This document shows positions 1 to 64,000 of a stretch of DNA of 64,000 nt, piece by piece (positions within the stretch are counted from its first letter, which is position 1; the number at the start of each line of letters is the position of its first letter). This DNA is from Sugiyamaella lignohabitans (taxonomy: Eukaryota > Ascomycota > Dipodascomycetes > Dipodascales > Trichomonascaceae). The position numbers were made by a program, and so were the translations under genes. Location: assembly GCF_001640025.1 (NCBI RefSeq), contig NC_031672.1:5456001-5520000 (forward strand), written 5' to 3'. The notes under the pieces are model-generated. The model did no database searches. It saw only the letters and a list, made by a program, of their open reading frames with translations, and had not been told where the DNA came from.

Positions 1-1490
1 TCCGTGAACCTTTAGTTGATGGTCAGCTGCTGATCAGCTACGCTAATGCTGAGCGACTTGATGATTTGAAAAACCTCTTGTCATCTCCAAATGTTGCTGA
101 ACTTGAATCTGTTGGAGATAGGTTATATAATCAGAAGCAGTACGAGGCTGCTAAGATTGTGTTTACCTCAATCTCTAACTGGGCTAAGCTTGCCAGTACA
201 TTGGTATTTCTCAATGACTACCAAAGCGCAGTCGACTGTGCTCGTAAGGCAAGCAATATCAAGGTCTGGAAACAGGTTAATGAAGCGTGTATTGAGCATA
301 AGGAGTTTAGACTGGCTCAAATTTGTGGTCTTAATTTGATTGTTCATGCTGAGGAGCTCAAGGATCTTGTTGAGCGATATGAGTACATCGGTTGTTTTGA
401 CGAACTTATCTCATTGTTTGAACAAGGTTTAGGTCTTGAAAGAGCTCATATGGGAATGTTCACTGAATTGGCCATTCTTTATTCCAAATATCACCCTGAA
501 CAGCTGATGGAACATTTGAAATTGTTCTGGTCACGTATCAACATCCCTAAGGTCATCAGAGCTTGTGAACAAGCTCATCTTTGGCCCGAGCTGGTATTCT
601 TGTACTGCCATTATGATGAGTGGGACAACGCTTCCTTGGCTATGATTGAGCGTGCTGCTGATGCTTTTGATCACAATTCCTTCAAGGAGATTGTTGTCAA
701 GGTCACTAACTTGGAAATTTATTACAAGGCTATTAATTTCTATATGGCTGAACAACCACATCTCATCACTGATTTGTTGTCTGCGTTGACTGCCCGTATT
801 GATATTTCTCGAGTGGTGAGAATGTTTCAAAAGAGCGATAACTTGCCAATGATCAAGCCCTTCCTTGTAAACGTACAATCACAAAACCTCCTCGCAGTTA
901 ACAATGCTTACCACGATTTGCTGATTGAGGAAGAGGATTACAAATCTCTACGGGATTCTGTTGATAATTTCGACCGCTATGACCCACTTGATCTTGCTGA
1001 AAGACTCGAAAAGCATGACTTGATTTTTTTCAGACAAATTGCTGCTCATTTGTATAAGAAAAACAAGAAGTGGAACAAGAGCATTGCACTTTCGAAGGAA
1101 GACAAGCTGTGGAAGGATGTCATTACTACTGCGGCGACGTCAGAAAAGACTGAGGTTGCTGAAGACGTTCTCCGTTACTTTGTTGACATTGGAAACAAAG
1201 AGTGTTACGTTGCTACCCTGTACACATGTTACCACTTGATCAGACGTGACGTTGTCAGCGAGCTTTCTTGGAGACATGGTCTTAAGGACTATACTATGCC
1301 ATACACTATCAATATAGAAAGGGAACAAGGCGATCTTCTGGCCCAGTTGGTTAAAGACAATGAGGAGCGTAAGGAGAAGGAAAAGGCTCGTGCTACTCAA
1401 GAAGAGCAAACGCCCATTCTTGGAGGTGCAAATAGGCTCATGATTACTCAGGGAACAGGTTACTCCAATGGTATTGGAGCTGCTTTCTAA
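1..1490 (+). CDS. CHC1: Clathrin heavy chain, C-terminal part (5' truncated by window edge)
   Basis: The reading frame is open from base 3 to the TAA at 1488-1490, giving about 495 residues; the N-terminal two thirds lie off the left edge. The visible part is the distal leg and trimerisation region of the clathrin heavy chain, the triskelion subunit that coats vesicles at the Golgi and plasma membrane. Strongly conserved stretches include LASTLVF, EFRLAQICGL, GLERAHMGMFTELAILYSKY, NIPKVIRACEQAHLWPELVFLY and RLEKHDL, the last repeats of the clathrin alpha-alpha zigzag. The tail is short, charged (EERKEKEKARA) and ends in a Gly-rich segment. The CTG codon at 312-314 is the conserved Leu of EFRLAQ, which argues that CUG is read as leucine here. 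No intron is needed in the visible part. Confidence 0.97.
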   Translation, partial: REPLVDGQLLISYANAERLDDLKNLLSSPNVAELESVGDRLYNQKQYEAAKIVFTSISNWAKLASTLVFLNDYQSAVDCARKASNIKVWKQVNEACIEHKEFRLAQICGLNLIVHAEELKDLVERYEYIGCFDELISLFEQGLGLERAHMGMFTELAILYSKYHPEQLMEHLKLFWSRINIPKVIRACEQAHLWPELVFLYCHYDEWDNASLAMIERAADAFDHNSFKEIVVKVTNLEIYYKAINFYMAEQPHLITDLLSALTARIDISRVVRMFQKSDNLPMIKPFLVNVQSQNLLAVNNAYHDLLIEEEDYKSLRDSVDNFDRYDPLDLAERLEKHDLIFFRQIAAHLYKKNKKWNKSIALSKEDKLWKDVITTAATSEKTEVAEDVLRYFVDIGNKECYVATLYTCYHLIRRDVVSELSWRHGLKDYTMPYTINIEREQGDLLAQLVKDNEERKEKEKARATQEEQTPILGGANRLMITQGTGYSNGIGAAF

Positions 1491-1691
1491 GGATAAATAG
1501 TCATTCTGCTAGTGTCATTTACTTCTTATATATTAGAGTTAAGTTTATTTCTTCTTTTAATTTTGTGAGCGCGCGTTGAAGATGGGTTTGTTACCTTTAA
1601 TGTACGGCTGTGTTTATTTTTCAGCATACATCTTCAAGTGAGGGCTATCTGGTCGAATACCGAAGCATTACTATTTATTGAGGCATCGAAT

Positions 1692-2431
1692 ATGTTTAAA
1701 AAGTGAGTATATTCACCGAAATAGATTGTACCAGGCAGTGTTCTATTATCAAGTATTATATTAACTATGACAGATTTACTCGACAGGACATTCATTCCAG
1801 GTCTAACACTAAATCATCTGTGCAGAGATCAATAAAGACCAAATTGACTGGACAATTTCCTGGACTTGAGCCAGTAATAGATGATATCATTCCGAAGAAA
1901 AGTCAGCTTGTTCAAGTTAAGTGTACTGATAAGGTTTCTTTATATGCCATTGAAAATGAAATCTTACTTTCCCAGCATTTTGACGATGATCTGATCCCGT
2001 CTTTGAGATTAGTTCATAAATTACCAAAAGATGCGTTTCCTAACGTCCGAGTGGATCGTGGCGCTATTAAGTTTATTTTGGGCGGCGCCAATATCATGTG
2101 TCCCGGTTTATCGTCTAAGGGTGCCTGGCTACCTGATGCTCCAGGCTATGAACCTGGCCAAGTTGTGACTATATATGCGGAGGGTAAAGAACATGCTTTG
2201 GCTGTTGGGATATTGACCATGTCTACGGAAGATATCAAATCTATAAACAAGGGAATTGGTATTAATGTTGTCACATATCTAGGTGATGGCTTGGTAAGTA
2301 TTCTCATTGGAAAGATTGTGTCTGAATGGTAACTGCTTCTCGATGTGAGGTTAGATCTAGGCTCAAGTTCCCATCTTAAACATTCATGTACGTAACTAAC
2401 AATTTAGTGGGGACTCAAAGAGCTCTCGTGA
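1692..2431 (+). CDS. TMA20: Translation machinery-associated protein 20 (MCT-1 homologue, PUA domain), three exons
   Basis: Exons: 1692-1702, 1774-2293 and 2408-2431, giving 184 residues. Exon 1 encodes only MFK plus two bases; splicing gives MFKKFTRQDIHSRS, which matches the conserved start of TMA20. The last exon restores the W after GDGL and ends GLKELS. Both introns have GTGAGT/GTAAGT donors and a TTAAC/CTAAC branch site close to the AG. The protein has the pre-PUA domain (IPKKSQLVQVKC, LIPSLRLVHK) and a C-terminal PUA domain (VDRGAIKFILGGANIMCPGL, APGYEPGQVV). The family works with TMA22 (DENR) in releasing 40S subunits and deacylated tRNA after termination and in reinitiation. Length fits the family, about 181 residues in S. 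cerevisiae. Confidence 0.95.
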
Positions 2432-2483
2432 TGTAAGCTGTTAAATAATATTTAATATTTAAATGTATAAATAATGAGCTAGT

Positions 2484-4034
2484 CTAAGCCTCTACGATAT
2501 TTTGTACAATAATCGGCTCGTCAGAAATCAATGCTCTTGGTATTGAGTCGATATCAGAATCCAAAATCTGATCGGACTGTGAAAGTATAATGTCAAACGG
2601 CGATAGGCCAAACTTTTTCGCTACTGCTAGTCGTAATTTCTGCACGGATGAGGTCCCTAAAACCATCAGTTTCTCTTTTCTCGACTTGTAAATTACCTCC
2701 AAACTCAGCAGACGATTTTTTATATTCTCTTTTGCTGGTGTCACAGAAACAGTTGGCTCTCCATGCTTAGCTACCAATCTCTTCCAATTATTTGAGCTTC
2801 TGATTCCCAGATCGTATTTATTGGAGGCAACTTTGGACATGAAATATAGTTCTGCATCGGTTCTTTCCCTGTCAATGATAAAAGAGCCATTAAGCTTCTC
2901 TATAGTAGGACACCTAGCAATAACAAACAAACGATTATCCTCTTCTTCTACGTTTCCTTCTCTTTCTTGTGCTTCTTTCTTATTATCAGCGCCTATCCCC
3001 AATTCTGACTTCGTGGGATTAATTATTGGGTTATTGTTAATGCGCAGTGATCTGAGGTCTTTGATTCGACCGACAGCATCGACACTGGCCCAATCGCTAA
3101 TGAGGTTGGATCTCAGGTCAAGCACTTCACAGCTCTCTAGGGGATCTGCTCGGACTTCTGTGATACGATTGTGAGATAGATCTAATTCTATCAATCTTGA
3201 TCTGCTAGTGATAGACTCATTCTCCCCTGTTAAATCAGAGATATAATTCCAGGACAAATCCAATTTTTGAAGAAATGGAGCAATTCCTTGATCAGATAAC
3301 AGACCAGAAGGAATACTTTCAAGGAGATTACCGGAGAGATTTAATGTTTTAACAGATGTAAAAACAGAACTCAGAAACAATTCTATCTGAGATGGGCTAA
3401 GAAGAGTCGAGGCTAAAGAAAGCTCTGTAATATGAGGGATCGGGTATAGAGCATTTTCCGAACTGTCGCAATTATCATTAAATCTATTGCCGTTTAGTAT
3501 AAGGCTTGAGAGCCCGGTTAATGGCTTTATTATTTTCATAATATCATGCAGAGACGAAAATAGATTGAAGCTTAAATCTAATCTTTTAAGCGAGTCTAGC
3601 CTAACACTGCCCATTTCCCCTTGGCGAAATATACGGTTCCTGGATAAAGATATCATTTCCAGACTCGATATATGGGCATGGTAACGGGATAATTTGTCAA
3701 TTCCTAACGTTTCAACCTTTTTAGAACGGCCAACCATTATTGGTTCACACTCAATTTCATCTGAATAAAGATACCTTTCTTGTACGGCCTCGTAGAATCC
3801 CATACCTGGATCTGGCTTTCGAGTACTTTTCAAAAATGAACCAGATCCGTTTACTCGACAATGAAAATATTGAACTCCATTGAGGCTACCATTATTCTTT
3901 CCCCTTGTAGGATCATCCCACTCAACTCCAATAGCAATGACTTGTGAGCCCCATTGTGGAATTGGCCCTAAAAACCTGACAGTACAAAGCTCACCATCAA
4001 ATGAGAGCCTATCCCCAACATAATTATTTGCCAT
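2484..4034 (-). CDS. PAC2: Tubulin-specific chaperone E (CAP-Gly, LRR, ubiquitin-like)
   Basis: A single exon of 516 residues, close to yeast Pac2 (518). The N-terminal CAP-Gly domain occupies roughly residues 5-70, with GVEWDDPTRGKNNG and YFHC recognisable. A leucine-rich repeat region follows at about 115-350 (repeats of the form L..LDLS.N.I, e.g. RLIELDLSHNRIT and EVLDLRSNLIS). A ubiquitin-like domain ends the protein (about 430-510). This is the TBCE/Pac2 architecture; the protein binds alpha-tubulin and takes part in tubulin folding and dimer assembly in the cytosol. The CAP-Gly loop reads GKNNG rather than the more usual GKNDG. The start at MANNYVGDRL sits directly before the conserved GDR motif. 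It is divergent from the mL46 gene across a 325 bp shared promoter. Confidence 0.93.
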   Translation of the reverse strand: MANNYVGDRLSFDGELCTVRFLGPIPQWGSQVIAIGVEWDDPTRGKNNGSLNGVQYFHCRVNGSGSFLKSTRKPDPGMGFYEAVQERYLYSDEIECEPIMVGRSKKVETLGIDKLSRYHAHISSLEMISLSRNRIFRQGEMGSVRLDSLKRLDLSFNLFSSLHDIMKIIKPLTGLSSLILNGNRFNDNCDSSENALYPIPHITELSLASTLLSPSQIELFLSSVFTSVKTLNLSGNLLESIPSGLLSDQGIAPFLQKLDLSWNYISDLTGENESITSRSRLIELDLSHNRITEVRADPLESCEVLDLRSNLISDWASVDAVGRIKDLRSLRINNNPIINPTKSELGIGADNKKEAQEREGNVEEEDNRLFVIARCPTIEKLNGSFIIDRERTDAELYFMSKVASNKYDLGIRSSNNWKRLVAKHGEPTVSVTPAKENIKNRLLSLEVIYKSRKEKLMVLGTSSVQKLRLAVAKKFGLSPFDIILSQSDQILDSDIDSIPRALISDEPIIVQNIVEA

Positions 4035-4359
4035 TCTTCGCTAGATTCATAGCACTCCAAGCTGTGAGCGATATTGCTACCCCCTTAGAAATCCGGCTGA
4101 TGTTATACTCGTAATTTGCTTGGATAAACTAACGTTTTAGAAACAAACATTTCACGGATCACAGTATCGAAGCAGTGGAGGGTAGTTAATTATATGTAAA
4201 TCTCAATCATCTTGATCCAGGCTAGCAAGAGATTTGTGCACGTGACTTTTTACCCGGAGATGCAGTTCTCAAGTTCATGAAAATTGATCCGCTGAAAATT
4301 TCAATTCTGGGGTGTGGGTTTCGGATCCAACGAACACGAATAAAAACCAAAAACCGGCA
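4035..4359. promoter_or_regulatory. Divergent promoter between PAC2 and MRPL17, with a CACGTG E-box
   Basis: 325 bp with no open frame of note. It contains a CACGTG palindrome at 4239-4244 in the context GCACGTGAC, the core bound by Cbf1-type bHLH factors. It lies about 120 bp upstream of the mL46 start. Whether it serves one or both genes cannot be told. Confidence 0.4.
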
Positions 4360-5289
4360 ATGGCTGGAGCTAGTGTCTCGAGGCGGCTAGTCCAGAGCTC
4401 TGGATTAAAGAATTTGCAAACAAATATAAATAACTCTTGTAAAAGATTGTATTCGACGGAAACTGATGGTACAAAGGCTTCAACTAGGAGAATTCTTGCT
4501 GGACTCATTCTCAGTAGAACACCTGTGGTTACGCCTGAATTAACTGAATTTGAAAAAGCTTATTATCACTATCAAGATGAGTTAGAACGCAGGTTGATGT
4601 GGACATTTCCTTCATATTATTACTTTAAGAAGGGATCTCTTAGGGAGAGACAGTTCAATGCCGCTCAGCGAGGACCAGTTCCAAGACATGCAAATATCTG
4701 GTATCCAAAAGGTATTCCTGATATTCAGCACAACAGAGAAAGAAGATTAAAGCAGGAGATTGTTATTCCTCGTCAAAGTGCTGACAATGATGGTTTATTC
4801 GGAAACAATGAGGAATCTGATGATTCTCTGGGTAGGCCAATTGTTCTTAATTCCAGACACACCGAGGCTGACGAAATCAATGACACTACTTCTTTGAAAC
4901 GAAAGCTAGACCGTACCTTGTATTTGGTTGTCAAAGAACAAGATAAGAATATTTGGCGGTTTCCAGCATTTTCTTTAGAACAAAAAGAACCTCTCCACAT
5001 TGCTGCTGAGCGAGGCCTTAGACAGATTGGTGGTGTAAATATCAACACATGGACTGTTTCAAATACTCCGGCCGGCGTAACGCGATTCAACGAATCGGGC
5101 CAAGTTATTGGCAAGGAAGAATCCACTGACAGTTCAAAAAGAGAGTTCTACATTAAATCACACATTTTGCATGGAAAGTTCGTCCCTCAGGATGGCCAAG
5201 ACTTTGCCTGGTTGACTCGCGAAGAGCTGGGCAGCAAACTTGATGAGCCATATTACAACAGCGTCGAACCTCTTCTATCGCTGAACTAG
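4360..5289 (+). CDS. MRPL17: Mitochondrial large ribosomal subunit protein mL46
   Basis: 309 residues if the ATG at 4360 is used; the frame is open further upstream but without an ATG. The start MAGASVSRRLVQSS gives a basic, Ser-rich N-terminus typical of a mitochondrial presequence, followed by KRLYST. The family signature TEFEKAYYHYQDELERRLMWTFPSYYYFKKGSLRERQF is present around residues 60-100, and a Nudix-like C-terminal half carries LYLVVKEQ, WRFPAF and HIAAERGLRQIGG. mL46 is a structural protein of the mitochondrial large subunit; the Nudix fold is thought not to be catalytic there. The gene is convergent with TEX1. Confidence 0.9.
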   Translation: MAGASVSRRLVQSSGLKNLQTNINNSCKRLYSTETDGTKASTRRILAGLILSRTPVVTPELTEFEKAYYHYQDELERRLMWTFPSYYYFKKGSLRERQFNAAQRGPVPRHANIWYPKGIPDIQHNRERRLKQEIVIPRQSADNDGLFGNNEESDDSLGRPIVLNSRHTEADEINDTTSLKRKLDRTLYLVVKEQDKNIWRFPAFSLEQKEPLHIAAERGLRQIGGVNINTWTVSNTPAGVTRFNESGQVIGKEESTDSSKREFYIKSHILHGKFVPQDGQDFAWLTREELGSKLDEPYYNSVEPLLSLN

Positions 5290-5432
5290 ATAATTTGTAC
5301 ATAATTTGTAAATGACCAAACAAGCTGATTTGTTCATGACTTGTATCTTGATTGTTTAATAGGAGATACAGACTGATTTATTAATATATTAGATATATGT
5401 TTATACATAAACAGCACAGGCATTATTATAAG

Positions 5433-6461
5433 TTATTTGGTTATTGTTATAACAGAATAAGGTTCGCCAGTATAAGCTAGAGCGAAGCGTAGAGGATGCC
5501 AGTCAACGTTGGGTCGTCCAAGGAAGGACTTATTTGGATGAATTGAGTAAATATACTCATTATTATCCAGCCATACAATGTTTATTGGCGCGTTGCTATC
5601 TGAGGCAATTGCTAGAAGACTTCCGTCATGTGAGAATGAGACTGATGTGACAGGTTGGTCGACTTTCGAAAATGTCTTGACACAAATCCATTCTTTGGTA
5701 TCCCATAAACTAACTATACCTTCATTAGATCCAACAGCGAGGTATCTTCCTATTGGATCAAATTCTATACAGCTTGTGGCTGTGCGGTTTCCCCGCAGTG
5801 TATGTAAAATTGACAAATTAGTTGTAATATTGGTCTCATCGTTAGCTCCTGACGATGGACTACTGATATTACCAGAAGAGACAAAATTTAAAAGTCTCAC
5901 ATTACCATTCCCTAGCGAGATCGCTAAAATATCTGATCCATTGGACCAGGCCAAATCGTAGACCTCATCGCTTTCTTGATACGATGCCACTTGCTGCAGT
6001 TGGTTGGTGAAAACTATGACAAGATCACTCCTTAAACCCACCGATATATGTCTACCATCTGTTGAATATTTGATTACCAAAATTTCACCATCGACTTTAG
6101 TATCCCTTACACATTTTTTGGTTCTACTGTCCCAGATCTTTATATAACCATCGGTAGAGCACGAAGCAAACCGGTCAGCGTGTAGCGGGTCCCAGCTAAT
6201 ATCTTCAACAGGCCTATCATGTGCTACTCTCAATTCAAATGAAGCTTTTGAATCAGGCTGGTCAACTGGCCATATTCGAATATGGCGGTCATTGTGAGTC
6301 AAAGCCAGCTTGGTTCCAGTATTGTTAAACAGCGCTTTACGTATTATCAGACCAGATAAATATGGGACCTTATATGCTAATGATTTTGATGATTGGAATG
6401 CTGTCGGGATCTGTTCCGGTAAGAGTGGGGATTGGGTCTCCAAAGGAGTGAAAGAAACCAT
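5433..6461 (-). CDS. TEX1: THO/TREX complex WD40 subunit (THOC3/Tex1)
   Basis: A single exon of 342 residues made of WD40 repeats: HNDRHIRIWPV, HDRPVEDISWDP followed by ASCSTDGYIKIWDSRTKKC, then DLAWS..ILAISLGNGNVRLL, CIEFDPIGRYLAVGSNEGIVSLWDTKEW, VTSVSFSHDGSLLAIASD and a closing NVDWHPLRFALAY. Order, length and the terminal WHP..ALAY block fit THOC3/Tex1, a subunit of the THO/TREX complex that couples transcription to mRNA export in the nucleus. Other small WD40 proteins are the alternative; the family call is good but not certain. Confidence 0.85.
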   Translation of the reverse strand: MVSFTPLETQSPLLPEQIPTAFQSSKSLAYKVPYLSGLIIRKALFNNTGTKLALTHNDRHIRIWPVDQPDSKASFELRVAHDRPVEDISWDPLHADRFASCSTDGYIKIWDSRTKKCVRDTKVDGEILVIKYSTDGRHISVGLRSDLVIVFTNQLQQVASYQESDEVYDLAWSNGSDILAISLGNGNVRLLNFVSSGNISSPSSGANDETNITTNLSILHTLRGNRTATSCIEFDPIGRYLAVGSNEGIVSLWDTKEWICVKTFSKVDQPVTSVSFSHDGSLLAIASDSNAPINIVWLDNNEYIYSIHPNKSFLGRPNVDWHPLRFALAYTGEPYSVITITK

Positions 6462-6631
6462 ATTTCCCTCAAAATTTCAATATTAATATGAACTGCACTC
6501 CAAGTCAATCTATTAAGGGTGCGGCAGAAATCAGACTGCTTCATGCATATCTGGAGTTACGATGGTGAAGATGCAGATTTGACAATTTTAGTACTATATA
6601 CAATAATTCAATAAAGATAAATAAAAATAAA

Positions 6632-8524
6632 TTATTTTTGGTTCTGCTTCTGTTGTTGAAGAAACTGGGCCATTTCGGGTGTCATTGTGAATGGCAGGCC
6701 GTTCAGACCTGGTTGTGGGCCACGATTGGAGCCTTGTAAGGACTGAGCTCCTGATGGCGCTGACCCCATAGGAAACGGGAAAGGAGGAAATGGGATGGGA
6801 CCCCCTTGCTGCTGTTGTGCTGACATACTCGAAAGAAGCTCTTGAAATCCCGGAGGCATGTTGGCCATTGATGGGAGTTCGCCTTGAATTGGGTCCACCT
6901 GGGACCTGTAAGGAACCGAAGGCACACCTGGGCCCCTGATGCTACGGGTATCTCTTTCCTCCCGCCCACCTCGATCTCTGAGGCCATCTCTGCTATTTCG
7001 CCTATCCCTAAAACTGCCCCTGTTATCTCGACGCTCCTCCCAGCTCTCGGTTCGATGGTGGTCCCTGTCTCTGTACCTCTCGCGATCAAAATCACGGTTC
7101 CCTGCTCTTGAATCATTGTTCTGGGATCTATTCCCGGATCCAATGGCAATATCAGGCTCTTCGATGCACATAAACTCCTTTAGAGGATAACCACCAGTTC
7201 CTCCATTTGAAGCTGTTGCCGCCCACCTAAGGTCAGAGTCTGACAGACGATTTAGCGGGATCACACTAACTCCGGTAGGAAAGTCGCAGCAATCTCGTGG
7301 TCCAAAACCGGCACCCCATCTGGGCCGTAAACTACTCCTTCCCTTCGAATTTAGCTCGTCCACTTTAGCTTTGGCCGTGGCAGCATCATCACGATTGAAA
7401 AACTTAAGGAATGCATGTCGCTTTTCTTGACTAAATATGATACTTTGGATTTTAGCAAATTGATTAAACGTGTCACTGACTTCCATTTCAGTAACATTTG
7501 GCAAAAGACCACCCAAAAATAGAGTACGACTGAATACTCTCACATGACCAGGGGGTAGTGATTGATCTATTTTGAATTTCGAAGGCATATTTGGTGAGTT
7601 TGATGAAATAGCAGGACTCCGCGACCTGGAGTCTCTTGTTGCCGGAGAGCGAGACCGCGATGCTCTTCTATGTGATTCCTGATCATTATAGCGACTCCGA
7701 TCAGAGCGAGTTGGCTCCCAAGAGTTCCCTGCTACAGAAGCTGGAGTATAGGAGGCAGAGCCGCTTGAAGAAGGAAGTGGAAAAATGTTAGGAATAGAGC
7801 CAGAGTTTAGATTTGGCGATGATCCACTGGAAGACTGCTTCTGTTTTGCGATATTAGCTAGCGCCTGCAATATAGAAGCGGTATCGGGTTTGGCGCTTGG
7901 GATAGTACTATTAGCAGCTGACGGTAGAGTAGTAACAGTGGGATTGACACTAAATTTCTTCGAGGCCTCTGCATAAGATTCTGCCGCTGCGATGGCATGA
8001 GCAGGTGGCGACCCGGGTGGCGTAGTAGATAACAATGGAATACCATCACTCTCTTTTTGATTTCTTAACTCTCTCTCCATCTTTTCTCTCATTTTTTTAA
8101 CCAAGGGAGGGGGAAAAGTTCCTCCTTTCTCCCATATACTGAGCACTTTGAGAGCCTTTTCAATGATTTCCACCGGTTGATGACTATCAACAAAATCATC
8201 AATCAAACCGTCTATAATAAAAGCGATATGGGCAACTCCACCCGCAAATGTACCTTCGGGTGCATCAGACACAAGATTTTGGTCTGCCTTCTTGGCTTCA
8301 TCGTAAAGTCCACGAACAATAGCATCAACAACGTATAAAACGCCTAGTTTATTGGCTACTGGTGTTTTCTTAAAATGAGTGTAAAGCTTCTGTACAATGA
8401 CTGACTCGGACTGGACAGAGCCGATTGCCAACTGCGTGAGCTTTCGAATCTTGGATCCAGAAACACCTGGTGGCTTTACAGCTAACAAAGACTCTAAAGT
8501 CTGTGAAAATTCTTCTGTAGACAT
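6632..8524 (-). CDS. NRD1: Nrd1/Seb1-type RNA polymerase II CTD-binding RNA-binding protein
   Basis: 630 residues from the ATG at 8524; nine further codons are open upstream but carry no ATG before MSTEEF. Residues 1 to about 140 form a CTD-interaction domain (SGSKIRKLTQLAI, VANKLGVLYVVDAIVRGLYDEAK, KALKVLSIWEKGGTFP). A Ser/Arg-rich linker (SRSRSPATRDSRSRSPAI) leads to an RRM near 340-410 (RTLFLGGLLP, HAFLKFFNRDDAATAKA) with the extended C-terminal RRM module of this family (RWGAGFGPRDCCDFPTG). An Arg/Asp-rich stretch and a Pro/Gln-rich tail close the protein. This is the layout of Nrd1 in S. cerevisiae and Seb1 in S. pombe, which bind Ser-phosphorylated Pol II CTD and nascent RNA to direct termination. 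Confidence 0.92.
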   Translation of the reverse strand: MSTEEFSQTLESLLAVKPPGVSGSKIRKLTQLAIGSVQSESVIVQKLYTHFKKTPVANKLGVLYVVDAIVRGLYDEAKKADQNLVSDAPEGTFAGGVAHIAFIIDGLIDDFVDSHQPVEIIEKALKVLSIWEKGGTFPPPLVKKMREKMERELRNQKESDGIPLLSTTPPGSPPAHAIAAAESYAEASKKFSVNPTVTTLPSAANSTIPSAKPDTASILQALANIAKQKQSSSGSSPNLNSGSIPNIFPLPSSSGSASYTPASVAGNSWEPTRSDRSRYNDQESHRRASRSRSPATRDSRSRSPAISSNSPNMPSKFKIDQSLPPGHVRVFSRTLFLGGLLPNVTEMEVSDTFNQFAKIQSIIFSQEKRHAFLKFFNRDDAATAKAKVDELNSKGRSSLRPRWGAGFGPRDCCDFPTGVSVIPLNRLSDSDLRWAATASNGGTGGYPLKEFMCIEEPDIAIGSGNRSQNNDSRAGNRDFDRERYRDRDHHRTESWEERRDNRGSFRDRRNSRDGLRDRGGREERDTRSIRGPGVPSVPYRSQVDPIQGELPSMANMPPGFQELLSSMSAQQQQGGPIPFPPFPFPMGSAPSGAQSLQGSNRGPQPGLNGLPFTMTPEMAQFLQQQKQNQK

Positions 8525-9148
8525 GACGGCAGTCTCTGTGTAGCACCACAATTATGACCTAAGAACAACTGTAAAAATGAGTGAATTTAGTTTGTATGTA
8601 TACAACGAGCCAAGCTTTAGGTACCGTATTGATTTTTTTAAATACACTACTAATATTAGAAGCTAAGTGCCTTAGTCAAGAACCGTGAAGCTCCCTTTAG
8701 TTGTCTCTATTGAATACGCTACGTATAACCGAGCACGTTTTTATAACTTCTTACACTGCCTATTAGCTTGTACGGAAATTCAATTAGTATTCAACTTAAA
8801 GCAATCGAATGCAAAAGTTTAGACAGTTAATAGTGACGACAATTACGTTCAGAATAATTTGCAATCAAATGGAGGTGGGGCGTCACCCCTTTTATACAAA
8901 ACGGTATAAACCCAACCCTATATTTGTGTATCCCAATGTCGTCATGTTTAGTCTTCGAAAATTACTGGTGTCATACTTCATTAGATAGCTGAAATATTTT
9001 ATTAAGGAAAGTTTCTGAGGACCATCTAATGGGCATCGGATTCAAGCTCTAGATATTGAATCTCACACTGCCTTGTGTATGCCGGTATAAATGCATGAAG
9101 ATATTGATGTGTGTACGATTGGCTCGAAGCACTTAATTAAATTTAAAA
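8525..9148. promoter_or_regulatory. Divergent intergenic region, NRD1 / RTC4-like
   Basis: 624 bp, AT-rich, no credible gene. A GGGG and a CCCCT element face each other at 8877-8890, resembling paired stress-response elements (AGGGG/CCCCT). Nothing else recognisable. Confidence 0.3.
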
Positions 9149-10111
9149 ATGGCCGATAGCATGTCTCTTGATTCATTCAAGAAGACAGTAGAGAAGGCTA
9201 AAAAGAGGGATGAGAAGGTGCTATTAACGAGGCCGGGATCATCGCAAGTCAAAGATGGACCAAAGCTTTATGGTAAAAAGAGAAAGAAGCCGATAATCGA
9301 TGTTGCTCCTAAACCTCTAAATAAAATACAAAAACACAGTACGTCTGATGATGTATTTTCTCATGCGAATGAAGTAGATTGGGAATCTGTAGAAGGGGAC
9401 CAGGAAAGACGGACGGAGCAAGATCTTTTAGAAAAGCTCAGTAATTTTGAAAGAAGTAGGGAGGTTAGAGAACAGGAAGATCAGAAAATAAAGATTTTGT
9501 TAGAGCAACAGAAAAACAGTTTCTACAGAGAAGAAGATCAATTCGATGTTCAGTCGAAAGTGGCTCCCAAAGATGAAAGCAAACTGACCTTAGACGAAGC
9601 CCTTAAGCTGGCAGATGTTCATGGGTATCCAAAGGAAGTAGATGAGACCAAGTTTAAAATTAGGGTCAGAAAGTGTTGTCAAGAGCTGGCAGAGGGTATT
9701 ATTACGGAGAGAATCGATTCTCCATTTTATGAACGACTTAAAAAGTATGCATTAGAGAAGGATACTGGTAATATTTGGATTAGCAGTCTAATAAACGATG
9801 ATATTCTTTCTGGAGCAGGGTATTATGGCCCGCGTGGATTATTCACCTTGGGATTGATAGCTGACGAGGTCGTTCCACCATCTCGGGTAATTAAACAATA
9901 TGACATGCCCGGTTTTCAATGGATGACAAAATTTGATGATCCAACATTGGTTACAAGAGCAGTTATTTGTCCTCATGTGGCAGCAGCTTTGATTATGGAA
10001 GATAAAAATTTAAAGGATATCAGTGATGCTGTGGAAATTTTGAAGGTTAGTGATGCTTACGGTAATACGGTGTTTCCGGATGATGATAATGATTCCAACG
10101 CACTTTTTTAG
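9149..10111 (+). CDS. RTC4-like domain protein
   Basis: A single exon of 320 residues. The N-terminal half is charged and probably disordered (KKTVEKAKKRDEK, GKKRKKPIID, a basic nuclear-localisation-like cluster near residue 50), followed by a predicted coiled segment (ERSREVREQEDQKIKILLEQQ). The C-terminal half, about residues 160-305, looks like the restriction-of-telomere-capping protein 4 (RTC4) domain: GAGYYGPRGLFTL, then PHVAAALIMEDKNLKDISDAVEILKVSDAYGNTVFP. The family is named from a yeast telomere-capping genetic screen; its molecular activity is unknown. The acidic end DDDNDS is notable. The assignment rests on motif memory, not on an alignment. Confidence 0.7.
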   Translation: MADSMSLDSFKKTVEKAKKRDEKVLLTRPGSSQVKDGPKLYGKKRKKPIIDVAPKPLNKIQKHSTSDDVFSHANEVDWESVEGDQERRTEQDLLEKLSNFERSREVREQEDQKIKILLEQQKNSFYREEDQFDVQSKVAPKDESKLTLDEALKLADVHGYPKEVDETKFKIRVRKCCQELAEGIITERIDSPFYERLKKYALEKDTGNIWISSLINDDILSGAGYYGPRGLFTLGLIADEVVPPSRVIKQYDMPGFQWMTKFDDPTLVTRAVICPHVAAALIMEDKNLKDISDAVEILKVSDAYGNTVFPDDDNDSNALF

Positions 10112-10189
10112 CTGGCCAATGTTGCCAGGATTTCTGTTTGAGATTGTCGTGAATATTTACTATTTATTTATTAAATATTATGAGATCGT

Positions 10190-12272
10190 TTAAGAGCAAG
10201 CAAGGACACTTTCTAATGCTCTTACGCAGATTTTCATATATTCGACATCAGAGGGTAAAAAGGCTCTGTCAGTAGTACGGAAGCCCCCCATTACATACCC
10301 TGTCTTCCTCAACTTGATTTTTAGGGCTTCATCTCCCATTATGGCTGGTGGCGTAGCTCCTTGTAACTTTGGTCCATCTACTCCATTCAAGTTTGTTTGT
10401 TTTTCTTGTATCACGTATTCGGGGCTTTTTATCGAAGTGCCAGCTCTAGACCTGGATCCTACTCGTGAAATAGTAGCTGTCAGCTCTCTTAGCATACTAT
10501 GCTTTCGCGCTTGATTGGATGTTGTCTTGCGGTTGCTGCCCCCCTTTCGGCTAAAATCTACCGGGCCATTTGTGTTTGCATTTAAAATCCTTGTACTGTC
10601 TAAGAGTTCTGTTTCAGAGATCATGCTCCCATTTGTAGTTGAACGTAGAGTCTTTGTTCTTGATCTTGCCCTACGAGCTCTGTACACCACCTTTACAGGC
10701 ATCCTTTTGAACGGCATGAATATACCAGATTTGTATGTCATATCATCGCTAATTTAATTGCGTTAGCTCAGACTGCTCCTAACAAACCTTGATTCTTACT
10801 TACTTTGCAGAGTTATACTGTATTCCATAGGGTGAATCAAAGGCTGTTTGATGGACGTCGTTATCAAATCTATGTACTACTTCTTGAATGTTATAACCCC
10901 CAACGAAATTAATAGACACAGAGGGTGTGCCAAGGATTCGAGACCGCCCAATTATTTCTTGTTTGCTTATGTTATCTGGGAACTTATGGCCGGTAGGAAA
11001 CGGGAAGCGTGATAACCTCGTAGAGTATGACTCTGTTATATGGACTTCTACGGCATAAACAACATCTAGTTCCAAGACTCCTGCGATCATTTTAGCTGCT
11101 TTAGCTATAGCAGCTTTGCCGTCCTGGCAATCTTTCAGCTCGTTTAGAATCTGATATGATTGAATAAGTGTGGGACTATACTTCAGGCCTGTCGACGAAC
11201 AGAGACCAAGTTTTAAATAGTTTTGTGGGTAAAAGAGCTTTGAGCTATTCTCATCCGACTTCGACGAGACTATATTTTTGTTCAAGAGCCTCTCATACGT
11301 GGACCCATTTTTTGTTTCTGGCTCAGTTTTCGAAAGTTCTGTTGAGGCCTCGGCACTGATGAAGTCGGATAATTTTCTTGACAGACTTTTCAGAGTCTCG
11401 ATTAGATTTTCCGGTATTTTCTGACGAATATAGCTGTCAAATACTGCGACTGCTCCGATCACGTAACGATCTGGGCTCATCAAGGGAACGGCGGCATAAA
11501 ATTTAATGAAGGGATGGCCATGAACGAATGGATTGTATTTCATCCTCCAGTCTTGGCTTGCATCAAGAAGAACAAAATGATCTTTCGATAGTATTGCATG
11601 TCCGTCTATTGAGATACTCCTGGAGAAGTTGCTAATGGGAAATCCAAACTCAAATTTTACTATCTGTCTTGATCGGTCTACTAGTGATATCGTTAGGCCC
11701 GACACTTGGTATTGCGACATCATATTTGCCATGAGACTCCTGAAGCATGCTAACTTGTTCCATTGCCTTCTGTTTAAATATTCTTTAACAGCCTCCACTC
11801 TCTGTGGTTCGTCGTGTGATTCAGGGGGGATCATTAGCCCACTCCCCTTGAAACAAGCGGGTAATTTTGTGTCTGATTGGTTTTCTACGCATCTTCCGTA
11901 CTTTTCTAGAAAGTGAGGCCAAGACTCTAAAACGTCATTGAATGCAAGCTTTGCCCGAGATTTTTCTGGGAAAACGAACCAGTTGTGTCCTGCCCCTTGC
12001 CTCGTCCCGTTGGAGTTGTCTCTGACTTGGATATAATTTCTACTAAGCTCTTTTCTGTCCTTGTACTTGCGTTGTTGAGTAGTTATCGAGGCGTATGCTG
12101 ATTTCACAACTTCTTTGGGTGATAGTAATGGTGTTGATAGATAATTAGTTCTCCGCTTTCTGTTGCTTCGAGGTTTTTCTTCCTCGATTTGGGTTCCTGT
12201 GAGTACTCTCGTGCGCCCACGGTCATTCTGACCACCAACCCTGAACTCTGCTAAATTTATTGGCGTCGCCAT
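10190..12272 (-). CDS. GAF-domain protein, spliced, orphan regulator
   Basis: Two exons on the minus strand: 12272-10804 and 10748-10190, joined across a 55-base intron (GTAAGT donor, GCTAAC branch, TTAG acceptor), giving 675 residues. A basic N-terminus (RSNRKRRTNY) precedes a GAF domain around residues 150-310: EPQRVEAVKEYLNRRQ, GLTISLVDRSRQIVKFEFGF, ILSKDHFVLLDASQDWRM, FYAAVPLMSP and IGAVAVFDSYIRQKIP. This resembles the GAF modules in the N-terminal halves of some fungal hybrid histidine kinases, yet no H-box, ATPase or receiver domain follows. A weaker second GAF-like segment lies near 365-410 (AAKMIAGVLELDVVYAVEVH). Exon 2 is basic and Ser/Thr-rich. Role unknown; possibly a small-molecule sensor. 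Confidence 0.72.
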
Positions 12273-13093
12273 TGATTGTGGCTAGCAAGAGTAATATTTG
12301 TCGCTTGCTTGGAGCAGTTCGTAGTCTGGTGGTTATGGGTACCACCATAGTTTGTTATTGCTGGAGTTTTTGATCCATCTGCTTATTACGGTAGATAAAG
12401 GCTTACTCGCATTACAATAATTAACAGTTTCAACCAATTTCCGAATCCATGTGATTATTTATTTATCTTGTATTAACTACATACGAATGTCCTGTACTTT
12501 CTATATTTACTCTAAAGTCCATAGTGAACAGAGAATTATAATAATAATATCGAAGATAAACTTGAGGCGCTTACTATACATAAGTAGTACAAATCAAGCT
12601 AATAGTCAAATCTCGCCAAGATTACCGTTCGTGTTACCTCTGCTGTTTAATTCGATGACAGTTGCCCTTCTGTTTATAATTAGATCTTTAGTATATCAAT
12701 GATTACAAGGTAGAATGTTTCTGTTACTGGATGCGGTTGTCTGCCTAGCATGCCTGGACCAACTTTGAGAACAGTAAGGTAGGCAACAATAAATAATTAA
12801 CGATGCTTAAAGTCCTATACTTTACACAACGAACGTACAAATCATATTGTTTCAAATCCCATTTTTATATATCACCAGGAGGACCACTCTTATATTGACC
12901 TGATTGCAGGCTGTTTACTTTGCTATTTTGAGCTCGATATATTTGAGCCCATTGGATTCCCCATTATATCAAAATGACTTACGATATTTCAATGAGTACA
13001 TGGGAAAACGGTTCAGCAACCAGGTTTACGCCTTTAGTAACGCTTACTGGGAAAAAACCGGTACTAGTCATCTCTACCATAAGAGAACAACGT
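12273..13093. other. AT-rich intergenic region beside the LINE relic
   Basis: About 820 bp between the GAF gene start and the end of the retrotransposon remnant. Small open frames show no codon structure or recognisable motifs. It may include the GAF-gene promoter and the decayed 3' tail of the LINE; no clear poly(A) run or target-site duplication was seen. Confidence 0.3.
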
Positions 13094-14450
13094 CTAAAGT
13101 AATCGCAGAGTTTTGGCCAAAAAGGCCAATACCGCTTTTAAGCCCTTCTTGGAATCAAGGGGAACTTTAAGATCTAGCGTTGCAGAAGCGTCACGCAAGA
13201 TCTGACGATGATTTTCAGTGACTGGACACTCACATAATAGATGTTTAACATCTTCTTCCTCTCCACATTCACATTGACGAGGTCGGTTGTTGATTTTAAA
13301 CCTCTTGAAGAACATTCCAAACGCTCCTTTGGCTGTTCGCAACTGCACCAGTTTACTGAGTTCATTCTTTGAGGATTCATTTAAGAAATATCTTAAAGGG
13401 TTTTTGTGGTCTGCCATTATATAACCTTGGAAGAGTAAATGGCCGGTAAAACTCTCCTTTTGCAGACGTCTGGTATTTCGATTCCCATATTGTGTGATGT
13501 CTTTGATGAATCTTTTGCTTTAGTTCACTCTTGACCTTCCGAGTTTTACTTTCGGTTTCCTTGTTCTTCTTTCTTCCACGGTGATTTCCTTCGTCGAATC
13601 CGGTCCTGAAAGATATCTTCTTTAGGTAGAACCTCATAGAGTCGTTGGACCAACTCATTGTGTTCCGTATGCTTACTCCACCATCTAGGCTTAGTATTAA
13701 CTGGGTTCTGAGGGTCCGCATTACGATGTAGTCGCATGATATAATTATCCTGTAAGGCATCATATCGTTGCTCTACAGGCATGATGTCAGTATCTTTATG
13801 GAGGCAATCGATGGGTGTTTGATGGTAAGCACCCAATATGGCTCGCAATTCCGCATTTTGAATGCGTTAAGCTGCTCCCGTTCTTGTTTTGATGTCTTAG
13901 GATACCTCACTGGACTTGCATACTCCAATATGGGTCTTACACAGCCTTGGTATAGGTTGCGCATCTATGCGCCTTGACACCCAAGGGTACTCCCCCCAAA
14001 CGGCGTATAACTCCTAAGACCATTTCCTCCTTTTTCGCTATCGCTTCAGCTTGTTTGGAGAACTTCCACTGACTATCTACCATCACTCCCAATAATTTGG
14101 GCGTGGGCGAAGCCTGTTCTTGTAACGCAGACTGCACTTCCTTTTCACGCAGTCTTGAACAATTCACACTGGTTTCGATTGGCTTTATCCCCTTAGTGGA
14201 AAGCGGTACCGAAGGAAAGAGGCTGTCCAATAAATCTGTTCCCCATACGTCTGCGTATGTCTATCGTCATCAATACGCAGCGCGGGCATGAGGGATACGG
14301 GGTTTTGTTTTGGTTTCACCAGCTTGAGAGCCAGCCAAACAGTTTGACTACTCAACTGTGACAAAAACAATTCCAGCTCTTCGCCTTAGCGATCATGAGT
14401 TCTCTTTTGTAGCGTGCATTAGCTTCCTGGCGCTCTAGAAGTTAGTATAA
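13094..14450 (-). mobile_element. Decayed, internally deleted non-LTR retrotransposon (LINE) reverse-transcriptase remnant
   Basis: On the minus strand, blocks of one LINE ORF2 can be read in order across several frames. From about 14440: ERQEANARYKRELMIAKAKSW (linker before the RT), then SLMPALRIDDDRHT, DSLFPSVPLSTKG and LREKEVQSALQ. The coding then jumps to KLLGVMVDSQWKFSKQ, VLGVIRRLGGVPLG, LYQGCVRPILEYASPV and QEREQLNAF, then a C-terminal part with PIDCLHKDTDIMPVEQRYDALQ, and finally LVQLRTAKGAFG with a CxCG..HLLCEC zinc knuckle. At least four frame changes are needed. The catalytic fingers/palm of the RT, including the YADD-type motif, is missing between the EVQSAL and KLLGV blocks, so the copy is dead. 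It lies about 155 bp from tRNA-Asn. Confidence 0.85.
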
Positions 14451-14606
14451 GAAGACTTAATGATAACCAAGCTTAGTCTTTCAACTTCTAAGGGAAACTA
14501 CGAGCATTTATAAATCTTGGATCCCAGGGTTAGGTTACCTGTATTTTGACTGATAAGATAAGAGGTGACAGGTAAAAGGAAACTATGTCTGCAACATCCG
14601 TATTAG

Positions 14607-14680
14607 GACTTCGTGGCCAAGCTGGTTAAGGCGTGCGACTGTTAATCGCAAGATCGAGAGTTCAATCCTCTCCGAGGTCG
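14607..14680 (+). tRNA. tRNA-Asn (GTT)
   Basis: A 74-nt cloverleaf without intron. The seven-base acceptor arms (GACTTCG / CGAGGTC, one G-U pair) close on discriminator G. The anticodon stem TGCGA/TCGCA holds loop CTGTTAA, anticodon GTT. The A box (TGGCCAAGCTGG) and B box (AGTTCAATCCT) are in place, and a T7 run at 14681-14687 is the Pol III terminator. Confidence 0.97.
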
Positions 14681-14799
14681 TTTTTTTGTTCTTTCAGGCT
14701 ATCTTTTTTCTTTTAGCCTGCGTCAACAGAAACAAGTCACCACCGGAAAAGAGCAGCTTAATACAGAAATTTAATAAAACAGTGAAATAAGAATAGAAA

Positions 14800-16238
14800 C
14801 TAAACAAACATAAAAGCAATGGCAAAGATAGCAGCAAGCACACCTGTGGATGCAGTATTCACAGGTGAACCAGCCTTCGAGGTGGAGGTTTTCTTGGGTT
14901 CGCTTTCCGTCTTGTTTTCAGTAGTATTACCGCTAGTAGTAACAGTTCCACTAGGAGAGTTGATTTGATTGTCCGCGGAAACGGTAATATTGACATTCTC
15001 AATCGTGTTGTTATTACTGTCAAACACGTTATAACTAGTGCTAGTAGTGTTCAAGTCAATAATCTTTCCCAGATTCTTGTTACCACCACCATTCTTCAAC
15101 AGCTCAGGGGCCGGACAGGGTGGAAGCTTCCAACTAGTCTGGAAGCCACTATAGTCACTAACAAGTGACGCACTACAGGCAGGAGCATCTACAGCAGCGG
15201 GTATATCATTGGCAGATGTGGTCGGCAACTTGATCTTGTTATAAGCTGATTGCAAATTATTAAAGTCCTGTCTCAAAGTAACATCGCCATTATCATCAAT
15301 GGTGACAAGTCCATAGTTGGATACTTCCTGAGAATATTCATAAACCAAACCGCCAGAGAAACATTTTCAAGTTCAGCGTAAATACCCTCATTGACCTCAG
15401 TAAACGTACGAGGGGAAACCGTATTACAGCCATACTCGGAAAGAAAAACAGGAATACTAGTATCATTAAAAGAAGACTCAAGAGTTCCGTATCCACTGGA
15501 CTGCCAATCGTTCTGTCCTGAACACCATTCATAGGAATTCAGACCGTAAAAATCAGACTTAGACGTATCATTGCCACACTGTAAATATTGCCAGGTGGCT
15601 AATCTCAAAGCAATATCATCTGTAGAAGAGTACCCCACAGGGATAGGACGATCTGCGTGCAAACTGATATATTGCTTCATATCTCTCTGGACAGCACGAA
15701 TATATTGAGGAGTGGCTTCAGCAGAGCCTTTATCATTAACAACTTCGTTACCAGAAAAGAAACCAAGAACATTAGGATAACCTTTGAAGGCATCGATAAC
15801 ACCGAAGACGTTGTTAAGATAACCCTCGTTATAAGTGCTATTTGGATCACTTCTGCTGAGTGACTGGTAAGGGTTGTTAACGTCTAAAACAACATAAATG
15901 CCGGCAGCATTAAATACAGACATGCAAGCGTCGTGGTTGAGCCAGGGGTTAACGGAATAAACACGAATAGTGTTGACACCCAGCTGCTGCAGGACGAAGG
16001 CGTCACGAAGACAAGCATCTTGATCTGTTAAGACATCGGAGCTTCCCGAGGGGTCAAACGAGGATGAGCCACCAGGTTGGTAGTCGACTCCAAGGATAAT
16101 AAATTCCTGACCAGCATCGGATGCTTGCGTACCTGGCCTAACAAATCTTGAGCCCTTGATGGTAATAGGAATTAACCCAGACACGGTACTGGCGAGGACA
16201 GCAACTGAAAGACCAAATAGGGAAAAAGCTTTGACCAT
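14800..16238 (-). CDS. GH72 beta-1,3-glucanosyltransferase (GAS family), GPI-anchored; reading frame broken by one base
   Basis: From the ATG at 16238 the protein begins with a signal peptide (MVKAFSLFGLSVAVLAS) and a GH72 catalytic domain: IKGSRFVRPG, ILGVDYQPGGSSS, NTIRVYSVNPWLNHDACM, acid/base Glu in FFSGNEV and nucleophile Glu in VFLSEYGCN. After AELENV near 15364 the frame runs into unrelated sequence, while the expected continuation SGGLVYEYSQEVSNYGLV sits one frame over (15348 downward). One extra T in the TTT run at 15359-15361 (AAA on the plus strand) would join them. The second part has paired Cys segments, no CBM43/X8 domain, a Ser/Thr/Asn-rich region and a hydrophobic C-terminus (TGVLAAIFAIAFMFV) fitting a GPI signal. 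Either a real frameshift or a homopolymer error; everything else looks intact. The family elongates and branches wall beta-1,3-glucan. Confidence 0.88.
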
Positions 16239-17268
16239 TTTTGCAATGTCAAATAGTAAATAATCAGAAACGAAACAAACAATATAGATCAGCGATAGTG
16301 AATGCCAAAAAAACACGTAACGGATAGAAAGGAACTGACTGCCGATAAAACTTAGGAAAGATTCCCTGAGGTCTAAATTGTATATAACAGAAAATACACC
16401 AGTGAGAGCTGGAACTTTTTTAAACGAATGTGATGGTTTAACAGAAATCAAAAGAAAGTAAAAACACTCTTTGCTCCGAATTCAGGACGTTGGTAAAGTT
16501 AAATATCTGGGAGTTTTGTTCTTTCAAGGGGCTTGCAGTGGAATTTATAAAACTGCATGGCATGATATGAAATTAACGCGCGGCGGTACATGCACGGAAA
16601 CACGATTAAGCGACGCATTAAGCGACGCGTATAATCAGATCTCTCAGTTTTGACGGAAAGAGGTAAACAACATCTTGAGGCTAACACAAGTATATTTTAT
16701 GGAAATTATGTCGCAGATTAATAGGGGTCCCACTCTCAGCAATTATTAGTTATAATATTCATATTTTTGGTCGAGATATTATCGAAAGATAGTTTAAAAT
16801 TCAAGCTTTGAACTAGTCACGAGATGGGGACTGACCTGTGTTTGAAGGCACCAAGTAAGTAGTGAGGCGTAAGAGTCAAAAGGGAGGTACGATTCATATT
16901 GCTCCAAATTATCTTCACAACGAATAAAATATAGTTCTGTACTGGCAGATTGGTGGCCGAATAAACTATCTTACATAGAAGTTTCTAAACTATAAGTTAT
17001 AGTTAGCGGTCGTGAGATCTTCGGAAAATCTTCGGTAAGTAGTAGATCTTGATCTATAAAGAAGATGATTAGTCGTACTTAATATCTATTAAGCTTATAA
17101 TAAATAAGAGGAACATGCAGACTAAACAAAAAAGCAACAAATAAATAGAACAAAAACAAAAAATAAAAGCAAATTAGAACACAGACAAAAACAAAAATCG
17201 TTAAATAAACAATAAATCAAAGCACTTCGGGCAAATTCCGACTAAGGGAACTAAAAAGCACAATAAGA
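16239..17268. promoter_or_regulatory. Upstream region of the GH72 gene
   Basis: About 1 kb without a credible gene. It contains a perfect tandem pair of the 12-mer ATTAAGCGACGC (16605-16616 and 16617-16628), about 370 bp upstream of the GH72 start, and otherwise AT-rich sequence. Confidence 0.35.
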
Positions 17269-17481
17269 TCACTTGAGGCGAGAGTTGTATGAAGTTGTGC
17301 CAGGGAACTGCTTATAATCAGGAGCATTCCAAGGGGCATTCTCCTTTTTAGGCGCAGGGTCAAAAAAACTTCTGAGTGAGTTTTTAGTCTTTGACATCTT
17401 GGTTAATGTTGCTTCAGATGAAACAGAAGAAAGTGTAGCTTCAGAAGAATTAGATTTGATGGACTTGAGCTTGAAAGTCAT
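17269..17481 (-). CDS. Small Ser/Lys-rich orphan protein (70 residues)
   Basis: 70 residues with a good ATG context. I do not recognise it. It has an internal repeat (SSEATLSSV / SSEATLTKM), a basic Ser/Thr-rich N-terminal half, and a C-terminal half with NSLRSFFDPAPKKENAPWNAPDYKQFPGTT, where Trp, Pro and aromatic residues suggest a short conserved motif. No signal peptide or membrane span. A TATAAAA box lies about 90 bp upstream on the same strand (17567-17573), and an AGGGG stress-type element (CCCCT on plus, 17636-17640) lies just beyond, so it looks like a real, regulated gene rather than a chance frame. Confidence 0.55.
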   Translation of the reverse strand: MTFKLKSIKSNSSEATLSSVSSEATLTKMSKTKNSLRSFFDPAPKKENAPWNAPDYKQFPGTTSYNSRLK

Positions 17482-18654
17482 TTTTAATTGTGTAGGAGAA
17501 ATATTAGATAAGGTCGTTAATAGTTGTAGACAAGTAATCTTAATAGTAGTGTATCGTTTGAGTTGTTTTTTATAATGTCTGGGGATACAAAAGAGATCTT
17601 AAACCGACATTGTCGACCCTTTTTATATTCTGACACCCCTTATTGTTGCCACCAAGGTATTAGCGTAGAAAAGCAGCAACATTTAGGGCTTGGTCATGGT
17701 CGCTTTTGGTCACACGTCGTTTTCTTTCATGCTTGAACTTGTTTTGATCCTAGTGTATGTCGTTTGTCCAATGCTTGTCCCGAGATCTGAATTATGGGCA
17801 TAGTTGCCGATCACATTGCAGAAAGTCGTGACGCATCGTGCATATATGACTTACAATGACTAAAAAGTGATTCATTCAATCTGACTCCATTATAATTTTG
17901 ATCCTGAGATTCTATGAGACTAAACAGTATGAATAAGAGCCAATTGTGATAATTCGACTCTCTTAGTGGGTTCAGATTGTTACTATTTATATCCTTATCA
18001 ATTTTTCGCATTCCGAAGGCTCGGCAACTTGTACTTTGTTGGATGTTGGATTAGACGACGTCTGCAGCGCACACATGGTAGGGAGAAGATCGACAACTCT
18101 ATGCAAGATATCGAGAGCACTAAATTAGGGGAGAACTGATGAAAGAGACAGTATCAAACTGTGGCGTCCGATCGCGGGGTCTGCATCTCAGCTAGTGGTA
18201 ATGGTCACATTGTGGCGGCTGCAGGACGGAAAAGACATGGGCAAGATTTGGTCACAGTGAGAAAGTGGCGACAGAATTTTTATATACGGAATCCGAATAT
18301 GTAGTGCGTGGTTTTCAACCTCTCAGTTCATCAAAAATTGAATTAACTAAATTGCTTGGTCCTCATAGAATTTTACCTGAACTGGTTCTAATTTTAGAGC
18401 TGCCTGCTCTCTTAGCCCAGTAGCTAACCCGAACTAGAAGTCCAATTGTCAAATTCTAACCAATTGTCCCTTGCCAATACGGATTGACTCTACAGCAGAG
18501 GACCACTGTGTGTGTGTAATGGTCGTATAAATATATATTTTGCATGGCATGTTAAAAGAGTGGAGAATATATTGTCCAGAGTGGGGTGAGTAGAGATTGG
18601 AGAAGTATGTGTTCAGGAATAAACATCGGAAATAGCACTCACTGTTCCCAGGCG
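17482..18654. promoter_or_regulatory. Long upstream region of the 70-residue orphan gene
   Basis: About 1.17 kb. The TATAAAA at 17567-17573 and the AGGGG element at 17636-17640 (minus strand) belong to the gene downstream. No protein or RNA gene was recognised in the remainder. Confidence 0.35.
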
Positions 18655-19170
18655 CTATTTCTTCAGGGATTTGGCAGACAATCCTTCTGTTAACAGAATC
18701 CCGTAGAATACTAAACCAGCCCAACCAATCAAATTCAACAAAACAGAAATACCATGGGTTGCACCAAATTGCTTATTTAGCTTCTTCATTTCATCACTTG
18801 CTGTGGGATCTTTGTAGCTCTTACCCTCAAGTTCGACCCGGGCATCTCTCTGAGTTTTAATTCTGTTGGACTTTGGCCCTAAGTACGCAGCATTAATAAT
18901 GCCGCCTGTCAATGAGCCACCTAGAGCGGTATAGGCAGCAGCTCCGAATGCAAATGGAGGGGTAAGCAACAAAAAGGCAGAGGCAGCAGCCTGGAAGGTA
19001 AAATAAGCGGGAAAAATGTGTGATTGGAGGGTGGCAAACTGGTTCAAAGGAAGGACCTTGTATGCAACAATTCCGGCATAGAAAGATTGATACGAGGTGG
19101 CCCCAAACAGTGCAGAGTAGACAAGGAGGTGATACGGTGCGACTGAAGACAATGTTGCAAGAACAGCCAT
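18655..19170 (-). CDS. DUF4149 / TMEM205-like membrane protein
   Basis: 171 residues from the ATG at 19170 (MAVLATLSSVAPYH); the open frame reaches further up but that part lacks conservation. The first hydrophobic span is followed by ATSYQSFYAGIVAYKVLPLNQFATLQSHIFPAYF, then two central spans (AAASAFLLLTPPFAF, GGIINAAYLGP), the charged signature KSNRIKTQRDARVELEGKSYKD, and a final span (ISVLLNLIGWAGLVFYGILL). This is the TMEM205-like DUF4149 pattern: four membrane segments with the NR..QR..R motif before the last one. Function is not established; the family is found in fungi, plants and animals. Confidence 0.85.
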   Translation of the reverse strand: MAVLATLSSVAPYHLLVYSALFGATSYQSFYAGIVAYKVLPLNQFATLQSHIFPAYFTFQAAASAFLLLTPPFAFGAAAYTALGGSLTGGIINAAYLGPKSNRIKTQRDARVELEGKSYKDPTASDEMKKLNKQFGATHGISVLLNLIGWAGLVFYGILLTEGLSAKSLKK

Positions 19171-19512
19171 TTTCTGATAATACAAGTGGATGCTGTTTTG
19201 ACTGGTACAGTTGTGTGATATTGAAGGTAAGTTCAATGCAGAATCTCAATTCAGCTGCATGTCAGTCAATTACAGGGGCAGCACAGTGAATACGTAGATT
19301 ACGACTAAACAAGGCCAGACAAGGCCTAATATAACTAAGGAAGAGCAACCCATAGTATTTTCATACAATTATCTGACCGATGAACTTCTAATTGGTGATA
19401 TATACATGCCAAACCTCCACCCACGTAACTATTTTATGACGGCTTACCCGGATCGATTCATGTGGGGCTCAATATCTCTATGGGCGACTGCCATTTCTAG
19501 ACTTGGTGTGCA
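19171..19512. promoter_or_regulatory. Divergent promoter, DUF4149 gene / ALG3
   Basis: 342 bp with no gene. Nothing specific was recognised. Confidence 0.3.
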
Positions 19513-20643
19513 ATGGCGACCACCAATATTAAAAGATTATTATCATTTGGCTTTGATCCCTCTTATTCGTCCATTTGGGCGATACTAATATGGGTTGTCG
19601 ATGTGCCATTATGTTATCTTATTATCAAAAGAATCCCATACACCGAGATAGATTGGGTAGCATATATGGCCCAAGTGAAGCAGGTTGTTGAAGGAGAGCG
19701 TGACTATATTCAGATCAAGGGTGATACTGGTCCATTGGTTTATCCGGCGACTCATGTTTGGATATTTCAAGCTCTTTATGAGATAACCGAGGAAGGAACC
19801 AATGTTAGGAAAGCACAATATATTTTTATGGGTCTCTATCTTGTGACCTTGGCTCTTGTTCTAAGGATATATGTTAAGGCGAAAGCACCCCCTTATATTT
19901 TACCATTGTTAGTGCTTTCCAAAAGATTGCATAGCATTTATCTACTTAGATTATTTAATGACTGCTTTGGTACTCTCACGTCTGTCCTCGCAATATTATG
20001 TTTGCAATCCCGTAAATGGACCATGTCAGGCATCATGTTCAGTCTGTCAATTTCTATTAAGATGAATGCGCTGTTATTCTTGCCTGGTGCTGGAATGATA
20101 TATCTCAGCACAATTGGATTCAAACGGAGCATTCTATTGGGGATTCCAATGGCAATGATTCAATTAGTAACAGCATTGCCGTTCTTGTGTTCTCACCCTA
20201 TATCGTATATATCTCGTGCTTTCGAATTTTCTCGTACTTTTTTCTACAAATGGACAGTCAACTGGCGCTTTATTGGTGAGGAGCGATTTCTATCAAAAGA
20301 ATTTTCTATATCATTGCTCATACTTCATATTTCTCTATTGTCAGCTTTTTGCTCTAAATGGTCTAAGATTTTACGAGTAGACAGATCACCTAAAAAAATT
20401 GTTCAGGTTGCTGCAATTTCCAACATTATTGGCATCCTCTGTGCTCGATCGTTGCATTATCAATTTTACAGCTGGTTCCAATGGACAGTTCCTTTTCTTT
20501 TGTGGACGTCGTCATTGCCTTGGCCTGTAGGCTATCTTGTATACTTTGCTCAAGAATATGCGTGGAATGTATTCCCCAGTACTCCACTAAGTTCGGGCAT
20601 TGCTGTTGCTTGCTTGGCTTCCATAGTCATCTCCAACTATTAA
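19513..20643 (+). CDS. ALG3: Dol-P-Man:Man5GlcNAc2-PP-dolichol alpha-1,3-mannosyltransferase
   Basis: 376 residues, intron-less, strongly hydrophobic with around ten membrane spans. Family motifs are clear: PYTEIDWVAYMAQV near residue 42 (the luminal catalytic Asp region), GDTGPLVYPATHVWIF, SKRLHSIYLLRLFNDCF near 135, SISIKMNALLFLPG, and YKWTVNWRFIGEE followed by a downstream HYQFYSWFQWTVPFLLW. ALG3 adds the first dolichol-phosphate-mannose-dependent mannose to the lipid-linked oligosaccharide inside the ER lumen. It is shorter than the S. cerevisiae enzyme (458 residues), mainly at the C-terminus. Confidence 0.95.
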   Translation: MATTNIKRLLSFGFDPSYSSIWAILIWVVDVPLCYLIIKRIPYTEIDWVAYMAQVKQVVEGERDYIQIKGDTGPLVYPATHVWIFQALYEITEEGTNVRKAQYIFMGLYLVTLALVLRIYVKAKAPPYILPLLVLSKRLHSIYLLRLFNDCFGTLTSVLAILCLQSRKWTMSGIMFSLSISIKMNALLFLPGAGMIYLSTIGFKRSILLGIPMAMIQLVTALPFLCSHPISYISRAFEFSRTFFYKWTVNWRFIGEERFLSKEFSISLLILHISLLSAFCSKWSKILRVDRSPKKIVQVAAISNIIGILCARSLHYQFYSWFQWTVPFLLWTSSLPWPVGYLVYFAQEYAWNVFPSTPLSSGIAVACLASIVISNY

Positions 20644-20822
20644 ATCATTGAGGTAATGGGGCTATTATATGTAAGATGATCAAGCTGGGCTTGTGCACCA
20701 TCAAGACGCCTAAATGGGAGTAAATGTTAAAAATTATACAGTAGAAAATAAATAAAAACAAACCAATTAAGACAAAAAACAGAATTCATTCAAAATTGAA
20801 AAAAACGTGACATAAAATTTCA

Positions 20823-23800
20823 TCAACTGGCACTACTGCCATTTGTAGCGACAGATTTACCGTTACTTTTGCTTGCATTGCCTCGGTTACTCTCGCTGAC
20901 TCCCGTAAGTTGGCTACTAGCACCTGAATGTCCCGCAGAAGGCAGTAACGACACAGACTTAGGTGCCGAAACACCGGACTTGCCGTTATTCTTAGCAAGA
21001 GCAGTGTTAGCCTGAGCTGGTCCCAGAGCAAGGTTACGGAGCTGGTTAACGCTATGAACACACTTATTAATAGTTTGAACCAGTAATGCTGGTTTCAAAG
21101 GCTTAGACAGATACTCATCCATTTGCGCTTGCATACAGCGTTCTCTGTCCCCCAGCATGGCATGTGCCGTTAGCGCAACAATCGGAGTCCTGGTCCTTAT
21201 AGTGATATTCTGTTTCTCCCATTCTCTGATCTTTGCAGTAGCTTCAAAACCACCCATTTCAGGCATTTGAACATCCATGAGAACAACGTCATATCTCTTA
21301 CGCTTGACAGCTTCAAATGCTTCCAAACCGTTTTCTACCACTTCTACACGATGCTTGTACTTTTCCAGAATCCGTACAGCTAGTTTTTGATTCACCACAT
21401 TATCTTCAGCCAGAAGAATGTGAAATTGTTTTGCACCATCTGAATTAAGCGGAGCAGCACGACTTTCAAGAGCAGGTCTTAGTACGTTTCCTATGTCATG
21501 GGTAGAGCAGGGCGTATTACCATAAGACGTAATACCTAGATCGAGACACAACTTCAGGTTCACTTGTGGAATACAAGGGTTGAGTAACACTAATGGAATG
21601 TACTTCAGATGGTTTAACATTCTCAATTTAGTTGCAACTTCTAATGTGTCCACAATAATCGTATCGAATTTGGGACCAGTATAATTTTCTGGCAAGGGCG
21701 CCTCTTCTACTGAATGCACAACAATACAGTTGAGATAGAGTCGTGCCATATTTTCAACAAGTTGCTCTGTCACTTGTGGTTCGTGGACAGTGTCAATAAA
21801 CAAAACATAATGATTACGGAAAGGTGCAATGCTTTCAAGAAGCTGAGTGAGGCCAGCATCAGCGGGTTGAAGAGCCAATGTAAAATAGAACTGGGATCCT
21901 TTACCATATACGGATTTGACCCAAATATCACCACCCATCAAGTTTATCAATCGTTTCGAGATTGATAGACCAAGACCAGTGCCACCAAACTTTCTTGTAG
22001 TAGATCCATCAGCTTGACAGAAAGTATCGAAGATTACATCAAGCTTATCACCTTGGATACCTATACCAGTATCCGACACACAGAATTCAATCATCATTTC
22101 ATCAGGGTTTCCCTTCGACTGATCATCTGCCTTTCGTACACTAAGAGCTACTTCACCGCTCTCTGTAAACTTAATAGCATTACCAACAAGGTTCAAAATG
22201 ACTTGCCTCAATCTGAATGAATCACCAACTAAACTATCTGGAAATGTGTTGTCAATCTTGTAGACCAGATCTAGCGGTTTTTCATTTGCCTTGACAGCTA
22301 GAGTCTTGAGAGCACCGAATACAGTGCCACGCAAAGAAAAAGCAATCTTCTCAATGGTCATTCGATTGGCCTCAATCTTCGAGATATCTAAAATATCATC
22401 GATGATTGTTAGTAGCGAGTTGGCTAAATTGTGAACAATTGAGAGCATTTCCCTCTGATATTGAGTCAATTCAGTATCTAAAGTCAACTGTGTCATTCCA
22501 ATGACACCATTCATTGGAGTACGGATTTCGTGAGACATATTAGCCAAAAATTCAGATTTGGCTCGATTGGCCAACTCAGCAGCTTCACGGGCAGCTGTGT
22601 TCCTTTGAATAGATTCTCGCAAGTTTAGAACCATCTGGTTAATTTTCGTTTTAAGGGCGTCCATCTCACCGCTTGCTTCTACGGTAATAAATCTTGTAAA
22701 ATCACCATCAGTGGCAGCAGCAGTGATCTGTGCAAATGCACGTACTTGTGTTGTCAAATTGGCAGCCATTGTATTGACATTGGTGGTGATTTCTTTCCAG
22801 AGCCCATCGACATCCGATACTTGGGCTTGGACACCTAGTTTACCATCGATACCGACATCTTTGGCGACACGCGTTACTTCAGAGGCGAATAACTGTAATC
22901 GGTCCACCATCTTATTGATAGTTGATTTCAGTGCTAGCATTTCACCTTGCGCATGAACGTCAATTTTTTGAGACAAGTCACCTTCGGCGACTGCGGTAGT
23001 AACATGTGCGATACTGCGTACTTGTGTTGTCAGGTTCGAAGCCATGACGTTGACATTTTCAGTTATTTCTTTCCACGCTCCTTCGACATCCTCTACTCTT
23101 GCCTGACCACCAAGAATACCCTCAGTACCAACAGACCTAGCTAACGTAGTGACCTCAGTAGCGAAAGTCTGCAAACGATCCACCATCTTATTGATAGTCG
23201 ACTTAAGGTCCAAAATTTCACCCTTACAATCTGCGGATACCTTTTGAGACAAATCACCTCGAGCTACAGCAGTAGTAACATTGGCAATATTTCTTACTTG
23301 ATCAGTAAGATTACTGGCCATGGCATTTACATTATCGGTAAGCTCTTTCCAAATTCCCTCAACATCTTCAATTTGGGCTTGGCCACCAAGTCGACCTTCT
23401 ACACCTGTTTCACGAGCTACTCGCGTGACCTCAAAAGCAAAAGTACGCAGCTGATCCACCATTGTATTAATCGTTTTTTGCAACTCGAGGATCTCTCCTT
23501 GGGCATGAACATTGATTTTACGGGACAAATCACCCTTAGCAACCGCACGAGTGACGTCAGCAATTTCTCTCACTTGGTTTGTCAGGTTGGATGCCATAAC
23601 ATTAACATTATCCGTGAGTTCTCGCCAAACACCTACTGTTCCTTCGCCCTCAGCTTGACCACCCAGAGTACCTCCTGCAACTTCTGTAGCTACACGGGTA
23701 ACCTCACTAGCGAACCGTTGCAGTTGGTCCATCATAGTATTAATAGTCTCCTTGAATTTTACAATTTCAGGGTCCATTTCCTGAGCATGAACGGTCACTT

Positions 23801-24344
23801 TCTTCGACAGGTCACCTTGTGCGACAGCAATAACTACTTCACCGATTTCCCTTAGCGCCTTCTGGAAAGCCTTGTTCGCATTTTGGGACTTCGTTAGTTC
23901 ACGATCGAGTAGGTCAGTGTCGACGATTCGCTTTTGATCAGGCTGGATTGAGTCAGTAAATGCATTAACAAGAGCTCTCGCTTGTGATAAATTGGACTCA
24001 AGCGAGTCCACAGTAGCTCTCTGGCTGTTGATTTGCTGCTGTTGCTTTTGAACTGTACTAAAAAGACTGCTGAGTAAACCATTTGAAGCGGGAGCTTCAG
24101 GAACTGCTGTAACATTGCGATAGCTTCCATTTTTGCACTCTTTCGCCGGGAGGTTGTTAAAAGAATGGCCATAGCCCAAACGTGATAATTCTTCCAATAG
24201 CAAGCGCTTGTTTTCAGAGTCTGGGCCCGGTAGCGATGCTACAGTGCCAGGCACAACACCAGAAACCAAGTTATAAATTGCTTGGTAAGTTTCATCGTAA
24301 GGACCCAAAGGGGTCAGGGGTGGAGTTTCGAGAACAGCTGCCAT
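20823..24344 (-). CDS. NIK1: Group III hybrid histidine kinase with tandem HAMP repeats (NIK1/Os-1 type)
   Basis: 1173 residues in one exon, with no transmembrane segment. After a short N-terminal part and a coiled region ([18 protein letters not shown]), five repeats of about 92 residues span roughly 155-590, each with a VA.GDLS.K..VHAQGE and ITNMVDxLxxFA-type HAMP unit. The H-box [14 protein letters not shown] has His at 605. An HATPase domain ([25 protein letters not shown]) follows, then a receiver domain with [17 protein letters not shown], phospho-acceptor Asp1024 in [11 protein letters not shown] and Lys in YLSKPL. This class acts upstream of the HOG pathway through YPD1-SSK1 and is the target of phenylpyrrole and dicarboximide fungicides. 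The C-terminal tail is Ser/Asn-rich. Confidence 0.97.
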
Positions 24345-27300
24345 TTTCTAGTATTCGGTCTCTTGATTTTGATGGCGGTATATGTAATAACTTGCAAATT
24401 GTTTTTTGAGTCTGTATTGAATAACAGATACCAGACTTTGAATATCTGAAGTGCAAATACTTGGGTCTTAGACCTACAAGTCTTGAAAAGTTCTAGTTAT
24501 ATGTTAGAAATCACCTCCAAACGGCAAACAACTTGAGCTGCTTGCACGCGTCACTATAATACTATGACGACAAATAAAAATCCTTAGATAGTAACAATAC
24601 TCGTTATTGACAAGTTGTCATCATCATCTAACCAGACAATCAAGTTAAATCAAAACACTTGTGCCACAATAGCTACATCACCTTCGTTAAGCTATACCAT
24701 AAGTCCACTATGATGACACACAACCGGATCTAGCCTTCGCTATCCGGTATTTTTTCCTAAGACAAAAGTCGCCGTCATTAAGTAATCATCACATCATGGC
24801 TTTCCGGGATTCTTTCGAAAATAGTGTTTAAACCAGTCCAATATCAGGGTCGAGCTTGACACCAATCATCATAAAATACGGTGGCAGTAACTCAACTCCA
24901 CACCCCTTACTTACACTTATTCTTGTCACACCAACCTCCACGCTATGCTAAACACACTCTCACGAACTCTTAGATCTAGTTGGTAAATAAGTTGCCACAA
25001 ATAGTTTGTAATTGTTTGGCTGATACTTAGTCAATCAAGCCAACTTTGAATGCCTTTTTCTTTGTAATGAATGCGATAGGAAATAATCTCTTTTAGATTT
25101 TTTGTTCCTGTGGTGCTTCACGCAGCTTATCACAAGTGACGTCACGTAATAATACCGCCGTGTTAATCAAATCCCTAATGAAAAGGCTAACCGCTAGTAA
25201 AACTTTAGTATTTAATTAAATCAATCCAAAAAACATTGGTTATACATGGCCACAAACTTACCAGTCTGTTAACTCAGTTGAGTTGTTGTGTTTATACCAG
25301 AAGATTTCTATCACAGAATTTGATTAGGTCTGCTTCAATCTAACCTTGGCTAAGTTTGTAAAGTGACCGCCAACAGACGTTTTAAAATGGTACCGTCAAC
25401 TCCTTAATCTGCATATTACGGGTTAGGGTCTTCCGCATGGACTGATCGAATCGGGTTGAAGGGCTGTTGGCTTCTTCTTCTGGCCCTAAATGGGGCCAGC
25501 CGTTTCAATATATGATAATATATGATTAGCTTAGTCTGGAAATGAGTGGACAAATTGTTTTCACTTAAGACTACTATTCTTGTACGCTTGCTGCCCCTTG
25601 CTAGCCTGTAGACAAGAACTCTGAGCTACATTTTAAAAAGCTACCCTGCGTCCAGGGCCCTGATGCATAAGATGCCGTGGTTTACTACCTGCTGCTGTTT
25701 TGCCATGTCACCATTGTTCCCCTTTATTCTCAGTTCCTCCCTACGACGGTGTCTGCGCATGTCCTAACGCGGCACCAGCTCTGACAGCCGAGTCGCAGCT
25801 CTCGTACCTTGCATAACTATGTTAAGGTTGCGCTTGCATCGTCTCTACCGCAGTCACGCTTGCTTGTTAGAAGTTCTGCTATACTACCCCTCTTTGGTTT
25901 GCCTCATAAATGGTGTGTATGTCTAATTCTTGATACGGGTTTAGATGGCAGCCAGAAGTCGTCACATTCTGATCTATAATTGGAGTCAACTCAACGGTCA
26001 CTTCAAAATTGTGGAGAGGTCACAGGAATCTAACCGTTTTTTATTTAGCTATTCAGTCTGCGCTCTCCTCAACTTCGATGGGAGTTTTTTGTGACTTTGT
26101 CAGTAGGTTCAAACCTGTGAATTGCGTCATAGCCTTATAGTGGAGGGTGCGAGTGAGAGGAAGGGAAAGGGGCAGAAGAGGTTATTGTGCGGCTATCTGA
26201 TTCACCATTCTATACCCTATAATAAAGCCCCTATTTTTGTACTCACCAAATCAACTAAAAATAAGTGAAACTCCTCCTCTCTTAAGTGGGTAATTTGCAG
26301 ATAGATTCGTGCCATGTTATAGACCGTCACGCGCTCGCTCACATGGACACACTATCCAATGGTATATAGAATATCTCGGATTTCATAGTTTAGAGTATAA
26401 CAAACTACTGCTGTTTGCGAGCGATAAACGGCTCGGCCGTAAATCTAGCAGTAAGAGATATTCGATATTGTGGGGGAAGTCTACAAGAATATCTCATATT
26501 CGACTAGGTATGGTCAGCTGGTCCTGCGATTGTACACATTGTCTGGTATCCTATTTAATTTATTCTCATCACCCAGCTGATTTCCTCCCTCTTCAACTGT
26601 GCCAGCAATTAACTGATGAAAAAATTGAGAAGTGTTAGATGAAACGGCGATCGGGGTTTAAAGGTTTATTCCATGAAATGAACACCAGAAACCTCAGCCA
26701 GAACCATAATATTCGTCTACTTGTTTTTCATGCGCTTAACAGGCACGGAGATTTTGCGAATGATGTGGCTCTGGATTTTTCCTTCACACCCGAAGCTGCA
26801 GAACTAAAAATAACACTCAATTAACTACCTAAATAGGAAGTCAGTAAACAGAGGAACACTAATTAGTCTAGTTTTGACCCCAAACTTTGCTGAAAATGAC
26901 AATAAATAAACGAACTGTTAGTGTTGGAATCCCAATGAAGACCAGAATATGTCCACGAGAGATTTGGCATTCTAATCCGAGAAGATGATGGCGTTTGGAC
27001 ATAGTAGTTTAACTTGCACTGCCTAACCTTAATGCCAAAATGTACACATATTCATGTCCCATAGGTGCGGAAAAGGTACTTCATATGAGGTTCAAAGTCT
27101 TCTTTTACTGGCAGCTATTCATATTCTAGGAGTTTTGAAGGGCATATATCAACGGATCCAGACGTGGTATGACTTCGCCGCCAATAAGCCATTAGCTTAT
27201 GCCCTAATTTTTCCTACCTTAGTTTCATCTCACTGCCTTCACCTGCGAGGCTCGGCCTAATATGCACGTTTTGGGAACCACGCGTACAATGATCCAAATA

Positions 27301-27733
27301 TAGCCCACCCTGGTTTAGATAAATTATATATAAACCAACTGCTAAGCACCGACCACTGACAATCATCGGACCTCGTTTTATTGACACTATTGCACGTTTA
27401 TTCTCTCATTTGACCTTCCAATTAATCTACCTTTTTCTGAACCATCTGACCCTTATAAGGTTTTGATATACTGATCCCAATTTCACCCCCTGGGATAAGC
27501 GCCTTTCTGTAAACATAGACCTAACCTGGAAATCAAACTCAGTGTTGTACAGTCAACGTTCCAAAATCTTCGGCTAATACACAACAACTTCAATTACTCT
27601 ATTGTTTACAAATATTTTAGTGTTACCCAACACTAAAATTTCATTTAATTTATTACAGCTAAAAACTTTCATAGCTTACTTTCGGACTCGTTTCATACGG
27701 AGTTTTCAGTCATAGTTCTATCACATCATCCCA
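24345..27733. promoter_or_regulatory. 3.4 kb gene-free region between NIK1 and QRI1
   Basis: No open frame above about 110 codons; none shows conserved residues or a spliceable partner. It includes pyrimidine-rich tracts (25600-25800) and an AT-rich part close to QRI1 with a TGTTTAC forkhead-like site near 27604. On the minus strand a GTAAGT near 24910 and a TTCTAAC..CTAG near 24490 could bound a 5' UTR intron for NIK1; this is speculative. Most likely long regulatory DNA for the two divergent genes, possibly with a non-coding RNA. Confidence 0.35.
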
Positions 27734-29176
27734 ATGACTAGCTCAGATATTCAAAGCCTTCGCTCAAAATATGAGTCTGCTGGCCAAGGCCATGTGTTTC
27801 AGTTTTGGGATAAGTTAAGTCCAAGCGAGCAAGAATCTCTACTCACCCAGTTGGATCAAATCAATCCTCAGTTTGTTACTGAAGTTGCCCAGAATACTCT
27901 TAACGGCAAACACAACACAGGCGTAGCTACTCCTGATATTATCTCTCCTCTGCCAAAGGAAGCAACCGGATCTGTTGTTGACGCTGATCCCAGTCAGATT
28001 GCTGCCTGGTCTAAACTGGGTCTTGAGGCGATTGCTGCTAATAAGGTCGGTGTGGTTCTTTTGTCTGGCGGTCAAGGAACTCGTCTGGGTTCTTCCAATC
28101 CAAAAGGCTGTTACGATGTGAATTTGCCCTCTCATAAGAGTCTCTTCCAGCTTCAAGCCGAAAGAATCATTAAAATTACGGAACTGGCCAAGGCTGCTGT
28201 TCCTACTGCCTCAGAAAGTGTAGTTGTACCCTGGTACATCATGACTAGTGGACCTACTAGAAAGTCTGTAGAGCAGTTTTTCAAGGACAACAAATATTTT
28301 GGCTTGGATCCTGCAAATGTTATCTTTTTTGAGCAAGGTGTTCTTCCATGCCTCACTCCTGAAGGGAAGATCATCCTTGAGAGTAAGTCATCAGTTGCCG
28401 TGGCTCCCGATGGCAACGGTGGTATTTATAACGCTCTCTACAAGCACAACATTCTCGCTGATATTAAGAAGAGAGGTATTGAACATATTCACACATACTG
28501 CGTTGACAACTGTCTTGTCAAGGTGGCAGATCCAGCTTTTATTGGTTTCGCACTTCAAAGAAATGTTGACATAGCCACCAAAGTTGTTCGCAAACGAGAT
28601 GCAACCGAATCTGTTGGTTTGATTGTCTCTAAAAATGGTGCTCCTGGCGTTATTGAATATTCAGAAATCCCATCCGAACTTGCTTCTGCCACTGAAGCTC
28701 ATGATGACAAACTTCTCAAGTTCCGAGCTGCCAACATTGTCAACCACTACTACTCGGCTAAATTTCTCCTCAATATCCCGAATTGGGAGTCATCATTCTT
28801 ACCATTCCACGTTGCACACAAGAAAATTCCATTTGCTGACGCTGAAACTGGTTCCACCGTCAAGCCTTCTGCCCCCAATGGTGTGAAGCTAGAGCAGTTT
28901 GTGTTCGACGTTTTCCCTAGACTTGCATTCAACAATTTCGCCTCTTTGGAGGTAAATAGACAGGACGAATTCAGTCCTTTGAAGAATGGGCCGGGTGCTA
29001 AAGTTGATTGTCCTGAGACTTCTCGTTCCGATGTGTTGGGCCAATCGGCCAGATGGCTGACTGCTGCTGGCGCCATCCTAGAAGGCGATGTCGAGGTTTC
29101 TCCACTAACTAGTTACGGTGGTGAAGGCTTGGAATCTTTCAAAGGTAGAAAAATCCCCGCATCTTCTATTGTTTAG
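27734..29176 (+). CDS. QRI1: UDP-N-acetylglucosamine pyrophosphorylase
   Basis: 480 residues, single exon, like yeast Qri1/Uap1 (477). The nucleotide-binding loop VVLLSGGQGTRLGSSNPKGCYDV lies around residues 106-128. Substrate motifs follow: WYIMTSGPT, FFEQGVLPCL, VAPDGNGGIYNAL, HTYCVDNCLVKVADP and VVRKRDATESVGL. The C-terminal part carries LEQFVFDVFPRL and NRQDEFSPLKNG. The enzyme makes UDP-GlcNAc from GlcNAc-1-phosphate and UTP in the cytosol, supplying chitin, N-glycan and GPI-anchor synthesis. It shares a pathway context with ALG3 and the GH72 enzyme in this window, though not an operon-like arrangement. Confidence 0.97.
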   Translation: MTSSDIQSLRSKYESAGQGHVFQFWDKLSPSEQESLLTQLDQINPQFVTEVAQNTLNGKHNTGVATPDIISPLPKEATGSVVDADPSQIAAWSKLGLEAIAANKVGVVLLSGGQGTRLGSSNPKGCYDVNLPSHKSLFQLQAERIIKITELAKAAVPTASESVVVPWYIMTSGPTRKSVEQFFKDNKYFGLDPANVIFFEQGVLPCLTPEGKIILESKSSVAVAPDGNGGIYNALYKHNILADIKKRGIEHIHTYCVDNCLVKVADPAFIGFALQRNVDIATKVVRKRDATESVGLIVSKNGAPGVIEYSEIPSELASATEAHDDKLLKFRAANIVNHYYSAKFLLNIPNWESSFLPFHVAHKKIPFADAETGSTVKPSAPNGVKLEQFVFDVFPRLAFNNFASLEVNRQDEFSPLKNGPGAKVDCPETSRSDVLGQSARWLTAAGAILEGDVEVSPLTSYGGEGLESFKGRKIPASSIV

Positions 29177-29479
29177 CTTTTTCATTTAATTTTTTTTAAA
29201 ATTTATTCTTAGTTATATTATATAATAATAGATAACTCGCATTATTTCATGCTTGTATTGAAATTTCCGAATTGGGAAGATACTATTAAAAAAGGTGGCT
29301 GGTTATAACCGAAGAAAATGGAAATATACATACCCCTGAATCTGCAATGCAGTTATCGATGTAACCTTATTTGAATTGATAAGCGAGAAACGGGGAAACG
29401 CTGCACACCGCATGCGAATCAACGCAAGGAAAATAATATATAAACTTGAATTTCCAATTCCAGTTGATGCCGCTAAGCC
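29177..29479. promoter_or_regulatory. QRI1 3' end and promoter of the first array gene
   Basis: 303 bp. It holds a TATATAAA box at 29437-29444, about 40 bp before the ATG of the first micro-gene, and the 11-mer CATACCCCTGA near 29329, which recurs upstream of the fourth micro-gene. Confidence 0.45.
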
Positions 29480-29765
29480 ATGTTTCCTGCTTCGCGCAAC
29501 GTCGCCACTGATATTACCACACGGCGAGAGCATATTCGCCGCGAATTGGCTGACTTAGACAGACTTCGCGATAGCGTCCGACGGGATATTCGTGACTTGA
29601 GAACCAGAAGACCATGTAAGGGACCGCACTGAAGCACTTTTCAAACCTCACTAACTTATAGCCGAATTAAGGGACAAGATGCTTGAGGAGCTGCAAAATG
29701 ACCTCAGCTTCTATGACACCCGCCAACATGCCCTTGAGTCTGAACTGCGAACTGTTAGGAGATAA
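29480..29765 (+). CDS. Array microprotein 1 (79 residues, helical hairpin)
   Basis: Exons 29480-29615 and 29662-29765; the 46-base intron has a GTAAGG donor and CACTAAC branch nine bases before TATAG. Exon 1 gives MFPASRNVATDITTRR followed by an Arg/Asp/Leu helix (LADLDRLRDSVRRDIRDLR); exon 2 gives SELRDKMLEELQNDL and ends LESELRTVRR. The two helices would pair as an antiparallel coiled coil. It is the longest and most Arg-rich member. If the intron were retained, translation would stop after six more residues. A TATATAAA box lies 36 bp upstream of the ATG. No signal peptide, cysteine pairs or known domain. Function unknown. Confidence 0.7.
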
Positions 29766-30389
29766 TTCTGGCATTTCTATAGCACTAGACCAGATGACTC
29801 TTTAATGATATATTTTAATCCATCCAGTGCCACAAACTAATACACATAGGTAATCTGTGTTACTCCCAATGCTCTTGCCTTAACGAGTCTTCGACATATG
29901 TAAAAAAAACCATCTACGTCGAAAGAAAAAGGAAAGCCAATTAAATAATGGTCAGAGAAAACATAATATGTCAATATGACACAGGTCAAAATTGGGTAAA
30001 AGCAAATATTTACAAAATCAAACCGAGCCTTGCAATGTGGAAATGGCGAAGGGAGTAAGAAACTGGAAGATTAATCAAATGTGCGGTAAGAATATATGAT
30101 ATGAATTGTACAAGCTTCTAATGGAAACAAGAGAAGATTTATAGCATAAATCGGGCACAAAATATTAAGCGGATTTAGCAAATGTCACAAAACACTTTGA
30201 TACAAGTAAAAAAAATTACGTAATCTACTCACTAGAATAATTACACCATTTTAGACAGATCAACTTCAGAGATAGATCGTACCAAGATTGCTGCCAATTC
30301 CACTGATGTTGGTATGTCACTTCTTCAGAAATGGTCTAATTTGCTTACATTATATCGTCAGGCTTTTCCTTCAGGCCAACAAACTAGTC
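29766..30389. other. Spacer between array genes 1 and 2
   Basis: 624 bp, AT-rich. I looked for a further two-exon copy and found none. A weak TATATC at 30351 lies about 40 bp before gene 2. Upstream ATGs (for example at 30305) are out of frame with gene 2. Confidence 0.35.
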
Positions 30390-30659
30390 ATGGATTCATG
30401 GGAAAAAAATAGAATATGCGAAAGGATTGTGCAGAATATCAAAGAAGAGAAGTGCCATCGAGAGGAACTTGTTGAACGTGAAAGGAGAATAACCTTCGAG
30501 TCTTGTGAGTAGTAGTGCTAGTGAATTTAAAACTTTTGTACTAACAATTGACAAGTTTGCCTCAAAAGACAACTTCGCAGGGAAATACTCAATCGCACCA
30601 CAAAAATCCGCATTCTTGAAAAGGAGTTGCTGGCTCTATACAGGGGAGTACAAAAGTAA
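30390..30659 (+). CDS. Array microprotein 2 (72 residues, helical hairpin)
   Basis: Exons 30390-30504 and 30556-30659, joined in phase 1 over a 51-base intron (GTGAGT donor, TACTAAC branch, ACAAG acceptor). Exon 1 encodes MDSWEKNRICERIVQNI and KEEKCHREELVERERRI; exon 2 encodes CLKRQLRREILNRTTKIR and ends ILEKELLALYRGVQK. The second helix has clean a/d leucine and isoleucine spacing. The unspliced frame stops within three codons of the donor. Three Cys residues are present, not obviously paired. Function unknown; recognised as a gene mainly from shared plan with its four neighbours. Confidence 0.68.
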
Positions 30660-30980
30660 AACTATAGCTTGATAAGTGTATTAATATAATAATACGATAG
30701 CACATTGCTTTTTTTGGTAGTCAAAATCCTTGTAGGAAGCTTACATTCGCAGGTCTATGAGGACACCTATGTAACTTTGAGGCACGCAGATCTATTTGAA
30801 ACGAGTTTGTCGAGGCGAGCGTTACACGATCTATCGTGTTGAATTAGATATGTAGCATATTTCCCCACCTTAATGAGTTAATTTAGTGAATCAAAAAAGA
30901 AAAGAAGTGGATATCACAATGCGTTTTGCTCAGCTATAAAAGCTGCGAGTTTACCGCTTGTTTTGAAACTCAAGTTTCCA
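30660..30980. promoter_or_regulatory. Spacer and promoter of array gene 3
   Basis: 321 bp ending in a strong TATAAAAG at 30936-30943, 38 bp before the ATG. The TATA box sits inside a perfect palindrome-like frame CAGCT-ATAAA-AGCTG (30932-30946). Confidence 0.45.
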
Positions 30981-31244
30981 ATGAGTTATTACTTCAATCG
31001 CAAAAAAGAGCAGCTAAGAATGGAAATCCAAAATTTGGAAGAAACCCGAGATGACATTGAACAAGATCTAGCTGACATTGAGTTTAGTTGCCGTAAGTAC
31101 ACAAATGGAAATAGATTAGAATTGTCCTAACTGTTAGCATCACCTCCCTCGGCTGAGCACCTTCGTAAGAGATTGAAAAGGGAGATAGCCGAAATCACTT
31201 CTTTGATCAACGCTAAGAAAAATGAGCTGTATAATATGTCGTGA
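30981..31244 (+). CDS. Array microprotein 3 (72 residues, helical hairpin)
   Basis: Exons 30981-31092 and 31138-31244; the 45-base intron is the shortest in the window (GTAAGT donor, CCTAAC branch, GTTAG acceptor), phase 1. Exon 1: MSYYFNRKKEQLRMEIQNL then EETRDDIEQDLADIEFSC. The junction codon gives Pro and starts a hinge (PSPPSAEH), followed by LRKRLKREIAEITSLIN and AKKNELYNMS. Exon 1 helix is acidic toward its end, exon 2 helix basic at its start, which would favour hairpin pairing. Function unknown. Confidence 0.7.
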
Positions 31245-31656
31245 AGTTTTTTGTCCGACATATATATCTTATATTTTACTCTAATGAATATAAAATTGCA
31301 TTTAGATCCAAGCATATTCTAAGCCATTGCTTAAGGAATACTGAAGAGAACTAGAAGGCCAGATGTCTTTTAGGCGAAACCCCGTTACCGATATAGGTAA
31401 GGGAGCGCGGGCCATGCTTTGGAAGAAGCCTGTGATCCGCTTTTAGTTAGGTTGATCTGCGTTGCATGCATACCCCTGAGATTTCTCAATCAGTGGGACT
31501 CATTGCATTGGAAGTCAATTCATGTACCTTGTGAAACTCACAGACTGCGGTTCTCAAGTAAGGATTACTTGCATTCTCAGCACATATAAAACATTACTAC
31601 GCTGGGATTCTATATATATATGCTTACCGTATATGCTGCTTCTCCACATCATCAAA
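31245..31656. promoter_or_regulatory. Spacer and promoter of array gene 4, with a possible decayed gene start
   Basis: 412 bp. TATAAAA at 31585-31591 lies 66 bp before gene 4. The 11-mer CATACCCCTGA near 31469 is shared with the region upstream of gene 1. A 27-codon frame at 31363-31446 begins MSFRRNPVTDIG, resembling the N-terminus of array protein 1 (RNVATDI), and is followed by a GTAAGG; it may be a relic of a sixth member, but the support is thin. Confidence 0.4.
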
Positions 31657-31924
31657 ATGAGGCGCTCCAACGAATACACTAGACAGCAACTGCTAATTAT
31701 CGGATTGGACTCACTTAGAATGCGCAGGGAACGATTGGTTGAGAGGGTGGATCAAATACAATGTGGTAAGAGAGCTTCTTAAATTTGTTAATAGAGCTTA
31801 CTGACAGAGTTTAGGGCTGAAGTATAGAAGAGATAGGCAATTTGCAGAACTTGTGCATGAGCTCAACGAACTGGATGCTCTCATCAACAACTTACAAACT
31901 GAATTGGATAGATACTATTATTAA
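31657..31924 (+). CDS. Array microprotein 4 (72 residues, helical hairpin)
   Basis: Exons 31657-31765 and 31815-31924, phase-1 junction, 49-base intron with GTAAGA donor and acceptor TTTAG at 31814. An earlier AG at 31807 (TACTGACAG) would lead to an in-frame stop, so the second AG is preferred. Exon 1: MRRSNEYTRQQLLIIG and LDSLRMRRERLVERVDQIQC; exon 2: LKYRRDRQFAELVHEL then NELDALINNLQTELDRYYY. The second helix has the best heptad pattern of the family. It ends in three tyrosines. Function unknown. Confidence 0.68.
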
Positions 31925-32101
31925 TAAATAAATAATGTTATATCACAGTAAGTGGATCACGGTGCACTGCAGAAAGCAGGTAATTTGTTGCATGATATAA
32001 CTTCAGGATTTGTTCCAAGAATGAGAACTATAAGAGAGGACCATGTCCCTGTATCTCTGTCTTTCGTCTACTATCGAAATTTAAGCTTACTTTTAATCAA
32101 C

Positions 32102-32368
32102 ATGAGTATTCAGAAAGAAGATTTGAGTCGGAATATATATCGACTGAGAAGAATCTGTAGCGAGTTGACTGAGGAACTTGAGGGGATGAGACAAAGACAT
32201 GGTACGTTTCATCTTACAACCAAAATATAGCTATAATAACTAACTAATCCAGGACCAGAACAAAGTAGGAGTGTTCGTTCTCGTATTCTTAGAGACTTAG
32301 ATAGTAGCTATGCTAAGCTGAGAATCCTGGAAGAAGAACTGGTATATCTCAATACAGTATTAAAATAA
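32102..32368 (+). CDS. Array microprotein 5 (71 residues, helical hairpin)
   Basis: Exons 32102-32201 and 32253-32368, phase 1, 51-base intron (GTACGT donor, AACTAAC branch, CCAG acceptor). Exon 1: MSIQKEDLSRNIYRLR and RICSELTEELEGMRQRH; junction Gly; exon 2: PEQSRSVRSRILRDLD then SSYAKLRILEEELVYLN. A TATAAGAG at 32029-32036 is 66 bp upstream. It shares the LRILE.EL block with protein 2 (IRILEKELL), the clearest pairwise similarity in the array. It converges on the INP2-like gene with a 148 bp gap. Function unknown. Confidence 0.7.
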
Positions 32369-32516
32369 GGCTATGATTGCCAACTAGCCAGGAAGGACAG
32401 AATATAAATTTTTTATTACATCCGAAAGTTAATATTTTTAAAATAGCATAACAAAAAATAATCATAAAGAAAATAAACTGGTCATTCAAGTCGTAAATTA
32501 AAAATGCAATTGTGAT

Positions 32517-34622
32517 CTACTGGTTAGAGTGGGCTTTTCGTTGGTCCAGTACACTTCCTAGTTCCAACACAAAGTTATCTCGCTGTGCCCTTACAGATTT
32601 CCTTTCAGCTTCAAGTTCTCTTTGCTGTCTCATGAGACTAAGCCTTGCTTGTCGAGGTAGTTGAGAGAATACTCTCTTAGTACCCTCGTTTCCCACTATA
32701 CCTTCAAGAATTGTCATGGAAGAGGTAGAAGTACTGCGAGAACTGGGACCGGTATCTCGTATAGGCCCATAACTCTGACGGACAGATTCGTCCATAGAAG
32801 TGCTACTGGAATTGTCATCAAAATCTGACAACTTAGGTTCATGCCCAAAAAGCCCACTTTCTAAAGACTGGTCTTCAATTAAAGTTGCCTCTGTGCACGT
32901 ACTAGCATTTTGCAGATGTTTTCGTTTGAAGGTAGACATCGCATTTGAATCACCTGCTGCTAAAGATGCTTTCCAGGTTGATAGTAGACCATTAATCTCT
33001 TCACCCATCTGCTCATAATTAAGGTCAAAATTTTCTGTCTCTTCTGACAGAAAATGAAGTCTCGCCTGTATATGCTGAAGCGAGGCCGTCAATGCATTTA
33101 GCTTACTAACTCTTGAAAGAACTTTGGGATCCAGAAACGCGTCAGACGAATTGTTTTCGACTATTGGTAATAGATTATTTCTGGAAATCGTAGTGGATAG
33201 CCTCATCATGAGACCAGAACATGATTCAACGTGATCGACAATTTTGCCCCACTTACCAAGCTCTTGTCTTGTGCACTCTCCTGATGCAGAGGCAGATATT
33301 AAGCAGCATATAAAAGCTCTTCTAAGGAAATGTAAGCGCTTGAATTCGTTGCGGAGAAATTTAAGGGACACATTTCCGCCATTGGATCCATAGTAAACTT
33401 CTTTAGCTAGTGATCCCCAACCTGTAGTATTGGTAAAACCAACGAAATCATCATTCATGACAAACGAAAACTCCTGCTGGGGGCCTTGCAGTTCATAGAT
33501 ATCAAAATACCGCTGCAGATCAAGCTCTGAACAGCAGCCCAAGCATTCCTTAATAGCATCTAGGTACGCTGTGATGGCCAGGTATAGACTTGAGGAAACA
33601 GCCGACCGCAGCGACTTGGCAGTTCTCATCTGCTTGATATTATCTTTCGCCATTAATCTGGATCCAGGAATACGACTGCCAATTACTGAAGCATCGGCCA
33701 GACTGGGCTGGTATCCCATACTAAGCAGATCAACTTCTTGGATGAGAGATAGGCATTTTGAGACAGCCACGTCAAACGATAGATTGTTTTCGACGAAGTG
33801 AGATGCATAGGCGATAGTCTTAGCACGCAACATTCGGAGTGCCCTCCTTCGAGAATGCCCAAAAAGGAATAAGAAGGTGCACAGTATCACAATAAGCCCA
33901 CATGTACACCTATAATATGTAGCCGAGTTATTTCCGTCTTTGGGGTCATGTCGTAATTGCTTCGCTTTTTTCATCTGCCAAGACAGTAGAGTAACAATTA
34001 CCACTATACAGCCACCCCCACCGGACCAGTATTTTCTCTGCATCTTAAGCGTCTCCCATGGGCCATGATCTCCAAATAAAATGTTTTGCTTTCTTAATTT
34101 TTGTCGAGTCACAGGGTCTATATTGTGATTAGCTACCATGGACGTGGTTGTAGACTCCAACAATTGTGAGCTAATGAGAATATATCTGAATCTTTCCAGG
34201 AATTTCGTATTCTCAATACCATTCAGTTGTGGTTTCAAAGCATTACGGATAATCTCAAAAAACTTTTGCTTGCGTACTTGAGGTAGTGACATACCACCCG
34301 CACTTAGTGATAATGGAAATGGAATAGAAGCAGCTGCTATAATTCGTCCGCGCATTATTGATTCTTCTTTGGTATCAAAGCGTGAGCTTTGATCTTTATC
34401 ATCATCATCGCTTTGATAGAAATCATTATCGTTAAGAATTGCCTGTTTAGCGTCGCCAAATCCTGCATCTCCAATAATGCTCTGTCTAGCGCTTGAACCG
34501 TCGTCTATTCCCCAGTCGGACATTCCTGCATCGCTTAAATAATCTCCTAGAGGAGTTCCATGAAACACATCTGGGCTGCCAGTTAGGTCAGATTCATCTG
34601 CAGTTTCCAAATCCATGTTCAT
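32517..34622 (-). CDS. INP2: Vezatin/INP2-like peroxisome inheritance protein
   Basis: 701 residues from the ATG at 34622 (MNMDLETADESD); no ATG lies further upstream before the stop. An acidic N-terminal region precedes FFEIIRNALKPQLNG and FLERFRYILISSQLL. Two close hydrophobic spans follow (GGGGCIVVIVTLLSW near 200, LIVILCTFLFLFGH near 240), then RRALRMLRAKTIAYASHFVENN and LSLIQEVDLLSMGYQPS. That block is the myosin-binding vezatin/Inp2 signature. Inp2 links peroxisomes to the class V myosin Myo2 for bud-directed transport. The C-terminal half is helical and Ser-rich and ends in a coiled segment (MRQQRELEAERKSVRAQRDN). Length agrees with yeast Inp2 (705). Confidence 0.82.
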   Translation of the reverse strand: MNMDLETADESDLTGSPDVFHGTPLGDYLSDAGMSDWGIDDGSSARQSIIGDAGFGDAKQAILNDNDFYQSDDDDKDQSSRFDTKEESIMRGRIIAAASIPFPLSLSAGGMSLPQVRKQKFFEIIRNALKPQLNGIENTKFLERFRYILISSQLLESTTTSMVANHNIDPVTRQKLRKQNILFGDHGPWETLKMQRKYWSGGGGCIVVIVTLLSWQMKKAKQLRHDPKDGNNSATYYRCTCGLIVILCTFLFLFGHSRRRALRMLRAKTIAYASHFVENNLSFDVAVSKCLSLIQEVDLLSMGYQPSLADASVIGSRIPGSRLMAKDNIKQMRTAKSLRSAVSSSLYLAITAYLDAIKECLGCCSELDLQRYFDIYELQGPQQEFSFVMNDDFVGFTNTTGWGSLAKEVYYGSNGGNVSLKFLRNEFKRLHFLRRAFICCLISASASGECTRQELGKWGKIVDHVESCSGLMMRLSTTISRNNLLPIVENNSSDAFLDPKVLSRVSKLNALTASLQHIQARLHFLSEETENFDLNYEQMGEEINGLLSTWKASLAAGDSNAMSTFKRKHLQNASTCTEATLIEDQSLESGLFGHEPKLSDFDDNSSSTSMDESVRQSYGPIRDTGPSSRSTSTSSMTILEGIVGNEGTKRVFSQLPRQARLSLMRQQRELEAERKSVRAQRDNFVLELGSVLDQRKAHSNQ

Positions 34623-35530
34623 GCTCGTTTTTTGAGAAGCAATTTGAGATCTCCGCAAGATACGGGCAAGCACAGAAGCGAATCAAAAAGGTCAAAAATC
34701 TTTGACATAAGCTGAGAATAAATGTTCAAAAGTGTGTAGTCGAAATTTCGTTCAAAATCCAGGTGGGTATGCTAGCTGCTGTACATTCGCTGACAATATT
34801 GCCGCCTCTTCTTCTTATAAATGAATGTATGGGGTGAGAAAGAAAAAGGCAAGTCGGGTCCAATTGCAAAAGCTAAAGCAGCCAAACAGACGATATACAG
34901 TCAGTTTATTCAAGTGGTTAGTAAACTTTAGGCGGATGAAACTCTAAAACAAAATGCCAACCACCTAATTTTATGTGCACAAAGTAAAGAGACCTTGTAA
35001 ATTGTCCTAATACCACAAGTGCTGGAAACCGTATACCCAATTCTAGAAACCAAGTGTATTCCGACTGGAAGGAATACCTCCCTATTTAATTATCGGCTAA
35101 GTATTCAAAATATACTCTGCAGGTTAGGGCGGGGAAAGTTACCGAATGTAAGTGTTATCGTGAACGGCTGTGCATACCAAGAAGTAAACAGAAAAACACG
35201 AGAGTAGCCGAGGCAGATGCAAGTTAGACGCAGGGTCTGTTTTGCATGCTAATTCCCATTATCTGAAAAACGTTAATAGAGCATGGCAAAACTACCGCTG
35301 GGTAACAAAAAATTCAATGGATAAATAGAGAATAATCATTTAACAATATATTACAAAATAGATATAGAGAAGATACAGATACAATTGGTTAACAAACAAC
35401 AATTAAAAATAGTTAGTTACCTTGAGGGAGTCGAAAGGAGGGCCTAATAAATACGAAAAAATGGAACAAAATAAATATGCTTGAAAACTGATGTCTCTTT
35501 TTCTTTGCCTTATAAAATTTTTTTTCTTTG
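34623..35530. other. Intergenic region between INP2-like promoter and FLO8-like 3' end
   Basis: About 900 bp, AT-rich near FLO8. No gene recognised; presumably INP2 promoter plus a long FLO8-like 3' UTR. Confidence 0.3.
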
Positions 35531-38500
35531 TCAACCGTCTGTATTTAAAAATGATTCAAAGTCGAAATCAATGTCTCCTAATTCACCTTCTGTACCAGTA
35601 GTAAACTCGTTGAAGAAGGAAGGCTCACCATCTCCGTAGTCTCCTCCTACACCACTAGTGGGGTCATCAGCAGACCCTTCTGATTTGCCTGGTTGACTAC
35701 CCATTGAGAAATTAGCTGCCATTGATAGTAATGAAGTGTTGTTCCCTGAAGAACTATCGTTTGAATTGTTATTACTACCCTTGTTTCCTGCTGCAGGGGC
35801 CTTACCGTTGGCAACAACTGCGGCATTCGTACCATTATTATTAGCAGCATTAGAAGCGTTGCCAGCTCCCAACCCAAATGCATTTGGTGGATTGTGGGGC
35901 GTAATTGGAGTTGTCGGCGTTGGTGGTTCTGAAGTTATTGGAGTCGCAGGTGCTCCAGCGCCTCCAGTTCCCTTCTTACCGGTGACCTTCTTACGATTAT
36001 TAACAGGCTCCTTCTTTCCCTTGACTATCGATTTAGCAGTGGCATTTGCCTGAGTAGGTGTAGGGGGGTTAATAAGGTTGGGAGATGAAGGTTGCGTTCG
36101 ATTACCAACGGCGTTGACGATACCTTGAGGTGGTGGCATTCGTTGTGATGGGTTATTGTTATTGTTAGAATTGCTATTGGTAGAATTGTTTTCTGCTCCA
36201 TTGCCCTGTTGTCCAGATTGCCATGAGACTTGACCAGGTCCAGATATGCTTCCTCTTGGACCCTGTTGCGGCTGCTGTTGTTGTTGTTGTTGTTGTTGTG
36301 ACTGTTGAGCCTGGGGCATATTGGGATGGCCGCCTGGCATGGCCCACGGTCTCATCATAGGACCGTTGATCTCACCAACCATGACATTGAAATCAATGGG
36401 TATATTACCATTGAAATTAGCCTGTCCATTATTGCTACCATTGCTATTATTATTGTTATTGACTGCAGGGCGGTTGGCAATATTTGGTGAAGACCTAGCA
36501 ACATCAGTCAAAGGCGATACGGGGGCCACCGTCTGATTAGCAAGTCGTGGCGTGGTAGTATTACGACGAGCCAGTTCGGGAGCAGACGACGGAGCTCCAG
36601 CATTACCAGCAGGTGGGGATGCTGACGTGCCCATCCTATTCATTCCAGCCATGTTCTGTCCCTGGGCCTGCTGTTGCTGCTTTTGAAACTGTGGTGTAGC
36701 ACCTGATGTCGACAAAGTTCTCTGAGGCCCCGGCTGACCCTCACCAGGCTTTCCATCTTGTTGCTCTTGCTTGGCTACCAATAGTCGCTTCTTGTTCTGC
36801 TGCTCTAATAACATTAATTGCATTTGATAATCTTGCAGAGCACTGGCATTTCCACCAGCGGGATGGTTACCAGGCCCGGTGCCGGGAACAGCACCACCAC
36901 CTGGTTGTCCATTTGCATTTAGACCACCTGGTGGCTGTTGGCCTGGGGGACCACCACTACCTACTGCACCATTATTATATCCATCGACTTGGAACATAAG
37001 TTGTTGATTATCATCCTGATGTTGCTGCATTGGTGAGCCCGCACCACCAGCTCCTGAATTTGGACCACTGCTACCGCCATTCGGGTTCAACTTACCAGCT
37101 TGAGCAGCATTCATCATTGCCCGTTGTTGACTACCCACCATAGCATTGTACTGTTGGAATTGTTGTGGTAAGGGCTGACCTTGGGCTTGAGCTTGAGCAG
37201 CGGCTTGGGCTTGCTGCACCTTCAACTGCTGCATCATTTGAGCACTAAAAACAGCATTACCATCGGGGCCAGTAACTCCAGCACCAGGCATCAACATCAT
37301 TTGTTGTTGCTGTTGCTGTTGTTGCTGCTGCTGAAGATTCACCTGTCCGTCAGCACTCATGGGTCGGTTAGCAAATTCTCCATCTGGGGATAATCTCTGT
37401 CGCTTAACGGGAGACGAGGCTTGAGGAGTAGGCGAATGAGAGCGAATAGCATCTTCAGTGATTGAATCTCTCTGTCCGCCTAGTCTCTGCTGTCGTGCTG
37501 CTACCGCAGCAGCGGCAGCTTGCTGCTGTTGGGCAGACAGTTGCTGGTGATGTTGTTGTTGTTGAGCTACATTAGCAGCTGCTGCAGCTGCTGCTTGTTG
37601 TTGCTGCTGGGCCTGTGCTTGAGCCTGGGCCTGTGCTTGTTGCTGAACATACATTTGCTGCTGTTGTTTCAAGATATGAGCCTGCAGTTGCTGGTTTACA
37701 TTAGCTGGCATCATTCCTGACGGCACCCTTCGGTTATTTGGCAGACCAGCGGCTTGCCGTGCAAGTTGGTTTCGCTTCTCAGCTTCAGTCATATTGTCAG
37801 GCAAATGTGCACCAGCAGCTCCTAATAACGGGCCACCACCAGCTATTCCAGCACCAGGAACACCTTGCTTGAACCTAGCATTCATTAAAGCTTGAGCTTG
37901 TGCTTGGTTTTGAGGATAGCCTATGATTCCACCAGGGATAATCTGACCATGTGCATTCACCATTCCAGCTGCCATCGCGTTCTGCTGCAACTGTGCAGCC
38001 CTCGCGGCTTGTTCCTGTCTCAATCTCATAGTACCTTGGATATACTGTTGAGCAGCGGGACTGCCTCCACCCTTGGCACCTCGTGCGCTATACATGTCCC
38101 AGAATAAAACCCACCATTCGTACAAGAATCCTTGTGGAGCATCTATAGGAGGTACGCGTGAGTGGAGTTCTTCGTCGTCTTTTTTGCGGTCTGTACTGTT
38201 AGTTTCATATATATAGAGAGCGATGCTTTGAAGACTGTAAAACTTCTTTGGGAAGAAAAGGCCCTGTTGCGATGTGACTTCGTGTGTAACGTCTTACTCC
38301 TAGAATTAAGAAGCCAAGTATAATTTAAAATCCTAAACGTGTCTTGCTAAGAAACTTACCGTCAGGATTTCCCTTCAAATCCGAATCGTTTCGTTGGCCC
38401 ATTGAGGGTGACCTTTCTCCAAGACCATTCATTCGGTCATTGGTATTTGGCGTCGAGGTACGTGATCCGTTCGATCTACCGAATTCGGCTTCACGGTTAA

Positions 38501-38687
38501 ACGAACGAGCTGATTCTACCAAATTGTGCTTGACCAAATAATCATAGATATAGAGATTTAATAATTCCTTGTCATTAGCCTTAGGAAGCTGTCCATTACC
38601 AGCCATTGGTGTAGTACCATAGGGGCCCATAACTCCGTGATGGGGTTGTGAAGGACCGTGTGGGGCTTGTTGAGTCTCTATATTCAT
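35531..38687 (-). CDS. FLO8: FLO8-like transcriptional activator (LisH, poly-Q), two exons
   Basis: Exons 38687-38360 and 38190-35531 (minus), joined over a 169-base intron (GTAAGT donor, ACTAAC branch, TACAG acceptor), 995 residues. Exon 1 carries a LisH motif (KELLNLYIYDYLVKHNLVESARSF, residues about 38-62). Across the junction the frame gives KKDDEELHSRVPPIDAPQG and FLYEWWVLFWDMYSARG, the block typical of Flo8/Som1/SSDP-type proteins. The remainder is low complexity: long CAG/CAA-encoded glutamine runs, alternating Ala-Gln, Gly/Asn-rich segments and an acidic C-terminus (FNEF..GELGDIDFDFESFLN) that may be an activation domain. Flo8-type factors act below cAMP-PKA in adhesion and filamentous growth. 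The CTG/CAG-rich opposite strand explains several antisense open frames. Confidence 0.85.
36272..36304 (-). repeat. Poly-glutamine CAA/CAG tract in the FLO8-like gene
   Basis: A run of CAA triplets on the coding strand encoding consecutive glutamines; a second, mixed CAA/CAG tract lies at about 37300-37335. Such tracts are prone to length change. Confidence 0.8.
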
Positions 38688-41600
38688 GCTGGCAATTCGA
38701 CAAGGTCAGTCAACCAGTATATAACCGGTGTCCGAAGGAGATTTCCTCTTTTTAGATAGTATTAGTTAATTTTTTTTTCCTTTGATAGTTTCTGGCTGTC
38801 ACGCAGAGAAAATGTTCGTGAGCCTAAACCAATAAAATATAAAGTCAGCAGTGAAACGAAATACAAATGTTTAATGTCAAGAGTGTCGAGAATACGAATA
38901 GTTTTTACGAGGAAAGGGAACAGTTAACTTTTTAATCACCTCCTCTCACAAGCCAGTAACTTAAGATCTAGTAAGTATCTCTTGGAAAACTAGTCCTAGT
39001 CCTCACTTCGAAATCTATTTGAATACTATAGCCTGACTGTTGAATTCTTTGTTGTCTTTATGCTACAGTCGCCCTTTATAACACAGAACACACCCTCCTA
39101 TTCCAGTAGCTGGCTCAGTCCAACTGTTGACCGATTCCGGTTTTTTCTACTTCAAAACTAGCAGCCTGTCTTGAAAGCAAAAAATAATCAAAGCCCGCGA
39201 TCAGTAACCCGCAGGAATACACCAAACTCAAAAAACCTGCGATTTCAGAAGTACTGAAATATCTGCTTCAGTTCGCAACTCAAAAGTGGTGGTCCAGTCG
39301 GTCTCTCGTGTTTAAAGTAATGTTAACCCGTTCAAGCTGCACCAGCTGCGGATGCGGTCTCCAAACCGGGCTAGGGGACAGGCAGGTTTGGTGGGAGTTG
39401 GCAGTGGTGGTTGGGCTATGATGCATTTTGTTCTGGCTGGGCTGCTGCCGCGCAGCCGCTGCTGTTGCTCTTTCCCTTGAGAGAAGTGGGGCTACTCGCT
39501 ACCGAACAGACTCGAAGTAGTTGGCTCGTGTACTTTAGACAGGACAGACCTGAGACATCTGAGGGCCGTGGCTGCTTCTTCATTATATAACTCTATACCT
39601 CTATCAGTCTATCTATATAAGTTAACCAAATAGCATGGATTAGGCATCTTGGACAAGCTTTTTTGATTATAAAAGGGATCACCGGCTTGAGCCCGATGTC
39701 ATTATGAATTTGGCCCTGCTGGCTAGGCGTGCTGGCTTTCGGTCTGAACGATCAACTGTTTGGCGGCCCTGAAATTTAGAAGCCTTCCTCTCCCCGCCGG
39801 TCCCCTCATCTCCTGGACCTCAATTTACTCTTTGAACATGAGTCCGGGTAAGTGCAGAAACGCACGTCACCCTGAGCCCTGCATCTGTTAACGCCGGGTG
39901 AGGTACCCTTAGTTGAACGTGCTTGCATTTTTCCGTCCCGCTGAAAAACATAAAACCGGTGAAACTTTCATTCATTTATCTACAATATACCCGGCTTACT
40001 CGGTGAGAGCACAAGTCCGGTCTCATTATTAATAGGATGTGGGTGCTTATCATACATATCACAGAGTAAACTTCGGGGTAAGATATCAAACCAGTTTTGT
40101 CTTGCGAGCAAAGAACAGGGGTGAGGGTTGGGGAACTTGGTGCCCTGCCTGCCGATATCGGAGACAGCCTGAACTTTGTCAACCTTAGTGATTCCACTAA
40201 AAAAGACACCCTCAGAATTTGGAATTGGCCCATCAAACTTTAATAGCGAAGATATCCAAGAACATGTTGACCTGAGCGTAGAAATATTTAGCTATATCTA
40301 TAGGTGAATCTAGATTGAAGTATGATAAAATCTGAGCGTTTTTTCAATTGTAGTGGTAACTGTGCACCAAAGCTTATCTCACTGCAATCTTCGGTCTAAC
40401 CGAAAAGGGCCTTTGTTGGTGTAGGTCAAAGATGCGGGGGAATCAATCAGCCCTGCGAAACAAATATAGAGTGTTCCACTACCACTTTTATTATCCCGGT
40501 CTTTTGTCTCGATCTTGGATCACCAACAGATTATTGTCGGTACTGTCATACCTATAATAGTCAGTGAGATCAAGTTCGCTCTTCCTCGCTATTCCTGTTT
40601 CCTGAATGTTAGTAGCCGGCGGGCCTTGGCGTACTCAGATAGTGTTGATGTTGGCACATGTCAGCTGGACGAGATCTTTCGAACTCAAAGAGACGGAAAC
40701 TGATTCTGACACCGTTAACCAAAATGTATAAACAAATCTCGAATTGTGTCATAGATTGCCTGCCGAGTCGAAGAACGAGATGATCCACCGTTCATTCTAC
40801 AAGTCAAGGAAGCTACAGGTCAAACAAAGAGAGTCTAACCCGATAATCACTGCCACCATGACCTCGTGCCTAGAGAAAATTATATAGAATAAGCCGGAGA
40901 GTAAAATATATGGTATTTTCCAACACCCGTCGCGGTTGAATGTACTAAACGGCTTATCATGCATGTGCATTGTGATCGACGCCATACGAAGGAGGTTTGG
41001 CGAAGGGGCTACGAGCTCCGGTCCCATGATTGAAAAACAAAGATCGCATATTGAGTAGTCTTAACTGGAACGATAAGTAAAGGAACCAATTCGGTCTGTA
41101 CAAGTTATACATAGGTATTTGAGGGCTGATCATGGTATGATCGGATACAAAAAATGTTTCAGCCCCAGTGCCCAGCGGCGTTAAGACATGCACACCACGG
41201 TGTCAAATTTTGTTGGCTACCCCACCTGCTGTATAGGGCTGGGTCTATTTTAACTCACCGCGCATTGTGACATCCGCCTATCGTTTGCGTCTGTCTATCT
41301 TCGTATAAATAAGCAGCTTGACCATTAAAATAGCCAACTTTGGTCTGACTGTTCATGCTATGAATTGTAGAAGAGACAAACTGTAGAGAAACTATAACAA
41401 ATGTATGTTCGATCTAAACAGACTGATTCATCAGCAGCTACATAACGAATCTAGTAATTAAAGATATGCCGAGGATGCCCACCGTTTGCGCATACCAGCT
41501 AGCTGGGCCCCCACGTAGGCGCTTTTCACAAGTAGAACAGGTGCCAATGGCAGTGAAATTGCGGAGGAAAAAAAAAGCAATGTGAGGCAGCTAGCCTTCT

Positions 41601-42220
41601 CTCGCCGGCCAAGTCGGTCATATCAGTTCCTCTCATTTGCCGATATTTTTTAAATGAGTTTTAATAACAAAATAAAAGATTCCTCACTTCGTCCCAAATC
41701 GCTGCCGTACTTTGGGAAATATCGATCACTGCACGCTCATCATCAGTTTTACGTTGGAAGGAACATCAACAGCTAGTACCGATCGTTCGTGCATTTTTAA
41801 GTTTGATTTGTTAGGAATTTTCTGATAGAATCTCTTTTTTTTTACGGCTACTATTGGACTGGTATATTTCCATTGGAAATTCCTCGCTACTTTACCATAA
41901 ATTTCATCTTCGTTTGAAACCCCTAACCTCTGCTCTAATCGTGAAGTTAGAACACAATCTGATTGTAGCTGCTTGCATATATAAAACTACGGCACAGATC
42001 TGGGCTGCTGAAAAAGATAAAAAATCATTTACACCCGATCATTTTTAAAGTCCTGTTTGATTTATTTACTTTGTCGATACTGGTTTCGGTGTTGAAGTGG
42101 ACACTAGGATTACAGAATATAAAGGCTAGAATCCAAGAAACAGTATTCTTACTCAGTAGGCTATTTACACTAGTAGTGTAGTATCTCGATATAATTGGTA
42201 CCACTAGGAAACCCGAAAGG
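38688..42220. promoter_or_regulatory. 3.5 kb gene-free region between FLO8-like and Zn2Cys6 genes
   Basis: The longest empty stretch in the window. Open frames are short and lack conserved features. Pyrimidine and C-rich patches occur around 39300-39900. A tiny spliced frame at about 39838 (ATG, GTAAGT, GTTAAC, TTAG) encodes only about a dozen residues and is not supported. Long upstream regions are typical of FLO8/MSS11-class and Zn2Cys6 regulators in other yeasts; a non-coding RNA is possible. Confidence 0.35.
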
Positions 42221-44886
42221 ATGTCAGATCCGACTATTCGTAAGGAGAAAAAACCTCGCGGTATAAGAAAACCGCTGAGTTGTACCGAATGCAGACGACG
42301 TAAATTAAAATGTGACAGAAATCTCCCCTGCTCGACCTGTGTTCGACGGGGCCGGACTGCAAAATGCGGTTACAACAATGAGCCTGGTGACCGTCGAGAA
42401 CAATCTAATTCCAGGCCAGGACATATCACCACTATCAATGGATCGCATCCTATAATTCAAGTTGGTGAGAATAGTAATGTCCAGCCTATTCCTAAAAGTA
42501 GGCTCAATGAACTGGAGACGCATGTTTTACAACTGGAAAGTTTGCTTCAAGAGGTACAATCATTTGATGAAAGTGGCTTATCAAATAGTATGCCAGCACC
42601 TCGACCTTTGCCTCATCATCAACACTCTACTGATAGCACTAGCAGCCATAGCACGGGAGAGACAAACCCTAGCGACACATTTTCACCGCCTGTCAATGGC
42701 CCCGTCTCCGTCAGTAGCACCTCGAGTATAGGGTCTGTTCCATCTACATCATCGTTTGAACGGCGGCCGAGCGAAGTTAGTCAGACGTCTGATCCGAGTC
42801 CGACAACCACAGGTAGCCTCGATAATGCCACCGGTGTCAATGGCTCGAATAGCAACCCTGTCAAACATAACAGTAACATCAACTCTTTACTACATCCCAG
42901 TCCTTCAAATATGACACCAGCATCAGTATCTTCCTCCTCGTCAGTATCCTCCAAGACTGCAGAAGACACACTCACTGCCATGGCTGGTATTCACATTCAA
43001 AGAGGACATGGCCACACCAAGAGAAAGGAAGGAAGTAATGGGGGTGAGATTATCTCGTCATCGACCTCGTTTACGATTCCATCGGTGCAGCTAACAGCAT
43101 TAGTTGATCAAGTCAACTTATTAAAAAATGCGCTAATTTTAAATGGTGCGGGATCTAGTAACAGTACACCACAAGCTGACACTGTAAAATCTGAGGCTAA
43201 TAACCCCAACCATTCTGGACCATCGTTTCCTCCCGTTTCAGGGCCTGCGACAAGCCCATGGTTTCACCCAGAAGCTCATGGGTTTCCATTTATGCAGCAA
43301 GGTGTAAGCCATAACCAGTCTCTTACCATTGAGAGTTTACTACCACGAATCCCTCCCATTCCAATCTGTGACTATCTAGTCCAAGAATATCTCATGGTGT
43401 GTTCCAATGTGTTTCATGTAATGTACAGCCCATATATCGAGGAACGATATCAAACATTCCGCAATTACCTCGAGACAAGGAACGATCCTACACCCAGCTT
43501 ACCTATCTTAGCATTGATGTTTGCTATTTTTGATTCTGCTGTGGCATATCTCGGTGACGATGACAGAAGATTAATGGAGCTCAGCAAGAAATATGACTTC
43601 TTTGCGGATCAGCCATTGTACGCAATGTCCGGATTATTCAGATCCGCGGCATTAGAGTGCCTTGTAGCAGATAACTTTCTTCTCAAGCACAATATCCTCA
43701 CTGTTCAAACTCTTTTAGTTATTCTTGATACATCACTGCACAAAGATGCTGATGATGGTCCATGTTTCCCAATATTTGGACTGATTATTAGTATGGCACT
43801 GACATTGGGATGCAATACAGACTTGGAAGAAGGGTCCCCATATGCCAAGGGTGGTCTAAGTGTGATAGAGCGAGAAGAACGACATCGCTGCTGGGCAGGA
43901 ATTTTGTTGATTGATAATCTGCTGACATGCCTGTTTGGACGACCCTCAATGGCTGTCAGTTTGTCTAGTCCTGGTTGTTTACCGATGAATACAAATGACT
44001 TCTACCTCAAAATGGGTAATTATGAACCAGTGATTAACAACTCAGAAATCACTCACATGACCTTCATTCTTTCAAAGGTGAAGATTAGTAGCGTCTTCGC
44101 AGATGTCTATGCCCGAATGAGGCATAAACGACCCTTCACATACGAAGAGGTGCTAGGTATTGATCAGGTTTGTAGGGCCAAAAAAGAACAGTGGGACATG
44201 CCGTACAAGTCCAACCGGGGGTATACGCAACTTTCAGAAGTCAAGTATGATATTCTACATAATCTACTGGATCAAAACTTGTTACTACTTCACCGACCAT
44301 TTTTTAATATTCACGAAGAGTCAAGACTAAAATGTATCAAATCGGCTACTAACATTGTACACCGTCTCAAAAGATTCTGTGACGACCCACTTTACCTTCC
44401 GTTCAATATTTATACTCGAGGTTTGGGATTGTTCTATTGCTTCCATACTTCGGTGGTGCTGGCACTTGCTGTCGCTCAGGAAATTGTTGCTCATCGAGAC
44501 CCTTTCAAGATCTTCGAGGATTTCGACCTTGGTTTATCCATTATTCGGCGACAAATTCCCTATAGTAAAGTCGCTGAGCGCTCGTGCACGGTGCTCACCA
44601 GATTCAGGTAAGTTGAAAAACAAACATGGGTAGGTCAGGTAGCCTAGATTGCTATTTGCTAACATTGTATAGGGAAACTTTAGAACAGCTAGCCAATTCA
44701 CAGAAGCCTGCTGCTGAGCCAAAGGTTGGAACCCCAGTAACTTTTGAAAATGGCGCCTCTGATGTGTTAGACTCAATTCTAAGCTCTTCGGTTGCTTTTG
44801 ACTCTTCACAATGGATTGGTCCAAGTGATATTAACTGGGATGAATGGGAATCACTGACCTCAATCGTTATTTCAGCTGGTCCTTAA
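42221..44886 (+). CDS. Zn2Cys6 fungal transcription factor, two exons
   Basis: Exons 42221-44607 and 44673-44886, with a 65-base intron (GTAAGT, GCTAAC, TATAG), 866 residues. A basic leader (RKEKKPRGIRKP) precedes the zinc cluster CTECRRRKLKCDRNLPC..C near residues 20-50 with six Cys in the usual spacing. A leucine-containing dimerisation segment follows (LNELETHVLQLESLLQEV), then a Ser/Thr-rich stretch and the fungal transcription factor domain at about 370-700 (YSPYIEERYQTFRNYLE, ALMFAIFDSAVAYLG, LLVILDTSLHKDADDGPCFPI, ERHRCWAGILLIDN). Exon 2 adds an acidic Trp-containing tail (DINWDEWESLTSIV), a plausible activation domain. Target genes cannot be inferred. Confidence 0.88.
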
Positions 44887-45153
44887 ATGATGTAGATGAT
44901 CTTTTGCTTCTAGTTTTATCATACCGATGCATTTTTGATGATTTTTGGTGACGGAACCGGTGCTGTATTGACTGCTCCTCGTACTCTCTTTGTGCCAATA
45001 AAGATACGTTCATCTGAACTAGTGGATCTAATATATCTTTACGCAGACTGTCGCTGGCAAGTGTATTTTCTGTAGTATGAATGGTTTTGGTTTTGGTATA
45101 CCACGGTCTGCCTAAAATGGATGTTAATATTTATGACTTATTTAGCTTATGAT

Positions 45154-45486
45154 TCAATTCATGTACATACTTCGTGATTTGTCTACTAGGGGAATGGCAA
45201 TTGAATCGTCTTTGTTGAATGCACTGCTAGATTCACCATTCGGTACCAGTGTTGAAGAAGTACGATCCACCGTTTCTGTGAGACCTTCTCCATTCACTTT
45301 TCCGTCTAGCTCGCTTTGAGCAGCACGGCGAATGCGTCGCAGACGTTCCTTCCTATCATAATGCTCCTGCCTGAATTTCTTTTCGTCGTGTTTCTCCTTT
45401 GCAATTTTCTCATCGCGACGAACTCTCTCTATATTCTTGGTATTATAGACATTGTACGATTTGTGCTTCAACAGGTTTAAGGGCAT
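45154..45486 (-). CDS. CIR_N-domain protein
   Basis: 110 residues from the ATG at 45486; an in-frame ATG at 45582 would add 32 residues that look unconserved, whereas MPLNLLKHKSYNVYN fits the conserved start of the family. The CIR_N (LENG1/CWC25-type) signature continues as NIERVRRDEKIAKEKHDEKKFRQEHYDRKERLRRIRR, a long basic-acidic helix. Members of this superfamily include splicing-associated factors, so a nuclear RNA-processing role is possible but not shown. The tail is Ser/Thr-rich. It is divergently arranged with the CCDC124-like gene, 222 bp apart. Confidence 0.78.
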   Translation of the reverse strand: MPLNLLKHKSYNVYNTKNIERVRRDEKIAKEKHDEKKFRQEHYDRKERLRRIRRAAQSELDGKVNGEGLTETVDRTSSTLVPNGESSSAFNKDDSIAIPLVDKSRSMYMN

Positions 45487-45708
45487 ATCCACGTTCGACG
45501 CCTGCCTAATATACAAGCTTGTTCTAGCAGGTTCAATGGTTTCGATATTTAATTTAACTCGCTTATAAGCATAGTGTGTCATGACGCAACCGCAGATCTA
45601 AAGTAACTGTATACAACCTTCAAGTATTTTAAAAGCATTGCTATCGATTAACTGCACAGCTCGTCTTGAGTAGATAAGTTAGATTAGTATCAAGAAATAT
45701 CATTGGAA

Positions 45709-46457
45709 ATGGGAAAAACAAGAGGTGGCTCAGAAAACTCCAAAAAGGTATGTTAGTCGTTTCTGTCTCAAGGTGCGGTGGCTTAGTTGCGTTTGCATTT
45801 ACTAACGGGAATTAGGCTCAGGGAAACTCTCGTAAGGCCGAAGCGGCCGACCGTAAAAGAGCTGAGGAAGAAGCTAGACTAGCTGCTGCTGAAGATGCTG
45901 AATGGTCTGTTGGTGCGAAAGGATCAAACAATAAGAAGGAAAGTGAAGCGGCTAAGAAAGCTGAGGCGGCTCGCAAGAAGGCAGAAAGAGATGCTATGCT
46001 CAAGGAAGAAGAAGATGCATTGCCCAGCAAGTCTGTTAAATCAAAGCAAAGAGGCCAGGAGAAGGTGGCTGCTCGTAGACAGGGCAATCTTGATGAGTTC
46101 TTAAACTCAACTTCAAATAAGGCCTCAACATTGAGTGCTAGTGGAATCGATGATGCCATTGACGCATTGGAGATTTCAACTGGCAGCGGTAGTAACAAAA
46201 AGATTGAAAGACATCCTGAGAGGAGATTCAAGGCGGCATTTGCTGCTTACGAGGAACGACGTCTTCCTGAAATCAAGGATGAGCATCCGGGTCTTCGCCT
46301 CAACCAATATAAGGAGCTCATTCGTAAGGAATTCGAAAAGAGCGATGAAAATCCTTTCAATCAAGCTACTGTCAGCTACAATGCCACCCAAGAGGATGTC
46401 CACAGTAAGAAACAAGCTCTTAAGAAGGCTGCTGAGTCCAGGTTGGAGGAAAGATAA
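45709..46457 (+). CDS. CCDC124 / LSO2-like ribosome-associated protein, two exons
   Basis: Exons 45709-45747 and 45816-46457, intron GTATGT to TACTAACGGGAATTAG, 226 residues. MGKTRGGSENSKK joins AQGNSRKAEAADRKRAEEEARLAA, a charged Ala-rich coiled region. The C-terminal half carries the CCDC124 domain: GIDDAIDALEI, ERHPERRFKAAFAAYEERRLPEIKDEHPGLRLNQYKELIRKEFEKS, ENPFNQ. Human CCDC124 (223 residues) and the shorter yeast Lso2 bind idle 80S ribosomes at the intersubunit space and help recovery from starvation. Full-length domain here, unlike the short S. cerevisiae proteins. Confidence 0.9.
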
Positions 46458-46767
46458 GGAAATGTTTATACGAACGATACGAAGATACACGAGACGTTAT
46501 GAAACCAGCACTAGGCTTTCCAGATATCTCAGAACAATCGTTCTGGAAAATGAAATTTGGAATTAATCTATATATTTATAGAGTAGACTGAACTTTTTTT
46601 TATATTTGTAACTGTAGCAACCTTGACCAACAACCGGAATCACTTTCTTCTAAGTGGATTCAACCAGGTGGGCTCTCCGGACAGGGACCCCCTGGAAGTG
46701 CCAGTCATAGTAAAATTAGAAATATGACAAATGCTAATAAATTATAGAACAAAAAATAACTAGACTA
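46458..46767. other. Convergent intergenic region
   Basis: 310 bp between two convergent genes. It contains the inverted segment TGGGCTCTCCGG..GGGACCCCCTGG near 46660-46700, possibly a small hairpin; no gene. Confidence 0.3.
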
Positions 46768-47190
46768 CTAACTGTTCTTAATGACACCGTTATTGTAAAC
46801 ATTTCTGACAACGTAGTTGGCTTGTTTGGTATCGGTACTGTCGGCACTGCTTCTTGGGCGTACCGCATCTCTGGGAGTCGACGTCACGGTGATGAGGCCG
46901 TTCATTGAAGAGGTTTGAATTTGCTGTTGGCGTTTGCTGGCCGTTTCCTGGATTAACAGTTCTAACAATCGTCGTGTGTACACATCATCAACGTCGAGAT
47001 CTTGACAGAACTCCTCATAACTATAATCAGCATCAAAGATTTCACTAGTTGGATCTGCTTCAGCAATCATTTGCTTCAATGACTGCAGCTTCTCTAATAG
47101 AATCGTGTCTGAATCACGACGTCCGGCCTCGTCCTCAGACTCTGCTTTCACTGTAGAATTGCTAGTCGTGTCGCTCATAATAGAAGGCAT
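46768..47190 (-). CDS. Acidic orphan protein (140 residues)
   Basis: 140 residues; a second in-frame ATG begins MSDTTSNST four residues later. I do not recognise a family. The N-terminus is Ser/Glu-rich, the middle (about residues 28-95) is predicted helical: ILLEKLQSLKQMIAEADPTSE, YSYEEFCQDLDVDDVYTRRLLELLIQETASKRQQQ. The tail is Ser/Asn-rich and ends NNGVIKNS. No signal peptide or membrane span. The YxxFCQDLDVDD segment with adjacent helix could be a protein-binding motif. Codon use is like that of the neighbours, so a real gene is likely. Confidence 0.6.
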   Translation of the reverse strand: MPSIMSDTTSNSTVKAESEDEAGRRDSDTILLEKLQSLKQMIAEADPTSEIFDADYSYEEFCQDLDVDDVYTRRLLELLIQETASKRQQQIQTSSMNGLITVTSTPRDAVRPRSSADSTDTKQANYVVRNVYNNGVIKNS

Positions 47191-48068
47191 ATCTTGAAAC
47201 TGCTAAACGAAAAGGGCCAAAGAACAAAAATGTTTTTCTTCTTTGTATGAGAAGCCTGAGTATACTTGTTAATCGAGGGTGTGATAAAATATGAAGTTTT
47301 GTTGTTTACAGATAAGAAATAGAAACTTTCTGGATAAGAATAATGAATCAAAAATTAAATTAATTTAGATGATATTCCTTGCTGACCGAGGTCGTATAAC
47401 GGGTGCTTTCTACAGCATACCTTGAGCGATTTTCTGACCCTGAAAATGCTAATAGTATAGATCGAAAAAAAAAGTTATGGAGATATAGTACTGAGGGATT
47501 TTCGAAACTCAGGGTTCTAAATTCAATTTTTGCGTATCAGTACTTAAAGTTGAAACCCCCAGATATATATATGCATCTCTTGATCTTGACTGAGTAAGCT
47601 GATACCACTGGTTGGCTAAACGGGTATCTCCTCACAAAGATACGTATCTTGGTTCCAGGCACGTCTATCAAAAATAGTCCCGGACCATTATCTGCAAGGC
47701 CCCATTATCGTTAGATCGGCTTATCACCACTGATAAGAGAAAGCACGCTTTTTATTGGCAGATTTCATGCTTCCGTAAATAGCAGTGTTCATGTGGATCT
47801 CTGCATGTACATAGCCAGCACCTTAAACTCAACTAGTGTTTAGTAGGTGATGTGTGTTGGTATTTAGATCTAAGGTCATGGTTCCAAGTGGTATTTTAAG
47901 AGTTAGTTTTCGCTTGAGTAATATGACAGACATTACCTTGTCATCCTTAGAGCCCATATCCTATAATGCGAGTTGCCCACACAAAGCCCGGGATATAAAA
48001 CCTATATTGCCAGTATAAATAGATAGCGTAGAGCAGCTGAAGAAGTCGAATATAGAAATCATTTGAAG
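47191..48068. other. Intergenic region between the orphan gene and MRE11 3' end
   Basis: About 880 bp, AT-rich. No gene recognised; presumably promoter of the orphan gene and 3' flank of MRE11. Confidence 0.3.
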
Positions 48069-50648
48069 CTATACAAAGACATCATCATCAGAATCACTGT
48101 CATCAGGGTCGTTATTCTAAAAAGCGTGTTAGAGGTAACATTTGAGAATGATAAGGTGAAACACAACTACTTACAGCTGCTGCTGCCATCCTAGAACTGG
48201 CTCGCTGCGACGGTCTTTCAGCCTGTATTGGTGTTGGTTTTCTGACTTGTGGCGGTCGGGAAATAACCTGATTACTAGTGGTGCTGGATTTCGGCGCTTG
48301 TCGCCTTGCTGCTGAGAGACCAGGACGAGCTCTGGTACTACGACCCGTCGTCCTACGCGGCGGTGGCGTTGGCGCTGGCTCATCGTAATCGGAAATTATG
48401 ACCTCAGGATCTTCTTCTTCTTCTTCTCCTTCTTCATCATCATCCTTGTCGTCATCTATGTCCAGTGGTTCGTCTGAATCCGAGACAACCCTTATGACTG
48501 GCTGTGAGGTAGGCTTCCGAGTTCGAGTCGATAGTCGACTAGTCTTCGGCAAAATATTTCCTTCATCAAGGTCATCATCATTTTCATCATCCTCGTAGTT
48601 TGTTGACACCTTTGTACGGGTATTCCTTCCTCTCCCAGTCGTTTTTACTGGCACGGCCCTTTGTCTTTGTGTAGATTCGGTGGCAAGATCAGTTTTTGCC
48701 TTGGATCCTGTTCGAAGTGACTCTGGTTCCAGGCTGTCTGATGAATGGTACCTTGCGGTACTCGAAGGGGTTTGCTCATCTGCAATCTCTTTTAAGCTTT
48801 CTTGAGTATTAATTTTGGTCTTTTCAAGGGCAGCTATGATCGATTGAACATCCTCGACGCCCATTCCAACAAGCACTTTGGACTGAACTTCCAAAGATTT
48901 CTCGAAAAATTGTTTTATTGCTGCCTTATCTTCTTTGGTGACGAGATTATTTATTGCAGTTGACAGCGCTCTGCCATGTAAAAGGCTCATCTCATCTGTT
49001 TTAAGAAACTCCTCTATCAACTCTTCCACTTGAATCATTTCAAGCCCATTTTCGTCTTTAGTTTTGTTAATAGTAATATCTGTTCTTGAAATATTTTGTC
49101 CCTTTCCATTGCTGCTAGAAACTTTACGTCGAAAGTAATGGATTACGTCATCAACATTGGCAACTTGACCGACAAATCTATTGGAAAATCTTGTTGGGTT
49201 CTCAACTTGATAATCACCTGAATATTCAACTTTGAGCCGGATCAGTGGCAAGGGACATCCAGTTTTATCTTCTCCATTGTTATCAAAACCTGGAGTTCTA
49301 TTAACTTCTTCCCACTCGTTTACTGCTCGTTGGATCAGGTCTTTGACCCTTTTCTCGAGCCATCTAGTGACCTGTGTCCTATTATCAACTCCAGGCTTAA
49401 TAGGGCTCCGAGAAAGTTCAACCGTTTCAATCGCAAAGGGCCTCACTGTCTTCAGTCTAATATTCTCCATGGTAAACGTTTTCCCTGTGACTGACATAAT
49501 AGCTACATGCTTAGGCACCGCTTCACCTTCAATCAAACTGGTAGCTACTGAACTTCCTGGCTGAATAACGCTGAAACCTTTACGCACATTTATCTTGGGG
49601 TCAATGAGACACTCATGCTCATGGCCCCAAACTACTGCATCAATGTAATCTGGAATATACTCCTCTGGAAAGACACCCCGCTTGGTGTGAGCATGGTGGT
49701 TTTGGTGGACTGCAAGAAGATTGAAAAACTCATTTGTTTGGACACTTGGTCTCAAAAATTTTGCTCTTCCATGCTTGAAAGTATGCTTCATCCTTTCATC
49801 TCGCAAATTGGATATACCGTATAACGCCAGCTTAGTGTTCCCCTTTCTGAACATTACTGGCTTGACCTCTATGTTCCGACTGTCAGTCACTCTTCCATAA
49901 TAGTTTAAGAATCCAGTAGCCGACAAAACATCCATAGCTGATAAGGAGCCGGCCTATTTAGTTAGTCTACTATACTGACTTGAGTTACGACGAATCGTTT
50001 GCTCTTGCCACATTGCCCGAGGTCCGTACAAAGTTGTAACAAATCTACAAGCTTAAGCAGGATAAGGATTCTCTGGTAGATAAACTTACACCTCCGGAAT
50101 CATCGTGATTCCCGCTTATGGCAAACATTGGTATAGCCACATTGAGGTCCTGTGATTCATAGTTTATGTAATCATGTCTAAACCGTTAGCCAGCTAAGAG
50201 CTTCGAGAAAAGGGCCAAAATCACAAAACCAGCCTTGTTTTCTCCACTTACTCTTCGACAAGTGACAATTGTCCATGTTGTAAAACCTCCAGCTCGCACT
50301 CCTTAGACCCTAAGCAATTGGATCGTAGAGCTGTGATGACATCAAAATACGACTTTCGAGATGGACTGTTAATGTGGAAGAGGTCTCCAGCGTGAACTAT
50401 CATATCAACACCTCGATCTTTGGCTATTTCCATAATCTCCCGGAAAGTTGTTGAGGCATCATTTCCCCGAATCGGGTCTTCTTCCTTGTATCCTACATGA
50501 TTATCAGTTGTGATCAGAATGCGAATAGTATCTGCGTCTGAAAGGTCAGTATGTTCTGTTTGGTAATTGGTCGGTACAAGAGACTGCCTCTTTACCCTAA
50601 TTTACAGTTCTGTCTATGCTTACAGTCATCTTCCTCATTAAAAGGCAT
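48069..50648 (-). CDS. MRE11: MRE11 DNA double-strand break repair nuclease, five exons
   Basis: Minus-strand exons 50648-50624, 50537-50252, 50177-50090, 49953-48175 and 48116-48069, 741 residues. Splicing gives [22 protein letters not shown]; the phosphodiesterase motifs are all present: [25 protein letters not shown] (spanning exon 3), HQNHHAHT and VWGHEHEC. The Mre11 capping domain follows, then a coiled region, a Gly/Arg-rich GRGRNTRT patch, acidic runs and a DNA-binding basic tail. The last exon adds [15 protein letters not shown]. Intron branch sites are TACTGAC, GCTAAC, ACTAAC and TCTAAC. Mre11 with Rad50 and Xrs2/Nbs1 resects breaks and activates Tel1, whose gene starts 6.5 kb away. 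Confidence 0.96.
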
Positions 50649-51204
50649 TTTAAATGATGAGTCCTCGCCGCAGAAACTCAAAGAGCTGCGAATATATTGA
50701 ATCAGACCCCAGGTTTTAGTCTAAATACCGTTGGTAGCGCGAACATGATCCGCGCTAATGAACCCCAGTCACGTGATTTCTGAGACTATTTTATATTAAC
50801 CCATCCTAATAAGATATCCACAATAAAAGTAACCTATACTACACAGTAATCCAGAGATATCTGCAACATAGCAGCCTATTCTTGGCTATATAGTGAGTTG
50901 TTTCGCATCATATTGAAACCTCCATTCGATAGTTCTACCAGGCAATAAGCGTCTTATTTTGCTGCAAGCCCTCAACCATAATGGTAGCTCACACTACCCC
51001 TCGTTAACTAATCTAATTTCCCCACTGTCGAACTGCTCAATTTCCAAGTTTAACGGCGGATAAACAATAAACAGCAAATTAACAAATTTGATACATATCA
51101 GCATTTTTCTTGTTTTGTAGCATATCGTGACATTTGAACCGAGATCAATTTCGGGGCCACATCCTACCTGTCCTTAGCCCATCGCTAGACTCACCATCCA
51201 ACAA
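50649..51204. promoter_or_regulatory. Divergent promoter, MRE11 / PAP2 phosphatase, with GTCACGTG
   Basis: 556 bp. A CACGTG palindrome at 50770-50775 in the context GTCACGTGAT matches the Cbf1-type consensus. No gene within. Confidence 0.45.
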
Positions 51205-52220
51205 ATGGAAACCATCCCATCGTATCAGAAAGAAATGAGGCTTTTTATACCAGATGTATTGACTATTGTATTTCTGGCTGTACTATACGTTGCAATGGAA
51301 TTCACAGCGCCATTTCATCGTTTGTTTTTCTTAAACGACAATTCAATCAAGTTCCCTCACACCGAGCATGAGCGGGTACCAAATATGACTTGCATACTGC
51401 TGACTATAGTGGGACCGGCGCTAGCCATAGCATTTTTACCTACCATACTTCCGAGAAGACGAAACTACAATAGCAGTAATCAAGTTAGGTTCATTTACGT
51501 ATCTCTCCTTGGTCTCTGTTTAGCTTTCACTGCCAATGGCTTCATTACCAATGCTTCAAAAGTATGGCTCGGTCGCATGAGACCAGATTTTTTGGCCAGA
51601 TGTATCCCCAAGCCCGGGACGCCTACTGATATCCCTGTTGGAATTGAGGTGTGCACAAACACAAATCTTCATGTCATTAATGAAGGTTTTAAAAGTACTC
51701 CTTCTGGTCACTCATCAACTAGTTTTGCTGGCCTCCTTTACTTAAGTCTTTGGATAAGCGGCCAATTAAGCTCTTTCCGAACAGGATCGGATTCCTATAA
51801 ATCGTTATTTTCTTTGAGGTAAGTGCGATTTTTTTGCTGAAAGTCTAGTTCATACTAACCGATTAGTCCGCTGCTCTTGGCCTTGTATATTGCTATTAGT
51901 CGGACAGCAGATTACCGACATCACTATTTCGACATTATTTCTGGATCTCTCTTGGGATCAGCCATCGGCTGGGCATGTTACGTAAGTGTTGAAAGAGTTG
52001 ACTTGTTTGCGTAGAGAGCTCTGGGTACTAGACCCTGTAGACGCCCAGTATTTCCGTTATTGCGTTACTAACCGTAAATTTCAAGCGCAAATACTTCCCC
52101 CATGTTACTTCACCCAAGTCGTATGAACCTTATTCCCTCGGAATTGAACCTTCTTCTCAATCACAAGGATACTTGGGCACATATGAAAATGGATCGGAGA
52201 GCGCCTCTACATTGGTATAG
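51205..52220 (+). CDS. DPP1: PAP2-superfamily lipid phosphatase (DPP1/LPP1-like), three exons
   Basis: Exons 51205-51818, 51867-51981 and 52086-52220, 287 residues. Introns have TACTAACC branch sites next to GATTAG and TTTCAAG acceptors. Six hydrophobic spans are present, with the three phosphatase motifs in order: KVWLGRMRP near residue 119 (motif 1), STPSGHSS near 165 (motif 2), and SRTADYRHHYFD in exon 2 (motif 3, catalytic His). The family dephosphorylates diacylglycerol pyrophosphate, phosphatidate and lysophosphatidate in vacuolar or Golgi membranes. DPP1 against LPP1 cannot be separated firmly from the sequence. Confidence 0.9.
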
Positions 52221-52735
52221 TGCCTCGTACCTATAGGAATATATTATGTTATTGAAGAACTGGCATCATGGAATCTGGATACGGCATTATTCCTGGATTT
52301 TTGTTCTGATAGGACAAGGAAAGCTCTAACGAAGTGAGCCATTCGTTTATTTAGTGCTCATGATGATTTCCGGCAAGGGTGAAGACCCTGGACCCGTTCA
52401 TGCACCATATATCAGACTTGATTCGCAGTAATATTTAGACAGAGAATATATGTTGTAGCCAGTCACCCAGTTTGAAATGCACTTGTATGTTTTGAAAGAT
52501 AGAAGCTGAGAAAACTTGCTTTCTATTTAATATTCTGAAAATAGATTAGCAAAAGTTGGTAGCATTAGGATAGTTAATGTCTTCATACTAAACATTTGAG
52601 CTGCTCAAGTTGTAGTGCATGAACGGCTGAGAATAGCCCTCCAATCACGAACATGAAATTTGCAACTTCACGCTGCATATGATATTGTCTATAGCTTTAT
52701 CGTCAACTACACAGTACCATACACAGACAATAAAA
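52221..52735. other. Intergenic region between lipid phosphatase and NDUFB3 genes
   Basis: 515 bp; 3' flank of one gene and promoter of the next. Nothing recognised. Confidence 0.3.
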
Positions 52736-53171
52736 ATGGCTCAGCCACAGATTAAAGACCCATGGGCACGTCGGTAAGTTTTACATTTCTAATTGCAGTG
52801 ACATTCATGATGTTAGGATCGGGGTTTGCAGACTTGGGTAGGATGCGCAAAGTAGCCATCCGTGGACGAACCAGAACCTACTCGTAGTATAGCTCGACTA
52901 CTATTAGAATAGAAAAGACATAATACGCCTGTTCATTTTGATATATTGCCGAATATCTAGAGGACGTGGAATTATTGATTCAAAAAATTGAGCTGTTTAT
53001 CTTGAACTTGATCGCTAACGCTATATCAGTGAGGCTTGGAGATACCAAGGACCATTCACTCGTTACAACAGATTCAAAGGCATATTCCCAGGATTTGGGA
53101 TCGGTTTAGGTGCATTTGCTCTCTTCAACATTTACGAATATGTTACTGCTCCAAAGGACGCTCATCACTAA
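52736..53171 (+). CDS. Complex I accessory subunit NDUFB3 (B12), two exons
   Basis: Exons 52736-52773 and 53030-53171, joined over a 256-base intron (GTAAGT donor, GCTAAC branch, ATATCAG acceptor), 59 residues. Exon 1 gives MAQPQIKDPWAR; exon 2 continues REAWRYQGPFTRYNRFKGIFPGFGIGLGAFALFNIYEYV, the NDUFB3/B12 signature followed by one membrane span. This accessory subunit sits in the distal membrane arm of NADH:ubiquinone oxidoreductase. Its presence shows the organism keeps respiratory complex I, excluding Saccharomycetaceae. The coding part is too short for simple open-frame detection. Confidence 0.9.
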
Positions 53172-53815
53172 ACTGTTTATATATTGCAATTAATTTATGA
53201 TCATAAAATCTGGGTTAGTTTTAACCATTGATTATCATTTTGTGACCGCTTGGCCCAGCCATCGGCAATCAGATGACTATCATGACGTTCCTCGGTCAGT
53301 TGTCAGAAGTACGACAGTTGTCCAGTTTCTAACAATTTCTAGGAACGTTAGATATAGATTAGACATGGGTGCAGATGCTTCTATGGGTCTTCAGGACCTG
53401 TAAGGGAAGTCCCTGCATAGACCCTTGCCCATTTTTCCTATCCAACCTGCTCCGTACAGGCATATGAGCTATAACTTAGAAGCTGTAAAAACCCCTTCAG
53501 ATAGTGTTTATCTAAATTATCGCAAAGATACAAAGGACTCAAATATCATTTGGTCTTCTTAAATCAAGATATCGAGCATCTTGTAGAAAAAAGAACTGCC
53601 CCATATACGCATAGTATCCCAATAACCTCTGTCCTCTCCTCTTGCTACATATATATTGCCTAATAAGGAAATACGCAGTCATACACAATTTATCTCAGCC
53701 GTGCCAAAGTTGCCAAACAATTTTCGAGGTAAGATGGTGGTGAAGTGAGATTGCATAACAGTTTTGAAATTTGTATAGTGTAGTTCAACCACTAAATTCA
53801 ACAAATTAAATAAAA
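53172..53815. other. Intergenic region upstream of RPL23
   Basis: 644 bp including the RPL23 promoter. No gene recognised. Confidence 0.3.
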
Positions 53816-54669
53816 ATGGCTTCCCAAAAAGCTGGTGCTGCCGGTAACAAATTCCGCATGTCGGTATGTGTTTAATATGAAAGAAGTGAATGAGATTTCT
53901 AAGTTTGTTCAGAGGATTTAGGGTTGTTTTTGAAATTGGCGACAAGGAGAGGAGACGATTTGAAGAACTCAATATCCAGAAGATCCAGCAAACTCGATTT
54001 GTTAAGCAGTGATGAATTTAAATGGCTCTCACTCATCTTTTAATTTGACGATTAATAACCACGACTTTTGACGATTAATGACTATGAAGAGAGTACCGCC
54101 GTAATTTACTCGACAAATTAACTAAGACAATACCGATTATTTGAGATGCGAATAATAACATCATTTTTCCCTAAAGTCTCTGAGAATGTGGAATATCGCC
54201 TGTTGAATTTGATGACTTTTTATCCCGAACAAACTTATAAACTCTATCCCTTTAGCGATATTTTTTGTGGCCTATGCCCTTTACTAACAATATCAAGCTC
54301 GGTCTCCCCGTTGGTGCCGTCATCAACTGTTGCGACAACTCTGGTGCTAGAAACCTCTACATCATCTCCGTCAAGGGTGTTGGTGCTAGACTTAACCGTC
54401 TTCCTGCTGCTGGTGTCGGTGACATGGTTATGGCCACTGTCAAGAAGGGTAAGCCTGAGCTCCGTAAGAAGGTTATGCCTGCTATTGTTGTTCGTCAATC
54501 TAAGCCATGGAGAAGAAGAGATGGTGTCTATCTTTACTTTGAAGATAACGCCGGTGTCATTGTTAACCCTAAGGGTGAAATGAAGGGCTCTGCTATCACT
54601 GGACCCGTTGGTAAGGAATGTGCTGATTTGTGGCCAAGAATTGCTTCAAACTCCGGTGTTGTTGTTTAA
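53816..54669 (+). CDS. RPL23: Large ribosomal subunit protein uL14 (L23), two exons
   Basis: Exons 53816-53863 and 54298-54669, 139 residues. Exon 1 encodes [16 protein letters not shown]; exon 2 opens with [21 protein letters not shown], the universal uL14 core, and ends [15 protein letters not shown]. The 434-base intron (GTATGT donor, TACTAAC then AATATCAAG) is by far the longest here, in keeping with long regulatory introns in yeast ribosomal-protein genes. The protein lies at the subunit interface of the 60S particle. Confidence 0.98.
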
Positions 54670-55134
54670 ATAAACTAATAAAAATTGAATTGATGAATTT
54701 ATATATTTATATTCAAAAAAAAGTATTGTTTGATGCATGTCGGTACGGCTCCGGGTTGGACAAATACCATTCTTACAAGAACTGCCTAATATTCCTCCAA
54801 AAAATTTGTATAGTAAGGATAATAGACCCTTGAATAATGTTCTAAATTACACTCATTACAGAAAATCAGATATTAAGATAATAAATCTTGTTTAAAGTTC
54901 AGATATTAAGGCTCAAACTCCTAAACCTGACACTTACTTGCGCATTAGTGCAAAAATTTTAACAAAGATTGCTGTTGATTATCCCATTAGCCATTCTCTT
55001 TGTATAAGTTTCGTAATATATCACTTTCCTATGTAATACTAGAGGATTTTTGAGATTGGTGGCAGTATCTAATATAAATTTCTTTGGGAAGGTTAGGCTC
55101 CCATTGTCTGGTTAAACAAAATGAACATCTTCAT
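54670..55134. other. Intergenic region between RPL23 and tRNA-iMet
   Basis: 465 bp, AT-rich. No feature recognised. Confidence 0.3.
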
Positions 55135-55206
55135 AGCGACATGGCGCAATGGAAGCGCGCAGGGCTCATAACCCTGAGGTTCCAGGATCGAAACCTGGTG
55201 TCGCTA
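55135..55206 (+). tRNA. Initiator tRNA-Met (CAT)
   Basis: 72 nt with A1-U72 pair typical of eukaryotic initiators. Acceptor arms AGCGACA/TGTCGCT close on discriminator A. The anticodon stem has three G-C pairs (GGG/CCC) around CTCATAA, and the T loop reads ATCGAAA with A54, both initiator marks. It closely resembles the S. cerevisiae initiator. A T6 run at about 55212 terminates transcription. Confidence 0.96.
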
Positions 55207-55415
55207 GAAAATTTTTTGACAACTTTGCATGAATTTCAATTGGCGGCCCAATAGGTTTTCGATAGTTTACTTCTCTTTTTCTAATAATCTTCCCACTCAA
55301 TTAGTCAATTTTTTAGGAGTATTTCATAATCTCTTGGAATATTTTTCAAAGAGCAGAGAACTGCAACTTTCAATTGTCAGAAAGGGAGAGTCCAACTTCC
55401 CTGATCAACAACAGC

Positions 55416-56409
55416 ATGAATAAGATACTTGAAAATATTGAAGACCAAAGTGAAGACCCATTTGCTAGCCTTTCCTCGGGTTATGTAGATATTCCTGAGG
55501 TAACAAATCTGGGGCTTTCTGATTTGACTTTTGACGGATTATTACACGAACCTTTGAAAGTGGTTGAAGATGGAGGAGCAGCTGGTTGCGGCGGTAAGCT
55601 ATGGCCAGCTGGTGAACTATTGTCAAGATATATGATAAGAAGAGGGGTGGATGGATACAAAAATATTGTTGAACTTGGGAGTGGAACCGGTCTAGTGGGG
55701 TTAGTAACACTCTGTCTTGGTTTGATATAATGGATCTAACAACAACAGATTGGCCATTGGATTACATGAAACAAACAGATCAAAAAATAAAGATTTGAAT
55801 ATATGGATCACGGATCAGGAGTGAGTATTATAAAGAAGAGGAATGATCCCGATCTCTAACACAATCTCTAGGAATATGATGCCGCTGATGAAAGAGAACA
55901 CAGAACTAAATGACTTAAGTGAAATAGTAAGACCAGCAGTTCTTAATTGGTGAGTTTCGCGAGTAAACTACTGCAAAAACGAGTGCTGTCCTAACTTCTT
56001 AGGGGTGAAGAGCTGCCTGATTATGCTAAAAGTGCTGATCTTGTGTTAGCAGCCGACTGTGTATATTTGGAAGCTGCATTTCCACTACTAGAGCGTACGC
56101 TGTTAGATCTCTCGGAAAATGGAACGCCTATTTTAATGGCTTACAAAAAGCGAAGAAAGGTATGTTTCAACTTATAGATTTAAATGCTTGATGCGATACT
56201 AACATTCACAGGCTGATTCTAAATTTTTCAAGGCCATTAAAAAACATTTTGTTGTTGCTGAGGTAAGTTCTGCTGGTGGGTTGGTAGAGTGTCAGATAGG
56301 CCCGGCCCCCTTTGCTAACTGTTTAAAGATAAAAGATCATGCTGATTATGACAAATTCTTTAGACAAGCCGTTTATTTGTTTACCATTACAAGGAAGCAA
56401 ATAAAATAA
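55416..56409 (+). CDS. EFM6: EFM6-like protein-lysine methyltransferase, six exons
   Basis: Exons 55416-55699, 55749-55820, 55872-55949, 56003-56159, 56212-56262 and 56329-56409, 240 residues. The first donor is GTTAGT, the others GTGAGT/GTATGT/GTAAGT, all with CTAAC branch sites 3-12 bases from the AG. The seven-beta-strand SAM-binding motif is KNIVELGSGTGLVGLAIGLH, with ITDQE after it. Then DLVLAADCVYLEAAFPLLERTL and PILMAYKKRRKADSKFFK match the METTL21/EFM6 family. Yeast Efm6 (246 residues) methylates a lysine of translation elongation factor 1A. Substrate here is inferred from family only. Six exons is unusually many for a yeast gene this short. Confidence 0.82.
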
Positions 56410-57099
56410 AACTTATGACTGCAGCGATTGATTAATATTCATTTATTGTCTTATGTAGGCTTAAACCAGCCACACTGTTACATTTTTTATATCATAATCA
56501 TTAATATTATCATTTGTTTTCTGTTGAATGATGATTATCGCCAGAACTCGCACTTTGGGGGTTGGTAGACGTCTGAGACTCAGTAAAGACCATTCTGACT
56601 GCAGTTCTTGCATAATATATAAGGAATATAAGTCTTACTTAGAGGCCGTAATCACAATCACAGGCCCTTGACCTGTTTGATTCATAATTCACTGGTATTT
56701 CACCGACCTGGTGCCAGCTTGACTATTGAAAACTTTTAAGTGATATGATTTGATTGATGTCACCAATATAAACAGATGGCGGATTAGGGTTCAACGAGAT
56801 GCAGGGTCTACTGATAAGATATTGGTTCATAAATGGGATCGACTGCTTAGACGCAGCTAGACTGGAAATAGCTTTAACCAACAGTCAAACGAGGGAAGGA
56901 AATCAATACTTCCTCATTTTTAATCTTGCCGCATCATTTGGCACTTCTACTATAGGAGTCACTAACTGCTAGATCTACGCGCCGCATATTCATCCAGTTG
57001 TTGATATAGTTCTGCAATTAAGTTCTAGTGTCAACCGTTCCTACTTGGGGAACCTCATATTACCAAGCGCATCGATGCTTTTCTATTTATAGTCCGAAG
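56410..57099. other. Intergenic region between EFM6-like gene and TEL1
   Basis: 690 bp; no gene recognised. Presumed TEL1 promoter. Confidence 0.3.
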
Positions 57100-60000
57100 A
57101 TGGAGTCAGCTTTGATAGAGATCCAAGCAATTGAGGGTATGAGCACGAACACACACGAAATCTAACGTAAGATCTAACCAATTATAGAACAACTCCGATC
57201 ATCTAAAGTTCTGTATAGGACCAGAGCAGCCGATAGTTTGTCAACATTTTTGGCGAATCCCATTAATACAGTTGGGTTGAAGCAATCAAACTACAGACAA
57301 TTATTATACTCTGTACTAAATTGTATAGAGGAAGATCAGAAATCCTACAAAAGAGCAATTGATTTGAAAGCATATAGCCATGGACCAAGCCAGGCACTGA
57401 TTGATCGCCTGGCTCTTTTTGGCGGTGTTTTGAGAAACCTCATAGAAGTTAGCTATGAAACGTTTCGTCCTACAACAATAAAGGACTTACTAAATCATAT
57501 TATCAACACCTTGATTATTTCTGAGTCAGGGGACAAGATCTGTCAACCGTTGTTACAACCGTATGCTAAAATCCTAGTATTTCTCTGCGACTATCATCCA
57601 CTGGTCAATGGATTGAAACCAGACCAGTGGGACCGGCTTACGAAGTGCATTGCACAGTCGATATATGCAGTAGTTCTATCCTGTGTGGATGATGAAATGC
57701 TTGCCTCAGCAACTTTAGAGAACGTTGCTCTGGCGAATACTGACAGTTTATTCAAGCTCAAAACCAGACTTCCCCAGGCCACAGTAGACTTGTTTCATGC
57801 CTTGCGAAATCTAGTCGCTAACCCCATAGTCTCACGTGTTGAGCTCTTTCAACGAAATATTCTTTATTACGTGGTTTACTTCCTCAAAATACTGAACGAA
57901 GAGACCACTAGTCACATCCCAGCCTTTGCTTGCATGAATATTATGATACAGGAGCTCTTGTTCAAAGACCTCACACTGTCCTGGAATATTGCTAGTACTG
58001 GTATAAGTGTGATCGTACGCTCTCGTCTTTATTCATGCAAAAATATATCTCTCCGGGAACAGGTCATTGGTTTTATTCTACATACGTATCGCCCTCTTGT
58101 TTATTTAGCAGCTTCTAAAGAAGACAAAGACAATGACCAGTCTGTTCTAGGAGTTTTAGAGTCGCTTAGAGAGCTGTGTAATGGCCTTTCTTTCATTGGT
58201 GAGGCTAGCAGAATTCAGGTTGGTGATGTCTGGTTCACCAAATCAAGACATACGGATTGGCTAACATACCCTCTATTTCGTGCAATACCCACTGCTGCTG
58301 GCTTATTATCAAGAATTGAATCAAGTATATCTTGGTGTACTATTTTAGCTATATATAGGTTATTGCATCTGTTGTCATTATTCGACCCTGTCCTTGTCGG
58401 TAAGTTTAAACCACTCTTCGAAATGATCATATACTTACCCAGCAGATAACGGAGCTATTTCAAAGAAGGCACGATCAAATAATGGCAGAGCAATTGTAGG
58501 TTCAAATGAGAACTTTTCCTCTATCGCCAGGCTGATGCAAGAACTGATGTTGTCGGAGGGCTCTAATAAAATACTAGCATTACAAGTCATTTCAATATGG
58601 TCTCAGTTGGATAATTCAAATTCCAGCGCTTCAACTGACTCGGAATTCATCAGTCATATTACCAATTCCTTCATCCTGAATTCCTCTACGGAGAATGAGT
58701 TGAGCTCGTGGGCAATGATATGCGTGGCTTGTATTCTCAATAGATCTGCTGCTCTTCTAAAAGTTGAGCCGGATCTTTGGCTGGCATGCCAACAGAAAAT
58801 CCACAACCGGGATACTAGCTCTGCAGCCTGCTTCTGTATAAACGTGATGTGTACCAGCTTTGAAATTTCTCCCCAAAGACTAGAAGCGGTCCTCTCCATG
58901 TTCGACTCGTACTCGCCATTTCTATCCACGGGGTCGCTCAACTTGTGCCCAACTTTATTAAGATTAAATACGAGACACATGATGGTAGACCGTTCCAAAG
59001 TGGAAAAATCAAAGTTACTTGAATGGTTGCTTCATAACTGGCAAGCTAGCATGAAGGTGGCATATCCAGTGGACGGTCATATGTCAGCTATTAACATACT
59101 TCATACTCTTGAAATTTCAAACAGTATTTCCAGTTTTTTAGGACTTCCTCAGCTAAATGTTGACATTGAAAACTTTAGTGATCTCGCAGGTGATAGCTAC
59201 AAAGAATACACAACTGCAGATGCCTGGAACCATTTACTCCAAATAATTGCAGTCCAGGAAAGTAAGGTTAATACGCATTCTGTAACCAAATTTAGAGAAG
59301 AGGTCTACGATGAAGAATTTGCGACTGCTGTTCTAAACGTCTTGAATAAACGCCTGAAGGACTCGACACTCCTACTCTCGACAAATCGCCACGACATAGG
59401 AGTCAACCAAGATTATTCATCTATACTGCACCTCATTGTGCTAAGCACTCTTGTCATTGGTAATTTAGGGACTGTCTGTGAAAATAGCCATGATGATACA
59501 AACTATAGAGGTTACTTAGATTTATGTATGCTCACGGAAGATCTTTCAAAATTGTTTTCTAATTGGTCGACGACTTTGATAAAATATGAAAGCAACGCTT
59601 TTAGTCTCTATGTAACGGGTATCATCCTTTGCTCTACAAAAAAGGCATTCATCACAACTAAAGCTCAATCAATTCTTAGATCCAGTTCAAGGTCGACGTA
59701 CGATTGCTTACTTTCATATCTGCCGCCTAAGGATGATCTTCCATTGCATTCTATCATCGCTGCCAAAACCTCTCGAGATGTCAATCTAACGAGCGTTGCC
59801 TTTGGACTATATCTTGTAAGCAATGGCTCTTTGGTTTCTACATCTACATTTGCATCTATTGACCAATTGCTGGCAAACATCACACTGTCAGAATCTAAGG
59901 AGCTGGGGGACAGCATCGAGGTATTCTTAAGCTGTTCTGATTTTTTGTACACGTTTCTGGAAGAATTTTCTGGCAGCTTATCTAGTAGCCACTACGTTAT

Positions 60001-63000
60001 ATTACTTCGATACTTGGGCTCCAATCTGCTTGCCAACCGGATATGGAAACTCTCAGAGATAACTCTGAAGACGACTATTAGATACCTCTCAATGGGTTGT
60101 CGTTATTGTTTAAATCTAAGCAAGACGAACATTCATGACAGTGCGGTAAGTGACTGGCAGGACATATTCAAGTTTGTTATTAAAGCGGTATTTGATTCAC
60201 CGGTCCAGTCTAAGTTGATCAGAGTCCATCTTTTTGAGCTTCTATGTCTTGTTATAGAGACACTCGTAGATAACGAGGAAGTTCTATTGTTATCACAAGA
60301 ATATCTACAAGGAGTTCTAAATGAAGCTACCGATGTGTTCTATTATTCAATTTCGCCCTCATTATCTTCTATGATGTCTGAAATCGCTTACAAACAGAGA
60401 ATGGGATTGTATTCTATCATAATACAGGGAGTAGGGCCCTTGTTGGTAGATACTTCGAATATTTGCTTCCTGGCACACCTTCTGAGCAAGCTGGCGGGTA
60501 CTGATGGCGACATTATGATTTTGTCCATTTGCGAACTTTTGAAAATTGTGATTATTCAAGGGCAGAGTTCGAACCATATTTTTATCAAGCATTCCCTTGA
60601 TTATATTGCCAGTGTATATCAGGTGTCTGGGGCAGCAGAGCTATTAGATAGTGCTTGTGACCCGATTTTCGACTTTTGGCTGAAACAAACAACCGATAGC
60701 TTAGAAGGAGATATTTTCCCCTTAAGAATATTTCCATACCATGTTTTTGGTTATAAATCCGAGAAGCATTTTATGGAATCTAATGTTACTCAATTAATTG
60801 CTCGGGCATTAATTTTTAACAATTATATTGCAACCAAAAGTTATTTAAAGCACTTCACGCACACTACTGAAATACCTTTAAATAACGCTTACTCTGAAAG
60901 TTTATACAAAGCAATCTCCTTAGGATATAAGTCTCTTGATATCTCAATCGAAGATTTGTACTCCATTATCGATCAGCGAGTCAAAACCGACCAACCCGTC
61001 AGAACTCTCATCAACGAACAGATGCTGTACATCTTGCGAGAACTCCTAAGCTCAACCGACGTGTCGGATTGTAAGATAGAGTTTCCCTCCTCATCGACAC
61101 TAGCGCCTTTAAATGGAAACTTACAAGAGTTAATGCCTTCAATCAGTCGTTTGGGGGTGAGTCCACAGAAAGTGATTGAATATATCCAGTTGACGACCGA
61201 TGGAGATATTTCCAAACTTATTGGAAAGACAGGGGCAATCCCAACTACTATTCTAAGAGGTATATTCAAGTCGCATGAGAAGTTGACCAGTGAAAATGAG
61301 AAATACTTGGGTCTGCGACGATGTTTATTTTTCCTAACTATTCTACTTAGTGAGAATGTTCCGAAATCTAAAGCGGCCAAGCGAAGGTCCTCAACCACCG
61401 TCGAAGATGGGAATATTAAGGGATATACTTTAGAGCTTTGTTTAAGGGGTGCGATTTCATTAATATCCCTCCCTCGAGTAGAAGAGGAAGCTTGTCGATT
61501 GTTGCAACTCTTGATTTCGAGTGCTCCGCGGTATCTGCTAATCGAACTTGGATTTTCTGTTGTACAAGGCTGCTTGTCGGAATTAGAAATAAAAGGAGTG
61601 TCTAACTGTAAGCGTGGTCTTCTTGCGGAAATTGATAGCTGCTTGGTTGAGAGTCAAAAATTTTGGGAAGCAAAAATTTTGTCAAAGTCTATCAATTATC
61701 TCTTGAACAAGGACGCTGCATTGTTTTCAGATAGTGACGTTGTTAATATTATTAGTGGAGACAATAGCCAATTCTACTTTCCCCAGGTGCGTAAATGTTG
61801 TTGGGACATTTTGGCACTTCAATTAGAGTGCGAATCATTCTCTAGGGGCTTACTGGCTAAGATGGATCCCGAGATACGGTCTGACACAGCTACAAAGCTA
61901 TTATCCAATATGAGGAGCTACTATCCAGATACTGAGGGATTCACAACTTGGGCAGGCCGGTTTATCGCAACATCATTTTTAGAAGACGACTCATTGTCGG
62001 TAGGATTGAATGAGACGAAAAGCGAGGATTTAAATTCACTGGCTGATGATGATCTCAGGAGTTGGTTTATGGATGACCCCATATTTTGCAACGTCATCAG
62101 AATTATACGGAAGATATTGCAGACAGGAAATTTTCGTCAGATTGAGTACGTCGAAATCTGCCTTGGATGGATTCAACAGTATATCACCATCAATAGGCAG
62201 TCTTTACTAGATTGTTTGCCTGGCATCCTTCTAGATGGTACAAATAGTGAAATGGCACAGTCTTATGTAGTCCGCAGTCGGAATATGCTATTGACCATCA
62301 AGGATCCAAATAAGACGTTTGCATCGTGGGTGAAGAATGTGACACTTTCTATGTTAACCGCAATAGCGAAAGATCATCCGATATTCCAAGGGCTAGAAAT
62401 ACTTGTACAAAATATTGAAGAGTTGAGTTCGAGTTTGTTCCCGGTATTGGTGCACCAGATAATGAGTGAAAAAAGATTCAAACAGTCTGGGGATATGCTC
62501 AACGCTGTCTTTGCTTATTATTTGTCAAATGCCAATGAAGGTGTCAATCAAGACCATCGAGTGCTAGAGCTGTTGATAGATACTGTTCTTTATTTAAGAA
62601 GGTTCAATCTTGTTGGGTTAGAATCGTCATCATCGCCATTGAAAGTTAGCTGGGAGGGATGTGCAATTTGGGCTTTCAAGCTAGGGCGTTATCAAACAGC
62701 TCTCATGTTTCTAGAAATCCATTGGAATACCACCCAATCCTACAGCTTGGAGTTATTTTCAAAGATCTCGAAGTTGATAAAGTACCCTGATATGTACAGT
62801 TCTATAGCACCAGATCCTTCTTTGCAAGGCGCTATTGATATTTCCTTGAAAAACTCGACAAGCAACAAAGAGTCACTCAATGCTATGATCTTCGAGTCTG
62901 CTTTGAATAACGCAATTTCTAGTGGGTATGACTGGGATTTGAATAACCACTCGTCAATCACACTGGCAAGATCGTTCAACAATACTGGAATCTACTCTAT

Positions 63001-64000
63001 AGCGGACCTCATTTATCAAGCCGAGCTGGGAAAGGGCCAGACCAAAGAATACTCTTCTACTTGGAAACTAGAGAAGTGGACTCTCCCGGATATTGCGGAT
63101 CCTAAAAATAAAGACGAATTAATTTACCAGCTATTCAAGGGGATGCAAGATACATTTTGCGAAATATCGAGTTTTGGAAAAATCTACAATAAGGCTCTGA
63201 AGTGCATGGTAGTCGAAGACCATCCCTTTTATAGCGACCTTTTCCAGGTATTGGCAATCACGACCGAGGCACAGGATATTTTTGAAACAAAAAACATTAC
63301 GGATACGCTAACAGCACAACGCAAATCTTCATCAAATTGGGTGAACTATGATAGTTTTGATAAAATAGAAGACATTTTGGTTGCACGACAAATCAGCTGG
63401 CGAATACTACATCGTAGACTGTCTCAAAATGAAGATACAGCAACTCGAACTGTTGGCGACGTGACATTGGCATTTGCATGTAGTTTTGTCGACCATTGTC
63501 AGCTTGCAGTTCGTAATAAAAGCTTCCTGAAGGCTATGAATTCTATTGTCAAGTTTTTACATTCTAAACTTCCGCAATATAATGAGATCATAAAAATGGC
63601 ATCCACCATAGAGTCGGCCGCAGTATGTTGGGCCACTGGTAATCAAACTACTTCTATTGACATGTTGAATTCGGTAATCTCTTTGGATTCATTCTTGCAT
63701 GTGCCTAAAGAAGCCGGCTATTTTTTTTCAAGATCAAATGTCCATGCAAAACTGGCAAGTTGGCTATCATTAGCCAGGCATGAAACGGACAATGTCATTG
63801 TAACCGAATACTTGGATCCAGCTTGCAGATACCGGAATGAAGATATAAATTGCAATCCGTTAGAAGATAAGACTGAGTTCTATCATATGTTTGCCTCGTT
63901 CTGCGACGAGAAATTTCGGAGTGAAGCGCTTAATAGAGAGATGTCGATTCAATACCGTCAAAGGAAGGACAAAGACAGGAGACTAAATGAGCTTAGTAAG
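57100..64000 (+). CDS. TEL1: TEL1/ATM checkpoint kinase, N-terminal and FAT region (3' truncated by window edge)
   Basis: Exons 57100-57136, 57188-58399 and 58446 to the right edge, 2268 codons in view. Exon 1 joins to EQLRSSKVLYRTRAADSLSTFL, the TAN motif at the N-terminus of Tel1/ATM. The rest is alpha-solenoid HEAT repeats without further recognisable motifs until the FAT region begins near 62700 (AIWAFKLGRYQTALMFLEIHW, LAWRILHRRLS-like segment at 63390). The window ends at YHMFASFCDEKFRSEALNREM. The PI3K-like kinase and FATC domains are off the edge. Tel1 senses double-strand breaks through Mre11 complex and guards telomere length. Introns carry TCTAACC and TACTTACC branch-like sites. Confidence 0.93.

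What the first reader, a model, noticed from the sequence alone, without database searches (positions are those of the whole stretch)
29480..32368. Tandem family of five two-exon helical-hairpin microproteins of unknown function
Five same-strand genes encode proteins of 79, 72, 72, 72 and 71 residues. All have one central phase-1 intron of 45-51 bases, all are highly charged, and all read as helix, hinge, helix with heptad leucines/isoleucines. Member-to-member identity is low, apart from fragments such as IRILEKELL (gene 2) and LRILEEELV (gene 5), while gene structure and length are conserved. I know no yeast family with this arrangement. Splice predictions are independently supported because every junction restores frame with the lineage's CTAAC-AG signal. 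Possible roles (inference only): small coiled-coil assembly subunits, binding partners for a fast-evolving target, or stage-specific regulators.
Basis: partly seen in the sequence, partly recalled or inferred. Interest (0 to 1): 0.92.

Follow-up and report, generated by a model that had tools for sequence, protein, structure and literature searches.

The report
Five tandem spliced helical-hairpin microprotein genes
A stretch of yeast DNA holds a row of five small, related, two-exon genes for tiny coiled-coil proteins, probably hairpin-shaped, that match no known family; the genes look real and old, but what they do is not known.

Summary
All five two-exon frames are at the stated coordinates: 79, 72, 72, 72 and 71 aa, phase-1 introns of 46, 51, 45, 49 and 51 bases. 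One rule set gave five same-strand models here, none in 113 other windows of the same genome, and at most one in 1,000 dinucleotide shuffles (rules set after seeing the five). Each of g1, g2, g3 and g5 scores above its 1,000 shuffles against a profile of the other four; g4 does not. Third codon positions are near chance (0.32 against 0.26), second positions 0.50, which points to old duplicates kept by selection on protein. g3's unspliced frame is modelled as a confident helical hairpin (pLDDT 86, pTM 0.71); g5's is helix-hinge-helix with low packing confidence. No Pfam, NCBIfam, PHROG or Rfam family was met, no protein relative was found, and searches of the own genome found no further copy within their reach. 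Best reading: a lineage-restricted, diverged family of soluble antiparallel coiled-coil hairpins that act by helix pairing with each other or with a larger partner. The genes are well supported, the fold partly, the role inferred. Expression and splicing are untested.

The parts
29480..29615 (+). g1 exon 1
29616..29661 (+). g1 intron, 46 b, phase 1, CTAAC
29662..29765 (+). g1 exon 2 with stop; protein 79 aa
30390..30504 (+). g2 exon 1 (longer in-frame start at 30306 possible)
30505..30555 (+). g2 intron, 51 b, phase 1, TACTAAC, AAG acceptor
30556..30659 (+). g2 exon 2 with stop; protein 72 aa
30981..31092 (+). g3 exon 1
31093..31137 (+). g3 intron, 45 b, phase 1, CTAAC
31138..31244 (+). g3 exon 2 with stop; protein 72 aa
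31657..31765 (+). g4 exon 1 (longer in-frame start at 31633 possible)
31766..31814 (+). g4 intron, 49 b, phase 1, CTGAC, nearer AG skipped
31815..31924 (+). g4 exon 2 with stop; protein 72 aa
32102..32201 (+). g5 exon 1 (longer in-frame start at 32021 possible)
32202..32252 (+). g5 intron, 51 b, phase 1, CTAAC (second acceptor 6 b on)
32253..32368 (+). g5 exon 2 with stop; protein 71 aa
29437..29443 (+). TATA-type element 43 b before g1 (others 46 b before g3 and 72 b before g4)
   Evidence: five such elements in the five upstream regions, 1.01 expected
29326..29339 (+). motif ATACATACCCCTGA, 154 b before g1
31466..31479 (+). motif ATGCATACCCCTGA, 191 b before g4

Best explanation
Five real, old, protein-coding tandem duplicates of one ancestral two-exon gene, confined as far as can be seen to this lineage. 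Each makes a soluble 71-79 aa protein of two charged helices joined by a hinge near the splice junction; the helices fold back as an antiparallel coiled-coil hairpin. Shown: the gene models and their excess over chance, the family relation (weak for g4), and conservation at protein level with third positions near chance. Supported by prediction only: the hairpin, well for g3, weakly for g5, not modelled for the other three. Inferred: they work through helix-helix pairing, as small subunits that pair with one another or cap a larger coiled-coil partner, and the copies have diverged in partner preference while keeping the scaffold; TATA-type elements before g1, g3 and g4 suggest separate promoters.
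For: Five same-strand models against 0 in 113 genome windows and a single model in 1 of 1,000 shuffles. Leave-one-out profile scores above all 1,000 shuffles each for g1 (22.0 bits; best shuffle 21.5), g2, g3 and g5. Mean pairwise score above all 500 pattern-preserving shuffles, same-exon sums above all 300. Codon-position identity 0.36, 0.50, 0.32 with 0.26 expected at the third. g3 hairpin model, pTM 0.71; among the 50 Foldseek rows shown of 395, high TM-scores go to hairpins such as CHMP4B (0.76/0.85) and Kif21A (0.72/0.80), none with E below 0.8. The only PDB chain under E 0.001 to the family profile is Sc-apCC-2, E 0.00044; that this is a designed single-chain antiparallel coiled coil is my reading of its name. 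No membrane or signal stretch by eye.
Against: No transcript, spliced read or protein was seen. No orthologue was found. Codon composition does not help: all five lie below the coding median (0.102 per codon) and g2 (-0.133) is at the 1st percentile of 390 coding pieces. Cross-exon scores also exceed all 300 shuffles, so part of the likeness is generic coiled-coil character. g4 scores 7.0 bits, reached by 77 of 1,000 shuffles. Four-fold third-base identity is 12 of 31, a little above chance, so full saturation is not proved. Heptad excess fails in 4 of 10 exons and hydrophobic moment in 8 of 10. Both structure models carry the translated intron in the hinge, and g5's pTM is 0.36. With the consensus alone, Sc-apCC-2 falls to E 0.18 behind other coiled coils, and g1 alone finds no chain under E 0.07. 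Nothing identifies a partner.
Confidence: 0.55

Rival explanations
1. Stage-specific structural subunits: the five are small parts of one meiotic, spore or cytoskeletal machine, each filling a fixed place, rather than interchangeable pairing modules.
For: Small, charged, helical and in five distinct versions; two MSE-type sites lie before g2. TATA-type elements before three genes suggest regulated expression (inference).
Against: MSE sites before 1 of 5 genes only, 1.11 expected in all; no URS1 site in any (both motifs recalled from S. cerevisiae). No Pfam family of such machines among hits up to E 10.
Confidence: 0.15
2. Arms-race family: the copies diverge because a partner (a selfish element, virus-like agent or competitor) changes, and the array is a set of recognition or blocking proteins.
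For: Identity of 0.18-0.32 within one array; lineage restriction as far as searched.
Against: Divergence looks old rather than fast: third positions are near chance while second positions are 0.50. No orthologues to test positive selection. No mobile or viral gene was noticed beside the array.
Confidence: 0.1
3. Four related genes plus one look-alike: g4 is an unrelated coiled-coil gene, or a very diverged copy losing function.
For: g4's leave-one-out score is reached by 77 of 1,000 shuffles; the consensus finds exons of g1, g2, g3 and g5 but not g4; its branch signal is CTGAC and its junction column differs.
Against: Place, strand, length, phase-1 intron, and exon-2 likeness to g1 (z 4.2) and g3 (z 4.0).
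Confidence: 0.12
4. Not protein-coding: chance or decayed frames in an intergenic gap, or a non-coding transcript.
For: No expression evidence; codon composition is weak.
Against: Chance controls, family relation, codon-position pattern, no Rfam match up to E 1.
Confidence: 0.05

Closest known systems
Tandem gene arrays of unknown function in Blastobotrys (Arxula) adeninivorans, family GL3C4705 (PMC4022394; abstract, passages and section 8 seen)
   Same: A related yeast (relation recalled); a family of unknown function without homologues in databases, arranged in tandem arrays.
   Different: Over 100 members, most in tail-to-tail inverted repeats; duplicated arrays highly conserved at nucleotide level. 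Here five head-to-tail copies at one place, strongly diverged. Its sequences are in a supplement that could not be read, so relation is untested.
Single-chain antiparallel coiled coils: Kif21A antiparallel monomeric coiled coil; Sc-apCC-2
   Same: Two helices paired in one short chain, as in the g3 model.
   Different: Likeness of fold class only; Foldseek E 2.6 for Kif21A, profile E 0.00044 for Sc-apCC-2; neither shows descent.
ESCRT-III core hairpin (CHMP4B, Snf7)
   Same: Hairpin shape and length (TM 0.71-0.78 by query length).
   Different: Foldseek E above 1; no Pfam match to ESCRT-III; the proteins end after the hairpin.
CCDC-167 (PF15188)
   Same: g3 matches at E 1.3e-5, 25.8 bits, residues 14-71.
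   Different: Below the curated cut-off of 27 bits, and met by 1 of 5 members.
Small DASH subunits (Dad1-4, Hsk3; recalled)
   Same: Similar size and helical nature (recalled).
   Different: No DASH family among Pfam hits up to E 10 for any of the five.

Membership tests
One tandem paralogous family (this array) | Each member recognised by a profile of the others better than its own shuffles | tested here: inconclusive
   Met by 4 of 5 (g1, g2, g3, g5: 0 of 1,000 shuffles each); not met by g4 (20 of 500 plain and 57 of 500 pattern-preserving shuffles reach it)
One tandem paralogous family (this array) | Same gene structure: two exons, phase-1 intron near the hinge | tested here: met
   Phase 1 in 5 of 5; junction columns 52, 51, 51 in g1, g3, g5 and 57 and 42 in g2 and g4
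Any Pfam-A family | Score at or above the curated cut-off | tested here: not met
   0 of 5 members; nearest is g3 to CCDC-167, 25.8 against 27 bits
Any NCBIfam family | Score at or above the curated cut-off | tested here: not met
   1 of 5 members has any hit up to E 0.1: 18.6 bits against a cut-off of 300
Any PHROG family | A clear match shared by members (the library has no curated cut-off) | tested here: not met
   Eight families up to E 0.1, each met by 1 of 5 members, best E 0.003
DASH complex subunits | Match to the DASH Pfam profiles | tested here: not met
   None among hits up to E 10 for 5 of 5 members; HMMER's filters drop most matches above about 0.1
B. adeninivorans GL3C4705 family | Sequence similarity to its members | not testable with these tools
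   Sequences not available; a B. adeninivorans protein is in the searched database, and no relative of the array was found there
Antiparallel coiled-coil hairpin (fold class) | Two helices packed antiparallel in one chain | tested here: inconclusive
   g3 unspliced frame pTM 0.71; g5 unspliced frame pTM 0.36; three members not modelled
Known structured RNA | Rfam match in 29000-32700 | tested here: not met
   0 matches up to E 1, both strands

The most novel reading that the evidence does not exclude
The array is a natural set of helical hairpins whose pairing code has been diversified by tandem duplication: each copy selects a different partner, inside the array or outside it, possibly under genetic conflict.
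Probability: 0.12. Interest if true: 0.75.

Novelty: new variant of a known kind. Interest (0 to 1): 0.45.

Why it matters
Spliced genes of about 70 codons are easily missed by gene finders. An array of five strongly diverged copies suggests that such a family can last a long time in one yeast lineage without recognisable relatives. If the copies pair selectively, they would be a natural set of short helical hairpins of different specificity. If they are only one more orphan family, the gain is an annotation correction.

Tried and rejected
Known families: Pfam, NCBIfam, PHROGs, Rfam and PDB sequences gave nothing beyond generic coiled-coil likeness.

More copies in the genome: g3 alone found its own two exons; the other four joined found eight places, all in the array. 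The family consensus found 6 places up to E 10: five are exons of g1, g2, g3 and g5, one (E 0.51) lies in a long frame that looks by eye like an amine oxidase with an HMG box; g4 was not found, so members as far off as g4 would be missed elsewhere too. A profile scan of 462 relaxed two-exon models in the 264-kb sample found nothing outside the array better than E 0.8; in stop-to-stop frames the best outside was E 0.11. The sample is under 2% of the genome.

Relatives in other species: alignment search, 669 candidates, none at E up to 1; g3 alone, no candidate; g1, g2, g4 and g5 were not searched singly. Control: the vezatin-like neighbour found 17 proteins including its own record, among them Trichomonascus, Wickerhamiella and Blastobotrys. 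So related yeasts are in the database, but short spliced genes may not be annotated there.

Tests that did not help: codon composition. An intron pattern counted against reversed sequence was not enriched (101 real, 172 reversed), so that crude pattern gives no support for the genome-wide splice grammar. A search for introns between long exons gave only 6 candidates. Leave-one-out failed technically and was redone.

Shared promoter motif: over-represented, but none of the eight fetched loci outside the array holds a relative at E below 1, and their frames showed no common theme by eye. CCCCT itself is not enriched before the five genes (2 found, 2.89 expected).

Literature: 7 searches; four of them returned no paper. 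PMC4022394 was seen in abstract, passages and section 8; of the other papers only the listings. I found no paper on this array in those searches; the library lacks most subscription journals and bioRxiv.

Full report
Setting. The window is bases 5,456,001-5,520,000 of a 5,930,846-base contig in a 15.93-Mb, four-contig genome. Genome size, contig number and the named relatives of a neighbouring protein (Trichomonascus, Wickerhamiella, Blastobotrys) suggest Sugiyamaella lignohabitans; that name is my inference from recall, and no tool gave it. The array fills the gap between a UDPGP-family gene (27734-29176, probably UAP1) and a convergent vezatin-family gene (32517-34622).

Gene models. Every intron is phase 1 and 45-51 bases long. 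Four of five have CTAAC 4-8 bases before the acceptor AG; g4 has CTGAC and passes over a nearer AG. g2 ends in TACTAACAATTGACAAG; the window's RPL23 gene has TACTAACAATATCAAG, its second exon carrying a Ribosomal_L14 domain and its first exon recognised from memory. A crude genome-wide count of such intron patterns was not above reversed sequence. Start codons are uncertain for g2, g4 and g5.

Chance. With one rule set (donor GTRNG, branch CTRAY, intron 40-60, each exon at least 25 codons, 60-100 aa, charged at least 0.33, P+G at most 0.06) the 3,340-base interval has 5 models on one strand. None of 113 other windows of the 264-kb sample has one, and 1 of 1,000 dinucleotide shuffles has a single one. 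Without the composition filter 27 of 1,000 shuffles have one model and none has two. An earlier, stricter scan gave 9 models in 150,781 unmasked bases; four pass the charge filter and all four are in the array (g1, g3, and g5 with two acceptors). It missed g2 for its AAG acceptor, and g4 with its longer start fell just under the charge limit. The rules were set after the five were known.

Family. With the hydrophobic/polar pattern kept, the mean pairwise score of the five is 41.2 against 29.3 (s.d. 1.8), reached in 0 of 500 shuffles; same-exon sums are 58.9 against 41.3, reached in 0 of 300; cross-exon scores are 23.1 against 19.8, also 0 of 300, which shows a generic coiled-coil share. Leave-one-out profiles place g1, g2, g3 and g5 above all 1,000 shuffles each (g1 narrowly, 22.0 against 21.5 bits); g4 scores 7.0 bits, reached by 77 of 1,000. 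Over ten pairs, aligned codons agree at 0.36, 0.50 and 0.32 by position, with 0.26 expected at the third; four-fold third bases agree in 12 of 31. The alignment was made on protein, which favours first and second positions. Old duplicates kept by selection on protein is the plain reading, not a proof.

Fold. Heptad excess has p<0.05 in 6 of 10 exons; a moment test does so in 2 of 10. The unspliced g3 frame, with 15 extra hinge residues, is predicted as main helices 2-41 and 59-84 with pLDDT 86 and pTM 0.71. g5 gives helices 2-47 and 54-87 with pLDDT 67 and pTM 0.36, so its packing is not supported. Foldseek on the g3 model gave 395 matches, the best at E 0.84; of the 50 shown, hairpins such as CHMP4B, Snf7 and Kif21A have high TM-scores, as have helical stretches of PI3K.

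Relatives. None by protein search, none at curated cut-offs. In the own genome only the array was found, within the reach of those searches. A related yeast has a much larger family of unknown function in tandem arrays (PMC4022394, section 8), so such arrays have a precedent; whether the two are related could not be tested.

Regulation. TATA-type elements lie 43, 46 and 72 bases before g1, g3 and g4, with two more farther up (five found, 1.01 expected); g2 and g5 have none. g1 and g4 share ATRCATACCCCTGA 154 and 191 bases upstream, found 27 times in the genome with up to one mismatch against 6 for its reversed form. Ten of those 27 places were fetched, two of them in the array; the other eight hold no relative at E below 1, and 17 were not fetched.

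Verdict. Real, probably old, lineage-restricted as far as searched: a tandem family of helical microproteins, hairpins by the one confident model. How it works is inferred: pairing of helices with each other or with a larger partner. It is a good annotation find and a tractable orphan family; nothing here demonstrates a new mechanism.

Noticed in passing
window 1-64000 and flanks L012-L015, against L016-L031: The GC-rich 13-mer CCGGCGGCTGGGG (either strand) is absent from the window and 40 kb of flanks (0 in 104 kb) but occurs 104 times in 16 other 10-kb samples of the same contig; 14 of the 16 have at least two, and two (L026, L029) have none. A dispersed GC-rich repeat seems to be missing from this stretch; GC is 0.414-0.436 here and 0.423-0.515 elsewhere.
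   Followed up: partly
window 29326-29339 and 31466-31479; L032, L035-L041: Motif ATRCATACCCCTGA is over-represented in the genome (27 places with 0-1 mismatch, 6 for the reversed pattern); the copies at 31466 and in L035, L036 and L038 continue as GAT. Function unknown.
   Followed up: partly
window 30306-30361: Upstream of g2 a GTATGT...CTAAT...CAG stretch could be a 5'-UTR intron; seen by eye only.
   Followed up: no
window 53864-54297: RPL23 appears to have a 434-base phase-0 intron, much longer than the array introns (read by eye; domain).
   Followed up: no
g2 residues 10, 22, 40; g3 residue 37; g4 residue 36; g5 residue 19: Single cysteines lie at or near the hinge in g2, g3 and g4 but not in g1 or g5; seen by eye in the translations.
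   Followed up: no
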